DNA of 64,000 bases from Sulfitobacter sp. (GTDB lineage Bacteria; Pseudomonadota; Alphaproteobacteria; Rhodobacterales; Rhodobacteraceae): positions 62,001 through 126,000 of the forward strand of contig JAQXCD010000053.1 in the NCBI GenBank assembly GCA_029252045.1, written 5' to 3'. Position 1 is the stretch's first letter, and each line of letters begins with the position of its first letter. Of this stretch, positions 1 to 64,000 are shown piece by piece. The notes under the pieces were generated by a model. That model was not told the DNA's origin, did no database searches, and saw nothing but the letters and a program-made list of their open reading frames with translations. Made by a program: the position numbers and the translations under genes.

Positions 1-116
1 TACCCAACGTGGTTTGTGCGGGCGGCAGCTGGATCGCGCCATCAAGTCTGGTCAAAGCTGGCAAGTGGGACGAGATCGAAGAACGCGCCCGTCACGCGGC
101 CGCCTTGCCGCGCTAG
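1..116 (+). CDS. eda: KDPG/KHG aldolase, 3' end only
   Basis: The third reading frame from base 3 is open and ends at a TAG at 114-116. It reads as the last 37 residues of a class I 2-dehydro-3-deoxy-6-phosphogluconate aldolase, with the phosphate-binding segment VVCAGGSW followed by the usual helical tail. The enzyme splits KDPG into pyruvate and glyceraldehyde 3-phosphate in the Entner-Doudoroff pathway. The active-site lysine lies outside the window. The stop is one base from the converging hpaH stop. The call rests on a short segment, but the motif is characteristic. Confidence 0.75.
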
Positions 117-117
117 T

Positions 118-918
118 TCAAGAGAACGTCAGATCAACACGACCAAACGCACCAAAGTCGGCGGCAAACACGCTGCCGGCCGGTGCTTCAACGGGGCGGA
201 TGAACGACCCTGACAGCACAATCTCGCCCGCCTTGAGGCCTTTCCCGAACAGCGCCAGACGGTCCAGCAGCCAGATGATGCCCGTGGCCGGATCATTCAG
301 CACACCTGCCCCTAAACCGGTTTCCTCAACAACTCCGTCCCGCGCAACGATGGCACCCGCCCAACGCAGATCATGAGCGTCAGGCGCATGCGTACGGTCG
401 CCCATCACAATCCCCGCATTCGCGGCGTTATCGGAGACGGTATCGGTGATGATCCGTGCTTTGCCCGTTGCGGGATCAGCGCGCAGAATGCGCGTGTCGA
501 GGATCTCAAGACAAGGTGCCACATAGTCGGTTGCGGCAATCACATCTGCGCGGCTGCGGCCTGCACCTGCGATATCTTTGCCCATGACAAAGGCAATCTC
601 CGCTTCGATGCGGGGCTGGATAAAGCGGCCCTTGGCCACGGTATCGCCACTCTGAAATAGCATGCTGTCCAGCAATACACCGCTGTCAGGCGTGGTGATC
701 CCCAGTGCTTGCTGCATGGCGCGACTGGTCAGGCCGATTTTCCAGCCGATGCGCGAGCGCCCTGCGGTATAATGCAAGTCAATCAATGCGTCCTGAATGC
801 GGTAGGCATCCTCCAGTTCCGCATCGGGGAAGGCCGAGGAGATCAGCCCGCATTGCACCCCCGATTTGTCCGCGTGAAACAGCATCGCGGCGGCGGCAGT
901 CACCTGATCAGGGGTCAT
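118..918 (-). CDS. hpaH: 2-oxo-hept-4-ene-1,7-dioate hydratase HpaH
   Basis: This 266-residue protein belongs to the fumarylacetoacetate hydrolase-like hydratase/decarboxylase family. HpaH adds water to 2-oxo-hept-4-ene-1,7-dioate in the homoprotocatechuate meta-cleavage pathway. The sequence shows the acidic metal-binding segment [13 protein letters not shown] near residues 100-115, and its length is normal for the family. The ATG at 918 overlaps the hpaG stop by four bases (ATGA), so translation is probably coupled. It is the last gene of the operon. The following step needs an HpaI-type aldolase, which is not in the window; the neighbouring eda is a different aldolase class. Confidence 0.88.
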
Positions 919-1769
919 TCGTCGATCACTCCGTTGCTTAATGTGCCGATGCCCTCGGCAAAGACGTCGATACGGTCACCGGGGACCAGATAGCGCGGCG
1001 GATCAAAGCGCGCGCCGGCGCCTGTCGGCGTCCCTGTCACGATGATATCGCCCGGCACCAGCGTGGTGAAGGTCGAGATATAGGCGATCTGGCGCGCGAC
1101 TGGGAACATCATCCGGCCTGTGCGGTCATCCTGTCGCAGCTCGTCATTGACGCGGGTTTGCAACGCCACATCGGTGATCTGGCTGTCTTGGGTGAACGGC
1201 ACCAGCCAAGGGCCCATAGCGCCGGAACCGTCCCAGTTCTTGCCTTGGGTCACGTTGAATTTTGCATGCCGCACCCAATCGCGCAGGGTGCCTTCATTGC
1301 AAAGGGTCAGTGCTGCAATATGGCTCAGCGCAGTTTCCTGCGGAATGCGGCGTCCACCTTTTCCGATCACAATGGCAATTTCGCCCTCATAATCCAGCTG
1401 CGGGGTTTCGGGCGGGCGGGTCAGCGGCGTCTCGTGACCGACAAACGAGCGGGGAAAGCGTGGAAACAGCGACATGTTTGGCGGCGCTTCCTGACCGTCT
1501 TTGTATTCGGCGTTGCGGTCGGGAAAGTTCACACCAACGCAAATGATCTTCTCGGGATCAGGGACAGGAATGTCCCAACGGAACGTGCCATCCGCATGGG
1601 TCACGGCACGGCCCTGGGCCAGTTCCCCCAGTTTTCCCAGCCCTTGCGCCTCGATCACGTTGCGCAGTGTCGGCCAGTCGGGGCAATCGGGAGACAGGGC
1701 AATCATGCCACCGTCGGCCACCGCACCATAAAGCTGTTGCCCGTCGACTGTGTAAGTTGCAAAATTCAT
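915..1769 (-). CDS. hpaG: Fumarylacetoacetate-hydrolase-family decarboxylase/isomerase (HpaG-like)
   Basis: This 284-residue single-domain FAH-family protein has the metal-binding segment LDYEGEIAIVIGK and the C-terminal GDIIVTGTPTG motif. In this operon it would act as the 5-oxopent-3-ene-1,2,5-tricarboxylate decarboxylase (and perhaps isomerase) of homoprotocatechuate breakdown. The E. coli HpaG is a fused two-domain protein of about 430 residues, so this is the one-domain form. I chose the ATG at 1769, preceded by GGAGG, over an upstream ATG at 1790, because it overlaps the decarboxylase stop by four bases. Exact assignment among FAH activities comes from context. Confidence 0.8.
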   Translation of the reverse strand: MNFATYTVDGQQLYGAVADGGMIALSPDCPDWPTLRNVIEAQGLGKLGELAQGRAVTHADGTFRWDIPVPDPEKIICVGVNFPDRNAEYKDGQEAPPNMSLFPRFPRSFVGHETPLTRPPETPQLDYEGEIAIVIGKGGRRIPQETALSHIAALTLCNEGTLRDWVRHAKFNVTQGKNWDGSGAMGPWLVPFTQDSQITDVALQTRVNDELRQDDRTGRMMFPVARQIAYISTFTTLVPGDIIVTGTPTGAGARFDPPRYLVPGDRIDVFAEGIGTLSNGVIDE

Positions 1770-3163
1770 AATGCCTCCGCCAGTTCGCACAGCACATCGT
1801 AGGCTGTGTTGATGTCATCGATTGTGCAGTCAAACTGCCCGATCTGGAAGCGCACGACCATGTCACCGCCCACGCGGGTCTGGGTGACATAGATGCGCCC
1901 GTCGTCATTGATCCGCTCGACAAAGGCGAATTGGCCTGCGTCATCCACACCCGTCAGCCGGAAAGTGAACAGCGAGAGAATGGGCTGTGTGACAACTTCA
2001 AACCGTGGATGCGCGTCCAGCCGTTCAGCAAGTTTGTGCGCCCAATTCACATGGTTGCGGATACGCGAGCGCAGACCTTCAAGGCCGTAACTGCGCATTA
2101 AAAACCACAGCTTGAGGGCGCGGAAACGGCGGCCCAGCGGGATGGTCCATTCGGAATAGTTTGTCACGGCATCGCCGCCTGTGCGCAGATATTCCGGCTC
2201 GATCTTGAGCGTATTGATCTGGTGCTGCGGGTCTTTCAGGAACTGGACAGAGCAATCAAATTGCGCGCCGAGCCATTTATGCGGGTTAAACACGATGCTG
2301 TCGAAGCCTTCGACACCCTCCCAGAATTCCTTGCGGTATTCGGGGCAGATCATCGCGGCACCGGCCCATGCGGCGTCCAGATGGGTGTACAGCCCCTCGG
2401 CCTTTGCAATTTCCAGAACCGAGGCGAGCGTATCGGACGCGCCCATTCCCGTACCGCCTGTGATTGCGATGATCCCCGCAGGAACATACCCTGCGGCACG
2501 GTCCTCGGCGATGCGTGCAGCCAGAGCGGCCGTGTCCATCATCCGCGCAGGTCCACCTGTGCCGATCTTCACCAGATTGTCTTGTCCGATCCCCGCAACC
2601 CAACACGCGCGGTCGATAGAGGAGTGTACCTCTTCCGAGCAATAGATGCGCATACGTCCTTGGCCCGACATGCCTTCTTTGTTGCCGCGCCAGCCACTGG
2701 CGATTTCGCGCATGGTCAGCACTGCCGACAGCGTGGCAGACGATGCGCTGTCTTGGATCACGCCTGCAAACCCGTCAGGAAGCCCCAGCGCCTGACGCAA
2801 CCAGTCGACCATCACGCCTTCCATCTCTGTGGCGGCAGGTGAGGTCTGCCACAGCATACATTGCGCGGCGACCGTGGTGATCAGCATATCGGCCAGCATC
2901 GACGGCGGGGCAGCATTGGCAGGGAAATAGGCAAAGAAGCGCGGGTGCTGCCAATGGGTGATCCCCGGCATCACAATCCGCTCGAAATCAACCATAATGG
3001 TTTCCATCGCCTCGCCCGTTTCTGGCGGGGCGGGGGGCAGGGCCGCGGCAATCTCGCCTTTGGCCGTTTGGGCACGCACGGGGCGGTTGCGGATGTCCTT
3101 GTGATAGTCCGCAGCCCAGCTGGAAATATGCTGGCCCCAGTGCTCGAATTCGTCCCAGTTCAT
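1766..3163 (-). CDS. PLP-dependent aromatic L-amino acid decarboxylase (group II)
   Basis: This 465-residue protein is a group II pyridoxal-phosphate decarboxylase of the DOPA/tyrosine/tryptophan type. Visible catalytic features are the PLP-binding Lys296 in NPHKWLG, Asp263 in HLDAAWAG, His180 in the SEEVHSS segment, and the loop tyrosine Tyr325 in EPEYLRT. The loop tyrosine and the histidine are the residues changed in plant and insect aromatic aldehyde synthases, so this should be a true decarboxylase. It lies inside the hpa operon, four bases overlapped with hpaG and 25 bases after hpaD. That suggests it makes tyramine or dopamine that is later oxidised to a (di)hydroxyphenylacetate. Substrate is inferred, not shown. 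Confidence 0.88.
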   Translation of the reverse strand: MNWDEFEHWGQHISSWAADYHKDIRNRPVRAQTAKGEIAAALPPAPPETGEAMETIMVDFERIVMPGITHWQHPRFFAYFPANAAPPSMLADMLITTVAAQCMLWQTSPAATEMEGVMVDWLRQALGLPDGFAGVIQDSASSATLSAVLTMREIASGWRGNKEGMSGQGRMRIYCSEEVHSSIDRACWVAGIGQDNLVKIGTGGPARMMDTAALAARIAEDRAAGYVPAGIIAITGGTGMGASDTLASVLEIAKAEGLYTHLDAAWAGAAMICPEYRKEFWEGVEGFDSIVFNPHKWLGAQFDCSVQFLKDPQHQINTLKIEPEYLRTGGDAVTNYSEWTIPLGRRFRALKLWFLMRSYGLEGLRSRIRNHVNWAHKLAERLDAHPRFEVVTQPILSLFTFRLTGVDDAGQFAFVERINDDGRIYVTQTRVGGDMVVRFQIGQFDCTIDDINTAYDVLCELAEAL

Positions 3164-3188
3164 AGCAATATCCTTGAATGGCGCAGGT

Positions 3189-4169
3189 TTAAGGCGCGAT
3201 GATGGGTTGTGCTTTCAGGTCGCTCTCAACCAGATCCGCACCTTCAAACTTTGAACCCAACTCAAACCATGATTTTGGCGCAGGCGCACCCCACAAGGTT
3301 TGGCGCTGCGGGTCTTTGAGGTCCCATTTGATCGGCTCCAGATCGGGGTCTAGCGTCTGGTAATCCGAGCAGTAAATCTCTGTCCGGTGACCGTCCTGAT
3401 CGCGAATATAGAGGAAGAAGGCGTTGGAAATACCATGCCGCCCCGGTCCGCGCTCGATGTTGGCGACATAGCCGGTGGTGGACATCAGATCGAGCAGATC
3501 AATGATGTTCAGCGGCGTCGGCACCCAGAAGGCAAGGTGGTGCAGACGCGGTCCCGTGCCGTTGGTAAACGCGACATCATGCACGCCGCCTTTGCGGTGC
3601 ATCCACGCGGCCCATGTGCGGCCCGTTTTCTCATCCGCTGTATACTCGGTGACACGGAAGCCCATATCACCGTAGAACTTCACGGCCTCGTCCACATTCG
3701 AGCTGAACAGGTTGAAGTGGTCGATGCGCAACGGCTTCACACCACGGTAAAGTTGGTATTGTTGCGCAATGACGGGCAGGCGGTCCATCTGGGCATAAAA
3801 CTCCAGTGGCACGCCCCACGGATCACGGGTGCGCAGAACGCGGCCCATAAACGGGCGCTCGATCCACTCGGTCGGCAGATCGCGGGCTTTGAACCATGCC
3901 TCCGCCTTGTCCAACTCGCCCTCGTCCCAGACCTTGAAGCCCAACACACCGACCTCACCACTGGTCCCTTTGCGCAAGATTACACAGTGGTGGCCGCGCT
4001 CTTCCATGGCGCGCAGATAGATGGCATCGGCGTCTTCAAACGTGACTTGCAGGCCAAGCGTGTCAACGTAGTAGGCACGCGACCACGCCAGATCACGGAC
4101 GAACAGCTCAACATGGCTGAGGCGTATGATGTTAAAGTCGGGATACAGGTTCGGGGCGGGAATAGGCAT
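3189..4169 (-). CDS. hpaD: Homoprotocatechuate (3,4-dihydroxyphenylacetate) 2,3-dioxygenase
   Basis: This 326-residue type I extradiol dioxygenase of the vicinal oxygen chelate fold opens the ring of 3,4-dihydroxyphenylacetate next to the diol. The likely metal ligands are His151, His211 and Glu264. The second-sphere His197 and Tyr254 match the residues known from Brevibacterium fuscum homoprotocatechuate dioxygenase at a constant small offset. The protein therefore resembles the Gram-positive-type HpaD (VOC family) rather than the unrelated E. coli LigB-type HpaD. It sits 14 bases after hpaE and begins at an ATG with AGGAGGAGA upstream. Confidence 0.93.
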   Translation of the reverse strand: MPIPAPNLYPDFNIIRLSHVELFVRDLAWSRAYYVDTLGLQVTFEDADAIYLRAMEERGHHCVILRKGTSGEVGVLGFKVWDEGELDKAEAWFKARDLPTEWIERPFMGRVLRTRDPWGVPLEFYAQMDRLPVIAQQYQLYRGVKPLRIDHFNLFSSNVDEAVKFYGDMGFRVTEYTADEKTGRTWAAWMHRKGGVHDVAFTNGTGPRLHHLAFWVPTPLNIIDLLDLMSTTGYVANIERGPGRHGISNAFFLYIRDQDGHRTEIYCSDYQTLDPDLEPIKWDLKDPQRQTLWGAPAPKSWFELGSKFEGADLVESDLKAQPIIAP

Positions 4170-4183
4170 GTCTGGTCTCCTCC

Positions 4184-5689
4184 TCAGGCGCCAAGTTTCG
4201 GGATACGGTGCAGGCCCGTGGCGATGGCGATGTTTTTCTGTTCCATGTAGAATTCGAATGACCAGTCGCCGCCGTCACGGCCAATGCCGCTGGCTTTGGT
4301 GCCGCCAAAAGGCGCTGGCAGGTGGCGCACGTTTTCGGAGTTCACCCAGATCATGCCTGCATCCAGCGCGTCCGAGAACCGCATCGCGCGGGTCAGATCA
4401 TTGGTCCAGACATAGCCCGCCAACCCGTAGGCCACATCATTGGCGATGTGCAGCGCCTCGGCCTCGTCCTTGAACGGGATAGAGGTCAGGACAGGGCCAA
4501 AGATTTCCTCCTGCGCGATCCGCATGTCGGGGGTGGCGTTGGTGAAGAGCGTGGGAGTGACGTAATGGCCCGCACTGTCGGGTGTGATGCCCCCCGCGGC
4601 GATCGTTGCACCATCCTCGCGGGCGATGTCGAAATAGCTGCACACTTTGTCATAGTGGACTTTGTGGATCAACGGACCAACTTCGGTTTCAGGGTCCAGC
4701 GGATGGCCCACGCGGATGTTGTTCACCCGTTTGATCAGCTTTTCCTCAAACTCGGCGCGGATGTTTTCCTGAATCAGCAGGCGGGACGACGACGTGCAGC
4801 GCTCGCCATTCAGCGAGTAGATCATGAACACAGCGGCATCCAGCGCGCGGTCCAGATCGGCATCGTCAAACACGATCACGGGGTTCTTGCCACCCAGCTC
4901 GAAATGCACGCGCTTGAGGGTATCGGCCCCCTGTTTCATGATCATGGAACCTGTGCGGCTTTCACCGACAAAGGCGATGGCCTTGATATCCGGATGCTCG
5001 GTCAGGGCGCGGCCCGCGTCCTCGCCCATACCGTTCACAAGGTTCAGAACGCCGTCCGGCAGGCCCGCGTCGCGGCATATCTCGGCCAGCAGCCGTGCGG
5101 TCAGCGGAGAGAATTCGGCGGGTTTGTGTACCACGGTACAGCCGGCCGCCAGCGCGGGCGCGATCTTCCATGTGGACAGCATAAAGGGCGTGTTCCAAGG
5201 GGTGATTACCCCAACAGGGCCAATGGGCTTGCGGCCTGTGATGTTCATATGATCGGGCGAGGGCAGGGATTTACCGTCGCGTGCGCTGGGGGCCAGATCT
5301 GCATAAAAGCGGAAGTTGGCCGCACCGCGCAGGGCGGCCTTGGACATAAACCGGATGGCTTGGCCTGTGTCCCAGCATTCGCAAAGGGCAATCTCGTCGG
5401 CGCGGGCCTCGATCGCATCCGCGATCTTGTGCAGCAGGGCTTTGCGCTCCTTGCCGGGCATTGCTGCCCATGCGGGGAAAGCGGCCTTGGCGGCTTTGGC
5501 GGCGCGGTTAATGTCAGAGGCCCCCCCCTGCGCAACGGATGCAATCAGCGTATCATCTACGGGCGAGTGGATGTCGAACGTGGCTTTGCCTGCGTCATCC
5601 TTGCCGTTGATCATATTGAGGATACCGCCTTGGCGGTAGCGTTCCAGATGGGGGGCCAGTCGCGCAATGTTCTCGTCAAGTTTGCTCAT
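4184..5689 (-). CDS. hpaE: 5-carboxymethyl-2-hydroxymuconate semialdehyde dehydrogenase
   Basis: This 501-residue NAD-dependent aldehyde dehydrogenase oxidises the semialdehyde released by HpaD. Visible catalytic residues are Asn166 in TPWNTP, Lys189, Glu264 in FELGGKNP and the nucleophile Cys298 in NGERCTSSSR. The sequence matches the HpaE subfamily in length and in the GERC-T-SSSR signature. Its ATG overlaps the hpaF stop by four bases, so it is translated with hpaF from the same message. Confidence 0.92.
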   Translation of the reverse strand: MSKLDENIARLAPHLERYRQGGILNMINGKDDAGKATFDIHSPVDDTLIASVAQGGASDINRAAKAAKAAFPAWAAMPGKERKALLHKIADAIEARADEIALCECWDTGQAIRFMSKAALRGAANFRFYADLAPSARDGKSLPSPDHMNITGRKPIGPVGVITPWNTPFMLSTWKIAPALAAGCTVVHKPAEFSPLTARLLAEICRDAGLPDGVLNLVNGMGEDAGRALTEHPDIKAIAFVGESRTGSMIMKQGADTLKRVHFELGGKNPVIVFDDADLDRALDAAVFMIYSLNGERCTSSSRLLIQENIRAEFEEKLIKRVNNIRVGHPLDPETEVGPLIHKVHYDKVCSYFDIAREDGATIAAGGITPDSAGHYVTPTLFTNATPDMRIAQEEIFGPVLTSIPFKDEAEALHIANDVAYGLAGYVWTNDLTRAMRFSDALDAGMIWVNSENVRHLPAPFGGTKASGIGRDGGDWSFEFYMEQKNIAIATGLHRIPKLGA

Positions 5690-6078
5690 GCCATATCCTC
5701 CGGCAGGTAATCGCGGATCGAGCTGGTTTTGCGGCTCAGATCGGCATCAATGTCGCGCATCTCAAGCGACAACATAAAGGGATGTGCAGCCATATAGGCT
5801 GCGGTGAATTTTGTGGCCGCGGCAAAGATTGCGTCAGTCGCCGCCGATTTTGCCTCTGCGGTGCGCCCCGCTCGCAGGCGGACATGGATGTCGATAAATC
5901 CGTGGCGGGGATCACCGTCTGCAATCACGCTGTGGGTACAAGCCGTGGCACGAACCCGAATGCCCGCAGCGGGAAAAACATCTGTGGCCGCTGCCGCATC
6001 CTTGAGCGCGACGCAAAGCCCGTGCATGTCCAGCGCGGCCTCCAGATTCGGGGAGTATTCCAGTGATATGTGTGGCAT
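5686..6078 (-). CDS. hpaF: 5-carboxymethyl-2-hydroxymuconate delta-isomerase
   Basis: This 130-residue protein of the tautomerase superfamily isomerises 5-carboxymethyl-2-hydroxymuconate. The start is placed at the ATG at 6078, not the upstream ATG at 6093, because family members begin Met-Pro and the N-terminal proline exposed after Met removal is the catalytic base (here MPHISLEYS). GAGGGA lies just upstream. It is the first gene of the minus-strand hpa operon and faces hpaR across an 84-bp divergent promoter region. Confidence 0.9.
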   Translation of the reverse strand: MPHISLEYSPNLEAALDMHGLCVALKDAAAATDVFPAAGIRVRATACTHSVIADGDPRHGFIDIHVRLRAGRTAEAKSAATDAIFAAATKFTAAYMAAHPFMLSLEMRDIDADLSRKTSSIRDYLPEDMA

Positions 6079-6104
6079 GAGCTTCCCTCTCAAATATTAC
6101 TTGC

Positions 6105-6116
6105 TTTGTTAACAAA
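6105..6116. promoter_or_regulatory. Candidate HpaR operator palindrome
   Basis: The sequence TTTGTTAACAAA is a perfect 12-bp palindrome in the AT-rich gap between the divergent hpaF and hpaR starts. MarR-family repressors such as HpaR usually bind short palindromes at this position in divergent aromatic-degradation loci. Binding by HpaR is inferred from place and symmetry only. Confidence 0.5.
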
Positions 6117-6162
6117 AAATATAGGTTGCGTCAATCCGCTTGGAATGGCTCATACTCTGATC

Positions 6163-6630
6163 ATGACTTCAGATATTATTCCCGATAGCCCAACATTGAG
6201 GCTGCGCCGCACCAACCGTTCCTTGCCGATTGCCCTGTTGCGGGCACGCGAAACGGTGATGGGTCCGGTGCGTGAAATGCTGGCTGACAGTCCAGTCAAC
6301 GAACAGAAATGGCGTGTGTTGCGTGTGCTGGAGGAAAACGGCCCGCAGGACCAGAACACCATCGCGCAGCAGGCCTGTCTGTTGTTGCCCAGCCTCACGC
6401 GGATTTTGCGGGCGATGGAGGAGGACGGGCTGGTATCGCGTCTTGCCGATCCAGAAGACCGCCGCCGCAGCATTGTCACCATCGAGGCGGCAGGCCGCGC
6501 CATTCTGCAAGAGTGCGGCGCGCAGGCGGCAGTTCTGGTTGAATCACTACGCGCACAATACGGCGAGGCCAAGTTGGAGCAGTTGCTCGACCTTCTGGAA
6601 GATCTTCAAAAGGTCGAGATCGGGCGTTAA
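6163..6630 (+). CDS. hpaR: MarR-family regulator of homoprotocatechuate degradation
   Basis: This 155-residue protein carries a MarR winged helix: a recognition-helix region around QNTIAQQACLLLPSLTRIL and the wing with DPEDRRRSIV. It reads as an HpaR/HpcR orthologue, which normally represses the hpa operon until a pathway substrate binds. The preferred start is the ATG at 6163; an in-frame ATG at 6145 is possible, and no strong ribosome site decides between them. It is divergent from hpaF and its stop overlaps the converging sulfatase stop by four bases. Confidence 0.85.
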   Translation: MTSDIIPDSPTLRLRRTNRSLPIALLRARETVMGPVREMLADSPVNEQKWRVLRVLEENGPQDQNTIAQQACLLLPSLTRILRAMEEDGLVSRLADPEDRRRSIVTIEAAGRAILQECGAQAAVLVESLRAQYGEAKLEQLLDLLEDLQKVEIGR

Positions 6631-8264
6631 CCGTCGTGCTTCTGCCGCGCGGGGCCACGGTATTTTGCGGTCAGTTCATCGTCCACTTCCGAGCCGTCAA
6701 AGAGGAACGGCAGGATGCCCTTGCGGATGGATTTACCGCGCATCGCCTTGATGTCATCTTCCGATTTGGTCACGCGCTGTGACATCCGGCGGCCCCATTT
6801 GGCCAGCATGCCGTACAGGCGGTCAATCTCTGCGCTATGTGTATCGCCCTTGCCCAGATCGTGGAACTCGTCCGGGTCCTCGGCCAGATCGAACAGCATC
6901 GGGCGGAAACCGCCTTCGGCATGCATCATCTTGTAACGACCATCAAACACCATAAACAGGCGGGCATCGCGCGGCTCTAGCCCCAGCTTTACGCATTGCG
7001 GTGTGGCGGAATAGTCGTATTCCGAGATCACAAACTCGCGCCATTCCGGCGTCTCGCCGCGCAGCCATGGCAGCAGCGAACGACCTTCAATGATATGATC
7101 GGGTACCTTGCCGCCCGCCGCCTCTACAAAGGTGGCCGCCAGATCAATACTCTCTACCAGTACATCGGACACCGTGCCGCGCGTAGCATCGGCGCTGGCG
7201 CGGGGGTCATAGATGATCAGCGGCACTTTTACGGATTGTTCGTGAAACAGGTCTTTTTCGCCCAGCCAGTGATCACCTAGATAGTCACCGTGATCCGACG
7301 TCAGCACGATCATCGTGTCTTTGAGCGTGTCTGTCTCCTCCAGATGGTCCAGCAAGCGGCCCAACTGGTCGTCGCATTGTTTGATCAGGCCCATATAGGC
7401 GGGGATCACCTTGTTGCGGACATCTTCGCGTTGAAAGGCGCTGGCGACCTTGTTGCCTTGATAGGCCCCCAGCACTGGATGCGGGTCCTCCAGTTCGACC
7501 TCGTGGCGGCGGGCCTGCGGGACGTGATTAGGGCCGTACATGTTATGATAGGGGGCGGGCACAATATAGGGCCAATGGGGTTTGATAAAGCTGACATGCG
7601 CGCACCATGGGCCTTTGGTCTGCTGCATAAACTCGATGGTCTGGTCGGTCAGCCACGGCGTCTCGCTGTCTTCCTCGCGAATGTTTGCGGGTTGGTCGGC
7701 GTTGCGGAACATCCAGCCCGAGGCGATCTGGTCATCGCTGATGCTCGCATTGGCGTAATCGGCCCAAGGGTTTTCGCCATCATAGCCTTTTGATTTCAGG
7801 TATTCATTATAGGGCGACCGTTTCTCGTCGTAATACCCGTCAGGGCCATAAGCCCACAGGCCGTCATCGCGCGCCCATGCGTCAAACCCGCACTCTGCCT
7901 GCCGTGCGCCGATGGTGCTGTCGGGGGCGAGGCCCAGCCGCTCCATCCCTTCGGCGTCTGCTTTCATGTGGGTTTTGCCCAGCAGCCAGCAGTCCATGCC
8001 GATCTTGCGCAGGTGATCGCCCAGAGTCTGCTCGCCCACGCGCAGGGGAAAACCGTTCCAATGTGCGCCATGGCTGGAGGCATAGCGCCCCGTATAATAG
8101 CACATCCGGCTGGAGCCGCAGATCGGCGATTGCACATAAGCGTTAGAGAAGCGGACACCCATGGCCGCGACACGGTCAAAATGTGGGGTATGGAGATGCG
8201 GATGGCCTGCGCAACTAAGATAATCGAACCGCAACTGGTCATACATGATGAACAGGATATTCAT
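6627..8264 (-). CDS. Sulfatase-family hydrolase with unusual C-x-S-x-R active-site motif
   Basis: This 545-residue alkaline-phosphatase-superfamily enzyme has the N-terminal metal segment MNILFIMYDQLR and the later SDHGDYLGDH metal motif. The formylglycine motif is C49-G-S51-S-R53 followed by TGR, where classical sulfatases have C-x-P/A-x-R. The surrounding sequence resembles arylsulfatase/phosphonate monoester hydrolase relatives. I start it at 8264 because AGGGGAG precedes that ATG; an upstream ATG at 8336 would add 24 residues that do not fit the family. No signal peptide is visible, so it is probably cytoplasmic. It converges on hpaR. A role releasing sulfated phenolics for the hpa pathway is possible but unproven. 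Confidence 0.85.
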   Translation of the reverse strand: MNILFIMYDQLRFDYLSCAGHPHLHTPHFDRVAAMGVRFSNAYVQSPICGSSRMCYYTGRYASSHGAHWNGFPLRVGEQTLGDHLRKIGMDCWLLGKTHMKADAEGMERLGLAPDSTIGARQAECGFDAWARDDGLWAYGPDGYYDEKRSPYNEYLKSKGYDGENPWADYANASISDDQIASGWMFRNADQPANIREEDSETPWLTDQTIEFMQQTKGPWCAHVSFIKPHWPYIVPAPYHNMYGPNHVPQARRHEVELEDPHPVLGAYQGNKVASAFQREDVRNKVIPAYMGLIKQCDDQLGRLLDHLEETDTLKDTMIVLTSDHGDYLGDHWLGEKDLFHEQSVKVPLIIYDPRASADATRGTVSDVLVESIDLAATFVEAAGGKVPDHIIEGRSLLPWLRGETPEWREFVISEYDYSATPQCVKLGLEPRDARLFMVFDGRYKMMHAEGGFRPMLFDLAEDPDEFHDLGKGDTHSAEIDRLYGMLAKWGRRMSQRVTKSEDDIKAMRGKSIRKGILPFLFDGSEVDDELTAKYRGPARQKHDG

Positions 8265-8447
8265 GGCAAAGCTCCCCTTTGGCGTCAGGTAACCATAGAT
8301 GGTGTCTCCAGTTCCAGAGGCAAAGCGTTGTATCAATGACGCAATTGCAGATTGATCGCTGGGAAGGGGCAGGGCGGGCTTGGTCCGAATCGATGTTTCC
8401 GACTATCCAGTAGATCGCTGTGGGGGCGGAATAGACAGTAATGTCAG

Positions 8448-9377
8448 ATGTTTAGACATGTCGCCGGTTCGCTACTTGCGTTCGCATTTTCTCTTTTGAT
8501 GGTTGCTCCGGCAGCAGATGCCGGTGATCGGCACAGTCTCGGCTATGGCCGTCTGATGACCAATGACTATTTCGGCGATGGCAAAGACCGCTGGCGGACA
8601 GGCTCGTGGACGTCATCGCGCGTTTGGGGTAGCGAGTGGACCGGCAAAGCGCCGGCATCCTTTGGCGAGTTGATCGAGTTACGCGTGTCTTCAGAGATAT
8701 TTGCACCTGATAATCTTGACCGCCCTGCCGCAGGAGACCGCCGCTATGCGGGGGCGCTGTCATTGGGCGCGCATAGTCACTTCAGCTGGAAGGGCTTCGA
8801 GACAGCGCTGGGCGCTGATCTGGTGGTGACCGGTTCGGGAACTGGACTGGGTAATTTTCAGCGCGCCGTGCACAAAGCACTGGACGTGCGCAAGCCGTCG
8901 GCTGCGACATTGGACAACCAGATTGGTGGTGGGCTGCACCCCACATTGGTCGCCGAAGTGGGGCGCGACCTGTCGCTGACCCCGCGTCTGCACCTGCGCC
9001 CGTTTCTGGAAGGGCGCACAGGCCCCGAGACTATGGTGCGCGCGGGTGTTGACCTGACGTTCGGTAATGTCGGCATTGGCGAGTTATTGGTGCGCGAAAG
9101 TGTCACCGGTCACCGCTACCGCGTCATCAGTGATAATTCGGCACCCGGATTTTCCTTCCTGTTGGGGGCTGATATCGCCCATGTGAGCGACAGTATCTAC
9201 CTGCCAGAAGAAGACGGCTATGCTCTCACCGATAGCCGTGACCGGCTGCGTGCGGGCGTTCATTGGCAGGGTGATCGCGCAACTGCATTCTACGGTGTGA
9301 CCTATCTGGGAGAGGAATTCGAAGCCCAGAGAGAAGGGCAGGTTGTAGGCTCCATTCACATCAAATTGAGCTTCTAA
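8448..9377 (+). CDS. LpxR-like outer-membrane lipid A deacylase family protein (DUF2219)
   Basis: This 309-residue protein has a signal peptide ending near ADAGD at residues 24-27 and then the DUF2219 signature with Asn39-Asp40 in LMTNDYFGDGKDRWRTGS. In Salmonella LpxR the equivalent Asn-Asp pair is part of the calcium-dependent active site that removes the 3'-acyloxyacyl chain from lipid A. A histidine in QRAVHKAL could be the catalytic histidine. The protein ends in phenylalanine, as outer-membrane barrels usually do. Activity on this organism's lipid A is inferred from family. It stands alone, divergent from the sulfatase gene. Confidence 0.82.
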   Translation: MFRHVAGSLLAFAFSLLMVAPAADAGDRHSLGYGRLMTNDYFGDGKDRWRTGSWTSSRVWGSEWTGKAPASFGELIELRVSSEIFAPDNLDRPAAGDRRYAGALSLGAHSHFSWKGFETALGADLVVTGSGTGLGNFQRAVHKALDVRKPSAATLDNQIGGGLHPTLVAEVGRDLSLTPRLHLRPFLEGRTGPETMVRAGVDLTFGNVGIGELLVRESVTGHRYRVISDNSAPGFSFLLGADIAHVSDSIYLPEEDGYALTDSRDRLRAGVHWQGDRATAFYGVTYLGEEFEAQREGQVVGSIHIKLSF

Positions 9378-9490
9378 AATGGCGAACACGCAACGGTAGA
9401 ATTTATTAGGCTCTTTTCTCTTTTCAGGACGACTCGGTTTTGTTAGCGTCAAGTTAATAAAAAAATAAACCGAGGCAGGCGAAGCAGAAA

Positions 9491-10561
9491 ATGGGAACGG
9501 GCTTTAGAGGCACGTTCGTCATTTCTTGGTCGCAAACAGAAATTGATGGTCTTGATGCTGCACCCGTGCAGGCGTTGAGCGTAGGTGCCGCTTGGGCATG
9601 GCGTGGAGACGCTGTGCGTGTCGATGGGCCATCAGATGTTTTGCGACTGGATGAGGCGGACGGCACAGAGAATTTACGCAAACGTGCTGCGCGCATGGTT
9701 CACCGGCTTTTCGGTACCGCGCTGGAGCGTGACGCAGGACCACGGACGTGGGACAAAAGCGATGAGATTTCGCCGCTGATGGACAACAGTTTTGTCGTCA
9801 CAGACGGCGGCAAAAGCTATAGCGTTACCCTGATTGAGGTGGGTGCTGGCAGTCAGCCATTGCTGATGTTCCTCAACGAATTGCCGCCGCGTAATTGTGA
9901 TCTTTGGATTGTGCATCACACGCTGGGAACTGTGGGCACAACAGACATCAGCCCCAAGCAGTCGGGTGTAATTTGTTTTACACCTGGTACGCGCATCCAG
10001 ACCGATGATGGCACCTGTAATATTTAGGACCTGCGGGAAGGCGATCTGGTTCAGACCAAAGACAACGGGCTGCAACCGCTGCGGTGGATCGGCAAACGCC
10101 GCATGACGGGCGCGCGCCTGTTTGCGATGCCAAAACTGCGTCCGATCCGGATTGCCGGCAATGCCTTGTGCTTTGACCGACCTGACGCCGATCTGTTGGT
10201 CTCGCCCGAGCACCGGATGCTGATTTCGGGGGCTGCGGCCCAAAGCCTGTTCAATACCTCAGAAGTGTTGGTGACAGCCAAAGACCTGATTAACGGCAGT
10301 ACAATAACGGTGGACCTGCAGGTGCGCGAGATCACCTATATTCATGTCCTATTGGACCAACACCAGATCGTCTGGGCCAACGGGCTGGAAACCGAGAGTT
10401 TCCATCCTGCTTCGGCCGCCCTTGCAACACTGGACGAAAAAGATCGCCAGCGTCTGTTGGCCGAATATCCCGAGCTTGAATATGATCCGCATACCTACGG
10501 CAGCTTTGCGCGCCGCACCTTGTCGCCTTCCGAGGCGGCCATTCTAACCCACGCCGCCTGA
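9491..10561 (+). pseudogene. Hint (Hedgehog/intein) domain protein interrupted by an in-frame TAG
   Basis: One reading frame runs from the ATG at 9491 to a TGA at 10559-10561, broken only by TAG at 10025-10027 (codon 179 of 357). The first half has the N-terminal region of Rhodobacteraceae Hint proteins and ends with CFTPGTRIQTDDG, the start of the Hint domain. The second half continues the domain with DLREGDLVQTKDNG, the SPEHRML block and WANGLETESFHP. Both halves match a roughly 356-residue family. The TAG falls between two well-conserved Hint blocks, where family members usually carry a glutamate or similar residue. A single point mutation would explain it, and nothing else in the frame looks degraded. 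Confidence 0.8.
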
Positions 10562-10593
10562 GCACGGCGCCATTTGGCGCCGTCCCACCTCTG

Positions 10594-11166
10594 TCAGCTG
10601 TCTTTGTGGTTTGCGATCAACGCTTTGATCATGCTTTTTGCACTGTCGCTGGCCCAATCGGCATCGCCGCGCAGCCGTGCAATCTCGCGGCCTTCGGGGT
10701 CAATCAGAACGGTAATGGGCAAGCCGAAAATGCTCATTTGGCTGGCCAACGCCTGTTTTGGGTCCTGATGGCGGGGCAGGTTTGAGATACCCGTTTCTTT
10801 GAAAAACTTGGCGATCCCTTCGGGAGAGTTGCGGCCTGTTGCGATGGTCAGCACTTCAAAATCCTTGCCGCCCAACGCGCTCTGCAATTCTGACAGATGG
10901 GGCATTTCCTTGCGGCAGGGTGCGCACCATGTGGCCCAGAAGTTCACCAGCACATATTTGCCGCGGTAATCTTCCAATGTGGCGTGGCCCGCACCATCGG
11001 CCAGCTCGAATGGCGCACCTGAGGTGGCGACAGGTGCGTCATGAACGGCCAGCTTTCTCATATCTCCGGACAACAGCGGGATAATGATATCCGCATCCGC
11101 AGCCTGCGCAGGGTTTGCACCCGCCGTGAGGGCCGTATAGACGAGAGCAAGCAACAGTTTCTTCAT
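10594..11166 (-). CDS. TlpA-like periplasmic thiol-disulfide oxidoreductase
   Basis: This 190-residue thioredoxin-fold protein has an N-terminal signal sequence (residues 1-22, ending AQA) and the redox motif WC81-A-P-C84 in [18 protein letters not shown]. The cis-proline segment GLPITVLID is present. Such proteins reduce or exchange disulfides in the periplasm, often for cytochrome maturation. The start at 11166 follows a GGAGGG ribosome site; a longer frame from 11346 runs into argH and is rejected. It is divergent from argH, with only 24 bp between the two start codons. The partner is unknown. Confidence 0.86.
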
Positions 11167-11190
11167 GGGTCCCTCCGGGGGAATAGGCAA

Positions 11191-12600
11191 ATGGCAGATC
11201 AGACTTCTAACGACAAAAAAAACTCGAACAAGATGTGGGGCGGCCGCTTTGCCGCTGGTCCTGACGCGATCATGGAGGCAATTAATGCCTCGATCAGTTT
11301 TGACAAGCGTATGGCGTCCCAGGATATTCAAGGTTCTCGTGCCCATGCGGCGATGTTGGCCGCACAGGGTATCATCAAGGATAGCGATGCGCAGGCCATT
11401 CGGGAAGGGCTGCTCACGGTCTTGTCAGAAATTGACGCAGGTACGTTCGAGTATTCGACCGTGCTGGAAGACATCCACATGAATGTGGAATCGCGCCTGA
11501 AGGAAGTGATCGGAGAGCCTGCGGGCCGACTGCACACAGGCCGGTCGCGGAATGATCAGGTGGCCACAGATTTCAAGCTCTGGGTGCGTGACCAGTTTGA
11601 CGCGGCGGAGGAGGCGCTCCTCGCGCTCATGCGAGCGCTCCTCGCACAGGCCGAGGCGGGTGCTGATTGGGTGATGCCGGGCTTTACCCATCTGCAAACA
11701 GCACAACCTGTAACATGGGGCCATCACATGATGGCTTACGTCGAGATGTTCGGTCGTGACCTGAGCCGCGTGCGCGATGCACGGGCGCGGATGAACGAAT
11801 GCCCGCTGGGCGCTGCAGCACTTGCCGGTACCTCCTTTCCGATTGATCGCGAGATGACGGCAAAAGCGCTGGGTTTTGACCGTCCCTCTGCAAACAGTCT
11901 TGATGCCGTAAGCGACCGTGATTTTGCGCTGGAGTATTTGGGGGCTGCCAGCATCTGCGCCATGCACCTGAGCCGCTTTGCCGAAGAGCTGGTGATCTGG
12001 TCTTCCGCGCAGTTCCGCTTTGTGAGCCTGTCTGACCGGTTCTCGACCGGCTCCAGCATCATGCCGCAAAAGAAGAACCCGGACGCCGCCGAGTTGATCC
12101 GCGCCAAGATTGGCCGGATTTTCGGGGCGAATGTGGCCCTGATGATGGTGATGAAGGGCCTGCCGCTGGCCTACTCCAAGGACATGCAAGAAGATAAAGA
12201 GCAGGTGTTTGACGCCGCTGATAACCTGATGCTGGCACTGGCCGCGATGGAGGGCATGGTCCGCGACATGACAGCGCGCCGGGACAACCTTGCCGCCGCT
12301 GCGGGCAGCGGGTTTTCCACCGCGACCGATCTGGCTGACTGGCTGGTGCGGGTGCTGGGTCTGCCGTTCCGCGACGCACACCACATAACAGGCACGCTGG
12401 TCGGCATGGCCGAGGCGCAGAACTGCGACTTGCCTGATTTGACGTTGGAGCAGATGCAGTCTGCCCATGCGGGCATAACGGCGGATGTATTTTCTGTGCT
12501 AGGGGTGGAAAACTCTGTAAACTCGCGCATGTCATACGGGGGCACGGCGCCCGCACTGGTGCGCGCGCAGGTTACCCGCTGGAAGGAAGTCTTGGGATGA
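11191..12600 (+). CDS. argH: Argininosuccinate lyase
   Basis: This 469-residue fumarase/aspartase-superfamily enzyme splits argininosuccinate into arginine and fumarate, the last step of arginine synthesis. It shows the family signature [15 protein letters not shown], the [13 protein letters not shown] substrate segment and the [11 protein letters not shown] region. The ATG at 11191 gives the expected N-terminus ending in MWGGRF. Its stop overlaps the following small lipoprotein start (ATGA), so the downstream genes are probably translated with it. Confidence 0.96.
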
Positions 12601-12716
12601 AACAGTTGGTGGTGCTTGCTGCATTGTTGCTTGCGGCCTGTGGCGTGGACGGCGAACCTGTGCAGCCGGCAGGTGGTACAGAAGTGTTTCTGACCCCGTC
12701 AGGCCTGGGCCTGTGA
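12597..12716 (+). CDS. Very small lipoprotein (39 residues)
   Basis: This 39-codon frame starts at an ATG overlapping the argH stop. It encodes a short hydrophobic signal ending in the lipobox LLAAC (Cys15), then a 25-residue tail. The next gene starts at a GTG that overlaps its TGA. Lipobox plus back-to-back translational coupling argue that it is real despite its length. Function is unknown. Confidence 0.65.
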
Positions 12717-12874
12717 AGGCTGTGGCTGTGTTCGGGGTGGTTCTGCTGACTGCTTGCGGTTTGCCCGAGAACAGTGGCCCGCACGAGGTATCGCCACGCC
12801 AGACACCCACGGTCACGGAGCCCGGTGTAACCATAACAGGCTACGCCAACGTCGGCGTAAAGCGGAGGTTCTGA
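12713..12874 (+). CDS. Small lipoprotein (53 residues)
   Basis: The frame starts at GTG (12713), overlapping the previous stop as GTGA. It encodes a signal sequence with lipobox LLTAC (Cys15) and ends in GYANVGVKRRF. Its TGA overlaps the ATG of the DUF2834 gene, and a GGAGG for that gene lies inside its last codons. The gene belongs to the argH-linked string of small envelope genes. Function is unknown. Confidence 0.65.
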   Translation: MKAVAVFGVVLLTACGLPENSGPHEVSPRQTPTVTEPGVTITGYANVGVKRRF

Positions 12875-13191
12875 TGTCCTTGTCTCGCATGATATATCTG
12901 GCATTGGCCATCTGGGGCGCGATTCACCCGATGTACTACTTTGTCCAGTGGTTTCAGGAAAACGGCTGGGACATTTGGGCTATGGTGGATGCGTGGCATG
13001 TAAACGCGGCCAGCAGCGGTCTGGTGTGGGATTTGACGATTGCAGCCATTGCGCTGACCGTCTGGATTATCGTGGAGGTTGCAACGCGCCGGAATTGGGG
13101 CGCATTGGTTGCGATCCCCGCGACCTTTTGCATCGGGGTGAGCTGCGGCTTGCCTCTCTATCTATTTCTGCGCACAGCGCCTGTCCGCTAG
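12874..13191 (+). CDS. DUF2834 small membrane protein
   Basis: This 105-residue protein has about three hydrophobic segments and resembles DUF2834 membrane proteins, with the aromatic-rich IHPMYYFVQWFQENGWD stretch. The start at 12874 is supported by GGAGG ending six bases upstream and by overlap with the previous stop. It is the last member of the argH-linked string before lysA. Function is not known for the family. Confidence 0.72.
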   Translation: MSLSRMIYLALAIWGAIHPMYYFVQWFQENGWDIWAMVDAWHVNAASSGLVWDLTIAAIALTVWIIVEVATRRNWGALVAIPATFCIGVSCGLPLYLFLRTAPVR

Positions 13192-13222
13192 GGCAAATTT
13201 GAGTTTAAAGGCAAAATAAAGA

Positions 13223-14506
13223 ATGGATCATTTCCTGTATCGTGACGGCGCGCTTTTTGCCGAAGATGTTTCTGTGGCAGAGATTGCAGCTGCTGTGGGC
13301 ACGCCCTTTTACGTCTATTCGACCGCGACTTTGCTGCGGCATTTTCAGGCGTTTGACGAAGCGTTGAGCGGCATGGAGCATCTTGTGTGTTATGCCATGA
13401 AGGCGAACTCCAATCAGGCTGTATTGCGGACCTTGGCGCAAGCGGGTGCGGGCATGGATGTGGTCAGCGAGGGCGAGTATTTACGCGCGAAAGCAGCGGG
13501 TGTGGCAGGTGACAAGATTGTATTCTCGGGGGTGGGTAAAACCGCGCGTGAAATTCGTGTCGCACTGGAGGGCGGCATCCGTCAGTTCAACGTCGAGAGC
13601 GAACCTGAAATGGAAGTGCTGAACGCGGTCGCGCTGGAGTTGGGCAAGGTGGCGCCGATCACAGTGCGGGTGAACCCTGATGTGGACGCCAAGACCCATG
13701 CCAAGATCGCAACGGGAAAATCCGAGAATAAATTCGGCATTCCGATTGCGCGCGCGCGTGAAGTATACGCAATGGCAGCAGCGATGCCGGGCCTCAAGGT
13801 GATTGGCATTGATGTTCATATCGGCTCGCAACTGATCGATCTTGCGCCGTTCGAGCAGGCCTATGTGAAAGTTGCCGAGCTGACAGAGCGGCTGCGCGCG
13901 GACGGTCATACAATTACGCGGCTTGATCTGGGCGGTGGTTTGGGCATCCCTTACGAGACGAGTAACGAGGCGCCACCACTGCCGCGCGACTATGGCGCAA
14001 TGGTGCAGCGCACGCTGGGTCATCTGGAGTGCGAGATCGAGATCGAGCCGGGCCGCTTGATTGCCGGCAATGCGGGTTTGATGGTCAGCAAGGTGATTTA
14101 TGTCAAATCCGGTGAAGGGCGTGACTTTCTGATCCTTGACGGGGCGATGAATGATCTGATCCGGCCTGCGATGTACGACGCTCATCATGATATTATTCCT
14201 GTGATAGAGGCCCCAGCGGGCGCCGAGAAGCAGCCCTATGATATTGTTGGTCCGGTTTGCGAATCCGGTGATACATTCGCCAAGCAGCGCCAGATGGTGC
14301 CGTTGGTGGCGGATGATCTGGTCGCGTTCCGCAGCGCAGGCGCATATGGTGCCGTTATGTCGAGCGAGTATAATTCGCGGGCACTTATCCCCGAAGTTTT
14401 GGTGCATGGCGATCAATTTGCAGTTATCCGCCCACGCCCGACCTTTGACGAAATGATAAATCGCGATACCATCCCTGAATGGCTTGAGGCGTATCCCGCG
14501 ACCTGA
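13223..14506 (+). CDS. lysA: Diaminopimelate decarboxylase
   Basis: This 427-residue fold-type III PLP enzyme decarboxylates meso-diaminopimelate to lysine. The PLP lysine is Lys60 in CYAMKANSN. The DVHIGSQ, GGGLGIPY, EPGRLIAGNAG and GPVCESGD motifs are all present, the last carrying the cysteine from the neighbouring subunit. Length is typical. It follows the DUF2834 gene after 31 bases and precedes the TIGR02302 gene by 20 bases, so it may share their message. Confidence 0.96.
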   Translation: MDHFLYRDGALFAEDVSVAEIAAAVGTPFYVYSTATLLRHFQAFDEALSGMEHLVCYAMKANSNQAVLRTLAQAGAGMDVVSEGEYLRAKAAGVAGDKIVFSGVGKTAREIRVALEGGIRQFNVESEPEMEVLNAVALELGKVAPITVRVNPDVDAKTHAKIATGKSENKFGIPIARAREVYAMAAAMPGLKVIGIDVHIGSQLIDLAPFEQAYVKVAELTERLRADGHTITRLDLGGGLGIPYETSNEAPPLPRDYGAMVQRTLGHLECEIEIEPGRLIAGNAGLMVSKVIYVKSGEGRDFLILDGAMNDLIRPAMYDAHHDIIPVIEAPAGAEKQPYDIVGPVCESGDTFAKQRQMVPLVADDLVAFRSAGAYGAVMSSEYNSRALIPEVLVHGDQFAVIRPRPTFDEMINRDTIPEWLEAYPAT

Positions 14507-14526
14507 CAGCCGCCCGAGAGGTCACA

Positions 14527-17166
14527 ATGGTCCAATTCACGCCCGATGATCTGAAGCGCACGCTGGACGGTTTACGCCGCCCGCTGTGGTTGACACGTAT
14601 GGGGATGATCGCGGAGGGGATTGTGCGTAGCATCTGGCCTTTAATGGCCGTGCTTTTGTTGGCCCTGGCAGCGGCGATGATGGGCGCGCATGAGGCCCTG
14701 CCGATTGAAGGCATTTGGGCGGCGTTAGCATTGGCGGCAGCGATTGGCGTCTGGGCGCTGGTCTACGCTGTCCGCCGCTGGTCTTGGCCAAGCGGCGCTG
14801 ACGCCATGCAACGTCTGGATGACAGTCTGGCGGGGCGTCCATTGACGGCATTGTTGGACGCACAGGCCATCGGCAGCAGTGACGAAGCCTCGGCTGCGGT
14901 GTGGCGCGTCCACAAACGCCGGATGGCGGAGCGTGCATCACTTGCGCGTGCTGTACCAGGTGATTTGCGGGTCTCTGACCGCGACCCCTATGCAATACGC
15001 TATGTTGCTGTTCTGGCGTTTGTTGTTGCATTGGTGTTCGGGTCTGTCTGGCGGCTGGGGACAGTCGCCGAGATGGCAGCAGGCGGGGCGGGCCCGCTTG
15101 CCTCCGGACCGGTTTGGGAGGGCTGGGCGGAGCCGCCGCGCTATACCGGCAAGCCGACGCTTTATCTGAATGATCTTGATGCGGGGGCATTGGACCTGCC
15201 GGTGGGTACGTTGATCACCATGCGGCTGTATGGCGAAGTTGGTGCATTGACGGTGAGCGAAACGGTTTCCGGCGCTATTGTTGCGGAGGATGCCCAGACG
15301 CCGCCGCAGATGGCGTACGACTTTAAGGTTAACACAAGCGGCGCGATCGTAATTGAAGGGCCGGGTGCGCGGACATGGGATGTGACCGTTCTGGCGGATC
15401 AGGCGCCGGAAATTATGATCCTTGGCGCGCCGGAAGTGGCCGCACAGGGCGAAATGAGCCTGCCTTTTGCGGCTAAGGATGACTACGGGGTCGAGGCGGG
15501 CGAGGCGCGGATCATGCTCGATCTTGCTTCGGTTGATCGCCGCTATGGGTTGAGTGTGGAGCCGGATGTGCGCGCCGAGCTTATGGTTCCCTTGCCGATG
15601 CCGATTTCGGGGGGGAGGGTCGCGTTTGAAGAAAACCTGATTTACGATTTCTCCCGGCACCCATGGGCAAATCTGCCTGTGACAATTGCGATGAGCGCGC
15701 TGGATGCGGCAGAGCAGCAGGCGCAAACCGCGCCGATGCAGATGATCCTGCCGGGGCGCCGGTTCTTTGATCCGACTGCCGCTGCGGTGATAGAGATGCG
15801 TCGCGATATTCTGTGGAGCGAGAGCAATGCGCGCCGGACCGCACAGGTTTTGCGCGCCGTTAGCTATCTGCCACAGGACGCAATCCGCGCGGAAACAACA
15901 GCGCTGCGGATGCGTAAACTCATTGGTCGGATCGAGACATACGCCCGCTTTGGTCTTGACGACGAAAACCGCGACCAGCTGGCGCAGGACATGTGGGATC
16001 TCGCGCTTGAGCTGGAAGTGGGTGATCTGGAAGACGCGCGCGAGCGGATGCGCCGGGCGCAAGAGCGCCTGAACGCGGCTATGAAAAACGGCGCGTCGGA
16101 TGAGGAAATTGCAGAGCTGATGCAGGAGTTGCGCCGCGCCACGGAGGAGTTCATGCAGCAATTGCAGCGCGAGCAGGCCGAGCGCAAAGAAAACGGGACC
16201 CAGCAGCAACAGCAGCAAGACGGCGAAACCATGCAGATGACGCAAGATGATTTGCAACGCATGATGGACCGAATTCAGGAGTTGATGGAAGAAGGCCGGA
16301 TGGCCGAGGCCGAGCAGGCGCTGAAAGAACTTCAGGAGATGATGGAGAACATGCAGGTCACCGAAGGCCAGCAGGGCGAGGGCGGACAATCCCCCGGCGA
16401 ACAGGCGATGGAAGGTCTGGCCGATACGCTACGCGAACAGCAGGGCCTCAGTGATCAGGCGTTCCGCGATCTTCAGGAGCAGTTCAATCCGAACGCTCAA
16501 GCAGGTGAAAGCCAGCAGAACGAGGGCCGTAATGGCGGACAGGGCCGTGGCGAGAGCCACGAAGGACAGGGCCAAGGCGAGGGTCAGTCCGAACAGCAAG
16601 AGGGCGAGCAAGGCGGTGGCGGCGAGCAACGTCTGGGTGAGGGCCAAGGTGAGCAGCAAGGTCAGGGGCAGGAACAAAGTCTGGCCGAACGCCAGCAGCA
16701 GCTGCGTGACGAGTTGAACCGTCAGCAGGGCAATATGCCGGGCCAAGGCACACCTAAGGGTGACGCTGCCCGCGACGCGCTGGACCGTGCAGGCCGCGCC
16801 ATGGACGATGCAGAGCAAAACTTGCGTGACGGTGATTTGCCCGAAGCAATCGACAACCAGTCGCAAGCAATGGAAGCGCTACGCGACAGCATGCGCTCAC
16901 TGGGCGAGGCTTTGTCAGAAGAAGAACGCAACCAGCAGCCCGGCCAAGGCGCCCAAGAGAGCGACCGGCGCGCAGACAATCGTGATCCTCTGGGCCGTAG
17001 TCAGGGGAGTAAAGGTGCATCGGGCAGCGACAATGAAGCAGATCTGGACAATGACGCCTATGGCCGCGCGCGCGAATTGCTGGATGAAATCCGCCGCCGC
17101 TCGGGCGAGGCCGCGCGGCCTGAGGTCGAGCGTGACTATCTAAACAGATTGCTCGACAGGTTCTAA
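14527..17166 (+). CDS. TIGR02302/DUF4175 family membrane protein
   Basis: This 879-residue protein has two N-terminal membrane segments around residues 20-80 and another near 155-180. A large, probably extracytoplasmic, region follows. The last third is a long low-complexity helix rich in Gln, Glu and Gly (about 540-800). Layout and length match the alphaproteobacterial TIGR02302 family, whose function is not established. The Q/G/E-rich tail suggests coiled coil or extended surface structure. GAGAGG precedes the ATG, and it lies 20 bases after lysA. Confidence 0.82.
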   Translation: MVQFTPDDLKRTLDGLRRPLWLTRMGMIAEGIVRSIWPLMAVLLLALAAAMMGAHEALPIEGIWAALALAAAIGVWALVYAVRRWSWPSGADAMQRLDDSLAGRPLTALLDAQAIGSSDEASAAVWRVHKRRMAERASLARAVPGDLRVSDRDPYAIRYVAVLAFVVALVFGSVWRLGTVAEMAAGGAGPLASGPVWEGWAEPPRYTGKPTLYLNDLDAGALDLPVGTLITMRLYGEVGALTVSETVSGAIVAEDAQTPPQMAYDFKVNTSGAIVIEGPGARTWDVTVLADQAPEIMILGAPEVAAQGEMSLPFAAKDDYGVEAGEARIMLDLASVDRRYGLSVEPDVRAELMVPLPMPISGGRVAFEENLIYDFSRHPWANLPVTIAMSALDAAEQQAQTAPMQMILPGRRFFDPTAAAVIEMRRDILWSESNARRTAQVLRAVSYLPQDAIRAETTALRMRKLIGRIETYARFGLDDENRDQLAQDMWDLALELEVGDLEDARERMRRAQERLNAAMKNGASDEEIAELMQELRRATEEFMQQLQREQAERKENGTQQQQQQDGETMQMTQDDLQRMMDRIQELMEEGRMAEAEQALKELQEMMENMQVTEGQQGEGGQSPGEQAMEGLADTLREQQGLSDQAFRDLQEQFNPNAQAGESQQNEGRNGGQGRGESHEGQGQGEGQSEQQEGEQGGGGEQRLGEGQGEQQGQGQEQSLAERQQQLRDELNRQQGNMPGQGTPKGDAARDALDRAGRAMDDAEQNLRDGDLPEAIDNQSQAMEALRDSMRSLGEALSEEERNQQPGQGAQESDRRADNRDPLGRSQGSKGASGSDNEADLDNDAYGRARELLDEIRRRSGEAARPEVERDYLNRLLDRF

Positions 17167-17187
17167 ATGAACAATGTGCCCAAGCGA

Positions 17188-18030
17188 TTAGTTGTTGCTG
17201 TCGGCGGCCACAGAATCGAGCGATTTGAGCAGGCTTTGTACCTTGTTATCCAGCCACACGCGGCCTTTATCCACAGTACTTACATATGATTGCAGCGGCC
17301 CTTCCAGCGCTGGTACAGCCGCAGCAATCCGCGGTGCAAGCACATAGACAACTGCAAGTACTGTAAAAATTAGCAACATGGTCATAAAGCCTGTACGGAA
17401 CCCGCGGCGTTTGCGCTGGCGCGTCGGGGCTTCGATGTCAGGTCCGATGTCGGCAGCACCCGGACCCGAGCGGGATGTCCCCGAGCGCAAGGTAGAATTG
17501 ATTTCTTCGATGTCGGGCAACAGATCACGGCGCGATCCAAGTGCAGCGGCTGCAACTGCGGGATCAGCTACATCCGGTTTGCTGCTTGGTTTGCCCTCTG
17601 CATTTTCGCCGCCGCGCAGCCGTGCCATGCGGTCACGCGTTTCACGGGCACGGCGGTCAGCCTCATCTTGTGATCGTGGCTCCTCCATGTCCATGCCAAG
17701 GTCAGGCTGGCTTTCGATGCTGCTGGAATAGGCGGCACGGCGCGCAGCCTGTTCGGCTTCTGCTTCCTGCCGCAGAATATCAGCCACTGCCGGGTCCAGC
17801 TGTTTACGCTCGGGTGTTGGCGGCGCATGTGGAGGGGGCGGCGGCGGTGCGGTTTCTTCATCTGCCGACGGTGCCACATCGGCCTTGCTCTCGTCCTCGG
17901 GCATATGATCAGGGTGGTGTTGAAACCAAGTCTGACCGCAGTTCGAACACTGCACGTCACGACCTGCTACAGGCATAACATCATCTGGCACTTCATACTG
18001 TGCATCGCAATTTGGACAGATAAGTCTCAT
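17188..18030 (-). CDS. MJ0042-type zinc-ribbon membrane protein
   Basis: This 280-residue protein starts with a zinc ribbon, Cys5-x2-Cys8 and Cys28-x2-Cys31. A long charged, proline-rich linker follows, with one membrane helix near residues 220-240 (FMTMLLIFTVLAVVYVLAP). This arrangement is common in Rhodobacterales just upstream of, and divergent from, ftsE. The role is unknown; the ribbon probably sits in the cytoplasm. Confidence 0.8.
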   Translation of the reverse strand: MRLICPNCDAQYEVPDDVMPVAGRDVQCSNCGQTWFQHHPDHMPEDESKADVAPSADEETAPPPPPPHAPPTPERKQLDPAVADILRQEAEAEQAARRAAYSSSIESQPDLGMDMEEPRSQDEADRRARETRDRMARLRGGENAEGKPSSKPDVADPAVAAAALGSRRDLLPDIEEINSTLRSGTSRSGPGAADIGPDIEAPTRQRKRRGFRTGFMTMLLIFTVLAVVYVLAPRIAAAVPALEGPLQSYVSTVDKGRVWLDNKVQSLLKSLDSVAADSNN

Positions 18031-18195
18031 TTAGCGCCCCGAAATATCACCATGTGACCCGTTTACCACTCATTAACACTACCATAAGACGTTAGCGGCG
18101 GCGCGAAAAGTGCAATCTGGCACGTTTGCCCCCTGTGCATGGATTGAAACCCAAGCGATGCTAAGGCACAACAGGCTGACAATGAGGGGCCAACA

Positions 18196-18873
18196 GTGAT
18201 CGAGCTGGAGAATGTAGCCTATAGCTATGGGGGTGGGGAGTTGTTGTCGGACATCTCTCTCAAACTTGCGCCGGGATCTTTTCACTTTTTGACCGGACCT
18301 TCGGGGTCTGGCAAAACCACGTTGATGAAGCTTTGCTATGGGGCTTTGCTGCCCACTGCGGGCCATGTGAAGTTTTTCAATACGGATGTGCGGGCGCTGA
18401 CCCGCGATGATGTGGCAATGCTGCGCCGCCGGGTGGGCGTTGTCCATCAGGACTGCCAGTTTCTGGACCATCTGCCTGTCTCCGAGAATATCGCACTGCC
18501 TTTGCATGTTTCCGGCCGCAGTGCCGAGGCGCAAGGCGAGGATTTAGGTGATCTGTTGAACTGGGTTGGCCTGACCGAACGTGCGGGCGCCTTGCCGGCC
18601 GAACTGTCGGGCGGCGAGCGCCAGCGTGCCGCACTTGCGCGTGCTGTCATCATGTCGCCGGATGTGGTGCTGGCGGATGAGCCCACAGGCAAAGTGGATT
18701 GGGAAATGTCACAACGCTTGCTTCGGCTGTTGATCGAGCTGAACCGCATGGGCAAAACCGTGTTGGTTGCCACCCATGACCTGAGTCTGATCCGCGCGAC
18801 CAAGGCCCATGTGCAGGCGCGGGTGCTGCGCATTGCCAGCCGTCGCATTCAATTGGCAGGGGCGGATTTGTGA
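18196..18873 (+). CDS. ftsE: Cell-division ATP-binding protein FtsE
   Basis: This 225-residue ABC ATPase has Walker A GPSGSGKTT (Lys40), signature LSGGERQRAALARA and Walker B VVLADEPTG. With FtsX it forms the divisome ABC complex that controls septal peptidoglycan hydrolases. The start is a GTG at 18196 after GAGGGG. The stop overlaps the ftsX GTG start, confirming the FtsEX pair. Confidence 0.93.
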   Translation: MIELENVAYSYGGGELLSDISLKLAPGSFHFLTGPSGSGKTTLMKLCYGALLPTAGHVKFFNTDVRALTRDDVAMLRRRVGVVHQDCQFLDHLPVSENIALPLHVSGRSAEAQGEDLGDLLNWVGLTERAGALPAELSGGERQRAALARAVIMSPDVVLADEPTGKVDWEMSQRLLRLLIELNRMGKTVLVATHDLSLIRATKAHVQARVLRIASRRIQLAGADL

Positions 18874-19778
18874 AGTCGGTTTCGTCAATCCTTGCACGGT
18901 TCTTGCATTCCGATGCGCAGGCCGACCGTGTTGTCCCGCCGTCGGGTTTTACCGCACAGCTCACTTTGTTTGCAGCGGGGGCTATGGCGTTCTTGGCCGT
19001 CTTTGCACTAGCTCTGTCGCTTGCCGCGGGCCGCCTTGCTGAACAATGGGGCAACGAGCTGGCCCGTTCCGCCACCATCCGCATTGCGGCCCCGGCGGAG
19101 CAGCAACAGGCGCAAACCGATGCTGCCTTGCATATTCTGGAAACTACACGCGGTGTGGCACAAGCGCGCGCGCTGACCAATGAGGAACAGGCCGCCCTGC
19201 TGGCCCCGTGGTTTGGGGCGGAGCTGGAGTTGGACACACTTCCTGTGCCCCGACTGATCGAAGTGATCGAGACATCTGAAGGCATGGATGCTGCGGGCCT
19301 GCGTCTGCGGCTATCCGCCGAAGTACCCGGCGCCGTACTGGATGACCACAGCCGCTGGCGTGCGCCATTGGTCAAAGCGGCCTCCCGATTGCGTCTGTTG
19401 GGGTGGGCGTCAATCATCCTCATCGCGGCTATCACTGCGGCTATGGTGACGCTGGCCGCAAACGCTGCTTTGGCGGCAAACGCGCAAGTGATTGCCGTGC
19501 TCCGGCTTGTCGGGGCAACAGACAACTATATTGCCCAAGCATTTATCCGGCGGTTCACACTGCGGGCGCTGATCGGGGCGGCGGCAGGGATGGTTCTGGG
19601 AATGATTGCAGTTCTGTTTCTGCCCCGTGGCGGTGACGAGACAGCCAGCTTTCTGACAGGCCTTGGCTTTCAAGGCGTCCATTGGCTGTTGCCGCTGCTG
19701 ATCCCGCCGCTTGCTGCCGGCGTTGCGTTTGTCGCCACGCGGATGGCGGCACGCCGCACTTTGGAAGGACTATCATGA
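18870..19778 (+). CDS. ftsX: Cell-division permease-like protein FtsX
   Basis: This 302-residue protein has the FtsX layout: a first membrane helix near residues 30-50, a periplasmic domain to about residue 165, then three more helices. It partners FtsE in regulating cell-wall hydrolases at the septum. It starts with GTG overlapping the ftsE stop. Its own stop overlaps the ATG of the acyltransferase gene, so all three are translated together. Confidence 0.92.
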   Translation: MKSVSSILARFLHSDAQADRVVPPSGFTAQLTLFAAGAMAFLAVFALALSLAAGRLAEQWGNELARSATIRIAAPAEQQQAQTDAALHILETTRGVAQARALTNEEQAALLAPWFGAELELDTLPVPRLIEVIETSEGMDAAGLRLRLSAEVPGAVLDDHSRWRAPLVKAASRLRLLGWASIILIAAITAAMVTLAANAALAANAQVIAVLRLVGATDNYIAQAFIRRFTLRALIGAAAGMVLGMIAVLFLPRGGDETASFLTGLGFQGVHWLLPLLIPPLAAGVAFVATRMAARRTLEGLS

Positions 19779-20515
19779 TTATTCTGCAATGGACCCGCTC
19801 GATCCTGTTCTCTGCACAAGCGACGATTATGTTACCCGTGATCGGGCTGCTCTATGCGCCGTGGGCGATGGTATCCAAACGCGGTGCCTATGCGGGGTGC
19901 CACGCCTATGCGGGGTGGGTGATCTGGACTGCCGGCTGGATGGTGAACATGCGCTGCGAGATCCGCGGCACGCCGCCAACCGGTGAGGCATTGGTCGCGG
20001 CCAAACACCAATCTTTCCTTGATATCCTGATGATCTACCATTCCTTGCCGCTGGCCAAATTCATAATGAAAAACCAGCTGCGGTGGGCGCCTGTTCTGGG
20101 CCAATATGCCCGCAAGATGGAGATGGTGTTTGTAGACCGTGGCAAGCGCGGTGCGGCCATTGCAAAGATGGCCAAAGAGGTTGAGGCCGGCCGTCGCGAC
20201 CCCGGCCAGATTGTGATTTATCCGCAGGGCACGCGCTCGGCCCCCGGCACCAAGATGCCCTATAAAGTAGGCACAGCCGTATTGTACGAACAGTTGGGCC
20301 AGCCTTGCGTACCCGTGGCAACCAATGCCGGTGTGTTCTGGCCGCGCCGTGGTCTGTTCCGCAGACCGGGTGTTGTTGTTGTCGAATATCTGGAGCCGGT
20401 CCAACCCGGTGCAGACCGCGCGACCTTCCTTGCCCAGATCGAAAAACAGATCGAAGAAGCCTCCGACAGGCTGTTGGAAGAAACCGGTGTGGCGCATCTC
20501 TATGGTCAAGATTGA
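19775..20515 (+). CDS. 1-acyl-sn-glycerol-3-phosphate acyltransferase (PlsC family)
   Basis: This 246-residue membrane acyltransferase has the catalytic HX4D box HQSFLD and the second block FVDRGKRG. The third block reads YPQGTRS, with Gln where PlsC proteins usually have Glu. It probably acylates lysophosphatidate in phospholipid synthesis. The ATG at 19775 overlaps the ftsX stop, and an upstream in-frame start at 19682 is rejected. The link with ftsEX may couple membrane synthesis to division, but that is inference. Confidence 0.87.
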   Translation: MIILQWTRSILFSAQATIMLPVIGLLYAPWAMVSKRGAYAGCHAYAGWVIWTAGWMVNMRCEIRGTPPTGEALVAAKHQSFLDILMIYHSLPLAKFIMKNQLRWAPVLGQYARKMEMVFVDRGKRGAAIAKMAKEVEAGRRDPGQIVIYPQGTRSAPGTKMPYKVGTAVLYEQLGQPCVPVATNAGVFWPRRGLFRRPGVVVVEYLEPVQPGADRATFLAQIEKQIEEASDRLLEETGVAHLYGQD

Positions 20516-20707
20516 AACCATTGAGCAGCTAAAGCAGTTTTATGGGACGCCCGCGCATTATTACGCGCGCGTACTTGGACCGCAGAGGATGAGAGCGGGG
20601 ACCTGCCAACTGTATGCTAGATACTGGCCGAGGTGTCAAAAGGTACGCAGGGCGGGCCGGAGTATGATACCGCTTGGGCGCGACGCACGGCCAAAACCAT
20701 GTGGTAG
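20502..20707 (+). pseudogene. Remnant of a PPOX-type flavoprotein gene (internal deletion)
   Basis: An ATG at 20502, overlapping the acyltransferase 3' end, opens a frame reading VKIETIEQLKQFYGTP. This resembles the first residues of pyridoxamine 5'-phosphate oxidase-like flavoproteins. About 50 bases on, a different frame reads DLPTV..ILAEVSKGTQGG and then PEYDTAWARRTAKTMW before a TAG at 20705-20707. That resembles the C-terminal end of the same family and also contains an internal TAG. The middle (over 100 residues) is missing. I read this as a deletion remnant; the identification is from memory of family ends and should be treated as tentative. Confidence 0.45.
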
Positions 20708-20729
20708 GCCGCGCGCTGTATTTTATACC

Positions 20730-22118
20730 TTAAGAGTGGATTGCACCGTCACCACAAGCCAGAGCGGCTTCACGCACAGCTTCTGAATAGGTCGGGTGGG
20801 CGTGGCAGGTCATCGCCAGATCCTGCGCAGAGGCACCGAATTCCATCGCCACACAGACTTCGTGGATCAGATCACCCGCGGATGGGCCAATGATGTGGCA
20901 GCCCAGAATACGGTCTGTTTCCTTGTCTGCCAGCAGTTTGACAAAGCCGTCACCCGAGAAGTTGGCCTTCGCACGGGCATTGCCCATAAAGCTGAATTTG
21001 CCAACCTTATAGGCACGGCCAGCGGCCTTCAGCGTCTCTTCGGTTTCACCCACATTCGCGACTTCTGGATGGGTGTATATCACACCAGGGATTACAGAGT
21101 AGTTAACGTGGCCATGCTTCCCCGCAACCTGCTCGGCGGCGGCCATGCCTTCATCTTCTGCTTTGTGGGCCAGCATCGGGCCTTCAATCACGTCACCGAT
21201 GGCGTAGATGCCTTTGACGGATGTTTCCCAATGAGCGTCGACGGCGATCTGCCCCCGCTTGGTCATTTCCAGACCCAGTGCATCAAGGCCCAGACCCTCA
21301 ACAAACGGACGGCGCCCTGTGGCAACCAGAACGGTGTCGGCCTCAAGTACATGCTCACTGTCGTCGCTGCGCAGTTTATAGGTCACTTTGGCCTTGGATT
21401 TTCCGGCCTCTGTTTTCCGTACTGCCGCACCCATGATGAAGGTAAATCCCTGTTTGGTAAGCATCTTCTGGAACTGACGGCTCACCTCGGCGTCCATGCC
21501 GGGGGTGATGTGATCAAGGTATTCGACCACAGTCACTTCTGCCCCCAGACGGGCATAGACAGAGCCGAGCTCAAGCCCGATCACACCCGCACCGATCACA
21601 ACCATCTTCTTAGGTACTTTGCCCAGCTCCAGCGCGCCGGTAGAGGTGACAACGGTCTTTTCGTCGACTTCGACACCGGGCAGCGCAGAGGGCTCGGACC
21701 CGCTTGCGATGATGATGTTCTTGGCGGTATGCACATCGTCACCCACCTGAACTTTGCCCGCCTCGGGGATGGTCGCCCAGCCTTTGATCCAGTCTACCTT
21801 GTTCTTTTTGAACAGGAATTCGATGCCCTTGGTATTGGTGTCGATGGTGGATTTTTTGTATTTCTGCATCTGCGGCCAGTCGACCGACGGGCTTTTGCCC
21901 TTGAGGCCCATCTCGGCAAAGTTGTGCTCGGCTTCGTGCAGCATGTGGCTGGCGTGCAGCAGGGCTTTGGACGGGATGCAGCCCACGTTAAGGCAGGTGC
22001 CGCCGAGGGTTTCGCGCCCCTCGACGCAGGCGACCTTCAGGCCGAGTTGGGCGCAGCGGATGGCGCAGACATAGCCGCCGGGGCCGGCACCGATGATGAT
22101 AACGTCGTAGTTCGACAT
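20730..22118 (-). CDS. lpdA: Dihydrolipoyl dehydrogenase (E3)
   Basis: This 462-residue FAD enzyme reoxidises the lipoyl groups of 2-oxoacid dehydrogenases with NAD+. It has the N-terminal FAD motif IIGAGPGG, the redox disulfide Cys42-x4-Cys47 in [13 protein letters not shown], the second [10 protein letters not shown] motif and the C-terminal catalytic histidine in HAHPTYSEA. The ATG at 22118 follows AGGAGA; a longer frame from 22160 is rejected. It is the last gene of the suc cluster and so is the likely E3 of 2-oxoglutarate dehydrogenase. Confidence 0.95.
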
Positions 22119-22202
22119 GGGAGTCTCCTTGGTCAATTTGGAGGGGTGTTTTTCGTACACCCCCTGTACACCCCCCGTACAACGGGGTGGCGGACGTATG
22201 GG

Positions 22203-22595
22203 TTAGAGCAGTGCTGCGGTCAGCATGGCGACAGTGGCGAGTAGGCCGACCATCCAGATCACCGAGCGCCACGGGGCCCAGCCGAAGACGTAGGCCGGGA
22301 CGTAGAGGATCCCCGCGCCGAGATAGACCCAGGCGCAGGCGGCGGTGTAGGGCGTGTTCTGGCCGGACATCTGGGTCACGGCCACGGCGATGGTAAAAAG
22401 GATCAGCGCCTCGAAGTGGTTGTTCATGGCGCGCTGCAAACGGCCGGCCGTGCCGGTGAGCTGGATCGGGGTGTCGCGGGGCCCTGCGGCCTTCTTCGGG
22501 CCGACCTGCGCGATAGATGTCGCGGAATAGGCGCTGAACTGCAGCACTTGCAGGAGGGCCGCGAGGGTGAGGACTGTGAGTTCAGGTGTCATCAT
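22203..22595 (-). CDS. MAPEG family membrane protein
   Basis: This 130-residue protein has about four hydrophobic helices and the MAPEG-like segment RLQRAMNNHFEALILF. Bacterial MAPEG proteins are small integral membrane proteins related to glutathione transferases/eicosanoid enzymes, and most have no known substrate. Its ATG overlaps the stop of the upstream 87-residue gene. It sits between sucB and lpdA in the suc cluster. Confidence 0.8.
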   Translation of the reverse strand: MMTPELTVLTLAALLQVLQFSAYSATSIAQVGPKKAAGPRDTPIQLTGTAGRLQRAMNNHFEALILFTIAVAVTQMSGQNTPYTAACAWVYLGAGILYVPAYVFGWAPWRSVIWMVGLLATVAMLTAALL

Positions 22596-22855
22596 GCGGT
22601 CTTTATGAAAAAGTGGCTGGCGTGGGTGACGGTGTTGGCGTCATCTGAATGCAGCGCGTTGGAGCGGGTGATCCAGCCTTCGGCGCGCGGGCGGTCGTTG
22701 ACCGAGAGCAAAGCAAAGGCATGAGTAGTGCTGTCTGCATCGCGCCAGATTTGCAGGACCGTGAGGCCCGCATCGCGGCGCGCCTCGTCGTCAGCAAGGA
22801 ACGCAGTTTGCCAATCGCTGAAATTGGTCACTTCGAAATGGCAGATCATTTGCAT
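22592..22855 (-). CDS. Small alpha/beta-barrel-like hypothetical protein (87 residues)
   Basis: The 87-residue product looks like a small dimeric alpha-beta barrel or cyclase-like protein, with FEVTNFSDWQTAF near the N-terminus. I do not recognise a specific family with confidence. AAGGACGA precedes the ATG at 22855. Its stop overlaps the MAPEG start by four bases, so the two are probably made together. Confidence 0.6.
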   Translation of the reverse strand: MQMICHFEVTNFSDWQTAFLADDEARRDAGLTVLQIWRDADSTTHAFALLSVNDRPRAEGWITRSNALHSDDANTVTHASHFFIKTA

Positions 22856-22895
22856 GGGCGTGTCGTCCTTATGGGGGGGCGCATATCGGTATCTC

Positions 22896-23306
22896 TCACT
22901 CGGTGATCTCGATGGGGGTGCCGTCTGGCATCAGCGCCCAGATTTGCTTCATCTCATCGTTTGTTACAGCGATGCAGCCGTTGGTCCAGTCCCAATAGCG
23001 GTGCAGTTTACCCAAAGCGCCCCAGCCGTTGGCGATGCCGTGGATCATGATATTCCCCCCCGCCGAGACACCTAGAGCCGCGGCATTGGCGGTGTCAGCC
23101 GCGTTCGGATAGGAGATATGCAAGCTGAGATGTGCAATCGAATTGGCGTTGCGCCAGTCAACTTTATAGGTGCCGGTCGGGGTTTTCTCGTCGCCTTCCT
23201 GAACCTTATGGCCATCAGGCACAGCGCCGAGGGAAACTCGCGTTGACATAAGTGCCACGTCATCGCGGAACAGGGTGAGGACCTTGCGGATCATGGGGGT
23301 GTTCAT
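22896..23306 (-). CDS. L,D-transpeptidase (YkuD) domain protein lacking a signal peptide
   Basis: This 136-residue protein contains the YkuD catalytic block: the histidine in GGNIMIHG and the nucleophile cysteine in NGCIAVTNDEM. Related proteins cross-link peptidoglycan in the periplasm and carry an N-terminal signal of about 25-30 residues. Here the frame is closed by an in-frame TAA a few codons before the ATG, so no signal peptide is encoded. The protein may be cytoplasmic, or the gene may have lost its 5' end. It lies nine bases after the zinc-ribbon gene in the suc cluster. Confidence 0.75.
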   Translation of the reverse strand: MNTPMIRKVLTLFRDDVALMSTRVSLGAVPDGHKVQEGDEKTPTGTYKVDWRNANSIAHLSLHISYPNAADTANAAALGVSAGGNIMIHGIANGWGALGKLHRYWDWTNGCIAVTNDEMKQIWALMPDGTPIEITE

Positions 23307-23314
23307 AGTGGTCC

Positions 23315-23539
23315 TCAGGGCTTAAGGCTGCGTCGTGTGACCTCGGTGGTGCAAGTCGGACAGCGTACTACAGTCTCGCCTTCGGCCTTTTCCACAGTCC
23401 AATCACCGCTTTTATGTACTTTGACATATCCCCTGCCTGCGCGGGGCGCATTGTCTAGCGGGACACCTGTGATCCAACTCAGCGGCCCGGTATGGCCGCA
23501 TGAAGGGCAGGTGAGTGTTTTGGGCGTCAGGTAAGCCAT
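23315..23539 (-). CDS. Small zinc-ribbon protein (74 residues)
   Basis: The product has two CxxC knuckles (CPSC near residue 11 and CPTC near residue 60), which should form one zinc ribbon. The start at 23539 is chosen because AGGA precedes it and the next upstream ATG adds residues without similarity to the rest. It lies between sucB and the YkuD gene. No function can be assigned. Confidence 0.65.
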   Translation of the reverse strand: MAYLTPKTLTCPSCGHTGPLSWITGVPLDNAPRAGRGYVKVHKSGDWTVEKAEGETVVRCPTCTTEVTRRSLKP

Positions 23540-23585
23540 TGTTCCTGCTCGGGTTTGCCCCACCCCGCAGGGTGGGGCGTTTTGA

Positions 23586-25082
23586 TTACAGATCCATCAA
23601 CAGACGGCGTGGATCTTCCAGTGCCTCTTTGACCCGCACAAGGAACGTCACAGCACCTTTGCCGTCCACGATGCGGTGATCGTAGGACAGGGCCAGATAC
23701 ATCATCGGACGGATCACAACCTGACCGTTTATGGCCATCGGGCGGTCCTGGATTTTGTGCATGCCGAGGATGCCGGACTGTGGCGGGTTCAGGATGGGCG
23801 AGGACATCAGCGAGCCGTAGACACCACCGTTGGAGATGGTGAAGGTGCCGCCCTGCATTTCGGCCATGGACAGCTTGCCATCACGGGCGCGGGCACCTTT
23901 TTCGGCGATGGCCTTCTCGATATCTGCAAAGCTCATCTGGTCGGTATCGCGGATCACGGGAACCACAAGGCCGGTGGGCGTGCCGGCGGCAATGCCCATG
24001 TGGACGAAGTTTTTGTAGACGATGTCCGTGCCGTCAACCTCGGCGTTGACTTCGGGGACTTCGCGGAGCGCATGTACACAAGCCTTGGTAAAGAAGGACA
24101 TAAAGCCGAGCTTGACGCCATGTTTCTTCAGGAACAGGTCTTTGTATTCGTTGCGCAGTGCCATCACCTCGGTCATGTCGACCTCGTTATAGGTGGTCAG
24201 CATGGCAGCCGTGTTCTGGCTGTCTTTCAAACGCTTGGCGATTGTCTGGCGCAGGCGGGTCATCTTCACGCGCTCTTCACGGCTGGCATCATCTGCACTG
24301 CTCGGCGCGCGCGGTGTAGCGGCTGCTGCGGGCGCTGCAGCGGCTGTTTTGCCAGCAGCCAGTGCCTTGGCAACGTCATCTTTCATCACACGACCATCGC
24401 GGCCGGAACCTGCAACCTGATCGCCGCTCAGACCTGCTTCGGCCATCGCCTTCTTGGCGGAAGGTGCGTCTTCGACGTCCTTGCTGCCTGCGGAGGGTGC
24501 CGCGGCGGGGGCACTTGCGGCAGCGGCGGGTGCTGCTGCAGCACCTTCGCCCGATGCGATCACGGCCAGCTTGGCTTTCGCATCAACCGTAGAACCCTCA
24601 GCGGCGAGGATCTCTGTGAGGACCCCTGCGGCAGGGCTTGGCACTTCGACGGAGACCTTATCGGTTTCCAGTTCGCACAGCATTTCGTCCTGCGCGACCG
24701 TATCGCCGACCTTTTTGAACCATGTGCTGACAGTCGCCTCAGAGACGCTCTCGCCCAGTGTTGGCACCATAACATCAACCGATGCGCCGCCTTTGGCAGG
24801 TGCCTGTGCTGCTTTTGCTTTGGGGGCGTCTTTGGGCGCGGCAGCACCTTCGGAGACCATGGCCAGCAGAGCGTCAACACCAACGGTTTCGCCTTCGGCA
24901 GCGACAATCTCGCTCAGCGTGCCGGCAACCGGGCTGGGCACCTCGACGGTGACCTTGTCGGTCTCCAGCTCGCACAGCATCTCGTCAACGGCAACGGTAT
25001 CGCCGGCTTTTTTAAACCATGTAGCCACGGTTGCTTCAGTTACAGATTCGCCCAGTGTGGGGACGCGGACTTCGCTTGTCAT
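23586..25082 (-). CDS. sucB: 2-oxoglutarate dehydrogenase E2, dihydrolipoyl succinyltransferase
   Basis: This 498-residue core enzyme of the 2-oxoglutarate dehydrogenase complex has two N-terminal lipoyl domains, with lipoyl lysines at Lys43 and Lys142 in ELETDKV. Ala/Pro-rich linkers, a peripheral-subunit-binding domain near 215-255 and the C-terminal catalytic domain with the SYDHRIVDG histidine follow. Two lipoyl domains are more than the single one in E. coli SucB. It starts three bases after the sucA stop. Confidence 0.95.
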
Positions 25083-25085
25083 GGT

Positions 25086-28043
25086 TCAGGATCCTTTGAC
25101 TGTCAGCGCGTCGTTAATCAGCGCTGCTTGTTGTGCTTTGTGTTGGGACGCAAGGCCGGTTGCCGGCGATGCTGCGGTTGCGCGACCGGCATATGCCGGT
25201 CGGCCATGCTTGGCTTTGATACGTCCCAAAACCCATTCGATATTCGGTTCAATAAAGCTCCACGCGCCCTGGTTCTTGGGCTCTTCCTGGCACCAGACCA
25301 TCTCGGCGTCTTTGAAACGCTCCAGTTCCTTGACGGCAGATTGCGCCGGGAAAGGGTAGAATTGCTCGAACCGCAGCAGATAGATATCGTCGATGCCGCG
25401 GGCGTCACGCTCCTCCAGCAGGTCGAAGTAGACCTTGCCCGAGCACATGACCACGCGCTTGATCTTGTCATCGGCCACCAAGGTGGTGTCGGAGTTACCC
25501 TGCTGGGCGTCATCCCACAGCACGCGGTGGAAGGAAGACCCTGTCTGGAATTCCTCGGCGCGGCTGACCGCCAGTTTGTGGCGGAGCAGCGATTTGGGCG
25601 TCATCAGCATCAGCGGTTTGCGGTAGCTGCGGTGCAACTGGCGGCGCAGAATGTGGAAGTAGTTGGCGGGCGTTGTGCAGTTGGCCACGATCCAGTTGTC
25701 ACCGCCACACATGGTCAGGAAACGTTCCAGACGTGCAGAGGAGTGTTCGGGGCCTTGGCCTTCATACCCGTGCGGCATCAGGCAGACGAGGCCGGACATG
25801 CGCAGCCATTTGCTCTCGCCAGAGGAGATGAACTGATCGAACATGATCTGCGCGCCGTTGGCGAAGTCGCCAAACTGCGCTTCCCATAGGGTCAGCGCGT
25901 TAGGCTCTGCCAGTGAATAGCCATACTCGAAGCCAAGCACCGCATATTCCGACAGCATCGAGTCGATGACCTCGTATTCGGCCTGACCTTTGCGGATGTT
26001 GTTCAACGGGTAATAGCGTTCCTCTGTATCCTGATTGATCAGGGCCGAGTGGCGCTGGCTGAACGTGCCGCGTGTACTGTCTTGTCCGGCTAGGCGAACC
26101 TTGTAACCTTCGGTCAGCAGGGAGCCAAAGGCCAGCGCTTCTGCAGTAGCCCAGTCAAACCCCTTGCCGCTCTCGAACATCTCTGCCTTGGATTCCATCA
26201 GGCGGGCTACGGTTTTGTGGACCGGATAGCCCTCGGGAACTGTCGACAGTGCGTTACCCACTTCGCCCATTGTCTCGGGAGCGATGGCGGTTTTGCCGCG
26301 CTGGTATTTCTTCTCTTTGGCCTTCTCAAGGTTGGACCACTTGCCATCCAGCCAGTCGGCCTTGTTCGGACGGTATTCTTTGCCTGCCTCGAACTCGTCG
26401 TTCAGCTTGGCTTGGAACGCCGCCTTCATGTCCTCGATCTCGCCCTCGGGGATCAGGCCGTCTTTTACCAGACGGTCGGTGTAGAGCGTCAGCGTTGTTT
26501 TCTGCTTCTTGATCTTCTTGTACATGACGGGGTTTGTGAACATCGGTTCATCCCCCTCGTTGTGGCCAAAACGGCGGTAGCAGATCAAATCGATGACCAC
26601 GTCTTTGTGGAACTTCTGGCGGAACTCGGTCGCAACGCGGGCAGCGTGCACCACGGCTTCCGGATCGTCGCCATTGACGTGGAAAATCGGGGCTTCAACC
26701 ACCAGCGCGTTGTCGGTGGGGTAGGGAGAGGAACGCGAGAAGTGTGGTGCTGTGGTAAAGCCGATCTGGTTATTCACCACGATATGCATGGTGCCGCCTG
26801 TCTTGTGGCCGCGCAGGCCAGACAGGGCAAAGCATTCTGCCACAACGCCCTGACCGGCAAAGGCCGCGTCGCCGTGCAACAGGATTGGCATAACGGCGGT
26901 GCGGTCATTATCGCCTAATTGGTCCTGCTTGGCGCGGACCTTGCCGATCACAACAGGGTTTACCGCCTCGAGGTGGGAAGGGTTTGCCGTCAGTGACAGG
27001 TGCACGGTGTTGCCGTCAAACTCCCGGTCAGACGACGCGCCGAGGTGGTATTTCACATCACCGGAGCCGTCGACATCTTCGGGTTTAAAGCTGCCGCCCT
27101 GGAATTCGTTGAATATCGCGCGGTAGGGTTTTTGCATGACGTTTGCCAGCACCGACAGGCGGCCACGGTGTGGCATGCCGATCACGATGTCACGCACACC
27201 GAGGTTGCCGCCGCGTTTGATGATCTGCTCCATCGCGGGGATCAGGCTCTCGCCGCCATCAAGGCCGAAACGCTTGGTGCCCATGTATTTGACGTGCAGA
27301 AATTTCTCAAAACCTTCGGCCTCAACCAGCTTGTTCAGGATCGCTTTGCGGCCCTGCTTGGTGAACTGGATTTCTTTGCCATAGCCCTCAATCCGCTCTT
27401 TCAGCCATGCGGCCTCTTCCGGGTTGGAGATGTGCATGTATTGCAGCGCAAAAGTGCCGCAATAGGTGGATTTCAGGATATCCGTGATCTGGCGCATGGT
27501 TGCGATTTGCAGGCCCAGCACGTTGTCGATGAAAATCGGGCGGTCCATGTCGGCATCGGTAAAGCCGTAGGATTTCGGATCAAGCTCGGGTTGGTTGTTG
27601 ATCTCGCGCATGCCCAGCGGATCAAGATCAGCGGCAAGGTGGCCACGGATGCGGTAGGCACGGATGATCATCAACGCACGGATGGAGTCCAGCACGGCGC
27701 GCTGGATCTGGTCATCGGAAATCTCGACACCTTGCGCCTTGGCTTTGTCGGCAATCTTTCCGCCTGCGGCCTTTGCTTCAACCGGCCATTCGCCAGTGAG
27801 CGCAACCGTCAGGTCATCCACAGGCATGGGCGGCCAATCGGCACGCGCCCAAGACGGGCCAGCGGCCTCGGCCTTGACGGATTGTTCCTCATCGCCAAGC
27901 GCTTTGAAGAATTCCTGCCAGCTCTCGTCGACTGCATTCGGGTCGTTGGCATAGCGGGCATACATCTGCTCCAGATACTCGGCGTTGTGGCCTTGCATGA
28001 AGGAAGAGGCATGGAATTGGTCGTTGGCTGGGTGGTCGGTCAT
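25086..28043 (-). CDS. sucA: 2-oxoglutarate dehydrogenase E1
   Basis: This 985-residue thiamine-diphosphate enzyme decarboxylates 2-oxoglutarate and passes the succinyl group to SucB. The N-terminal E1o extension (HNAEYLEQMYARY) is present, as are the GMPHRGRLSVLANV region, the HGDAAFAGQG ThDP segment and the FGHNEGDEP segment. Length is typical. It is followed by sucB after three bases and preceded by a small membrane-protein gene. Confidence 0.96.
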   Translation of the reverse strand: MTDHPANDQFHASSFMQGHNAEYLEQMYARYANDPNAVDESWQEFFKALGDEEQSVKAEAAGPSWARADWPPMPVDDLTVALTGEWPVEAKAAGGKIADKAKAQGVEISDDQIQRAVLDSIRALMIIRAYRIRGHLAADLDPLGMREINNQPELDPKSYGFTDADMDRPIFIDNVLGLQIATMRQITDILKSTYCGTFALQYMHISNPEEAAWLKERIEGYGKEIQFTKQGRKAILNKLVEAEGFEKFLHVKYMGTKRFGLDGGESLIPAMEQIIKRGGNLGVRDIVIGMPHRGRLSVLANVMQKPYRAIFNEFQGGSFKPEDVDGSGDVKYHLGASSDREFDGNTVHLSLTANPSHLEAVNPVVIGKVRAKQDQLGDNDRTAVMPILLHGDAAFAGQGVVAECFALSGLRGHKTGGTMHIVVNNQIGFTTAPHFSRSSPYPTDNALVVEAPIFHVNGDDPEAVVHAARVATEFRQKFHKDVVIDLICYRRFGHNEGDEPMFTNPVMYKKIKKQKTTLTLYTDRLVKDGLIPEGEIEDMKAAFQAKLNDEFEAGKEYRPNKADWLDGKWSNLEKAKEKKYQRGKTAIAPETMGEVGNALSTVPEGYPVHKTVARLMESKAEMFESGKGFDWATAEALAFGSLLTEGYKVRLAGQDSTRGTFSQRHSALINQDTEERYYPLNNIRKGQAEYEVIDSMLSEYAVLGFEYGYSLAEPNALTLWEAQFGDFANGAQIMFDQFISSGESKWLRMSGLVCLMPHGYEGQGPEHSSARLERFLTMCGGDNWIVANCTTPANYFHILRRQLHRSYRKPLMLMTPKSLLRHKLAVSRAEEFQTGSSFHRVLWDDAQQGNSDTTLVADDKIKRVVMCSGKVYFDLLEERDARGIDDIYLLRFEQFYPFPAQSAVKELERFKDAEMVWCQEEPKNQGAWSFIEPNIEWVLGRIKAKHGRPAYAGRATAASPATGLASQHKAQQAALINDALTVKGS

Positions 28044-28073
28044 GGGATGAAGTCCTTATTAAAGGTGCGCCAA

Positions 28074-28274
28074 TCAGTCGAAATGGGCCATCCAAAGTGG
28101 AAATTCTATAAACTGGTAAAGAACGTACCAAACAAAAATTAGGCCGAGGAATGCAAGCAAGCCGACAAGTGCGGGTATCAACTTACCTTCATCTGCTTGC
28201 TCCCCCCATTGGAAGGCTGCAAAGCCTGCAATGAAGGGAGTTGTTATTATCAGCCAATTCAACGTTTTTAGCAT
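28074..28274 (-). CDS. Small two-helix membrane protein between sucD and sucA
   Basis: This 66-residue frame starts at an ATG eight bases after the sucD stop and ends 30 bases before sucA. It encodes two hydrophobic segments (about residues 5-22 and 34-58). A larger reading frame that includes it runs through sucD in another frame and is not real. I see no family match. Position in a tight operon supports a real gene, but the ribosome site is weak. Confidence 0.55.
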   Translation of the reverse strand: MLKTLNWLIITTPFIAGFAAFQWGEQADEGKLIPALVGLLAFLGLIFVWYVLYQFIEFPLWMAHFD

Positions 28275-28281
28275 TGAGATA

Positions 28282-29169
28282 TTAGCCCTTGGCAATCGCT
28301 TCTTGCACCGCTTCGCCCAGTGTTGCGGGGCTGTCTGCAACAACAATACCAGCTTCGCGCATCGCGTTGATCTTGCTTTCCGCGTCGCCTTTGCCGCCGG
28401 CAACAATTGCGCCTGCGTGGCCCATGCGGCGGCCTGGAGGGGCTGTGCGGCCTGCGATGAAGCCGGCGGTTGGCTTCCAACGGCCTGCGCGGCGCTCGTC
28501 CGCGAGGAACTGTGCTGCTTCCTCTTCGGCTGTGCCGCCGATTTCACCGATCATGATGATGGAGGTGGTTTCCGGATCGGCAAGGAACATCTCGAGGATG
28601 TCGATATGCTCGGAACCCTTGATCGGGTCGCCGCCGATGCCCACGGCAGAGGACTGGCCCAGACCCAGATCGGTGGTCTGCTTGACCGCCTCATAGGTCA
28701 GCGTGCCGGAGCGGGACACAACACCAACAGAACCGCGGCGGTGGATGTGGCCCGGCATGATGCCGATTTTGCAAGCGTCTGGTGTGATCACGCCGGGGCA
28801 GTTTGGCCCGATCAGGCGGGATTTGGAGCCTTCCAGCGCACGCTGTACGCGCATCATGTCCAGAACCGGAATGCCTTCGGTGATGCAGACAATCAGTTCC
28901 ATCTCGGCGTCGATCGCCTCAAGAATGGAATCCGCCGCGAAAGGGGGCGGGACGTAGATCACTGTGGCGTTTGCTTCGGTGACGTGACGCGCTTCGTGGA
29001 CCGAGTTGAACACGGGCAGGTCCAGATGCGTCTGACCGCCTTTGCCGGGGGTCACGCCGCCGACCATTTTAGTGCCATAAGCAATTGCTTGCTCGGTGTG
29101 GAATGTGCCCTGCGAGCCGGTGAGGCCCTGGCAGATTACTTTGGTGTTTTCGTTTACGAGGACTGCCAT
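28282..29169 (-). CDS. sucD: Succinyl-CoA ligase alpha subunit
   Basis: This 295-residue subunit binds CoA and carries the phosphohistidine that transfers phosphate to ADP or GDP. The CoA-binding [13 protein letters not shown] segment, the [10 protein letters not shown] motif and the active-site region [17 protein letters not shown] are visible. It pairs with SucC, encoded 143 bases upstream on the same strand. Confidence 0.96.
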
Positions 29170-29312
29170 TTCAGTCGCCCTTTCTATCTATCTGTCTAGT
29201 TTCACCTGACGGGTGTTACACTTTGTGTTGTCGTCTGGTGTCATAGCGTTTTTGTTTTATGCGTCGCGGCATGTGAAACGCCCCGACGCCGACATATTTT
29301 GGATAGGGGCGA

Positions 29313-30506
29313 TCAGCCCTTCACGGCTTTCACGATTTTCTGCGCGCCGTCTTTGAGGTTGTCAGCGGCGATCACATCGAGGCCGGAGTTATTGATGATG
29401 GCTTTGCCTTCTTCAACGTTTGTTCCCTCAAGGCGGACAACCAGTGGCACTTTCAGGCCGACTTCCTTCACCGCAGCAACAACACCCTCGGCGATAACAT
29501 CGCAGCGCATGATGCCGCCGAAGATGTTTACAAGGATGCCTTTGACCTGCGGGTCGGAGGTGATGATCTTGAAGGCTTCGGTCACTTTCTCTTTGGTCGC
29601 ACCGCCACCCACGTCGAGGAAGTTTGCAGGCTCGGCACCGTAGAGTTTGATGATGTCCATGGTCGCCATCGCCAGACCCGCACCGTTCACCATGCAACCG
29701 ATTTCACCGTCGAGCGCGATGTAGTTGAGGTCGTATTTGGAGGCCTCCAGCTCTTTGCTGTCTTCTTCGGTGGTGTCGCGCAGCTCGGCCACTTCTGCCT
29801 GACGGTACATTGCGTTGCCATCAAAGGAGACTTTTGCGTCGAGCACTTTCAGATCACCGGTGTCGGTAACGATCAGCGGGTTGATTTCCAGCATCTCCAT
29901 GTCGCGCTCCAGGAACGCTTTGTAGAGCAGGCCCATCAGGCTCACGCACTGCTTGACCGCCTTGCCTTCCAGACCCAGTTCGAACGCGATGCGGCGGCCG
30001 TGGAAGGGCTGGTATCCGGTTGCGGGATCAACGGAGAAGTTGATGATCTTCTCAGGTGTGTTTGCGGCGACTTCTTCAATGTCCATGCCGCCTTCGGTGG
30101 AGCAGACAAAGCCCACGCGAGAGGTTTCACGGTCAACCAGAAGCGCAAGATAGAGTTCTGTCTCGATACCCGAGCCGTCTTCGATGTAGACGCGGTTCAC
30201 TTGCTTGCCTGCCGGGCCTGTCTGGTGTGTGACCAATGTGCGGCCCAACATCTTTTTGGCTTCTTCGGCGGCTTCGGCCACGGATTTGGTCAGTCGAACG
30301 CCACCAGCTTCGCCGGCGCCTGCCTCTTTGAATTTACCTTTGCCGCGGCCACCTGCGTGGATTTGCGCTTTTACGACCCACAGCGGGCCATCCAGCTCTG
30401 CTGCGGCACTTTTGGCGTCTTCGGCTTTGAGGACGATGCGTCCGTCGGAAACTGGTGCGCCGTAGCTGCGCAGAAGGGCTTTGGCCTGGTATTCGTGGAT
30501 GTTCAT
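29313..30506 (-). CDS. sucC: Succinyl-CoA ligase beta subunit
   Basis: This 397-residue ATP-grasp protein is the nucleotide- and succinate-binding subunit of succinyl-CoA synthetase. It begins with the family N-terminus [12 protein letters not shown] and contains [13 protein letters not shown] and [12 protein letters not shown]. It is the first gene of the suc operon. A paired TGTGATCACA site lies 111-141 bp upstream of its start. Confidence 0.96.
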
Positions 30507-30616
30507 ATTGAGACGGTCCCGTTTGGTTCAGATGATGCGCGTTCTACGCTAGATATCTAATTTTTCCTGAATACCATTTCGCAGGTTGCGGGATTTATCC
30601 AGCTAAAAATGATATT

Positions 30617-30647
30617 TGTGATCACACGTTAAATATGTGTGATCACA
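30617..30647. promoter_or_regulatory. Paired operator TGTGATCACA-N11-TGTGATCACA upstream of sucC
   Basis: Two copies of the perfect 10-bp palindrome TGTGATCACA lie at 30617-30626 and 30638-30647. Their centres are 21 bp apart, about two helical turns. The same pair with identical phasing is found upstream of sdhC (36235-36265). Flanking bases are also shared (TGTGATCACAAAATGC in both). This is a strong candidate for a two-site binding element of a TCA-cycle regulator. Confidence 0.7.
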
Positions 30648-30784
30648 AAATGCTGAAATTGATACGAATCGGCTGTAACGTCTGCTGAATCGACATGAAA
30701 CCGGCGAAAAGCTGCGCAAATTCGATTCAAGTTTTTGGGTGAAACAGGGGGGGGAGCGTCGATCCCAAGGGATTCTAAAAGGTT

Positions 30785-30817
30785 TTGTCCGCCCCGATAC
30801 GGGCGCAGGGCGGACAA
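30785..30817 (-). terminator. Terminator-like hairpin after mch
   Basis: A perfect 10-bp inverted repeat (TTGTCCGCCC and GGGCGGACAA) separated by 13 bases lies just after the mch stop. On the minus strand it is followed by AACCTTTT, so the U-run is weak. It would separate mch transcripts from the suc operon. Confidence 0.6.
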
Positions 30818-30826
30818 TCAGCGGAT

Positions 30827-31861
30827 TTAGAGAGGCATCAGCGCCCAGTAATCCAGATCAAGCAGGACGGATGGCAGGTACTTGCCATCTTCACCGCGCA
30901 AATCAAACGGCGCGCCGCCTTTGGTTGCGACCAGACGTAGGCGGATGGCGCCGACGCCGGGAGCGGAGGTTTCGGCCTTGTCCAACACTTCGGACCACGC
31001 GCGGATGGTGTCACCCGACAGGCACGGGTTCGCGTGTGCGCCGCCGTTCAAGCCTACCATCATCTGTGCGTTTGCAAGCCCGTTGAACGACAGCGCCCGC
31101 GCCATCGAGATCACATGGCCGCCGTAAATCAGGCGGGTGCCATCGGGGCGGGCGGAGGTGTCAAAGTGTACTTTGGCGGTGTTCTGCCACAGGCGGGTGG
31201 CCATCATATGCTCGGCCTCTTCGACGGTGACACCGTCGACGTGGTCGATCTTTTCTCCGATGGCGTAGTCGCCCCAGCGGTGCGGCTCGCCTGCCAGATC
31301 GAAGTTGTAGTTGGTGAAGTCGAGACCCTTGGGGATCATCAGATCAGTGGCGGCAATTGCATCAGGCAGGTCCGGTACAACCGTATCGGGTGCGGGGGCA
31401 TCGACATTGCGTTTGCGCACCATAACCCAGCGGACATATTCCATGACCGCTTCGCCGTGCTGGTTCAGGCCGGTGGTGCGGACATAAACCACGCCGGTTT
31501 TGCCGTTCGAGTTCTGCTTCAGCCCGATCACTTCGGACTGGCTGCGTAGTGTGTCACCGGGCCAGACGGGCAATAACCAGCGGCCCTGCGCGTATCCCAG
31601 ATTGGCCACAGCATTCAGCGAGACATCGGGCACCGATTTGCCGAACACCACATGGAACGCGATCATATCATCCAGCGGGCTGAACGGCAGGCCGCAGTCT
31701 TGGGCAAATTGATCAGAGGAATACAGCGCATGACGGGCAGGGTAGAGCGCGTGATAGAGCGCCCGCTCGCCCATCTTGACCGTGCGGGGAACGGCGTGGG
31801 TCAGGATCTGGCCCACGCTATAGTCTTCAAAGAAGTTACCGGAGTTTGTCTTGGTAGCCAT
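30827..31861 (-). CDS. mch: Mesaconyl-CoA hydratase (ethylmalonyl-CoA pathway)
   Basis: This 344-residue double-hotdog MaoC-like enzyme interconverts mesaconyl-CoA and 2-methylmalyl-CoA in the EMC pathway. The N-terminus GNFFEDYSVGQ and the segment ALYHALYPARHALYSSDQFA are characteristic. I use the ATG at 31861, one base after the DUF1737 gene stop; a 39-residue N-terminal extension from 31978 reads through that gene and is rejected. Context with a malyl-CoA lyase/thioesterase gene supports the call. Confidence 0.92.
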   Translation of the reverse strand: MATKTNSGNFFEDYSVGQILTHAVPRTVKMGERALYHALYPARHALYSSDQFAQDCGLPFSPLDDMIAFHVVFGKSVPDVSLNAVANLGYAQGRWLLPVWPGDTLRSQSEVIGLKQNSNGKTGVVYVRTTGLNQHGEAVMEYVRWVMVRKRNVDAPAPDTVVPDLPDAIAATDLMIPKGLDFTNYNFDLAGEPHRWGDYAIGEKIDHVDGVTVEEAEHMMATRLWQNTAKVHFDTSARPDGTRLIYGGHVISMARALSFNGLANAQMMVGLNGGAHANPCLSGDTIRAWSEVLDKAETSAPGVGAIRLRLVATKGGAPFDLRGEDGKYLPSVLLDLDYWALMPL

Positions 31862-31862
31862 A

Positions 31863-32066
31863 TCAGTGCGCACCCAGCTTGGTCTCGGAGGTATATGTGC
31901 CTTCAACCTCTTTAACCACGGACTGGCCACAGCGCATGATGCCCGCAGCATGGTCCCATGTTTGCGTGGGAGAGCCATAGAGCTCCCATCCCTTGTTCAG
32001 GGCATCAGTGACTTTGTGGCAGAACGCAGAGGTGTCTTCCTCCGACAGGAAACGATAGAGTTTCAT
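31863..32066 (-). CDS. DUF1737 small protein
   Basis: This 67-residue protein has the DUF1737 pattern: YRFL, FCHKVTDALNKGWELYGSPT. The family has no known function but often sits beside mch in Rhodobacterales. It lies one base before the mch ATG, so the two are likely coupled. The ATG at 32066 is 15 bases after the nnrU-like stop. Confidence 0.8.
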   Translation of the reverse strand: MKLYRFLSEEDTSAFCHKVTDALNKGWELYGSPTQTWDHAAGIMRCGQSVVKEVEGTYTSETKLGAH

Positions 32067-32081
32067 GGGTTTTTCCTATGT

Positions 32082-32636
32082 TCAGGTGAAGGGATTGACG
32101 CCAAGCCATGCGTGCAGCGCGGCGATGGCGATGTACATCACAAGGCTGATTACGATCAGACGCATGTAGGTTTTCTTGCCCGCGGGGGCCGGCGCGGCCC
32201 AGTCCGGCTGCGCGCGGTTGATCATGATGACAGATCCGACCGCCCATGCCAGCATGCCGCCAAACAGGATGATCGAAGCCAGATCACCGTTCACCAGAAG
32301 GTGTGCTGCGGCCCAGATTTTCACGGCAAGCAATTGCGGATGGCGGGTTTTATAGGCGGGCCATGCTTTGGCGCCTTTGGCAGCGGAGGAGCCGTAGACC
32401 CACAGAGCGAGGATCATGGCCAGGTTGTTGATACCCGTAAAGAAGGCAGGTGGCGTCCAGACGGGGACGAAATCGGCTGTGCGGTAGCCGATTATCATCA
32501 GGGCCAGCGAGGCAACAATGGCGAGCGCCACCAACCCTTTGCCCTTGTCGCCCATCGCTGCGCGTTGCGCTGGCATCAGCCGTTTGAAATAATGGGCGGC
32601 GATCCAGAGGATCAGGCCGAGAATGAGTAGGGTCAT
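32082..32636 (-). CDS. NnrU family membrane protein
   Basis: This 184-residue protein has five or six membrane helices and the NnrU layout, with the RHPQLLAVKIWAAAHLLVNGDLAS motif. NnrU was first named near denitrification genes, but many homologues, like this one, lie elsewhere and have unknown function. The start at 32636 follows the mcl stop by four bases; nine extra residues from 32663 are rejected. Confidence 0.82.
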   Translation of the reverse strand: MTLLILGLILWIAAHYFKRLMPAQRAAMGDKGKGLVALAIVASLALMIIGYRTADFVPVWTPPAFFTGINNLAMILALWVYGSSAAKGAKAWPAYKTRHPQLLAVKIWAAAHLLVNGDLASIILFGGMLAWAVGSVIMINRAQPDWAAPAPAGKKTYMRLIVISLVMYIAIAALHAWLGVNPFT

Positions 32637-32640
32637 GGGA

Positions 32641-33498
32641 TTACTCCGTGCTGAGGGCTGCAATAGCCTCTAGCTTTGCCAGTGTTTCGCGTGCCGTGGC
32701 AACATGTAGATTTTCGACGATCTTGCCGTCGACCACAGCAACGCCCTGTCCGGTGGCCTCACATTCCTCGAACGCGGCAATCTGGCGGCGGGCCAGATCG
32801 ATTTCGGCATCAGAGGGGGTGAAGGCCGTATTGGCGACCTCCAGCTGCGCGGGATGGATCACGGTTTTGCCGTCAAAGCCCATGTCGCGGCCTTGGTCAC
32901 ATTCGGTGCGATGGCCGTCGACGTCTTTGAAGGCGTTGTAAACGCCGTCGATCAGGGCAATTCCATGCGCCTTGCCGGCCAGCACGCAGAGGCCAAGCCC
33001 GGCCATCAGCGGCAAACGGTCCGCGCGGAAGCGGGTTTGCAGGTCTTTGGCCAGATCATTGGTGCCCATCACCATGCCCTGCAGTTTCGGGTGCGCGGCG
33101 ATTGCGGCAGCGTTCAGCATACCCAGCGGCGTCTCCATCATCGCCCAGAGCGGTGCATCGCCGGTGATCGCGGCCAGCGCGTCCAGATCGGCGGGAGAGT
33201 TCACTTTGGGCAGCAGGATCGCGTCCGCGCCCATGGCAGCGGCCGCTTTTGCGTCATCTGCACCCCATTCCGTGTCCAGCCCGTTGATGCGGATAATTTT
33301 CATGCGGGCGCCGTATCCGCCTGTTGCCAATGCCTCGGCCAGTGTTGCGCGGGCGGCCACTTTCTCCTCGGGGATCACGGCATCCTCAAGGTCAAAGATA
33401 ATAGCATCGGCGGGCAGGCCGCGGGCTTTGTCCAGCGCGCGGGGCTTGGAGCCGGGAATATAGAGAACGGAGCGCAGGGGGCGTGCGATGGAAGGCAT
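32641..33498 (-). CDS. mcl2: HpcH/HpaI-family CoA-ester lyase, probable (3S)-malyl-CoA thioesterase
   Basis: This 285-residue TIM-barrel protein of the CitE/malyl-CoA lyase family has RSVLYIPGSKPRALDKA, the acidic FDLEDAV block, the catalytic/metal-binding METPLG and the GKTVIHPAQ motif. Length and position beside mch match the Mcl2 thioesterase of Rhodobacter sphaeroides, which hydrolyses malyl-CoA to malate in the EMC pathway. A malyl/methylmalyl-CoA lyase role (Mcl1) cannot be excluded from sequence alone. The ATG at 33498 is preceded by AGGACC; 20 upstream residues are rejected. Confidence 0.84.
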   Translation of the reverse strand: MPSIARPLRSVLYIPGSKPRALDKARGLPADAIIFDLEDAVIPEEKVAARATLAEALATGGYGARMKIIRINGLDTEWGADDAKAAAAMGADAILLPKVNSPADLDALAAITGDAPLWAMMETPLGMLNAAAIAAHPKLQGMVMGTNDLAKDLQTRFRADRLPLMAGLGLCVLAGKAHGIALIDGVYNAFKDVDGHRTECDQGRDMGFDGKTVIHPAQLEVANTAFTPSDAEIDLARRQIAAFEECEATGQGVAVVDGKIVENLHVATARETLAKLEAIAALSTE

Positions 33499-33525
33499 AT
33501 GCAGGGTCCTTTTCGGAGGGGTGGC

Positions 33526-33538
33526 GTAATATTGTTGC
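33526..33538 (-). promoter_or_regulatory. Candidate operator or -10 element upstream of mcl
   Basis: On the minus strand this reads GCAACAATATTAC, 28-40 bp before the mcl ATG. It agrees at 10 of 13 positions with the palindrome GCAATATTATTGC found 25-37 bp before the ecm ATG, in the same orientation. It may be a shared EMC operator, or simply two AT-rich -10 regions. Confidence 0.35.
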
Positions 33539-33785
33539 GTGCAGAGGGGCATTTTCACAGAAAAACTTCAAGCGCAAACGCGCCGCAGTGCAGCAAAAAG
33601 CGGAAGCGCAACAGGCCGGGACGCAGCGTTAACGCTGTTTTCAGGGCTTTACCGGCAGGATTGTTACACGTTGCCGATACCACAAAAGGGATGGAGCAAC
33701 GTCAAGGATGAAACTGGGGCGTTAATGTTCTGCGGGGACTGACCTTTGCGTGAAATAACATCCCCTCACAGGATCGGGCACTGAT

Positions 33786-34118
33786 ATGACACGCACTGCA
33801 AAACTTCTTCACCTTGCGGCCTTCACAGCTGCGGCAGCACTCTTCCTTGCAACGACAACACAGGCGAGCGCGCAGTCACAGCGCAACTGTGGGCCGCGTG
33901 ATGCGGTGGTGCAGCGGCTTGCCGAAGGCTATGGCGAGACACGGCAATCCGTCGGCATCGGATCAAACAACGCGATGGTCGAAGTGTTTGCGAGCGCGGA
34001 CACCGGCAGCTGGACAATCCTTGTGACAATGCCCTCAGGGGTTACATGCCTTGTCGCGTCGGGCGAGGCGTTTGAGCAGGTGGTTGAGGCCCTTCCGGCC
34101 AAGGGAAATGACGCCTGA
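33786..34118 (+). CDS. Hypothetical secreted protein (110 residues)
   Basis: The product has a clear signal peptide (residues 1-30, ending ASAQ) and a short mature domain with two cysteines that could form a disulfide (Cys35 and Cys89). It converges on the TauE-like gene with two bases between stops. I recognise no family. Codon use resembles its neighbours. Confidence 0.7.
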   Translation: MTRTAKLLHLAAFTAAAALFLATTTQASAQSQRNCGPRDAVVQRLAEGYGETRQSVGIGSNNAMVEVFASADTGSWTILVTMPSGVTCLVASGEAFEQVVEALPAKGNDA

Positions 34119-34120
34119 GA

Positions 34121-34876
34121 TCAGGTCAGCCCCTCCCAGACGAGCTTGACCCCGGTTACGGTCAGCAGCACATAAGTCAGGGCGAAAAATGCGCGTTCCG
34201 GCACAGCGCGGTGCGCGCGCACACCGATCCATGCGCCCAGCAATGCAAAGGGAGCGAGGACAAGATTGGCCTTTGCGGTTTCCAGCGTAAACATCCCCAG
34301 AAAGGCATAGGGGATGAACTTGGCAATGTTGACGGCCCAGAATATCAGAACAGAAGTGGCCTGATATCCTGTCTTGCTTAGTCCACGCGACAGCAGGAAC
34401 ACAGCTGCGGGCGGGCCGCCTGCATGGCTGACAAAACTGGTGAACCCCACGGCAACGCCCGCAACCAGACCCGCCCCGTCGGACATTTGACGGGTGCCGA
34501 TCCTCAGCCAGCCGCGTTTGATGCCGATTTGCCATGCAACAAACCCCAGTGACACCGCACCGATCAGCAGCCGCAAAAGATCCGGTGAGGCGACGCGGTA
34601 CAGGGCGGCACCCAATGCGACCCCCGGCAAGGCGCCCGCAATGACCAACAGCGCCTCGCGCAGATGCCAGCGGCCCCAATAGGGGCGCAGGGTGGCCACA
34701 TCAATCAGCATCAGCAGCGGCAACATCACACCCAACGCCAATCCGGGATCGACGACCAGCGCCAGTACAGATGCCGCAGCAAAAGCCGCGCCAGACCCGA
34801 ATCCCCCCTTTGAAATGCCCGCAAAAAGCACCGCCGGTCCTGCGATGGCGAAAAACCATAGATCAAGTGTCAGCAT
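34121..34876 (-). CDS. TauE/SafE family permease
   Basis: This 251-residue protein has seven or eight membrane segments and the TauE/SafE motif GISKGGFGSG near residues 20-29, repeated later as GFTSFVSHAGGPPAA. The family exports or imports sulfite, sulfoacetate and related organic anions. GAGAGG precedes the ATG at 34876; a longer frame from 34945 lacks a ribosome site. A palindrome lies 24-39 bp upstream. Confidence 0.85.
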   Translation of the reverse strand: MLTLDLWFFAIAGPAVLFAGISKGGFGSGAAFAAASVLALVVDPGLALGVMLPLLMLIDVATLRPYWGRWHLREALLVIAGALPGVALGAALYRVASPDLLRLLIGAVSLGFVAWQIGIKRGWLRIGTRQMSDGAGLVAGVAVGFTSFVSHAGGPPAAVFLLSRGLSKTGYQATSVLIFWAVNIAKFIPYAFLGMFTLETAKANLVLAPFALLGAWIGVRAHRAVPERAFFALTYVLLTVTGVKLVWEGLT

Positions 34877-36157
<1,281 letters not shown>

Positions 36158-36177
36158 GTCTGATTGTGATAGATCAT

Positions 36178-36209
36178 AAAAAGGCGCGCCCGCAACGGCG
36201 CGCCTTTTT
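36178..36209 (+). terminator. Rho-independent terminator of mdh
   Basis: A perfect 13-bp stem (AAAAAGGCGCGCC with GGCGCGCCTTTTT) around the loop CGCAAC ends in five T, 20 bases after the mdh stop. Confidence 0.92.
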
Positions 36210-36234
36210 GCGTTACGGTGCCGATTGGCCTTTG

Positions 36235-36265
36235 TGTGATCACAGCTAACAATTGTGTGATCACA
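36235..36265. promoter_or_regulatory. Paired operator TGTGATCACA-N11-TGTGATCACA upstream of sdhC
   Basis: Perfect palindromes TGTGATCACA at 36235-36244 and 36256-36265 lie 21 bp apart, exactly as upstream of sucC. The pair begins 26 bases after the mdh terminator and ends 128 bp before the sdhC ATG, so it belongs to the sdh promoter. See the matching entry at 30617. Confidence 0.7.
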
Positions 36266-36392
36266 AAATGCGGAATGATCGACAATTTGTTGATCAATTA
36301 GCGCAAACAGCCCCTCGATTCCCTGCGTGCCCCCGTGACAGCGCTGAAAAATACGCTAGAACTACACCCAACTAGCCACAAAGGAGCCCGAT

Positions 36393-36776
36393 ATGGCTGA
36401 TGTGAACCGGGGCAATCGCCCACTCTCGCCGCACTTGTCGATCTACCGCCCGCAGCTGACGTCTATGACCTCGATCCTGACACGGATCACGGGCAACGCG
36501 ATGTTGCTGTCTGCGCTGCTGATCGTCTGGTGGTTTCTGGCAGCCGCAAGCGGCCCTGCCTACTTCGCCATCGTGAACGGGTTCCTGACCAGCTGGTTTG
36601 GTGATCTGATCATGCTCTTCTCGGTGCTGGGCCTGTGGTACCACACGCTGGCGGGCATCCGGCACCTGATCTGGGACAATGCCAAGATGATGGATATTCC
36701 CACAGCTGAGAAACTGGGCTGGGCCTGCATCGGCGGCTCTGTCCTGCTGACGCTGATCACAGTCATCGTGGTTTAA
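36393..36776 (+). CDS. sdhC: Succinate dehydrogenase cytochrome b556 subunit
   Basis: This 127-residue membrane anchor has three helices. Its signature is RPLSPHLSIYRPQLTSMTSILTRITG at the start and the haem-ligand histidine region WYHTLAGIRHLIWD. It anchors SdhAB and helps form the haem b and quinone sites of complex II. AAGGAG precedes the ATG. Confidence 0.95.
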   Translation: MADVNRGNRPLSPHLSIYRPQLTSMTSILTRITGNAMLLSALLIVWWFLAAASGPAYFAIVNGFLTSWFGDLIMLFSVLGLWYHTLAGIRHLIWDNAKMMDIPTAEKLGWACIGGSVLLTLITVIVV

Positions 36777-36786
36777 GGAGAGCATT

Positions 36787-37158
36787 ATGTCCTACATGAC
36801 AGACCGCAAACGCGCCGCTGGTCTCGGCTCCGCCAAGACAGGGTCTGCACATCACTGGTCGATGACCGTCAGTTCGGTCGCACTGCTTGTGTTGATCCCG
36901 CTGTTTGTGTTCACCTTTGGTGCAGCACTGGGTGGTACCTACGAAGAGATCGTTGCGTATTATTCCCGTCCGTTCCCCGCGATTGTGGCGGCCCTGACGA
37001 TTGCTGTGACCTTCAAGCATTTCAACGGCGGGGTTCAGACCCTGATCGAGGATTATGTACACGGCACAGCCCAGAAGGTTGCCTTGGTTGTGATGACCTG
37101 CATCAGCTACGGGGCTGCGGCAGTTGGTCTTTTCGCTATTGCGCGTCTGGCGCTGTAA
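36787..37158 (+). CDS. sdhD: Succinate dehydrogenase hydrophobic membrane anchor
   Basis: This 123-residue three-helix anchor has the N-terminal RKRAAGLGSAKTGSAHHWSM segment and the haem/quinone region FKHFNGGVQTLIEDY. It pairs with SdhC. It starts ten bases after sdhC with a good AAGGAG. The 143-bp gap to sdhA has no gene. Confidence 0.94.
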   Translation: MSYMTDRKRAAGLGSAKTGSAHHWSMTVSSVALLVLIPLFVFTFGAALGGTYEEIVAYYSRPFPAIVAALTIAVTFKHFNGGVQTLIEDYVHGTAQKVALVVMTCISYGAAAVGLFAIARLAL

Positions 37159-37301
37159 GCATGTGACGAATGGTTTGGGGGGCGGCGTATTGCGCGCCCG
37201 CCAGGTGCGGGAAACCGGAATTTCAGGCGCACGGGCGCCGCAGATATAGACAGGGCGCCGTAGCGTATACGGACAACCCCAAGCTTTGAAGAGGGCACGA
37301 T

Positions 37302-39107
37302 ATGGCTGCTTATGAGTACGAGACCCACGAATACGACGTTGTTGTTGTAGGCGCTGGCGGCGCAGGATTGCGCGCAACACTGGGTATGGCGGAGCAGGGG
37401 CTGCGCACGGCCTGTGTGTCCAAGGTTTTCCCGACACGCTCGCACACGGTTGCGGCACAGGGTGGCATTGCGGCATCGTTGTCCAACATGGGCCCCGACA
37501 ACTGGCAGTGGCACATGTATGACACCGTCAAAGGCTCTGACTGGCTGGGTGACACGGACGCGATGGAATATCTGGCGCGTGAAGCACCCAAGGCGGTGTA
37601 CGAGCTGGAGCATTACGGCGTGCCGTTCTCGCGCACCGAAGAAGGCAAGATTTACCAACGGCCGTTTGGGGGTCACACCACCGAATTCGGTGAAGGCCCT
37701 CCGGTACAGCGTACCTGTGCGGCAGCAGACCGGACAGGACACGCGATTCTGCACACGCTCTATGGTCAGTCGCTCAAGCATAACGCTGAATTCTATATCG
37801 AATATTTCGCCATTGATCTGGTGATGTCGGATGATGGCGTCTGCCAAGGTGTTCTGTGCTGGAAGCTCGACGATGGCACGATGCACCTGTTCAGCGCCAA
37901 GATGGTTGTGCTGGCTACAGGCGGCTATGGCCGCGCGTATTTCAGCGCCACATCTGCGCACACATGCACCGGTGACGGTGGCGGCATGGCGGCACGCGCC
38001 GGTCTGGCGCTACAGGATATGGAGTTTGTCCAGTTCCACCCGACCGGCATTTACGGTGCGGGCTGCCTGATCACGGAAGGTGCACGCGGCGAAGGGGGCT
38101 ACCTTACCAACTCCGAGGGCGAGCGTTTTATGGAGCGCTATGCGCCGACCTATAAAGACCTAGCCTCGCGCGATGTTGTATCGCGCTGCATGACCATGGA
38201 AATCCGCGAAGGCCGCGGCGTAGGCGAGAAGGGGGATCACATCCACCTGCACCTCAACCACCTGCCACCAGAAACGCTGGACCTGCGCCTGCCCGGTATC
38301 TCGGAGAGTGCGCGCATCTTTGCAGGCGTTGACCTGACCAAAGAGCCAATTCCGGTTATCCCGACTGTGCACTACAACATGGGCGGCATTCCGACCAACT
38401 ATTGGGGTGAAGTACTGGCCCCGACCGCGGACAAGCCTGATGCAGTCTCGCCCGGTCTGATGGCTGTGGGTGAAGCGGGCTGTGCCTCGGTGCACGGTGC
38501 AAACCGTCTCGGCTCCAACTCGCTGATCGATCTTGTGGTATTTGGCCGCGCCGCTGCCATTCGTGCCGCCGAGATTGTGGACCCGAAATCGCCCGTACCG
38601 ACGCCGAACAAGAAGTCTGTCGAGGCGGCCTTTGCCCGCTTTGACGCGCTGCGCTATGCGAAAGGCCAGATGCCTACGGCAGAACTGCGTCTTGAGATGC
38701 AGCAGACCATGCAGGCCGATGCGGCGGTGTTCCGTACCGACAAGACGCTGGCCGAAGGCGAAGAAAAGATGAAGGCCGTTTCCGCCAAGATGGCCGATCT
38801 GAAAGTCACTGATACGTCGCTGGTCTGGAACTCTGACCTGATGGAAACACTGGAGCTGACCAACCTGATGCCCAACGCGGTGGCCACAATCACCGCAGCG
38901 GCAGCGCGCAAGGAAAGCCGTGGCGCACATGCGCATGAGGATTATCCTGATCGTGACGACAAGAACTGGCGCAAGCACAGCCTGATCCGTTTCGACGGTG
39001 ACAAGGCCGCGCTTGATTTCCGTCCTGTCCACCTCAAGCCGCTGACCACCGAGAAAGAAGGCGGGATCGACATGAAGAAAATCGCGCCAAAGGCACGGGT
39101 TTACTAA
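37302..39107 (+). CDS. sdhA: Succinate dehydrogenase flavoprotein subunit
   Basis: This 601-residue FAD subunit oxidises succinate to fumarate. The N-terminal FAD motif [12 protein letters not shown], the covalent FAD attachment His48 in [11 protein letters not shown] and the [21 protein letters not shown] active-site stretch are visible. Length is typical. A sulfotransferase-like gene starts two bases after its stop, before sdhB. Confidence 0.97.
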
Positions 39108-39109
39108 AA

Positions 39110-40006
39110 ATGACAGGGACGGCGCAGACCCTCACCAGATGGCCGCAGGCGGGGTTCACCCCTGTCTGCGCCTTTCAGGTGTTTGGTATGCGCCGTTCCG
39201 GCAACCATGCGATCATTGACTGGCTCATGCGCAACGCGCCCGATGATGCCACGGGTGGCGTGTTCTTTAACAACTGCAAATTCGGCAAAAACCCCCAGCG
39301 CCTCTATGGCTCGCTTGATATCTACGACACGTCTTATGAGGTGTTGCCCCATAAAGACATCGGCGATGCGGCGCGGATTGCGCAAGCAGGCGCCGCGCCG
39401 ATGGCGGTTGTCTCCTATGAAGATCGGATGCCCCAGCCCGCAGGCCAGCCGCAGCGCGCCAGCAACGGCATGGCCGATGCGGACTTCTCCCAGCAGATTA
39501 TCATCTACCGCAGCTTTCTGAACTGGTCGGCGTCGCTATTGGCCAAGATCAAGAAGAACGCGGGCTATGGCGCCACAGACCGGATGCGCATTATGGCGCT
39601 GGCTTTTGCCACTTATGTGCAAGGGCTGGACCGGATTGCGCAGGCGGGCGGGCTGACGCCTGTTTGCTATGATGACTGGATGACATCGGAGGACTACCGC
39701 GCCGCTACTCTCAAAAAGCTTGGGCTGCCGCAGCGCGATCTGAGTCGTGGCAAGGTGCAGCGCTATGGTGGTGGGTCATCCTTTCAGAAAAAGGCGACAG
39801 AGGTTGCCAAGCTGAACTCGGTCGCCCGCGACGCAGACATGGCCGATGATCCTGAATACCAGATCCTTCTATGGACTGCCGCCCATGACCTTGCCTTTAT
39901 GGAGCGTCTGATCCCCCATTTCGAACAAGATGCAGAACGGTTGGCCTCGCTTGCCGAGACAGCCAAGCTGCACATGAAACTTCCGCCCAGAGAGGCCACC
40001 CCATGA
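39110..40006 (+). CDS. Sulfotransferase-like protein inside the sdh operon
   Basis: This 298-residue protein has an N-terminal P-loop-like segment, FQVFGMRRSGNHAIIDWL (about residues 22-39). It resembles the 5'-phosphosulfate-binding loop of PAPS sulfotransferases. Other features are an IYRSFLNWSASLL block around the expected 3'-phosphate region and a C-terminal helical part. Substrate is unknown. It lies two bases after sdhA and overlaps the next lipoprotein gene by four bases, so it should be co-expressed with complex II. This position is unusual for such a gene. Confidence 0.7.
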   Translation: MTGTAQTLTRWPQAGFTPVCAFQVFGMRRSGNHAIIDWLMRNAPDDATGGVFFNNCKFGKNPQRLYGSLDIYDTSYEVLPHKDIGDAARIAQAGAAPMAVVSYEDRMPQPAGQPQRASNGMADADFSQQIIIYRSFLNWSASLLAKIKKNAGYGATDRMRIMALAFATYVQGLDRIAQAGGLTPVCYDDWMTSEDYRAATLKKLGLPQRDLSRGKVQRYGGGSSFQKKATEVAKLNSVARDADMADDPEYQILLWTAAHDLAFMERLIPHFEQDAERLASLAETAKLHMKLPPREATP

Positions 40007-40326
40007 TCCGAGCAATGATATTGACGAGCATTCTGGCCCTGTCGGCCTGTGCTGACGTGCAAAACGCCGCTGACAGAACCGGCCGCAAAGCAGCGACATC
40101 GGCAGTGACCGAAACGATTGCGATCCACTTTCCGCAGGTGCCCAAGCCCCTGATCGAAGCCTTTATGGGATGCGTGATCGAGAACGCACAAGCTGTGGAA
40201 GTGCGCGAGCTTGCAAAAGACTCGTTCGGCGGCGTGGACGAGCAAACCGTCGCGGTCGTGGGTAACATCATGTCCCGCCCCGCAACACAGACCTGCCTGC
40301 GCACCCGCGCAACTTCGATACTTTAA
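40003..40326 (+). CDS. Small lipoprotein between sdhA and sdhB
   Basis: This 107-residue product has a signal peptide with lipobox LSAC (Cys16). The mature domain has Cys residues in MGCVIENAQ and TQTCLR. A hypothetical gene at this point in the operon is familiar from Rhodobacterales sdh loci. It overlaps the sulfotransferase-like stop by four bases. A role in complex II assembly is imaginable but not shown. Confidence 0.75.
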
Positions 40327-40393
40327 GCGCCCTGCGCCCCGATACATTGACGACTTTCCGGCCCTGCGCCGACTGACCAAAAGGAACAGCATC

Positions 40394-41173
40394 ATGGTAC
40401 AACTGACGCTCCCCAAGAACTCCCGCATGACCAGCGGCAAGACATGGCCAAAGCCTGAAAATGCCAAGAACCTCAAGGAATTCCACATCTATCGGTGGAA
40501 TCCTGACGATGGCAAAAACCCCTCTGTCGACACGTATTTTGTCGATATGGACAGCTGTGGCCCGATGGTTCTGGATGCAATCATCAAGATCAAGAACGAG
40601 ATTGATCCGACCCTGACCTTCCGCCGCTCCTGCCGTGAAGGCATCTGTGGCTCTTGTGCTATGAACATCGACGGGATCAACACGCTGGCCTGCACCTACG
40701 GCATGGCCGAAGTCAAAGGTGTGGTGAAAATCTATCCGCTGCCGCACATGCCTGTGATCAAGGACCTCATCCCCGATCTTACACATTTCTACGCCCAGCA
40801 CGCCTCGATCAAGCCGTGGCTGGAGACAGAGACACCTGCACCTGTGAAGGAATGGAAGCAGTCGGTGGATGACCGCACAAAGCTGGATGGCCTGTATGAG
40901 TGCATCATGTGCGCCTGCTGCTCGACATCGTGCCCCAGCTACTGGTGGAACGGCGATCGCTACCTCGGACCAGCAGCATTGCTGCACGCCTACCGCTGGA
41001 TCATCGACAGCCGTGACGAGGGCACGGGTGAGCGTCTGGATGATCTGGAAGATCCGTTCAAACTCTACCGTTGCCACACGATCATGAACTGCGCCAAGAC
41101 ATGCCCCAAAGGCCTGAACCCGGCGCTGGCAATTTCGCAGATCAAAAAGCTGATGGTCGAGCGGACTGTATAA
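40394..41173 (+). CDS. sdhB: Succinate dehydrogenase iron-sulfur subunit
   Basis: This 259-residue subunit carries the three clusters of complex II: the [2Fe-2S] site in [13 protein letters not shown], and the [4Fe-4S] and [3Fe-4S] sites in [16 protein letters not shown] and [17 protein letters not shown]. The ATG at 40394 follows AAGGAA; upstream in-frame starts extend into the lipoprotein gene and are rejected. Confidence 0.97.
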
Positions 41174-41182
41174 GGCGCGACC

Positions 41183-41974
41183 ATGTTTGGCTGGTTCAAG
41201 AAACGGACGGGCGGCGCACAGGAACCTCTTGCGCCGCCCGCTCCCCCACCGCCACAAGGGCCGCTGTCCGAAGCGGAGCTGAAGCGCGCGTTGGCGCGCC
41301 CCTGTGCACCGCTGGTTTTCAAAAACCCCGCAACCATTGATCCCTTTGTAACGATGTTCGGCACGGTCCGTCTGGCCCGCAAATCCGAAGTGTGGCCCGT
41401 CCATGCCGGTGCGCCGCTGTGGCCGCTGTGCCAGATCAACCTGACAGAAGCACCCGTGAGGCCGAAAGCGGTGCAAGACCTGTCGCTGCTTACGCTGTTC
41501 ATCTCGCCTGATCATATGGCCGCTGTTTCACCCGCGCTGATTATCAACACCGCTGATCCTGATCCAGCGGCCACATGGGCGCTGCGCAGCTATGCCACGC
41601 TGGACGGTCTGACCATTCCCAACACACCGCCGCACAACAGTCCAATGTCCCCGCGACTGGGGGAATGGGCCCCGGCACAGACAGATTATGCCAATCATGA
41701 CATGGCCGATGGTGTAGTAGATATCGCGGCGAACGACCTCTACAGCCATGGCTGGTGCCGCACTTTGGCGCAGACCAAGCTGGGCGGCTGGCCCGCCACT
41801 GTGCAATCCGCCCCGTGGTGGCACGATCAACCGGCAGATGACGCGTGGGAGTTCGTGATGCAGATCGAAAACGAGCAGAGCGCCGGCTGGAACGGTTGGG
41901 GGGATGGCGCGGCCTATCTTGCCCGCTCGCGCACGCGCCCGCATCTTTGGGCTATCGATGTGCAGTTTACCTGA
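41183..41974 (+). CDS. DUF1963 family protein
   Basis: This 263-residue cytoplasmic protein resembles DUF1963/YwqG proteins, with a proline-rich stretch at residues 15-27 and the late segment DDAWEFVMQIENEQ. Function is unknown. It follows sdhB by nine bases and overlaps the next small gene, so it is probably at the tail of the sdh transcript. Confidence 0.7.
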   Translation: MFGWFKKRTGGAQEPLAPPAPPPPQGPLSEAELKRALARPCAPLVFKNPATIDPFVTMFGTVRLARKSEVWPVHAGAPLWPLCQINLTEAPVRPKAVQDLSLLTLFISPDHMAAVSPALIINTADPDPAATWALRSYATLDGLTIPNTPPHNSPMSPRLGEWAPAQTDYANHDMADGVVDIAANDLYSHGWCRTLAQTKLGGWPATVQSAPWWHDQPADDAWEFVMQIENEQSAGWNGWGDGAAYLARSRTRPHLWAIDVQFT

Positions 41975-42189
41975 TGCTGATTCTCCTGTTCCCGATCATC
42001 ATTGGCGTCGTCGCCTATCTGGCATGGAAAAACCGCGCTGTACGCGGCTGCCGCTGGCGCGCGGACAGCCGCCGTGACAAGGGGAGCCTGCGTATGTACC
42101 ATTGCATCAGTTGCGGCGCCGAGGCCTTTACTGCAACGCAGGGTCCACCTGCAAATTGCAAAAAGGGTCTGGGCGGCAAAGGCCTGTAA
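41974..42189 (+). CDS. Small membrane protein with a cysteine knuckle (71 residues)
   Basis: The product has one N-terminal membrane helix (MLILLFPIIIGVVAYLAW) and then a short cytoplasmic part. Cysteines in CISCGAEAF and NCKKG could bind zinc. The ATG shares one base with the TGA of the DUF1963 gene. No family was recognised. Confidence 0.6.
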   Translation: MLILLFPIIIGVVAYLAWKNRAVRGCRWRADSRRDKGSLRMYHCISCGAEAFTATQGPPANCKKGLGGKGL

Positions 42190-42258
42190 ACCTCTCGTAA
42201 CCCTCGACAGCGATGCCGCGTCATGTGTAGCCTGCCCTATGCCAACAAGGAGCAGGCC

Positions 42259-43902
42259 ATGAGCGATTTCTCACCGGACATTATTATCATCGGCGCGGGT
42301 CTGGCTGGTATGACAGCCGCCCATGAGGCGATATTGCGTGGCCGCCGCGTGCTGATGCTGGATCAGGAAGGCCCGCAGAGCCTTGGCGGGCAGGCGTTCT
42401 GGTCCCTCGGCGGTTTGTTCATGGTGGATAGCCCCGAACAGCGCCGCCTTGGTATCCGCGACAGTGCAGAACTCGCATGGAGCGATTGGCAAGGCTCCGC
42501 CCAGTTTGACCGCGATGAGGACGCGAACCCGCGCGCATGGGCCGAGAAGTTTGTGGAATTCGCAGCAGGGGATATGCGCAGCTGGCTGCACGGGTTGGGC
42601 ATGCGCTGGTTTCCCGTTGTCGGTTGGGCCGAACGTGGCGGCGCGCTGGCGGGCGGGCATGGCAACACAGTCCCGCGCTTTCACATCACTTGGGGCACCG
42701 GAACGGGCGTGGTAAAACCCTTCGCCGATCTGATGGTCCGCTACGCCGCTGATGGGCGCCTGAAGATGGAATTCCGCCACCGCGCCAACGGATTGATTGT
42801 TGAAAACGGCGCTGTAAAGGGCGTGACGGGCGACGTGTTGGAAACCACATCTGCCAAACGCGGCGTATCCACTTCACGCAAGATCACAGGGGCTTTCGAG
42901 TATCGCGCAGAGGCGGTCATTGTCACCTCCGGCGGGATTGGCGGCAACCATGCAATGGTCCGCAAACATTGGCCCGCCCGTCTGGGCAAAGCCGCCAAAA
43001 CGATGGTCGCAGGTGTGCCGGATTATGTCGACGGGCGCATGCACGGGATTGCAGCCAAAGCGGGGGCCGGCCTGATCAACGAAGACCGCATGTGGCACTA
43101 TTGCGAGGGTCTGAAGAACTGGAACCCGATCTGGCCCAATCACGGCATTCGCGTCCTGCCCGGCCCCTCGTCCATGTGGTTCGACGCCAATGGCTGCCGG
43201 ATGGAAGCGCCGTTTATGCCGGGCTTTGATACACTGGGCACGCTCAAACGCATTCTCAGCGTGGGCGAGCACAGCTGGTTCATCCTCACCCAAAAGATCA
43301 TCGAAAAGGAATTTGCCCTGTCAGGCTCTGAGCAAAACGCAGACCTGACAGAGGGTGGCTGGCGCGAGGTGCTCTCGGCCCGTTTGGGCAAAGGGGCAAC
43401 GCCGGCGGTTGAGGCGTTCAAGGAGAAAGGCGCGGACTTTATCGTGGCCGATGATCTGGAAGCACTGGTGGGGCGCATGAACGCACTTACCCCGCACGCA
43501 CCGGTCAAGCTCGATCACATCCGCGCCCAAATCCGCGCGCGCGACCTCCAGCTGGACAATACCTTCTGCAAAGACGCGCAAATCACCGCCATTCGCGGCG
43601 CGCGCAATTACAAGGGTGATAAGCTGATCCGCACAGCCAAACCCCACGCCATTCTGGACCCTGCCAACGGGCCGCTGATTGCGGTGCGCCTGAACGTGAT
43701 CACCCGCAAATCGCTAGGCGGGCTGCACACCGATCTTCAGTGTCGCGTATTAACACCCGAAGGCACTGTCCTCGACGGCCTTTTTGCTGCTGGCGAAGTC
43801 AGCGGGTTTGGCGGCGGCGGCTATCATGGGTATAACGCACTTGAAGGCACCTTCCTTGGAGGATGTCTGTTTTCCGGTCGCATAGCAGGACAAAACGCAT
43901 GA
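42259..43902 (+). CDS. FAD-binding dehydrogenase (fumarate reductase/KstD-like)
   Basis: This 547-residue flavoprotein has the N-terminal FAD motif IIIGAGLAGMTAAHEA and the C-terminal GLFAAGEVSGFGGGGYHGYNALEGTFLGG stretch typical of the COG3573 FAD-binding dehydrogenase family. The ATG at 42259 follows AAGGAG; 12 upstream residues are rejected. No signal peptide is visible. Its stop overlaps the DUF1989 gene start, so the two products may act in one pathway. Substrate unknown. Confidence 0.85.
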   Translation: MSDFSPDIIIIGAGLAGMTAAHEAILRGRRVLMLDQEGPQSLGGQAFWSLGGLFMVDSPEQRRLGIRDSAELAWSDWQGSAQFDRDEDANPRAWAEKFVEFAAGDMRSWLHGLGMRWFPVVGWAERGGALAGGHGNTVPRFHITWGTGTGVVKPFADLMVRYAADGRLKMEFRHRANGLIVENGAVKGVTGDVLETTSAKRGVSTSRKITGAFEYRAEAVIVTSGGIGGNHAMVRKHWPARLGKAAKTMVAGVPDYVDGRMHGIAAKAGAGLINEDRMWHYCEGLKNWNPIWPNHGIRVLPGPSSMWFDANGCRMEAPFMPGFDTLGTLKRILSVGEHSWFILTQKIIEKEFALSGSEQNADLTEGGWREVLSARLGKGATPAVEAFKEKGADFIVADDLEALVGRMNALTPHAPVKLDHIRAQIRARDLQLDNTFCKDAQITAIRGARNYKGDKLIRTAKPHAILDPANGPLIAVRLNVITRKSLGGLHTDLQCRVLTPEGTVLDGLFAAGEVSGFGGGGYHGYNALEGTFLGGCLFSGRIAGQNA

Positions 43903-44741
43903 ACCCACCAGCCGACGCCACCGCACGCCGCGCTATTGCGCCCGTCATCTGCTATCCGGTTGCGACACTGCCCGCACCGGATATGGCGTTGCTGGACGCC
44001 GCCCGTGCAACCCTCATCAAAACAGGTGAAGTGCTTGTCCCGCCTCGTGATGCCGCAACCTTTACAGTCCCTGCAGGCCATTTCTTCCGCATCACCAGCG
44101 TTGAAGGCTCCCAAGTGGGCGATCTCAACCTTTGGAACGCGGATGATCTGTCCGAGCGGTTCTATTCCGGAAAAACCCGCGCGCTACATGGTACACACAT
44201 CACGCGCGGCCAGCACATGTGGTCCAGCTTCCCAGCGCTGCGCCCCATGGCAACGATCACCCACGACAGCCTTGAATGGTACGGCAAGGACGAATTCGGC
44301 GGGTCTGTACATGACGTGATAGGCACCCGCTGCGACCCCTACACACATAATTTGCTGTCAGGGGATCAGTACCACCATTGCTGCCATTCCAACCTTACGC
44401 GTGCGCTTGCGGATCATCTGGGTATCCCGCACGCCCAAGCCGAGCCGCACATCCACGACGTACTCAATGTCTTTATGTGCACAGGCTTCACCCGCGACAC
44501 TGGTCAATACTTCATGAAGGCCAGCCCCGTGCGGCCTGGCGATACGCTGGAGTTTTTCGCGGAAATCAACCTGCTCGGCGCGCTCAGCGCCTGCCCGGGC
44601 GGCGATTGCAGCACGGTCCACTCCTCGGACCATGCCCAATGCCACCCGCTTCTGGTTGAGACGTTCAAACCGGACGCAGCGACCCTTGAAAACTGGAGCC
44701 CGCCGCCCGTGAACGGATACAACCGTAGGCACGGGGGCTGA
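43899..44741 (+). CDS. DUF1989 (urea-carboxylase-associated) family protein
   Basis: This 280-residue protein has the DUF1989 hallmarks: a core GSQVGDLNLWN and a cysteine/histidine cluster TRCDPYTHNLLSG...HHCCHSNL that probably binds zinc. DUF1989 pairs beside urea or guanidine carboxylases act as carboxyguanidine deiminases. Here there is a single copy and no carboxylase, and it is coupled to a flavoprotein instead. The substrate is therefore open. The ATG at 43899 overlaps the upstream stop by four bases. Confidence 0.78.
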   Translation: MNPPADATARRAIAPVICYPVATLPAPDMALLDAARATLIKTGEVLVPPRDAATFTVPAGHFFRITSVEGSQVGDLNLWNADDLSERFYSGKTRALHGTHITRGQHMWSSFPALRPMATITHDSLEWYGKDEFGGSVHDVIGTRCDPYTHNLLSGDQYHHCCHSNLTRALADHLGIPHAQAEPHIHDVLNVFMCTGFTRDTGQYFMKASPVRPGDTLEFFAEINLLGALSACPGGDCSTVHSSDHAQCHPLLVETFKPDAATLENWSPPPVNGYNRRHGG

Positions 44742-44790
44742 ACCGCTTCTTTATTTTGCCCTTAAACTCAATCCCGAACGTGCAGCGGGC

Positions 44791-45501
44791 TCACCCCTCG
44801 CTAAAGGCCGCCTCCAGTGCAATCTCGACCATGTCGCCAAAAGACCGCTCACGCTGGTCGGCGGGCAGGGCTTCGCCGGTTTGCAAATGGTCCGAGACGG
44901 TCAGGACAGCCAGCGCGCGGCGGCCATGGCGGGCGGCCAGCGTATAGAGCTCTGCAGCTTCCATCTCAACGGCCAGAATGCCGTGGCGCACCATTTGCTC
45001 GTCCAGATCGGGGCGCTCTGCATAGAACACATCTGATGAATAGATGCCGCCCACATGGGTCTTGGTGCCTTTGGTTTCGGCCGCGGCAACAGCCGCTTTC
45101 AGCAGCCCCCAGTTGGCACAGGGGGCATAGTTCATCTCGCGCAGGATGCCGGAGGAGGGCGAGGTGATGGTCGTGGCGGTCATGGCAATAATCACATCGC
45201 GGATACCCACATGAGGCTGCATGCCGCCACATGACCCGATGCGGATCAGGGTTTGAGCATCATAATTGGTCATCAGCTCGTTTGCGTAGATGGACAAGGA
45301 TGGCATCCCCATGCCCGAGCCCTGAATGGTCACCCGGTGACCGCGCCAAGTACCGGTAAAACCGAGCATTCCGCGTACTTCGTTTACCAATTCTGCGCCT
45401 TCCAGAAATGTCTCGGCGGCCCAACGGGCGCGGTAGGGGTCACCCGGCATCAATACCGTTTGCGCAATCTGGTCGGGGGCGGCGCCAATGTGGATGGTCA
45501 T
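44791..45501 (-). CDS. deoD: Purine-nucleoside phosphorylase, DeoD type
   Basis: This 236-residue hexameric-type phosphorylase cleaves purine nucleosides with phosphate. It begins TIHIGA, carries [24 protein letters not shown] and [12 protein letters not shown], and ends with the SDHLQTGE segment that holds the catalytic aspartate. The ATG at 45501 follows AGGAGA; a 21-residue extension is rejected. It is a single-gene unit; a BMP-type ABC importer elsewhere in the window could supply nucleosides. Confidence 0.92.
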
Positions 45502-45638
45502 TTTGAATCTCCTATAACCGTTGCGCCTAGGATGCCCAGCCTGTGCGGCGGGGGCAAGTTCCAATGGAGGTTTCCCTTACTGGTACAAGCGGCGCGAATG
45601 GGGTTTCTGGAATAGGTAACAAATAGGAAGTTAATGAT

Positions 45639-45992
45639 ATGCGATTATTACCAGTAATTGCGGCTGCGGGTCTTGGCCTATTGGCTGCCTGTGATGTCAG
45701 CCATCCGGTCGCTGTTGTGGGGCCCGGCAATACGGTCTTCAAAGGCACCGCAAACGCCACATTTCTGGAGGGTGGTTGGTTTCAGGCCACAAACGGCAAG
45801 ACCAGCTGTCAGGGTCGCTATCGCCCCGGATCGCAAAGCGGAACCGTTACGTTTCCTGTCACTTGCTCGAACGGCCTGACGGGTGTGGGTACCGCAACCT
45901 ATGAGACACCTCGCGCAGGCGGCGGCGAAATTGTCATGAAAGACGGCAGCCGTTGGAAATTTATTTTTGGCCGCGCGGCACTGGCGGTTTAA
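45639..45992 (+). CDS. Hypothetical lipoprotein (117 residues)
   Basis: The product has a short signal with lipobox LLAAC (Cys18), then a beta-rich domain of about 95 residues with two cysteines (near 57 and 76). It stands alone, divergent from deoD. I recognise no family beyond a generic Rhodobacterales lipoprotein. Confidence 0.65.
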   Translation: MRLLPVIAAAGLGLLAACDVSHPVAVVGPGNTVFKGTANATFLEGGWFQATNGKTSCQGRYRPGSQSGTVTFPVTCSNGLTGVGTATYETPRAGGGEIVMKDGSRWKFIFGRAALAV

Positions 45993-46051
45993 CGTTTCGC
46001 GCGCGAGTAGCGGAAATACTTAAACTATTCCCGCGCGAAGGTAAGTTGGAA

Positions 46052-46402
46052 TTAAATTTCCAATTTGGAGGGATCGATTCCCTTTTCTACCGCTGCGCGA
46101 AACCAATTTGGCTGGCGGCCTTTTCCGGTCCAAGTTTTTGACGGATCAGAAGGGTCAGCATATTTTGGAGCAGAAGGTTTTGCCGGCTTTTTAGCCTTCT
46201 TTGGGCCTTTAACTTTCTTTTCTTTCTTAGGCGCTTCATCTTCTAACTCATTGAGTGAGAACCCAAATTCAGCTGCCGCGCGCTCTGCTGCCTTGCGTGC
46301 ATCGCGGCGATCGCGTGCTTGTGCTGTCTGCAATGCTTTTTTTACATCCGTCAAAAGCTTTTCAAGCTCTTTGCGGCTCATTGATTTAAGATCTTCATTC
46401 AT
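46052..46402 (-). CDS. H-NS/HvrA-family nucleoid-associated protein
   Basis: This 116-residue protein has an N-terminal coiled coil (about residues 5-50), a Lys-rich linker and the C-terminal DNA-binding core TWTGKGRQPNWF of H-NS-type proteins. In Rhodobacter the relative HvrA tunes photosynthesis and nitrogen genes; in roseobacters such proteins may silence foreign AT-rich DNA. GGAG lies ten bases before the ATG. The leader contains overlapping inverted repeats (separate entry). It lies 83 bases downstream of ecm on the same strand. Confidence 0.86.
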   Translation of the reverse strand: MNEDLKSMSRKELEKLLTDVKKALQTAQARDRRDARKAAERAAAEFGFSLNELEDEAPKKEKKVKGPKKAKKPAKPSAPKYADPSDPSKTWTGKGRQPNWFRAAVEKGIDPSKLEI

Positions 46403-46469
46403 CGGAATAAGACTCCATCATTTCCTGAAAGAGCCTCTATCCGATGTAACTTGGAGTTACAGTCTTATT
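46400..46469 (-). promoter_or_regulatory. Leader with alternative stems over SD and start codon of the H-NS-like gene
   Basis: Three perfect inverted repeats occur in 70 bases. Repeat one pairs 46461-46469 with 46406-46414 (AATAAGACT/AGTCTTATT, minus-strand AG of the SD and spacer). Repeat two pairs 46440-46446 with 46400-46406 (7 bp, including the ATG). Repeat three is a local hairpin, 46455-46461 with 46445-46451 (7 bp, loop of 3). Repeats one and two cross, so they would exclude each other. This looks like a leader that can open or close translation. Confidence 0.45.
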
Positions 46470-46485
46470 TTAATACGGCAAGTGC

Positions 46486-48456
46486 CTACTCTGCGGCGAC
46501 TGCTGCGGGATCAACCAGCGTAACGATATCTGCCATAATGGTATTCAGCTCAAAGTCCTTTGGCGTATAGACACGCGCCACACCCATTTGCAAAAGCCGC
46601 TTTGCATCTTCGTCGGGAATAATGCCGCCAACAATCACCGGAATATCGCCCAGGCCCGCTGCACGCATTTGACCCATCAGGTCTTCGACCAGCGGAATAT
46701 GCGAGCCGGACAGGATCGACAGGCCGACAACATGCGCCTGATCACTCAAGGCAGCAGCGACAATTTCCGACGGGGTCAGGCGGATGCCTTCATAGGCAAT
46801 ATCCATCCCGCAGTCGCGGGCGCGCACGGCGATTTGTTCGGCACCATTCGAGTGGCCATCAAGACCCGGCTTGCCCACAAGGAACTTCAGGCGGCGACCC
46901 AGACGGTCGCTGACGGCATCCACGGACATGCGCAGATCGTCCAGCCCTTCGGTCTTGTTCGAGCGGCCTTTGCCAACCCCTGTCGGCCCGCGGTATTCAC
47001 CGTGCACGGCGCGCATTTGCGCTGCCCATTCGCCAGTTGTGACCCCTGCTTTTGCAGCGACAATAGAGGCGGGCATAATATTGCGGCCTGCTTCGGCGGC
47101 GGCACGCAGGTCTTTTAGCGCGGCAGTCACTTCGCCTTCATTACGCTGGGCACGCCATGCGTTCAAACGCTCGATTTGTTCTGCCTCGGCGGCGGGGTCT
47201 ACAACCATAATGCCACCATCGCCTGTCATCAGGGGCGACGGCTCACCTTTTTGCCATTTGTTCACACCGACTACAATTGTCTCGCCCGCTTCAATACGGC
47301 CCAGACGCTCTGCGTTGCTGTCGACAAGGCGGGCTTTCATATAGTCGATTGCGTCAATTGCGCCGCCCATGCTGTCGAGGTGCGCCAATTCGGCGCGTGC
47401 GCCTTCTTTCAGTTGCTCGACCTTGGCATCTACTGCGGGGTTTCCGTCAAACAGATCGTCAAATTCCAGCAGGTCGGTCTCGTACGCCATGATTTGCTGC
47501 ATACGCATCGACCATTGCTGGTCCCAGGGGCGCGGCAGGCCGAGCGCTTCGTTCCATGCGGGCAATTGCACCGCGCGCGCACGGGCTTTCTTCGAGAGCG
47601 TCACGGCCAGCATTTCGATCAGAATACGGTAGACGTTATTTTCCGGCTGTTGTTCGGTCAGGCCCAGTGAATTGACCTGAACGCCATAGCGGAAACGGCG
47701 GTATTTGGGATCGGTTACGCCATACCGTGTCTCGCAAATCTCGTCCCACAGATCGACAAAGGCGCGCATTTTGCACATCTCGGTCACGAAACGGATACCC
47801 GCGTTTACGAAGAACGAAATACGGCCCACCAAAGCGGGAAAGTCTTCCTCGGCCACGCGCGGGCGCAACTGGTCCAGAACGGCGGTAGCTGTTGCCAGCG
47901 CAAAGGACAATTCCTGCTCGGGCGTCGCACCCGCTTCTTGCAGGTGGTAGGAACACACGTTCATCGGGTTCCATTTGGGGACGTTGGTATAGCAATACTC
48001 GGCCACATCCGCGATCATCTTCAAAGACGGGGCAGGGGGGCAGATATAGGTCCCGCGCGACAGGTATTCCTTGATCAGGTCGTTCTGCACGGTGCCTTGC
48101 AGCTGGGTCACATCGGCACCCTGCTCTTCGGCTACGGCGATATACAGCGATAGCAACCAAGGTGCCGTGGCGTTGATCGTCATCGAGGTGTTCATCTGCT
48201 CCAGCGGGATATTGTTGAACAGCGTGCGCATATCGCCCAAGTGGCCGACGGGCACACCCACCTTGCCCACTTCGCCGCGCGACAGGACGTGATCACTGTC
48301 ATAGCCGGTCTGCGTCGGCAGATCGAAAGCAACAGACAGGCCCGTCTGACCTTTGGCGAGGTTGTTGCGGTAAAGCTCGTTTGACGCTTCGGCGGTGGAG
48401 TGACCGGCGTAGGTGCGGATCAGCCAAGGGCGGTCTTTTTGCGGAGCATCAGTCAT
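46486..48456 (-). CDS. ecm: Ethylmalonyl-CoA mutase (MeaA)
   Basis: This 656-residue B12-dependent mutase converts ethylmalonyl-CoA to methylsuccinyl-CoA in the EMC pathway. It has the mutase barrel (SVAFDLPTQTGYDSDH, NTSMTINATAPW) and a C-terminal cobalamin domain with the D-x-H-x-x-G motif in GKPGLDGHSNGA. A one-chain protein of this size, beginning PWLIRTYAGHSTA, fits MeaA/Ecm rather than methylmalonyl-CoA mutase. Together with ccr, mch and mcl it covers most of the EMC route in this window. Confidence 0.95.
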   Translation of the reverse strand: MTDAPQKDRPWLIRTYAGHSTAEASNELYRNNLAKGQTGLSVAFDLPTQTGYDSDHVLSRGEVGKVGVPVGHLGDMRTLFNNIPLEQMNTSMTINATAPWLLSLYIAVAEEQGADVTQLQGTVQNDLIKEYLSRGTYICPPAPSLKMIADVAEYCYTNVPKWNPMNVCSYHLQEAGATPEQELSFALATATAVLDQLRPRVAEEDFPALVGRISFFVNAGIRFVTEMCKMRAFVDLWDEICETRYGVTDPKYRRFRYGVQVNSLGLTEQQPENNVYRILIEMLAVTLSKKARARAVQLPAWNEALGLPRPWDQQWSMRMQQIMAYETDLLEFDDLFDGNPAVDAKVEQLKEGARAELAHLDSMGGAIDAIDYMKARLVDSNAERLGRIEAGETIVVGVNKWQKGEPSPLMTGDGGIMVVDPAAEAEQIERLNAWRAQRNEGEVTAALKDLRAAAEAGRNIMPASIVAAKAGVTTGEWAAQMRAVHGEYRGPTGVGKGRSNKTEGLDDLRMSVDAVSDRLGRRLKFLVGKPGLDGHSNGAEQIAVRARDCGMDIAYEGIRLTPSEIVAAALSDQAHVVGLSILSGSHIPLVEDLMGQMRAAGLGDIPVIVGGIIPDEDAKRLLQMGVARVYTPKDFELNTIMADIVTLVDPAAVAAE

Positions 48457-48480
48457 GGCGGGCCTCTCTGAATCGGTTTG

Positions 48481-48493
48481 GCAATAATATTGC
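48481..48493 (-). promoter_or_regulatory. Palindrome upstream of ecm
   Basis: On the minus strand this reads GCAATATTATTGC, with perfect 6-bp arms around one base. It lies 25-37 bp before the ecm ATG. A related 13-mer stands at nearly the same distance before mcl (33526-33538). It may be an operator or a -10 region (TATTAT). Confidence 0.38.
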
Positions 48494-48556
48494 GTTAGGG
48501 GTTAGGTATAGGAAACTTTTGCCAAGTGTCAATTCGCTGCATTGCGGCATGAGCCG

Positions 48557-48958
48557 TTATGCCGTCCACGTCACGCGTGTGGACCTGGAATGTCCGAACA
48601 CCCATTGCAGGGGGGCAATATCCTCTACCTGACCGGGCACAAACCCCTCGCGCAGATAGAGGGCCTGCGCACGCGGGTTGATGTCGATCACGTCAAGCCG
48701 GACATGACGCAGGCCAAGAACCTTGGCCTGATCCTTGATCGCGTGCAGCAGGGCTGTCTTCACGCTAATCGCGGTCCCAACAGGGTGGTGCGCAATTAGC
48801 GCAAACTCGGGCGAGATGATCTGCGTAAAGAGCGCAAACGTACGGGCGTCCGGCCCCAGTATCTTGCCCAGTTTGGCCGAGAAAGCCTGCCAATACAGAC
48901 GGGCGACCTCACTACGTTCTGCATCAGTGAAACCGGCGGATATGGTGAATTTCGACAT
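48557..48958 (-). CDS. GNAT acetyltransferase with an internal deletion
   Basis: This 133-residue protein has both ends of a GNAT acetyltransferase. The N-terminal part has RLYWQAFSAKLGKILGP and the C-terminal part LGLRHVRLDVIDINPRAQALYLREGFVPG. The centre, which should hold the strand and the R/Q-x-x-G-x-G/A acetyl-CoA loop, is missing; the join reads ALIAHHPVGTAISVK. Family members of this kind are about 190 residues, so some 55 residues appear lost in frame. The product is probably inactive as an acetyltransferase. Start at 48958 follows AAGGGAA. Confidence 0.68.
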   Translation of the reverse strand: MSKFTISAGFTDAERSEVARLYWQAFSAKLGKILGPDARTFALFTQIISPEFALIAHHPVGTAISVKTALLHAIKDQAKVLGLRHVRLDVIDINPRAQALYLREGFVPGQVEDIAPLQWVFGHSRSTRVTWTA

Positions 48959-49023
48959 CGGTTCCCTTTCAAAAGCCCAGTTAGATATTGTCCTGCGGGG
49001 CGCGCGCTGCAAGGGTACGCGCT

Positions 49024-50400
49024 ATGACGCAAACTGTGCAACTTCCGCTTTGGCTCTTTGTTTTGATTGTGCTGTTTGCGGCCGTAACCGCGCTCAGCCA
49101 TTTTTTGCTGCCGTCGGTGCGCTGGTTCTTCCGCCGCCGGTTTGAACGTGCGGTGGAGCGGTTGAACAAGCGGCTCAAGCGGCCCATCCAGCCATTCAAG
49201 CTGGCCCGCCGTCACGATATGATCGAGCGGCTGATCTATGATCCCGAAGTGTCGCGCGAAATCGCGCTCTATGCAGAGCACAACAAGGTCCCAGAGGCTG
49301 TCGCGTTCCAGAAGGCACGCACCCATGCGCGTGAGATTGTGCCCAGTTTTTCAGCGTTTGCCTATTTCAGCTTTGCCATGCGGGTGGCCAAGATGCTGGC
49401 TGAATCCGTCTACCGCATCCGAACGGGCCCGCAAAACGATGCAATCTTTGCCGCAATTCCCGAAAACGCCACACCGGTCTTTGTGATGAACCACCGCAGT
49501 AACATGGACTATGTGCTGGTGACCTATCTGGCCTCCAAAACCTCGACGCTCAGTTATGCCGTGGGGGAATGGGCGCGGGTTTGGCCGCTGTCGGCGCTGA
49601 TCCGGCTGTGGGGGGCGTATTTTATCCGCCGCACCTCGCGCGGGGCGCTCTATCGCAAGGTACTGTCGCGCTATGTACAGATGGCAACAAATGGCGGCGA
49701 TACACAGGCATTCTATCCCGAAGGCGGTCTGAGCCTGACAGGTGCGGTGCAGAAGCCAAAGGTCGGGTTGCTCAGCTATCTGGTGGACGGGTTTGACCCA
49801 GACGGCGCGCGCGACATCGTATTTATCCCCGTAGGGATTAATTATGACCGGATATTAGAAGACCGCGTTCTGATGGCCGCCCATGCCCGCGGGGACCGCC
49901 GTTTTGGCGCGCGGGTGTCTGTAGTGGTGGCCTTTGTCCTGCGCAAACTGTGGCAGCGGTTACGCGGGCGCGATACGCGGTTTGGCACAGCTGCTGTGGC
50001 GTTTGGCGATCCGGTCAGCCTGCGCAGCTTTGGCAAGGTTGAAAATGTGGACGGGCTGTCGATGGAATTGATGGGGCGGATCGAAGCCGTGATGCCGGTT
50101 CTGGGTGTCCCACTGGTCGCAACTGCAATGCGGCAGAACTCGGCGATGAACGCTGCGCAACTGCAGGCCGCGGTTGTGGATATTCTGGCGAAGATACCAG
50201 AGCGCAGCATTGCGGTGGATACAGGCGATTTGTCTACCGAATTGCAACGCGCCTGCGCCGATATGGAGCAACACGGACTTCTTGTGCAGCACAACGGGAT
50301 TTGGACGATCTCGGAAGGGCAGGAGACCGCGGTGGGGTTTTATGCAAATTCGATTGCGCACTACCTGCTTTCAGAGGGTGATGCTGCGACCGCGAAGTAA
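49024..50400 (+). CDS. PlsB-like glycerol-3-phosphate acyltransferase family protein
   Basis: This 458-residue protein has an N-terminal membrane helix (about residues 8-30) and the acyltransferase block with catalytic HX4D in MNHRSNMDYVL. The FIRRTSRG block and the YPEGGLSLTG block follow. It probably acylates glycerol 3-phosphate or lysophosphatidate. AAGGG precedes the ATG at 49024; 12 residues upstream are rejected. It lies divergent from the truncated GNAT gene and 136 bases before ccr. Confidence 0.84.
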   Translation: MTQTVQLPLWLFVLIVLFAAVTALSHFLLPSVRWFFRRRFERAVERLNKRLKRPIQPFKLARRHDMIERLIYDPEVSREIALYAEHNKVPEAVAFQKARTHAREIVPSFSAFAYFSFAMRVAKMLAESVYRIRTGPQNDAIFAAIPENATPVFVMNHRSNMDYVLVTYLASKTSTLSYAVGEWARVWPLSALIRLWGAYFIRRTSRGALYRKVLSRYVQMATNGGDTQAFYPEGGLSLTGAVQKPKVGLLSYLVDGFDPDGARDIVFIPVGINYDRILEDRVLMAAHARGDRRFGARVSVVVAFVLRKLWQRLRGRDTRFGTAAVAFGDPVSLRSFGKVENVDGLSMELMGRIEAVMPVLGVPLVATAMRQNSAMNAAQLQAAVVDILAKIPERSIAVDTGDLSTELQRACADMEQHGLLVQHNGIWTISEGQETAVGFYANSIAHYLLSEGDAATAK

Positions 50401-50536
50401 ATTTCTGCACTTGCGGGGTCATAAAATTACAAAATGAAGCCTCTAGTGGTTGCAATGTTTCGCGAGCAACCCTAATTATTCCTCAAGAGCCGCGATTCTG
50501 CACTGCGGCACCCCATATTTTCTACAGGAGACCGAC

Positions 50537-51817
50537 ATGGCACTGGATACAACAATCGCGCAATACGAGGCCCCCGAAAAAGACCTCTACGAGATGGGTG
50601 AAATGCCCCCGATGGGCTATGTGCCAAAACAGATGTATGCGTGGGCAATCCGCCGCGAGCGTCATGGCGAGCCTGACAAAGCGATGTTGCAGGAAGTTGT
50701 CGATGTGCCTGCGCTGGACAGCCAGGACGTGCTGGTTCTGGTGATGGCGGCTGGGGTTAACTACAATGGCGTTTGGGCGGCACTTGGTACGCCGATCAGC
50801 CCGTTTGACGGCCACAAGCAGCCCTACCACGTTGCCGGCTCCGATGCCTCGGGCATTGTTTGGGCGGTGGGTGACAAGGTAAAGCGCTGGAAAGTCGGCG
50901 ACGAAGTTGTGATCCATTGCAATCAGGATGATGGCGACGACGAGGAATGCAATGGCGGCGACCCGATGTATTCCCCGACCCAGCGCATCTGGGGCTATGA
51001 GACGCCAGACGGCTCGTTCAGCCAGTTCACCCGCGTGCAGAGCCAACAGTTGATGCCGCGCCCCAAGCACCTGACATGGGAAGAGGCGGCCTGCTATACG
51101 CTGACGCTGGCCACTGCTTACCGCATGCTCTTCGGTCACGAGCCGCATGATCTGAAGCCGGGCCAGAACGTTCTGGTCTGGGGTGCCTCCGGTGGTCTGG
51201 GCTCCTACGCGATCCAGTTGATCAATACCGCAGGCGCCAACGCCATCGGTGTCATCTCGGACGAAAGTAAACGCCAGTTTGTGATGGATCTGGGCGCCAA
51301 AGGCGTACTGAACCGCAAGGATTTCAAATGCTGGGGCCAGCTGCCCAAAGTTGGCAGCGAGGAATACGCGACCTGGTTTGCAGAGACACGCAAGTTCGGC
51401 AAAGCGATCTGGGACATCACCGGCAAGGGTGTGAACGTCGATATGGTGTTTGAGCACCCGGGCGAGGCGACCTTCCCGGTTTCCACCTTTGTCGTGAAAA
51501 AAGGCGGCATGGTTGTGATCTGCGCAGGTACTAGCGGATTTAACCTGACGTTCGACGTGCGCTATATGTGGATGCACCAGAAGCGTTTGCAGGGTTCGCA
51601 CTTTGCCCACCTCAAGCAGGCATCCGCCGCAAACAAGCTGATGATGGAGCGCCGTCTGGACCCTTGCATGTCGGAAGTGTTCGCATGGAACGATCTGCCC
51701 GAAGCCCACATGAAGATGATGCGCAACGAGCATAAGCCGGGCAACATGTCCGTTCTGGTTCAATCGCCAAAAACCGGCCTGCGCACGTTGGAAGACGCGC
51801 TGGACGCTGCAAAGTAG
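50537..51817 (+). CDS. ccr: Crotonyl-CoA carboxylase/reductase
   Basis: This 426-residue medium-chain dehydrogenase/reductase reductively carboxylates crotonyl-CoA to ethylmalonyl-CoA with NADPH and CO2, the key step of the EMC pathway. The N-terminus with MGEMPPMGYVPKQMYAWAI, the VMAAGVNYNGVWAALG stretch and the NADPH motif VLVWGASGGLGSYAIQL are characteristic. AGGAG precedes the ATG at 50537; an in-frame start at 50450 lacks support. Confidence 0.96.
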   Translation: MALDTTIAQYEAPEKDLYEMGEMPPMGYVPKQMYAWAIRRERHGEPDKAMLQEVVDVPALDSQDVLVLVMAAGVNYNGVWAALGTPISPFDGHKQPYHVAGSDASGIVWAVGDKVKRWKVGDEVVIHCNQDDGDDEECNGGDPMYSPTQRIWGYETPDGSFSQFTRVQSQQLMPRPKHLTWEEAACYTLTLATAYRMLFGHEPHDLKPGQNVLVWGASGGLGSYAIQLINTAGANAIGVISDESKRQFVMDLGAKGVLNRKDFKCWGQLPKVGSEEYATWFAETRKFGKAIWDITGKGVNVDMVFEHPGEATFPVSTFVVKKGGMVVICAGTSGFNLTFDVRYMWMHQKRLQGSHFAHLKQASAANKLMMERRLDPCMSEVFAWNDLPEAHMKMMRNEHKPGNMSVLVQSPKTGLRTLEDALDAAK

Positions 51818-51844
51818 ACCAATTTGCCATTCGATGATGGTCTG

Positions 51845-51890
51845 AATGCCCCGCGATTTGCCATTGGTGATCGCGTGGCATTTTCGTTTT
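51845..51890 (+). terminator. Terminator after ccr
   Basis: AATGCCCCGCGAT and ATCGCGTGGCATT form a 13-bp stem with one mismatch around a 12-base loop, followed by TTCGTTTT. It begins 27 bases after the ccr stop. Confidence 0.75.
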
Positions 51891-52034
51891 GGAAGCTGTT
51901 TTAATTAATTCAATTACTTAGGAAATTGCCCCTCCCCATTTTTGGGGAGTAGAAATGCGTGAATGGAGAGGATGTTTCATGCTATGCTATGGTTGCATTG
52001 ATGAATTGTTAACAACTTTAAGGTGAATATCGCA

Positions 52035-52253
52035 ATGCGAAGTGATTGGATTTTAGACGTTCTTGCCGACTTGCGTAGTTTTGCCGAAGCCAATGATCTG
52101 CCGCTACTTGCAGAACAGCTCGACGATACAGCGTTGACAGCCACGGCCGAGATCGCCTCAAAAGACGAAAGGTCTGCAAGCAGCGCGTATGTTGGTGACG
52201 TTAGACAATCTCGAGTCCCTGTTGTCCGCCTTGGAGCAGTCGGACAGTCTTGA
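52035..52253 (+). CDS. Small conserved-type protein upstream of luxR (72 residues)
   Basis: The frame starts at an ATG after AAGGTGA and begins MRSDWILDVLADLRSFAEANDLPLLAEQLDD, a pattern I associate with small proteins placed before luxR in Rhodobacteraceae. It overlaps the start of luxR by 65 bases in another frame. Its last 15-20 residues therefore read through luxR codons and look non-conserved. The 3' end may have been altered, or the overlap may be genuine. Confidence 0.6.
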   Translation: MRSDWILDVLADLRSFAEANDLPLLAEQLDDTALTATAEIASKDERSASSAYVGDVRQSRVPVVRLGAVGQS

Positions 52254-52911
52254 AGGGATGCAGCGCGTCATCGAGGCGCTGCGCGCCCACTATGGTGTTG
52301 CGCATCTGGTCTATCATTGGGTTGATTCCAGAGGTGACCAATACGGCTGCGGCACCTATTCTGACGCGTGGCGGCAAAAATATCTGGATGAAACCTATCT
52401 GCGCATCGATCCTGTTGTTCAGGGCTGCTATCAGCGGTTCCATCCGGTGGACTGGAAGCGGCTGGACTGGTCCAGCAAGGCCGCGCGCGAATTTGCCAAG
52501 GTCGCGGCTGAATACGGCGTGGGCAATCAGGGCTTTTCGATACCCATTCGCGGCCCGAACGGGCAATTTGCGCTCTTTACGGTAAACGATACCTGTGACG
52601 ATCGAACATGGGCGGGTTTTACCCAATCCAACCGCCGTGACCTGATCCTGATCGCCCATTACTTCAATGAAAAGGCGCTGGAATTTGAACCTGCCCGCCA
52701 ACCCGGACAACAGCAACCACTCTCTCCGCGTGAGGTCGATGCGATGACCTTGATTGCTGTCGGCTATAGCCGTGCACAGATTGCAGACCGTTTGTCTATC
52801 TCCGAGCACACCTTGCGCGTCTATATCGAGAGTGCGCGTTTCAAATTGGGCGCATTAAACACGACCCATGCAGTTGCGCGCGCAATGAGCCGTGGCCTGA
52901 TTGTGGTCTAG
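52189..52911 (+). CDS. luxR: LuxR-family autoinducer-binding transcription regulator
   Basis: This 240-residue protein has an N-terminal autoinducer-binding domain, with the aromatic/acidic set in YHWVDSR, TYSDAWRQKYLDETYLRIDPVV and VDWKRLDW. Its C-terminal LuxR helix-turn-helix is LSPREVDAMTLIAVGYSRAQIADRLSISEHTLRVYIESA. It should bind an acyl-homoserine lactone and regulate genes. It lies 116 bases before a broken luxI, so it may now act as a LuxR 'solo' sensing signals made by others or by another synthase. Confidence 0.88.
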   Translation: MLVTLDNLESLLSALEQSDSLEGMQRVIEALRAHYGVAHLVYHWVDSRGDQYGCGTYSDAWRQKYLDETYLRIDPVVQGCYQRFHPVDWKRLDWSSKAAREFAKVAAEYGVGNQGFSIPIRGPNGQFALFTVNDTCDDRTWAGFTQSNRRDLILIAHYFNEKALEFEPARQPGQQQPLSPREVDAMTLIAVGYSRAQIADRLSISEHTLRVYIESARFKLGALNTTHAVARAMSRGLIVV

Positions 52912-53027
52912 CAAAGAGAATACAGTCGAGGGGGAATGCTGGCAATATCGTTCACAGTGTAAGGATTCTGTTAACGAACCGGTAACTACTGCTCCGTACA
53001 TCTTTGGGATGAAATGGGGAGTTTCAA

Positions 53028-53674
53028 ATGCTGCGATATGTCTATGCTGACCAACTAAACCAATGTCCACGCCTTAAAGACGAGATGTTCACCCACCGGG
53101 CCGATCAATTCCGCACACGGCTGGGCTGGGATGTCTCCGTCGATGCGCGGGGGCACGAACGTGATGAATACGACGCGCTCAACCCGCTCTATGTGATCTG
53201 GGAAACGGCTGAGGGCGGCCACGGCGGGTCCACCCGTTTTTTGCCCACAACGGGCCCTGTGATGGCGAACGACCACTTTGCCCATCTGGTTTCAACCCCC
53301 ATCCGCAGTCCGTTGATCTGGGAATGCACGCCCTTTTGTATGGCGCCGGGGCAGGGGCCAAACGTCGCTGCTGCGCTGATGCTGGGCGGCGGAGAGCTGA
53401 TGAACGGTTTCAGCATCCGTCACTTCGTGGGTGTATTTGATGCCCGAATGGTGCGGATTCATTGCCGTGTCGGCTCGTCTCCTGAAGTGTTGGGAAGTAC
53501 GGGGGAAGTACGGGGGAAGGACGCAACAGGATTAGCGTTGGACTTTGGGAGTTCGATCTGGAGGCCCAGAACCGCGTCGCAGCGCGTGCAGGTATCGCGC
53601 CGGCGCTGAGCCGTGCGTGGTTTGATCGCGCGTTCGGGCCGGAACCTGTGATGGAATTTGCCGCAAGCGCCTGA
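53028..53674 (+). pseudogene. luxI: Acyl-homoserine-lactone synthase (luxI) frameshifted by an 11-bp tandem duplication
   Basis: The first 160 residues read as an AHL synthase. They include the family residues Arg24, Phe28, Trp34, Asp46, Asp49, Arg70 and Glu99, and GVFDARMVRI, SPEVLGSTG. At 53492-53519 an 11-bp unit is duplicated, after which the frame changes and ends at 53609 with a nonsense tail. Removing one unit restores GEGRNRISVGLWEFD and then an open frame to the TGA at 53672-53674, giving 211 residues. In addition, position 102 is Pro where LuxI proteins keep an invariant Arg (Arg104 of LuxI). The encoded enzyme is probably inactive. Confidence 0.85.
53492..53519 (+). repeat. 11-bp tandem duplication in luxI
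   Basis: The unit GGGAAGTACGG occurs twice in tandem (53492-53502, 53503-53513) and is followed by GGGAAG, so 17 bases match at a period of 11. Eleven is not a multiple of three, so the second copy shifts the luxI frame. Slippage could remove it again. Confidence 0.92.
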
Positions 53675-53716
53675 ACTGCACTGGCCCCTGTGCGGTCATG
53701 GGCCTAATGTCGGCCC

Positions 53717-55255
53717 ATGACCAAAGAGCTTACATATTCCGACGATCAGGCCGCCGCCTACGACGCCGTCTGCACCATGCTGAAATCGGCAGGCATCAGT
53801 CTGGAGGACGATCTGCTGATGCCGCCCAAAGGCGACAAGCCGCAAGTGATGGCTGTGACCGGCAAGGCGGGGTCGGGCAAGACCTTGCTGCTGGCCGAGC
53901 TGTACCGCGCGCTGGAAGAAGCGGGTGTTGATATAGTGTCGGGTGACTACGAGAGCAAAAAGCGCAAAGACAAACGCACGCTGGCTATTCTGGCCCCTAC
54001 AAACAAGGCGGCAAGCGTGCTGCGTCTGCGCGGTGTGCCCGCGACCACCATTCACCGTATTCTCTATACGCCGGTATACGATCCTGAATACGAGCGGATT
54101 GCCGAATGGCTGGCCGGCAATGGCGAGCGGCCTGTTGATGTCGAAGGTTTGACGGATCTGGCGTTGGACCGCGCCGCAGCGTTCTATGCCAACAACAAAT
54201 CAATTCCCGGTGCATTGGCTGCCGCTGGCCTGCGCGGCAGTGATTTCATCACAGGCTGGAAACGCCGCGAAGAGCCGCTGGACATCGGGTTTGTTGATGA
54301 ATCCTCGATGCTGGATGACAAGCAGTTCGAAGACCTCAAAGAGATTTTCCCGACGTTGTTGTTGTTCGGTGATCCCGCACAGCTGGCTCCCGTAGGTCAA
54401 TCCGGCACAATGGTATTCGAGAAATTGCCGCAAGAGCGTGTGATGAACCTGAACCGGATTTTCCGGCAGGAAGCAGACAACCCGATCCTTGATCTGGCCC
54501 ATGCGCTGGCCGATCCCGACATCGGGTTCGAACAGTTCGAGCGGATGGTGGAGGACGCGTCAAAGCGTGACCCGCGTGTGGTCTGGGGCCAGCGGGTAGA
54601 GGTGGACCTCATGGCCCGCTCGCCCGTTTTGGTCTGGCGCAATGCCACCCGCATCCGCCTGATCAACGCGTTCCGCAACGTACACGGCGCGCCCGAAGAT
54701 GCACTGGTCGAGGGCGAGCCGCTGATTTGTGACGGGATCGAGCTGCCGTTGAAGCACCGAAAAAAGCGCCTTGATCTGGAGGCGCGCGGCCTGATCAAAG
54801 GCGCGCAGGTGGTGTATCTGGGGGCGGGTCGCAAACCCGGCTTTTCCCGCCTTCATGTGATGGGCGCCGAAGACCCGCAGGTGAGTGCCGCCAGCATCGT
54901 GAAAATTGAAAAGCTGGATGAGGAAGAACCGTTTATTCCCTTTGCCGCGCGCATGGGGGCTATGTTCCTGCATGGTGCTGCTGTGACAATCCACAAGGCG
55001 CAGGGCAGTCAGTGGGATACGGTGCAGGTCTTTGCGCCCGATCTATACGCCGCCGCCCGCATGGGCCGGATGGAGGCGGGCCAGCCCCTGTGGAAGCGCC
55101 TTGCCTACGTGGCAATTACCCGTGCGCAGGACCGCCTGATCTGGGTGGTGCGGAACCGCCTATCAAAACCGGCTTATGCCCTGAATGTTGATGATTTGCG
55201 TGCAGCACCTGCGGCCGCCCTGACGCTGGATACAACAGAGGAGGAATTTGGATGA
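53717..55255 (+). CDS. RecD-like superfamily 1 DNA helicase
   Basis: This 512-residue ATPase has Walker A VTGKAGSGKT (Lys55), a Walker B region GFVDESSMLDD, the GDPAQLAPVG motif III and the C-terminal TIHKAQGSQWD plus YVAITRAQDRLIWV motifs of the RecD/UvrD C-terminal type. It is shorter than RecD2 and is a common Rhodobacterales AAA/helicase of unassigned role, probably in DNA repair. Its stop overlaps the SDR gene start by four bases. Confidence 0.85.
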   Translation: MTKELTYSDDQAAAYDAVCTMLKSAGISLEDDLLMPPKGDKPQVMAVTGKAGSGKTLLLAELYRALEEAGVDIVSGDYESKKRKDKRTLAILAPTNKAASVLRLRGVPATTIHRILYTPVYDPEYERIAEWLAGNGERPVDVEGLTDLALDRAAAFYANNKSIPGALAAAGLRGSDFITGWKRREEPLDIGFVDESSMLDDKQFEDLKEIFPTLLLFGDPAQLAPVGQSGTMVFEKLPQERVMNLNRIFRQEADNPILDLAHALADPDIGFEQFERMVEDASKRDPRVVWGQRVEVDLMARSPVLVWRNATRIRLINAFRNVHGAPEDALVEGEPLICDGIELPLKHRKKRLDLEARGLIKGAQVVYLGAGRKPGFSRLHVMGAEDPQVSAASIVKIEKLDEEEPFIPFAARMGAMFLHGAAVTIHKAQGSQWDTVQVFAPDLYAAARMGRMEAGQPLWKRLAYVAITRAQDRLIWVVRNRLSKPAYALNVDDLRAAPAAALTLDTTEEEFG

Positions 55256-55950
55256 AATCGATCATAATCACTGGTGCCAGCTCGGGGATCGGGCACGCCA
55301 CCGCCGGGATGTTTTTGGAGAAGGGCTGGCGTGTAGGGCTGGTTGCACGCCGCGCAGACCGGCTGGATGCCTTGGCGCAGGGCAGACCCAATGCGGTTGT
55401 CCTGCCCGCCGATGTCACGGATGCAGCGGCGATGGAGGCCGCGTTCAAGCGTTTTGGCGCTGTTGACGTCCTGTTTAACAACGCAGGCATGTTCGGCCCG
55501 TCCGCCCCGATTGACGAAGTCGCACTGGACGATTGGGCGCAGGTGTTGGCCGTAAACCTGACGGGAATGTTCATTGCCGCGCGTCTGGCCTTTGGCGCAA
55601 TGCGGGCACAGGGCAGTGGCGGGCGGATCATCAACAACGGATCGATCTCTGCCCATACGCCGCGTGAGAACTCGGTTTGTTACACGACCACCAAACACGC
55701 CATAACGGGGCTGACCAAATCGCTGGCGCTGGACGGTCGCCCGTTTGACATCACCGCAGGGCAGATCGACATCGGCAATGCCGAGAGCGAGATTGTGGCA
55801 GGTTTGAAGGCTGCAAATCCGGGCACACAAACCATGGATGTCCGCCACGCGGCGGCGTCTGTGTTGCACATGGCAGAGTTGCCACTGTCCGCCAACATCC
55901 CGTTTCTCACCGTGATGGCGACGAAAATGCCCTACATTGGACGCGGTTAA
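55252..55950 (+). CDS. SDR-family oxidoreductase
   Basis: This 232-residue short-chain dehydrogenase has the cofactor motif TGASSGIGHA near residues 7-16, NNAGMFG, and the catalytic Ser and Tyr-x3-Lys in SISAHTPRENSVCYTTTKHA. The coenzyme preference and substrate are unknown. It is translationally coupled to the helicase gene. It converges on the TIGR02186 gene, overlapping its 3' end by four bases. Confidence 0.87.
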   Translation: MKSIIITGASSGIGHATAGMFLEKGWRVGLVARRADRLDALAQGRPNAVVLPADVTDAAAMEAAFKRFGAVDVLFNNAGMFGPSAPIDEVALDDWAQVLAVNLTGMFIAARLAFGAMRAQGSGGRIINNGSISAHTPRENSVCYTTTKHAITGLTKSLALDGRPFDITAGQIDIGNAESEIVAGLKAANPGTQTMDVRHAAASVLHMAELPLSANIPFLTVMATKMPYIGRG

Positions 55951-56708
55951 CGGCGGAACAACCCGAAGACAGCCGAAGCACCCCAACCCGCGGCAATCGC
56001 AATAGCGAGCGACAGCAGCCCGTACAGGAATGCCCTTTCGCGGCTTAACGTGAATAGCCACCGCTCCATCCCGACTTTGCGGACGTAAATGCTCGTCTCG
56101 TATTGTGCGACAACGGCACCGCCGCGGGTCAGGAAGATGCGGGTTTGGTAGTCGCCTTCGGTCAGGGCTGCCGGCAGCGCGATTGACGTGCGGAACAGGG
56201 TCTCCTCGTCGACACTCACTTTGCCTTCGTTCAGCTGGTATTGGTTGGACTTCGATTTGATCCGGATCAGGGCATCGGTAAAGGCTTCGCTGTCGGTGAT
56301 CCCTGCAGGGGCATCGATTGAGCGGATGGCACGCGGAATGGAGATGCGGTGACGGACATCCTCGGTCTGGCTCAGTGATAGGCCCAACAGCGTGCTGGTG
56401 GAGATGGCATAAAAGCTGGGCGCGCTGTCAATCTCGACCGCATCGGTGTTCACCCAGATGCCAAACCGCTTTTCTTTACGGCGTATGGTTTTGGTCTCGG
56501 AGGGGCCTGCAACAGTGACGATCACTTGCAGGCGTGGCTCGGATGGGATGGGCGCATCGCGTTTTACCGCGCCAAAGATAAGAATTTCAGAGCCGTCAAA
56601 GTTTGTGTTGATCGACACGGTGTCACTGCTCAGCCCCAGCACAACCTCTTCGGCGCTGGCAGGTAGGCAGGACGCCGCAAACGCCAGTGCTAGCAAAAAG
56701 GTGCGCAT
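55947..56708 (-). CDS. TIGR02186 family membrane-anchored protein
   Basis: This 253-residue protein has a signal peptide (residues 1-19, ending ASA), a periplasmic beta-rich domain and a C-terminal membrane helix near residues 225-250. It matches the alphaproteobacterial TIGR02186 family, which regularly accompanies TauE/SafE permeases. It starts at the base where the permease stop ends (TGATG). It may be an accessory subunit of that exporter. Confidence 0.8.
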   Translation of the reverse strand: MRTFLLALAFAASCLPASAEEVVLGLSSDTVSINTNFDGSEILIFGAVKRDAPIPSEPRLQVIVTVAGPSETKTIRRKEKRFGIWVNTDAVEIDSAPSFYAISTSTLLGLSLSQTEDVRHRISIPRAIRSIDAPAGITDSEAFTDALIRIKSKSNQYQLNEGKVSVDEETLFRTSIALPAALTEGDYQTRIFLTRGGAVVAQYETSIYVRKVGMERWLFTLSRERAFLYGLLSLAIAIAAGWGASAVFGLFRR

Positions 56709-57619
56709 CAGTGGCCGCCCGCAGCAATCGAGTACAGCTCGGATGGTTGCAGCAGAAGCTCAAGTGCGAGTTTGCCGCAAACGATTAGAACCATCAGCGC
56801 CAGCAGAATGCGCAATTGCTCGGCTTTCATCCGCACACCAATCCGCGCTCCGATCTGGGCGCCTACCACGCCGCCAATCAGGAGCAGAACGGCGAGAACG
56901 ATATCAACGGTATAGTTGGTCGTCGCGTGCAGCATCGTGGTAAACGCCGTCACAAAAATGATCTGGAACAGCGATGTCCCCACCACAACCTTGGTGGGCA
57001 TGCCCAGCAGATAAATCATCGCCGGAACCATGATAAAGCCACCACCGACGCCCATAATAGCCGCCAGAACACCGACCAAAACACCGACGATGAGCGGTGG
57101 GATGACAGAGATATAAAGGCCCGAGACGCGGAACCGCATCTTGAGCGGGAGGCCGTGGATCCAGTTGTGCTTTTTGCGTTTTGGCGCCTTGCCCTTTTTC
57201 ACATTCCGGATGGCGTTGAGGCTCTCGATGAACATCAGCGCGCCGATCACACCCAGGAAAACCACATAGCACAGCTTGACCAGCAGATCGACCTGACCCT
57301 GCGCCTTGAGATAGTTGAACACCATCACACCCAAGGCCGCGCCGAACAGGCCGCCGATCAGCAGCACGGTGCCCATTCGCAGGTCCACCGTCTTTCGCTT
57401 GAAATGGGCCAGCACGCCAGAGAAAGACGAGGCAACAATCTGGTTCGCCTCTGTCGCCACGGCTACGGCGGGGGGGATGCCGATAAAGAACAGCAGGGGC
57501 GTCATCAGAAAGCCACCACCAACCCCGAACATGCCTGATAATATTCCAACAATCCCGCCGAGACCCAGCAGGAGGAATGCGTTTACCGATACTTCGGCGA
57601 TTGGCAGGTATATTTGCAT
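56708..57619 (-). CDS. TauE/SafE family sulfite-type exporter
   Basis: This 303-residue protein has about eight membrane helices in two repeats, each with the motif GxxxGxxxGVGGGFLMTP / GxxxAIMGVGGGFIMVPA. The family moves sulfite, sulfoacetate or similar anions. It is coupled to the TIGR02186 gene. It is distinct from the shorter TauE-like permease at 34121-34876. Confidence 0.88.
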   Translation of the reverse strand: MQIYLPIAEVSVNAFLLLGLGGIVGILSGMFGVGGGFLMTPLLFFIGIPPAVAVATEANQIVASSFSGVLAHFKRKTVDLRMGTVLLIGGLFGAALGVMVFNYLKAQGQVDLLVKLCYVVFLGVIGALMFIESLNAIRNVKKGKAPKRKKHNWIHGLPLKMRFRVSGLYISVIPPLIVGVLVGVLAAIMGVGGGFIMVPAMIYLLGMPTKVVVGTSLFQIIFVTAFTTMLHATTNYTVDIVLAVLLLIGGVVGAQIGARIGVRMKAEQLRILLALMVLIVCGKLALELLLQPSELYSIAAGGH

Positions 57620-57707
57620 CTCTCATCCTTAGGCGTGGCTGGCCTCAAAATCAATAATGGATACTCCGGCAACTGCCAGAGGACTTAACACTCTGCGCGA
57701 TCTGGCC

Positions 57708-58679
57708 TTATCGCTCTTTGACATAGGGCTCACCGCCTGCGCGCGGCGGGATGGCCTTTCCTACAAAACCGGCAAGGATGATAACGGTCATGATATAGGG
57801 CAATGCCGATAGCAGTTGCCCTTGAACTTTCATGCCAATAACGGCTTCGATCACGTCGGGGCGGGTTTCCAGCGCGCCGAACAGGCCGAACAGGAAAGTC
57901 GCATAAAGCGCATGCCATGGACGCCACTTGGCAAAGATGAGCGCGGCAAGTGCGATAAATCCGCGCCCTGCCGACATGTCTTTGACAAAGCCTGCCTGCA
58001 ATGCAGTGCTGAGGTAGGCACCTGCAATACCACACAGAATACCGCAAATACCCACTGCCGCAAAACGCAGACCAACCACAGAGACCCCCGCCGTATCTAC
58101 CGCTGCCGGGTTCTCCCCCACCGCGCGCAGGCGCAGCCCGAAACGTGTGCGAAACAGCAGCCACCATGTGAAGGGCACAGCGGCAAAGGCAACGTAGACA
58201 AGGATCGAATGACCGGAGATCAGCTCGTAATAGAGCGGGCCAAGGATTGGCACATCGCGCAGGGCTTCGGCAAAGGGCAGGGTGATTGGCTCAAACCGCG
58301 CGCCGCCCATCAATGAAGGCGTGCGCCCGCCTTGCTTGAACCACGCCTGCGCAATCAGCACGGTCATGCCGGCCGCAAGAAAGTTGATCGCAACGCCCGA
58401 GATCAACTGGTTGCCGCGGAATGTAATAGAGGCCACGCCGTGAATGGCGCTGAGCACCAACGATGCGGCGATGCCCGCCAAAAGGCCGATCCAGACCGAT
58501 CCGGTGATTGCTGCAACTGCGGCGGAGAAGAAGGCGGCGGCCAGCATTTTGCCCTCAAGCCCGATGTCGAAAATGCCCGCGCGTTCCGAGTATAGCCCTG
58601 CAAGACAGGCCAGCAGCAGCGGCGTCGCAAGGCGCACGGTCGAGTCGAGAAGCTGGATCAGGGTGAGGTAATGTTCCAT
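57708..58679 (-). CDS. ABC importer permease, BMP/nucleoside type
   Basis: This 323-residue inner-membrane permease has the BPD_transp_2 fold, with about eight to ten helices, the PLLLACLAGLYSERAGIFDIGLEGKML N-terminus and the GENPAAVDTAGV cytoplasmic segment that contacts the ATPase. It is the fourth gene of the BMP operon and starts three bases after the other permease gene. Confidence 0.9.
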   Translation of the reverse strand: MEHYLTLIQLLDSTVRLATPLLLACLAGLYSERAGIFDIGLEGKMLAAAFFSAAVAAITGSVWIGLLAGIAASLVLSAIHGVASITFRGNQLISGVAINFLAAGMTVLIAQAWFKQGGRTPSLMGGARFEPITLPFAEALRDVPILGPLYYELISGHSILVYVAFAAVPFTWWLLFRTRFGLRLRAVGENPAAVDTAGVSVVGLRFAAVGICGILCGIAGAYLSTALQAGFVKDMSAGRGFIALAALIFAKWRPWHALYATFLFGLFGALETRPDVIEAVIGMKVQGQLLSALPYIMTVIILAGFVGKAIPPRAGGEPYVKER

Positions 58680-58682
58680 GTC

Positions 58683-59780
58683 CTAACCCTCTCCGCGCTT
58701 TGAAATGGCAAGGAACATGCGTTCCAGCGGCATGCGCACCATGTTGTCCAGCGCGCCGGTAAACAGGATCACAAGCGCCTGAATAACAACGATCAACTCA
58801 CGCGGTATCGCCGTCCACAGCGCCAGTTCCGCGCCGCCTTGATACAAGAACCCGAACAGGATCGCGGCGATGAAAACGCCAAAGGGGTGCGAGCGGCCCA
58901 TGAGGGCAACGGCGATACCGATGAAGCCCGCGCCTTCAACCGAGTTCAGGACCAGACGCTCGGCCTCGCCCATGACGTTGTTGATCGCCATCATGCCCGC
59001 CAGCGCGCCGGAAATCATCATCGTCACCATGATAATCTTGAACGGCTGGATGCCGGCATAGCGCGCCGCGGATTCCGACTGGCCGAAACTGCGGATTTCA
59101 TAGCCAAGCCGGGTGCGCCAGATCAGGAACCACACAAAGATACAGGCCGCCACAGCGACCAGCAGCGACACGTTTGCCGGTGCGGATTTGGAGAAGTTGA
59201 TACCGATGGGGGCCAGCATTTCATGCAGCGTCGGCAGGTGCACCGTATCACTGAACCGCGCAGACGCCGGATCCATCGAGCCTTTGGGCCGCAGGACATT
59301 GACCAGAACATAGTTGAGCAGGGAGGCCGCGATAAAGTTGAACATGATGGTGGTGATCACGATATGGCTGCCGCGTTTGGCCTGAAGCCAAGCAGGAATT
59401 GCCGCCCATGCCGCGCCAAACAGGCCCGCTGCAACCGCCGCGCCAATCAGTGCCAGCGACCAATGCGGCCAGTCGATATAGAGACAGGCCAGCGCCACAC
59501 CCAATCCGCCAAGCGCTGCCTGACCCTCGCCGCCGATGTTGAACAGGCGGGCATGGAACGCAACGGATACCGCCAGCCCCGTGAACATAAAGTTGGTGGC
59601 GTAATAGAGCGTATAGCCCCAGCCATAGCTGGAGCCGAGCGCGCCTGTCACCATCAGCTTCACCGCTGCAATAGGGTCTTCCCCTATCGCTAGAATAACC
59701 AGCGCGGACAGGATCGCGGCCAGCAGCAGGGATATCAGCGGCACAAGGATCACCTCGGCCCATTTTGGCATGACTTCCAT
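58683..59780 (-). CDS. ABC importer permease, BMP/nucleoside type
   Basis: This 365-residue inner-membrane permease is the partner of the downstream one. It has the family segments FNIGGEGQAALGGLGVALA and GQSESAARYAGIQPFK. The ATG at 59780 directly follows the TAG of the ATPase gene. An ATG three codons later is also possible. Confidence 0.9.
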   Translation of the reverse strand: MEVMPKWAEVILVPLISLLLAAILSALVILAIGEDPIAAVKLMVTGALGSSYGWGYTLYYATNFMFTGLAVSVAFHARLFNIGGEGQAALGGLGVALACLYIDWPHWSLALIGAAVAAGLFGAAWAAIPAWLQAKRGSHIVITTIMFNFIAASLLNYVLVNVLRPKGSMDPASARFSDTVHLPTLHEMLAPIGINFSKSAPANVSLLVAVAACIFVWFLIWRTRLGYEIRSFGQSESAARYAGIQPFKIIMVTMMISGALAGMMAINNVMGEAERLVLNSVEGAGFIGIAVALMGRSHPFGVFIAAILFGFLYQGGAELALWTAIPRELIVVIQALVILFTGALDNMVRMPLERMFLAISKRGEG

Positions 59781-61325
59781 CTATGTAGCCCCCATCGGCA
59801 GGTCATCCGTGATGCCCGCCATAAGCAGGCCCAGCTCTTTTTCATTGGTCTCGGAGGGCAAGCGCTCGCCCATGATATGACCGTCAAACATCACCGCAAT
59901 CCGGTCCGACAGCGCCATGATCTCTTCCAGCTCGACCGAGACCAACAGCACAGCCTTACCCTGATCGCGTAGGGCGACGATCTGCTGGTGGATGAATTCA
60001 ACGGCCCCGATGTCCACGCCGCGCGTCGGCTGGCCGATCAGCAGCAGGTCGGGGTTCCGCTCGATCTCGCGGGCAAGCACGATCTTTTGCTGGTTCCCGC
60101 CAGAGAAGTTCTTGGCGGCCAGTTTCGGGTCAGGCGGGCGCACATCAAAGCGCTGCATCTTGCCTTCCGTATCCTCGCGGATGGCGGCGTTGTTCATCAG
60201 GATGCCGGAGCGGAATGCCGGATCGTTGTGATAGCCGAAGGCCACGTTCTCCCAAGCGGCAAAATCCATAATCAGGCCTTCGCGCTGCCGGTCTTCGGGG
60301 ACATGGGCAATGCCGCGCGCACGGCGCGATTGCCCGTCAGACAGCTTGCCCGTCAGGTCCAGCGGTTCGCCGTTCACGGTGATGCTGCCCGTGCCATCGG
60401 CATAGCCGCCAAGAATTTCCAGCAGCTCGGATTGTCCGTTGCCCGCAACCCCCGCAATGCCCAGTATCTCTCCCGCCCGAACTTGCAGATCAATGCCCTT
60501 CAGCCGCTCGACGCCTTTATCATCGCGCACGCGCAGGCCCTTGACGTCAAGCACCACGTCGCCGGTTTTGGCGGGGGCTTTGTCCACCCGCAGCAAAACC
60601 TTGCGGCCCACCATCAGCTCTGCCAACTCGGCGGGCGAGGTCTCGGATGTTTTGACAGTCGCGGTCATCTCGCCGCGGCGCATGACGCTGACGGTATCGG
60701 TGATCTCCATGATCTCGCGCAGTTTATGGGTGATCAGGATGATGGTTTTGCCCTCGGTGCGCAGGCGGTCGAGGATGCGGAACAGCTGGTCGGCTTCGGC
60801 AGGGGTCAGCACACCTGTCGGTTCGTCCAGGATCAGGATGTCAGCCTGCCGGTAGAGCGCCTTGAGAATTTCCACCCGCTGCTGCATGCCCACACCGATG
60901 TCCTGGATCAGGGCATCGGGCTCCACATTCAGGCCGTAGTCCGCGGCCAGCTCGACCAATGTCCGCCGTGCCTTGGCGATGGAGGGTTTGAGCCATCGCC
61001 CATCCTCGGCGCCCAGAATAATATTCTCCAGCACCGTGAAATTCTCGACCAGTTTGAAGTGCTGGAATACCATACCGATGCCTGCTGCGATGGCGGCCTG
61101 ACTGTCGGTGATATTGGCCTTTTTGCCCGCAATAAATACCTCACCCTTATCAGCTTTGTAAAAGCCGTAGAGGATCGACATCAGAGTTGATTTGCCCGCG
61201 CCGTTTTCCCCGATGATCCCGTGGATCGTGCCCGGCATCACGCGGATCGAGATGTCCTTGTTTGCTTGCACAGGTCCGAAGGCTTTGGATATGCCTTTGA
61301 GTTCAATCGCGGGATCAGTGGTCAT
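59781..61325 (-). CDS. ABC importer ATPase with two nucleotide-binding domains, BMP/nucleoside type
   Basis: This 514-residue protein has a complete first ATPase domain (Walker A GENGAGKSTL, Walker B ILDEPTG). The second has a divergent Walker A (GVAGNGQSELL), a FSGGNQQK signature and GQPTRGVD in place of a canonical Walker B. This one-sided layout is usual in BMP- and sugar-type importers. It energises the two permeases encoded downstream. Confidence 0.91.
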   Translation of the reverse strand: MTTDPAIELKGISKAFGPVQANKDISIRVMPGTIHGIIGENGAGKSTLMSILYGFYKADKGEVFIAGKKANITDSQAAIAAGIGMVFQHFKLVENFTVLENIILGAEDGRWLKPSIAKARRTLVELAADYGLNVEPDALIQDIGVGMQQRVEILKALYRQADILILDEPTGVLTPAEADQLFRILDRLRTEGKTIILITHKLREIMEITDTVSVMRRGEMTATVKTSETSPAELAELMVGRKVLLRVDKAPAKTGDVVLDVKGLRVRDDKGVERLKGIDLQVRAGEILGIAGVAGNGQSELLEILGGYADGTGSITVNGEPLDLTGKLSDGQSRRARGIAHVPEDRQREGLIMDFAAWENVAFGYHNDPAFRSGILMNNAAIREDTEGKMQRFDVRPPDPKLAAKNFSGGNQQKIVLAREIERNPDLLLIGQPTRGVDIGAVEFIHQQIVALRDQGKAVLLVSVELEEIMALSDRIAVMFDGHIMGERLPSETNEKELGLLMAGITDDLPMGAT

Positions 61326-61386
61326 GCGGGCTGTCCTTCACACATCGGTGTGGCAAGGGCTGAAGAGATGTTTAAACAATAGAGGA

Positions 61387-61414
61387 GGGCCGCGCTGTAA
61401 TGTCAACGCGGCCC
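61387..61414 (-). terminator. Hairpin between the BMP binding-protein and ATPase genes
   Basis: GGGCCGCG and CGCGGCCC form a perfect 8-bp GC stem around 12 bases. On the minus strand no U-run follows. It is more likely an attenuator or mRNA-stabilising hairpin that lets the binding protein be made in excess than a full terminator. Confidence 0.55.
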
Positions 61415-61436
61415 CTTTGGTCAGGTCAGGCCCGAT

Positions 61437-62435
61437 TTAGAAGTCGAGTGCGGGGCAGCTGTCGTTCTCGTAGTAGGAAACGACTTTGATTTCGCCGCTG
61501 ATGATGCCGGCGCGTGCCGCGTCTACGGCTGCTTTCATCTCGTCGGTGACCAGCGACGCGTTGTTTTCGTCCATCGCATAGCCCACGCCATCTTCGGCCA
61601 GACCGAAGGTGAACACGCCTGTCTCCACGTTTTCGCCCGCCTTCAGTGCGTCATAAACCGCGTTGTCCACGCGCTTGAGCATGGAGGTCAGGACTTTGCC
61701 GGGGTGCAGGTGGTTCTGGTTGCTGTCCACACCGATGGAGAGGATGCCGCTGTCTGCTGCTGTTTGGAGAACGCCGACACCTGTGCCGCCCGCTGCTGCA
61801 AACACAACGTCAGCACCTTGGGAAATCTGCGCGCTTGTCAGCTCGGAGCCTTTGACCGGATCATTCCACGCCTCGGGTGTGGTGCCTGTCATATTGGCGA
61901 TGATCTTGGCGTCGGGGTTCACAGCCTTCACACCTTGCGCATAGCCACAGCCGAAGTGGCGGATCAGAGGCACATCCATGCCACCGATAAAGCCGACTGT
62001 GTTGGACTTGGTCGCCATCGCAGCCATCATACCCACCAGATACGAGCCTTCATGCTCGGCAAAGCCGATCTGGCGGATGTTCGCGCCTTCGATCCATGTT
62101 ACGTCAACCACGACAAACTTGGTGTCAGGGAAATCAGCAGCAACGCTGGACAGGGGGTCGGCCATGCCGAAGCCCATGGTGATGATCGGGTTTGCACCGG
62201 CATCAGCAAAGCGGCGTAGGGCCTGCTCGCGCTGTGCTTCGGACTGCATCTCTATCTCGCGGTAGGTGCCGCCTGTCTCGGTTGCCCAACGCTGCGCACC
62301 TTCATAGGCGGCTTCGTTAAACGATTTGTCGAATTTGCCACCCAGATCGAAGATCAGGGCAGGTTCGGCTACGGCAGCGCCTGCCATCAGGGCAGTTGCG
62401 GCGGAAGCGCCGAGGAATTTGGTCATGAGGGTCAT
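61437..62435 (-). CDS. BMP-family ABC substrate-binding protein
   Basis: This 332-residue periplasmic binding protein has a signal peptide ending AVAEP and the BMP/Med signature IFDLGGKFDKSFNEAAYEGAQ. Relatives bind purine nucleosides or other small molecules. The ATG at 62435 follows GGGAGAG at good spacing; a second ATG at 62426 is possible and a long extension from 62552 is rejected. It is the first gene of the importer operon. Confidence 0.9.
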   Translation of the reverse strand: MTLMTKFLGASAATALMAGAAVAEPALIFDLGGKFDKSFNEAAYEGAQRWATETGGTYREIEMQSEAQREQALRRFADAGANPIITMGFGMADPLSSVAADFPDTKFVVVDVTWIEGANIRQIGFAEHEGSYLVGMMAAMATKSNTVGFIGGMDVPLIRHFGCGYAQGVKAVNPDAKIIANMTGTTPEAWNDPVKGSELTSAQISQGADVVFAAAGGTGVGVLQTAADSGILSIGVDSNQNHLHPGKVLTSMLKRVDNAVYDALKAGENVETGVFTFGLAEDGVGYAMDENNASLVTDEMKAAVDAARAGIISGEIKVVSYYENDSCPALDF

Positions 62436-62593
62436 AGGTCTCTCCCAGGGTTTGTTTTGGGGTGCGTGCCGCAGGCAGTGCGGCGCGGGCCCGGTATCGC
62501 GCGCTTGCGCGACGCTGCTGTAAATAGTCGACGCGGACGGGGATGGGGTCAACCTGATTCTGTGAACGAGGCGGGAGTTGGCAGCTATTAACC

Positions 62594-63004
62594 TTACGGA
62601 AATGCGCGGGACATCAGCACAGCGTCCACAGCAGGGGCGCCGTTGCGGGCATAATACGCTTTGCGTTGGCCGCTGCGGGTGAACGCGGCGCTTTGATACA
62701 ATGCAAGCGCGCGGTGATTGTCTGCAGCAACTTCAAGAAATGCTGTTTCCACGTGGGGTTGGATGGCCGCGATCCAATCCGAAAGCAGGCCGAGGGCAAT
62801 GCCGCGCCGCTGGTGGTCGGGGTGGACGGCCAGTGTCAACAGCTCTGATTCTCCGGCCACAGTGCGGGTCAGGGCAAAACCCCCATCGGCGGTGAAAAGG
62901 TTAACGTAAGCGCTGGCTATCAAGTCTGTGAACTCTGCCGCTGTCCATCCCCGCTCAAGCGTGAAGGCTGCGCTGTGGATCTGTGCGAGTTGCTCGGGCG
63001 TCAC
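62594..63004 (-). CDS. rimI: Ribosomal-protein-alanine N-acetyltransferase
   Basis: This 136-residue GNAT protein has the acetyl-CoA loop in HPDHQRRGIALGLL and the C-terminal NHRALALYQSAAFTRSGQRKAYY segment of RimI. It would acetylate the N-terminal alanine of ribosomal protein S18. Its ATG overlaps the tsaB stop by four bases. The nifU-like/tsaB/rimI order is usual in alphaproteobacteria. Confidence 0.88.
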   Translation of the reverse strand: MTPEQLAQIHSAAFTLERGWTAAEFTDLIASAYVNLFTADGGFALTRTVAGESELLTLAVHPDHQRRGIALGLLSDWIAAIQPHVETAFLEVAADNHRALALYQSAAFTRSGQRKAYYARNGAPAVDAVLMSRAFP

Positions 63005-63606
63005 GGGATGATCTGCGGCGGTGCATCCCGCGCAGGTGCTGCATCAGCCGCACGCAGATAGAGCGGGGCAGGCGGCGTGGTGGCCTTTTCGAAACGGTTG
63101 GCTGTGAGGCGCGCAATCGCTTCGGCCACGGGGTGCAGTGGCGGCGTGCCGAAAGCGCCGATCAGCGGGACACCAGAGGGGAGGTCCGTATGGGTGACAA
63201 GTGCCGGAGCGCTAAATGCGGGCGTGTTAAATCCTTGAACAAACACCATATCGCGCCGCGCATCGACGGTGCAGAAACAGGGGCCGCTTGCACCCAGTCG
63301 CAAAGCATCAAAGGCGTTTACGCCAACAGCGGGAATATCCAGCGCCAGCGCCAGTCCCCGCGCGGCGGAGACGGAAATGCGGATACCCGTGAAATTACCG
63401 GGCCCGACGCCCACGCCAATCGCGTCCAGTTGGGCCATCCCGATACCCAACTCCGCCAACATCTCTTGGGCCAGCGTGAGTAACCGCTCGGCCTGTCCCT
63501 TTGCCATCGGTTCTTCGATACTGGCAAGAATGGTATCGCCAGACAAAACAGCCGCAGCGCAATGCGCAGCGGCTGTGTCAAAAGCGAGGATCAGAGGTGA
63601 AGTCAT
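63001..63606 (-). CDS. tsaB: tRNA threonylcarbamoyladenosine biosynthesis protein TsaB
   Basis: This 201-residue ASKHA-fold protein begins PLILAFDTAAAHC and has the family stretch GVGPGNFTGIRISVSAARGLALAL. With TsaC, TsaD and TsaE it makes the t6A modification at position 37 of ANN-decoding tRNAs. It lies ten bases after the NifU-like gene. Confidence 0.93.
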   Translation of the reverse strand: MTSPLILAFDTAAAHCAAAVLSGDTILASIEEPMAKGQAERLLTLAQEMLAELGIGMAQLDAIGVGVGPGNFTGIRISVSAARGLALALDIPAVGVNAFDALRLGASGPCFCTVDARRDMVFVQGFNTPAFSAPALVTHTDLPSGVPLIGAFGTPPLHPVAEAIARLTANRFEKATTPPAPLYLRAADAAPARDAPPQIIP

Positions 63607-63616
63607 CGGCCGGATA

Positions 63617-64000
63617 TCAGGCGACCGGGCGCACTTCGGTGACTTCGGGAATGTAGTGGCGCAGCAGGTTCTCGATCCCCATTTTCAGCGTCAGCGTGGA
63701 CGAAGGGCAACCTGCGCAAGCACCTTGCATGTGCAGATAGACAACGCCGCGGTCAAAGCCGTGGAACGTGATATCGCCGCCATCCTGGGCCACTGCGGGG
63801 CGCACACGGCTGTCCAGAAGTTCTTTGATCTGGCCAACAATTGCACCGTCTTCGCCGGTATGCTCGGCATGGCCGGAGGTGGCGGTATGGTCTGCACCCA
63901 TCACAGGCTGGCCGGACTGGAAATGCTCCATAATCGCACCCAGCAGAGCCGGCTTGACGTGGTCCCACTCGGTCGCGTCGGCCTTGGTGATGGTCACAAA
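63617..64000 (-). CDS. NifU-like iron-sulfur scaffold protein, 5' end outside the window
   Basis: The frame is open to the end of the window. The visible 127 residues cover the end of the N-terminal Nfu domain (FVTITKADATEWDHVKPAL) and the whole C-terminal NifU domain with CAGCPSSTLTLKMG, whose two cysteines bind an Fe-S cluster. The full protein should be about 185 residues. It delivers Fe-S clusters to target enzymes. Confidence 0.92.
   Translation of the reverse strand, partial: FVTITKADATEWDHVKPALLGAIMEHFQSGQPVMGADHTATSGHAEHTGEDGAIVGQIKELLDSRVRPAVAQDGGDITFHGFDRGVVYLHMQGACAGCPSSTLTLKMGIENLLRHYIPEVTEVRPVA

Follow-up and report, generated by a model that had tools for sequence, protein, structure and literature searches.

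What becomes of a quorum-sensing locus in which the synthase gene is interrupted and the receptor gene beside it is open? This question is raised by a luxRI locus in the window, the whole 64,000-nucleotide stretch of DNA analysed here, which sits in contig 53 (131,053 bases) of a draft, Sulfitobacter-like assembly (3.08 Mb, 68 contigs, 90.17% complete). The nearest named relatives of its luxI, among the best 80 of 181 relatives, are Sulfitobacter. We take the two flanking genes to be a crotonyl-CoA reductase gene (ccr) and an ATP-dependent helicase-type gene, by recognition and from the published gene order considered below (topology B). We judge it quite probable that luxI was recently inactivated by a microhomology-mediated duplication together with a change to proline at residue 102, that the locus is on its way to becoming a LuxR solo, and that it is one case of a process that recurs in the genus.

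Table 1. Features of the luxRI locus, in window coordinates.
Feature	Position	Strand	Remarks
ccr, crotonyl-CoA reductase gene	50537..51817	+	Left neighbour, conserved; start at ATG 50537 assumed, ORF list gives 50450-51817; synteny in genus
luxR, 240-aa receptor/regulator	52189..52911	+	Open; autoinducer-binding domain and GerE HTH
luxI-type AHL synthase, 193-aa frameshifted ORF, probable pseudogene	53028..53609	+	PF00765, 64.1 bits, E 1.6e-17
Codon 102, Pro (CCC)	53331..53333	+	All other LuxI sequences compared have Arg
11-bp tandem array, 2.9 copies: two exact GGGAAGTACGG and near-copy GGGAAGGACG	53492..53523	+	Source of the frameshift
luxI conserved C-terminal part, 52 codons	53516..53671	+	Open, frame differs from that of the start; two-frame tblastn and translation
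ATP-dependent helicase-type gene	53717..55255	+	Right neighbour, conserved; matched in 60 of the 62 genus genomes, counting the window's

The gap between ccr and luxR (51818-52188 in the window) measured 345-376 bp in each of the 16 genomes in which it was listed; the window's contains a short open stretch that begins with an ATG at 52036. A scan for promoters and terminators gave results at chance level.

The 11-bp array and the frameshift in luxI

The luxI reading frame resembles a normal AHL synthase over about 160 residues (PF00765 score of 64.1 bits against a curated cut-off of 24) and is then shifted at an 11-bp array, giving a product of 193 aa. The initial annotation had reported an exact 11-bp tandem duplication in this gene, and the repeat is indeed present: GGGAAGTACGG lies at 53492-53502 and again at 53503-53513. 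It had counted two copies, which holds for the exact pair but misses an imperfect third, GGGAAGGACG at 53514-53523, that brings the array to nearly three. Because the first codons of the conserved tail lie in this third copy, an imperfect pair probably existed already. TRF described the array as period 11 with 2.9 copies, 95% matches and a score of 57, the second highest of 22 rows. The lag-11 self-match at the array was 17 bases, the maximum in the window for lags of 4-60, and a match of that length was reached in none of 30 first-order Markov simulations (maximum 15).

The frameshift was borne out by tblastn, with the orthologues from G055 and G041, two genomes of the genus, as queries (211 aa each). 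Residues 1-169 aligned at 53028-53534 and residues 156-211 at 53504-53671, so that two frames were needed to cover the gene, and these met at the array. The complete C-terminal part of luxI is thus out of frame with its start. Within the shifted-frame tail, all 10 checked columns that are invariant in 30 relatives were kept (column 159, inside the array, was left out); this preservation supports the earlier suggestion that the loss is recent, as far as sequence can indicate age. An array at the same place was absent from 93 distinct relatives, in which lag-11 self-matches around codons 150-172 reached 5 at most, and also from 37 genus genomes, in which the maximum was 6 as against 17 in the window. 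Among the relatives whose tails were listed, none ended with the window's shifted tail.

The sequence signature suggests how the array may have formed. GGGAAG starts all three copies, the third of them imperfect, at a spacing of 11 bp. Codons before the conserved tail would have carried an imperfect 11-bp repeat (GGGAAG twice, 11 bp apart), a spacing that in the window's lineage would have arisen from the codons themselves, with the last, imperfect copy standing where the native tail motif lies. One exact 11-bp copy would then have been added, either by slippage during replication or by repair through microhomology; with the frame shifted, about 33 unrelated residues would have taken the place of the enzyme's last core strand and of two helices. 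A passage of the review PMC13207564 describes, for fungi, tandem duplications mediated by microhomology and notes that they can revert. The extra copy here is likewise bounded by a short motif repeated one unit apart, if that motif pre-existed as we infer; unlike the fungal cases, the gene is bacterial, no reversion was observed, and with two lesions present a reversion would not be enough.

A frameshift in a draft assembly may also be an error of the assembly or consensus, in which case the true cell would hold a single copy and an unbroken frame. Assemblers err at tandem repeats, and the present assembly is a draft of 68 contigs; we nevertheless regard this reading as improbable. The array lies inside a 131-kb contig, and a natural duplication would be expected to leave just such an exact additional copy next to a near-copy that was already there. 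In a two-frame scan against G055 and G041, 58 and 64 ORFs, respectively, had a match of at least 50% identity, and 7 of the 58 and 13 of the 64 were not covered to 90% by a single match. Two and three were flagged, luxI in both comparisons, and luxI was the only flag judged to be a real frameshift against the two relatives. True decay is also indicated by three unusual substitutions in luxI, Pro102 among them (see below).

A generally error-prone assembly was considered and set aside when three other two-frame flags, weighed against the ORF lists, were judged not to be genes. The flags at 28.3-30.6 kb and 32.0-32.8 kb came from queries antisense to likely genes, and the one at 44.8-46.0 kb is most likely an over-long ORF spanning a 257-aa gene.

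Similar period-11 sequence occurs elsewhere in the assembly. A stretch at 22154-22181 of the window, of the GTACGGGGGGT type (palindromic TGTACA), sits a short way upstream of where an ORF probably starts and is like the luxI unit at 9 of 11 positions after rotation and reverse complement; a second GTACGGGGGGT-type stretch (G000 contig 20:276610-276629) is like it at 9 of 11 by rotation. A dispersed 11-mer family was taken as coincidence: the common pattern had three matches in the assembly at no more than two mismatches, luxI included, and a reversed-pattern control had none.

Residue 102 and the predicted product of luxI

The second lesion that had been proposed, proline at residue 102, proved to be exceptional. 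We compared luxI with the best 80 of 181 confirmed relatives and 29 loci from other genomes, 109 loci in total, of which 93 were distinct over the 465-base head. Position 102 was arginine in all 93 of these and, over every LuxI-like stretch among the collected loci, in 124 of the 124 distinct ones other than the window's, from 28% identity up (the distant ones at 28-36%); a check for relatives sharing the proline found none. The position aligns with the WExxRF arginine of the AHL synthase 3p2f and of LasI (1ro5), in which it is R104 by a count on the alignment. A passage of PMC5539150 lists R104 among the key LuxI residues, and the others in that list (R24, F28, W34, E44, D46, D49, R70 and E99, with numbers mapped to the window) were all kept.

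The frame had been described as otherwise clean. This is so for the tail at the columns checked, as reported above, but two further invariant positions of the head differ: V80A and Y145H, with R102P, make 3 changes among 69 columns invariant in 30 relatives. As a control, 9 of the 93 relatives departed at least three times at columns conserved in 95% of relatives, and one of the nine (L085) is itself another broken luxI.

AlphaFold2 models were made of one intact relative and of the window's product. The intact relative (mean pLDDT 89.0) has strands at 97-105, running through Arg102, and at 165-170, and helices at 174-184 and 188-199. In the window's product (mean pLDDT 80.4) the first strand covers just 97-100, ahead of the proline, and block pLDDT is 47-60 past residue 150. 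Most likely, the luxI product is dead twice over, once through the shifted tail and once through the replacement of Arg102, which would be a further lesion; this predicted loss of activity is what the two sequence changes lead us to infer.

It had also been suggested that luxI was under weak selection before the frame was lost, a view that received mild support from the three changed head columns and from distances. Ranked by mean distance to up to nine outgroups, the window's luxI stood first of 12 (0.340; mean of the others 0.298, sd 0.020), and its neighbours luxR and helicase each ranked 5 of 12 and ccr last, 6 of 6. The luxI dN/dS between the window and G042 was 0.032, with dS saturated at 2.65, indicating that most of the history of luxI passed under constraint. 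The data weakly suggest a relaxation of selection that was at most modest and earlier than or simultaneous with the loss.

These results bear on two readings in which the gene is not lost. The initial annotation had proposed that the repeat might act as a phase-variable switch, its copy number varying in the population so that signal synthesis is turned on and off. Two exact tandem 11-bp copies can contract in principle, and the tail is undamaged at the checked columns. The proline, however, persists in any copy-number allele, so that contraction alone would leave it in place; an array is absent here from every relative compared, none of which was found to be of the same species; and the pattern in the genus is one of outright loss, not of reversible states. 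Contingency repeats are usually longer, and 2.9 copies would be short for one. We find a switch very unlikely, and the locus looks like gene decay in progress rather than an on/off device. Also very unlikely is that luxI works as it stands, which would require that Pro102 be tolerated and that slippage of the ribosome or of transcription at the G-rich array put the tail back into some of the products. The array does contain G5 runs, and the tail is conserved in the -1 frame; against this, inspection by eye for a canonical slippery heptamer revealed none in frame around the array, and the proline occupies the place of an otherwise invariant arginine.

Loss of luxI across the genus

We surveyed 62 genomes of the genus, the window's own included. 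For 60 of the remaining 61 the site was retrieved, or as much of it as the contig held (G004 was without a match). Strong matches were found to the window's LuxR in 53 genomes, to its luxI in 37 and to the helicase in 60. The genes of the ccr-luxR-luxI-helicase site were placed by tblastn. Both luxR and luxI were found at 35 sites, luxR only at 14, and neither at 8; three sites were decayed and two unclassified (G050, whose site ends at a contig edge, and G004, in which nothing was found). At the luxR-only sites luxR lies 64-230 bp ahead of the helicase and is without stops, and at the sites with neither gene ccr lies 141-198 bp ahead of it. Two of the luxR-only genomes, G022 and G036 (L253, L254), have a LuxR at the site that is just 50% identical, which may perhaps reflect receptor replacement or fast divergence after luxI loss.

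The decayed class consists of the window, G028 and G059. In G028 (Sulfitobacter brevis by identical sequence; DSM 11443, L041 / L283), luxI has a TGA at aligned codon 3 and luxR extends over two frames; this decay is independent of the window's. G059 (L255) retains a luxI fragment and a luxR with an in-frame TGA at aligned codon 94. The reverse of the window's case occurs in G044 (L279), counted among the 35 sites with both genes, in which luxR has an in-frame stop at aligned codon 51 and luxI is open.

A tree of ccr and helicase codons from 59 genomes (G004, G006 and G050 were missing), midpoint-rooted and with losses counted as irreversible, gave 10 losses of luxI and 6 of luxR. About ten luxI losses is our count; 8-10 is the fairer statement because some deeper nodes are weak (support of 0.069 at one relevant node), and luxI might also have been regained through transfer. 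On this tree the window pairs with G018 as its sister (support 0.968). G018 lacks both luxR and luxI, and the pair was counted as a single luxI loss but may represent two. After luxI loss, LuxR was kept in four other lineages on the tree.

Broken luxI genes also occur outside the genus, and those among the matches listed serve as examples, not as a rate: Tateyamaria sp. Alg231-49, G366 and G465. In the Tateyamaria genome (G357; L085, from 3001, is the same as L147), luxI is frameshifted near residue 145 and the conserved tail is open in another frame. The other two genes have one in-frame stop each and are otherwise open, with a TAA before the VIG motif in L191 (G366) and a TGA right after WECTRF in L192 (G465).

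The arrangement is a known one. A passage of PMC3824088 describes topology B of the Roseobacter luxRI locus as crotonyl-CoA reductase, luxR, luxI and helicase, and reports orphan LuxRs in two Sulfitobacter strains. The window agrees with topology B in gene order and orientation, and the genes are orthologous in the genus; what it adds is the frameshift and Pro102. LuxR solos are reviewed in PMC10134790. According to a passage of PMC4338825, luxR solos lie between crotonyl-CoA reductase and ATPase/helicase genes (group 2) in other roseobacters, and loss of LuxI is the likely origin of solos whose binding domain is conserved; Sulfitobacter is absent from the list of group 2 genera in that passage. 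The flanks of the group 2 solos and of the window are alike, and the window, still carrying a decayed luxI, is intermediate.

LuxR solos at the ccr-helicase site, and their origin by luxI loss, are thus already published, and a single luxI pseudogene would by itself be ordinary. The proposal of that origin (PMC4338825, same passage) drew on a comparison of species that have luxI with species that lack it. Here, one genus holds an intermediate beside 35 both-gene, 14 luxR-only and 8 empty sites, a natural series that lets one ask why cells quit signalling yet keep listening. Our search, in a literature that covers few subscription journals, found no paper combining luxI, a frameshift and Sulfitobacter, and neither an intermediate state nor a counted recurrence of luxI loss within this genus was found there. 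In one further known case the receptor was likewise kept after synthase loss; the loss is old there, and recent and repeated here.

The receptor beside the broken gene

The luxR of the window stands without an intact adjacent synthase, as had been claimed. Its product scores 128.8 bits for PF03472 (autoinducer-binding) and 46 bits for PF00196, and it is changed at 1 of 116 columns that are near-invariant in paired LuxRs. The broken luxI is the only PF00765 match in its own assembly, which is 90% complete and could therefore lack a further synthase gene. Probably the cell has retained a receptor of the AHL type but does not make the signal that fits it, and the best reading of the locus, as predicted from its sequence, is a LuxR solo in the making.

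LuxRs left alone appear to be maintained. For six pairs within luxR-only clades, luxR dN/dS was 0.038-0.121 (dS 1.71 in one pair), and for three pairs with luxI it was 0.050-0.079; the corresponding helicase values were 0.012-0.022 and 0.021-0.049. Between G057 (luxR-only) and G040 (both genes), luxR dN/dS was 0.164. These values indicate that LuxRs left alone are still constrained, much as paired ones are. Lone LuxRs have changed at some columns that are fixed in paired LuxRs, so that they may now bind a different ligand.

The whole locus might instead be decaying neutrally, luxR included, with luxR intact just because the event is recent. This reading overlaps our preferred one and differs from it only in whether luxR is being kept. 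The absence of both genes from the sister G018 favors it, as do the damage to both luxI and luxR in G028 and G059 and the luxR stop in G044. Yet luxR is without stops in 14 genomes after luxI loss, with the low within-clade dN/dS given above, and the window's own LuxR has changed at a single conserved column. We consider neutral decay of the whole locus a serious possibility, while leaning toward a luxR that is being kept.

If luxR is indeed being kept after luxI decays, the ten or so losses of luxI, with the receptor often retained under selection, could mark a passage from signallers to listeners that respond to the AHLs of neighbours with both genes. The window would then be an early step in this passage and its sister G018 the last. 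We offer this reading tentatively and rate it as rather doubtful; if true, the selective value of eavesdropping could be tested by comparing sister lineages.

How strictly such receptors are solos depends on the rest of the genome. At least one PF00765 match was found in 56 of the 62 genus genomes, and among the 14 luxR-only genomes, 12 carry a further, distant match at another place; G019 and G057 have none. By this distribution, the strict term would apply only to G019, G057 and, within its 90% completeness, the window's genome. That assembly also holds three more PF03472 matches besides luxR (L003, L004 and L005, on G000 contigs 59, 54 and 55).
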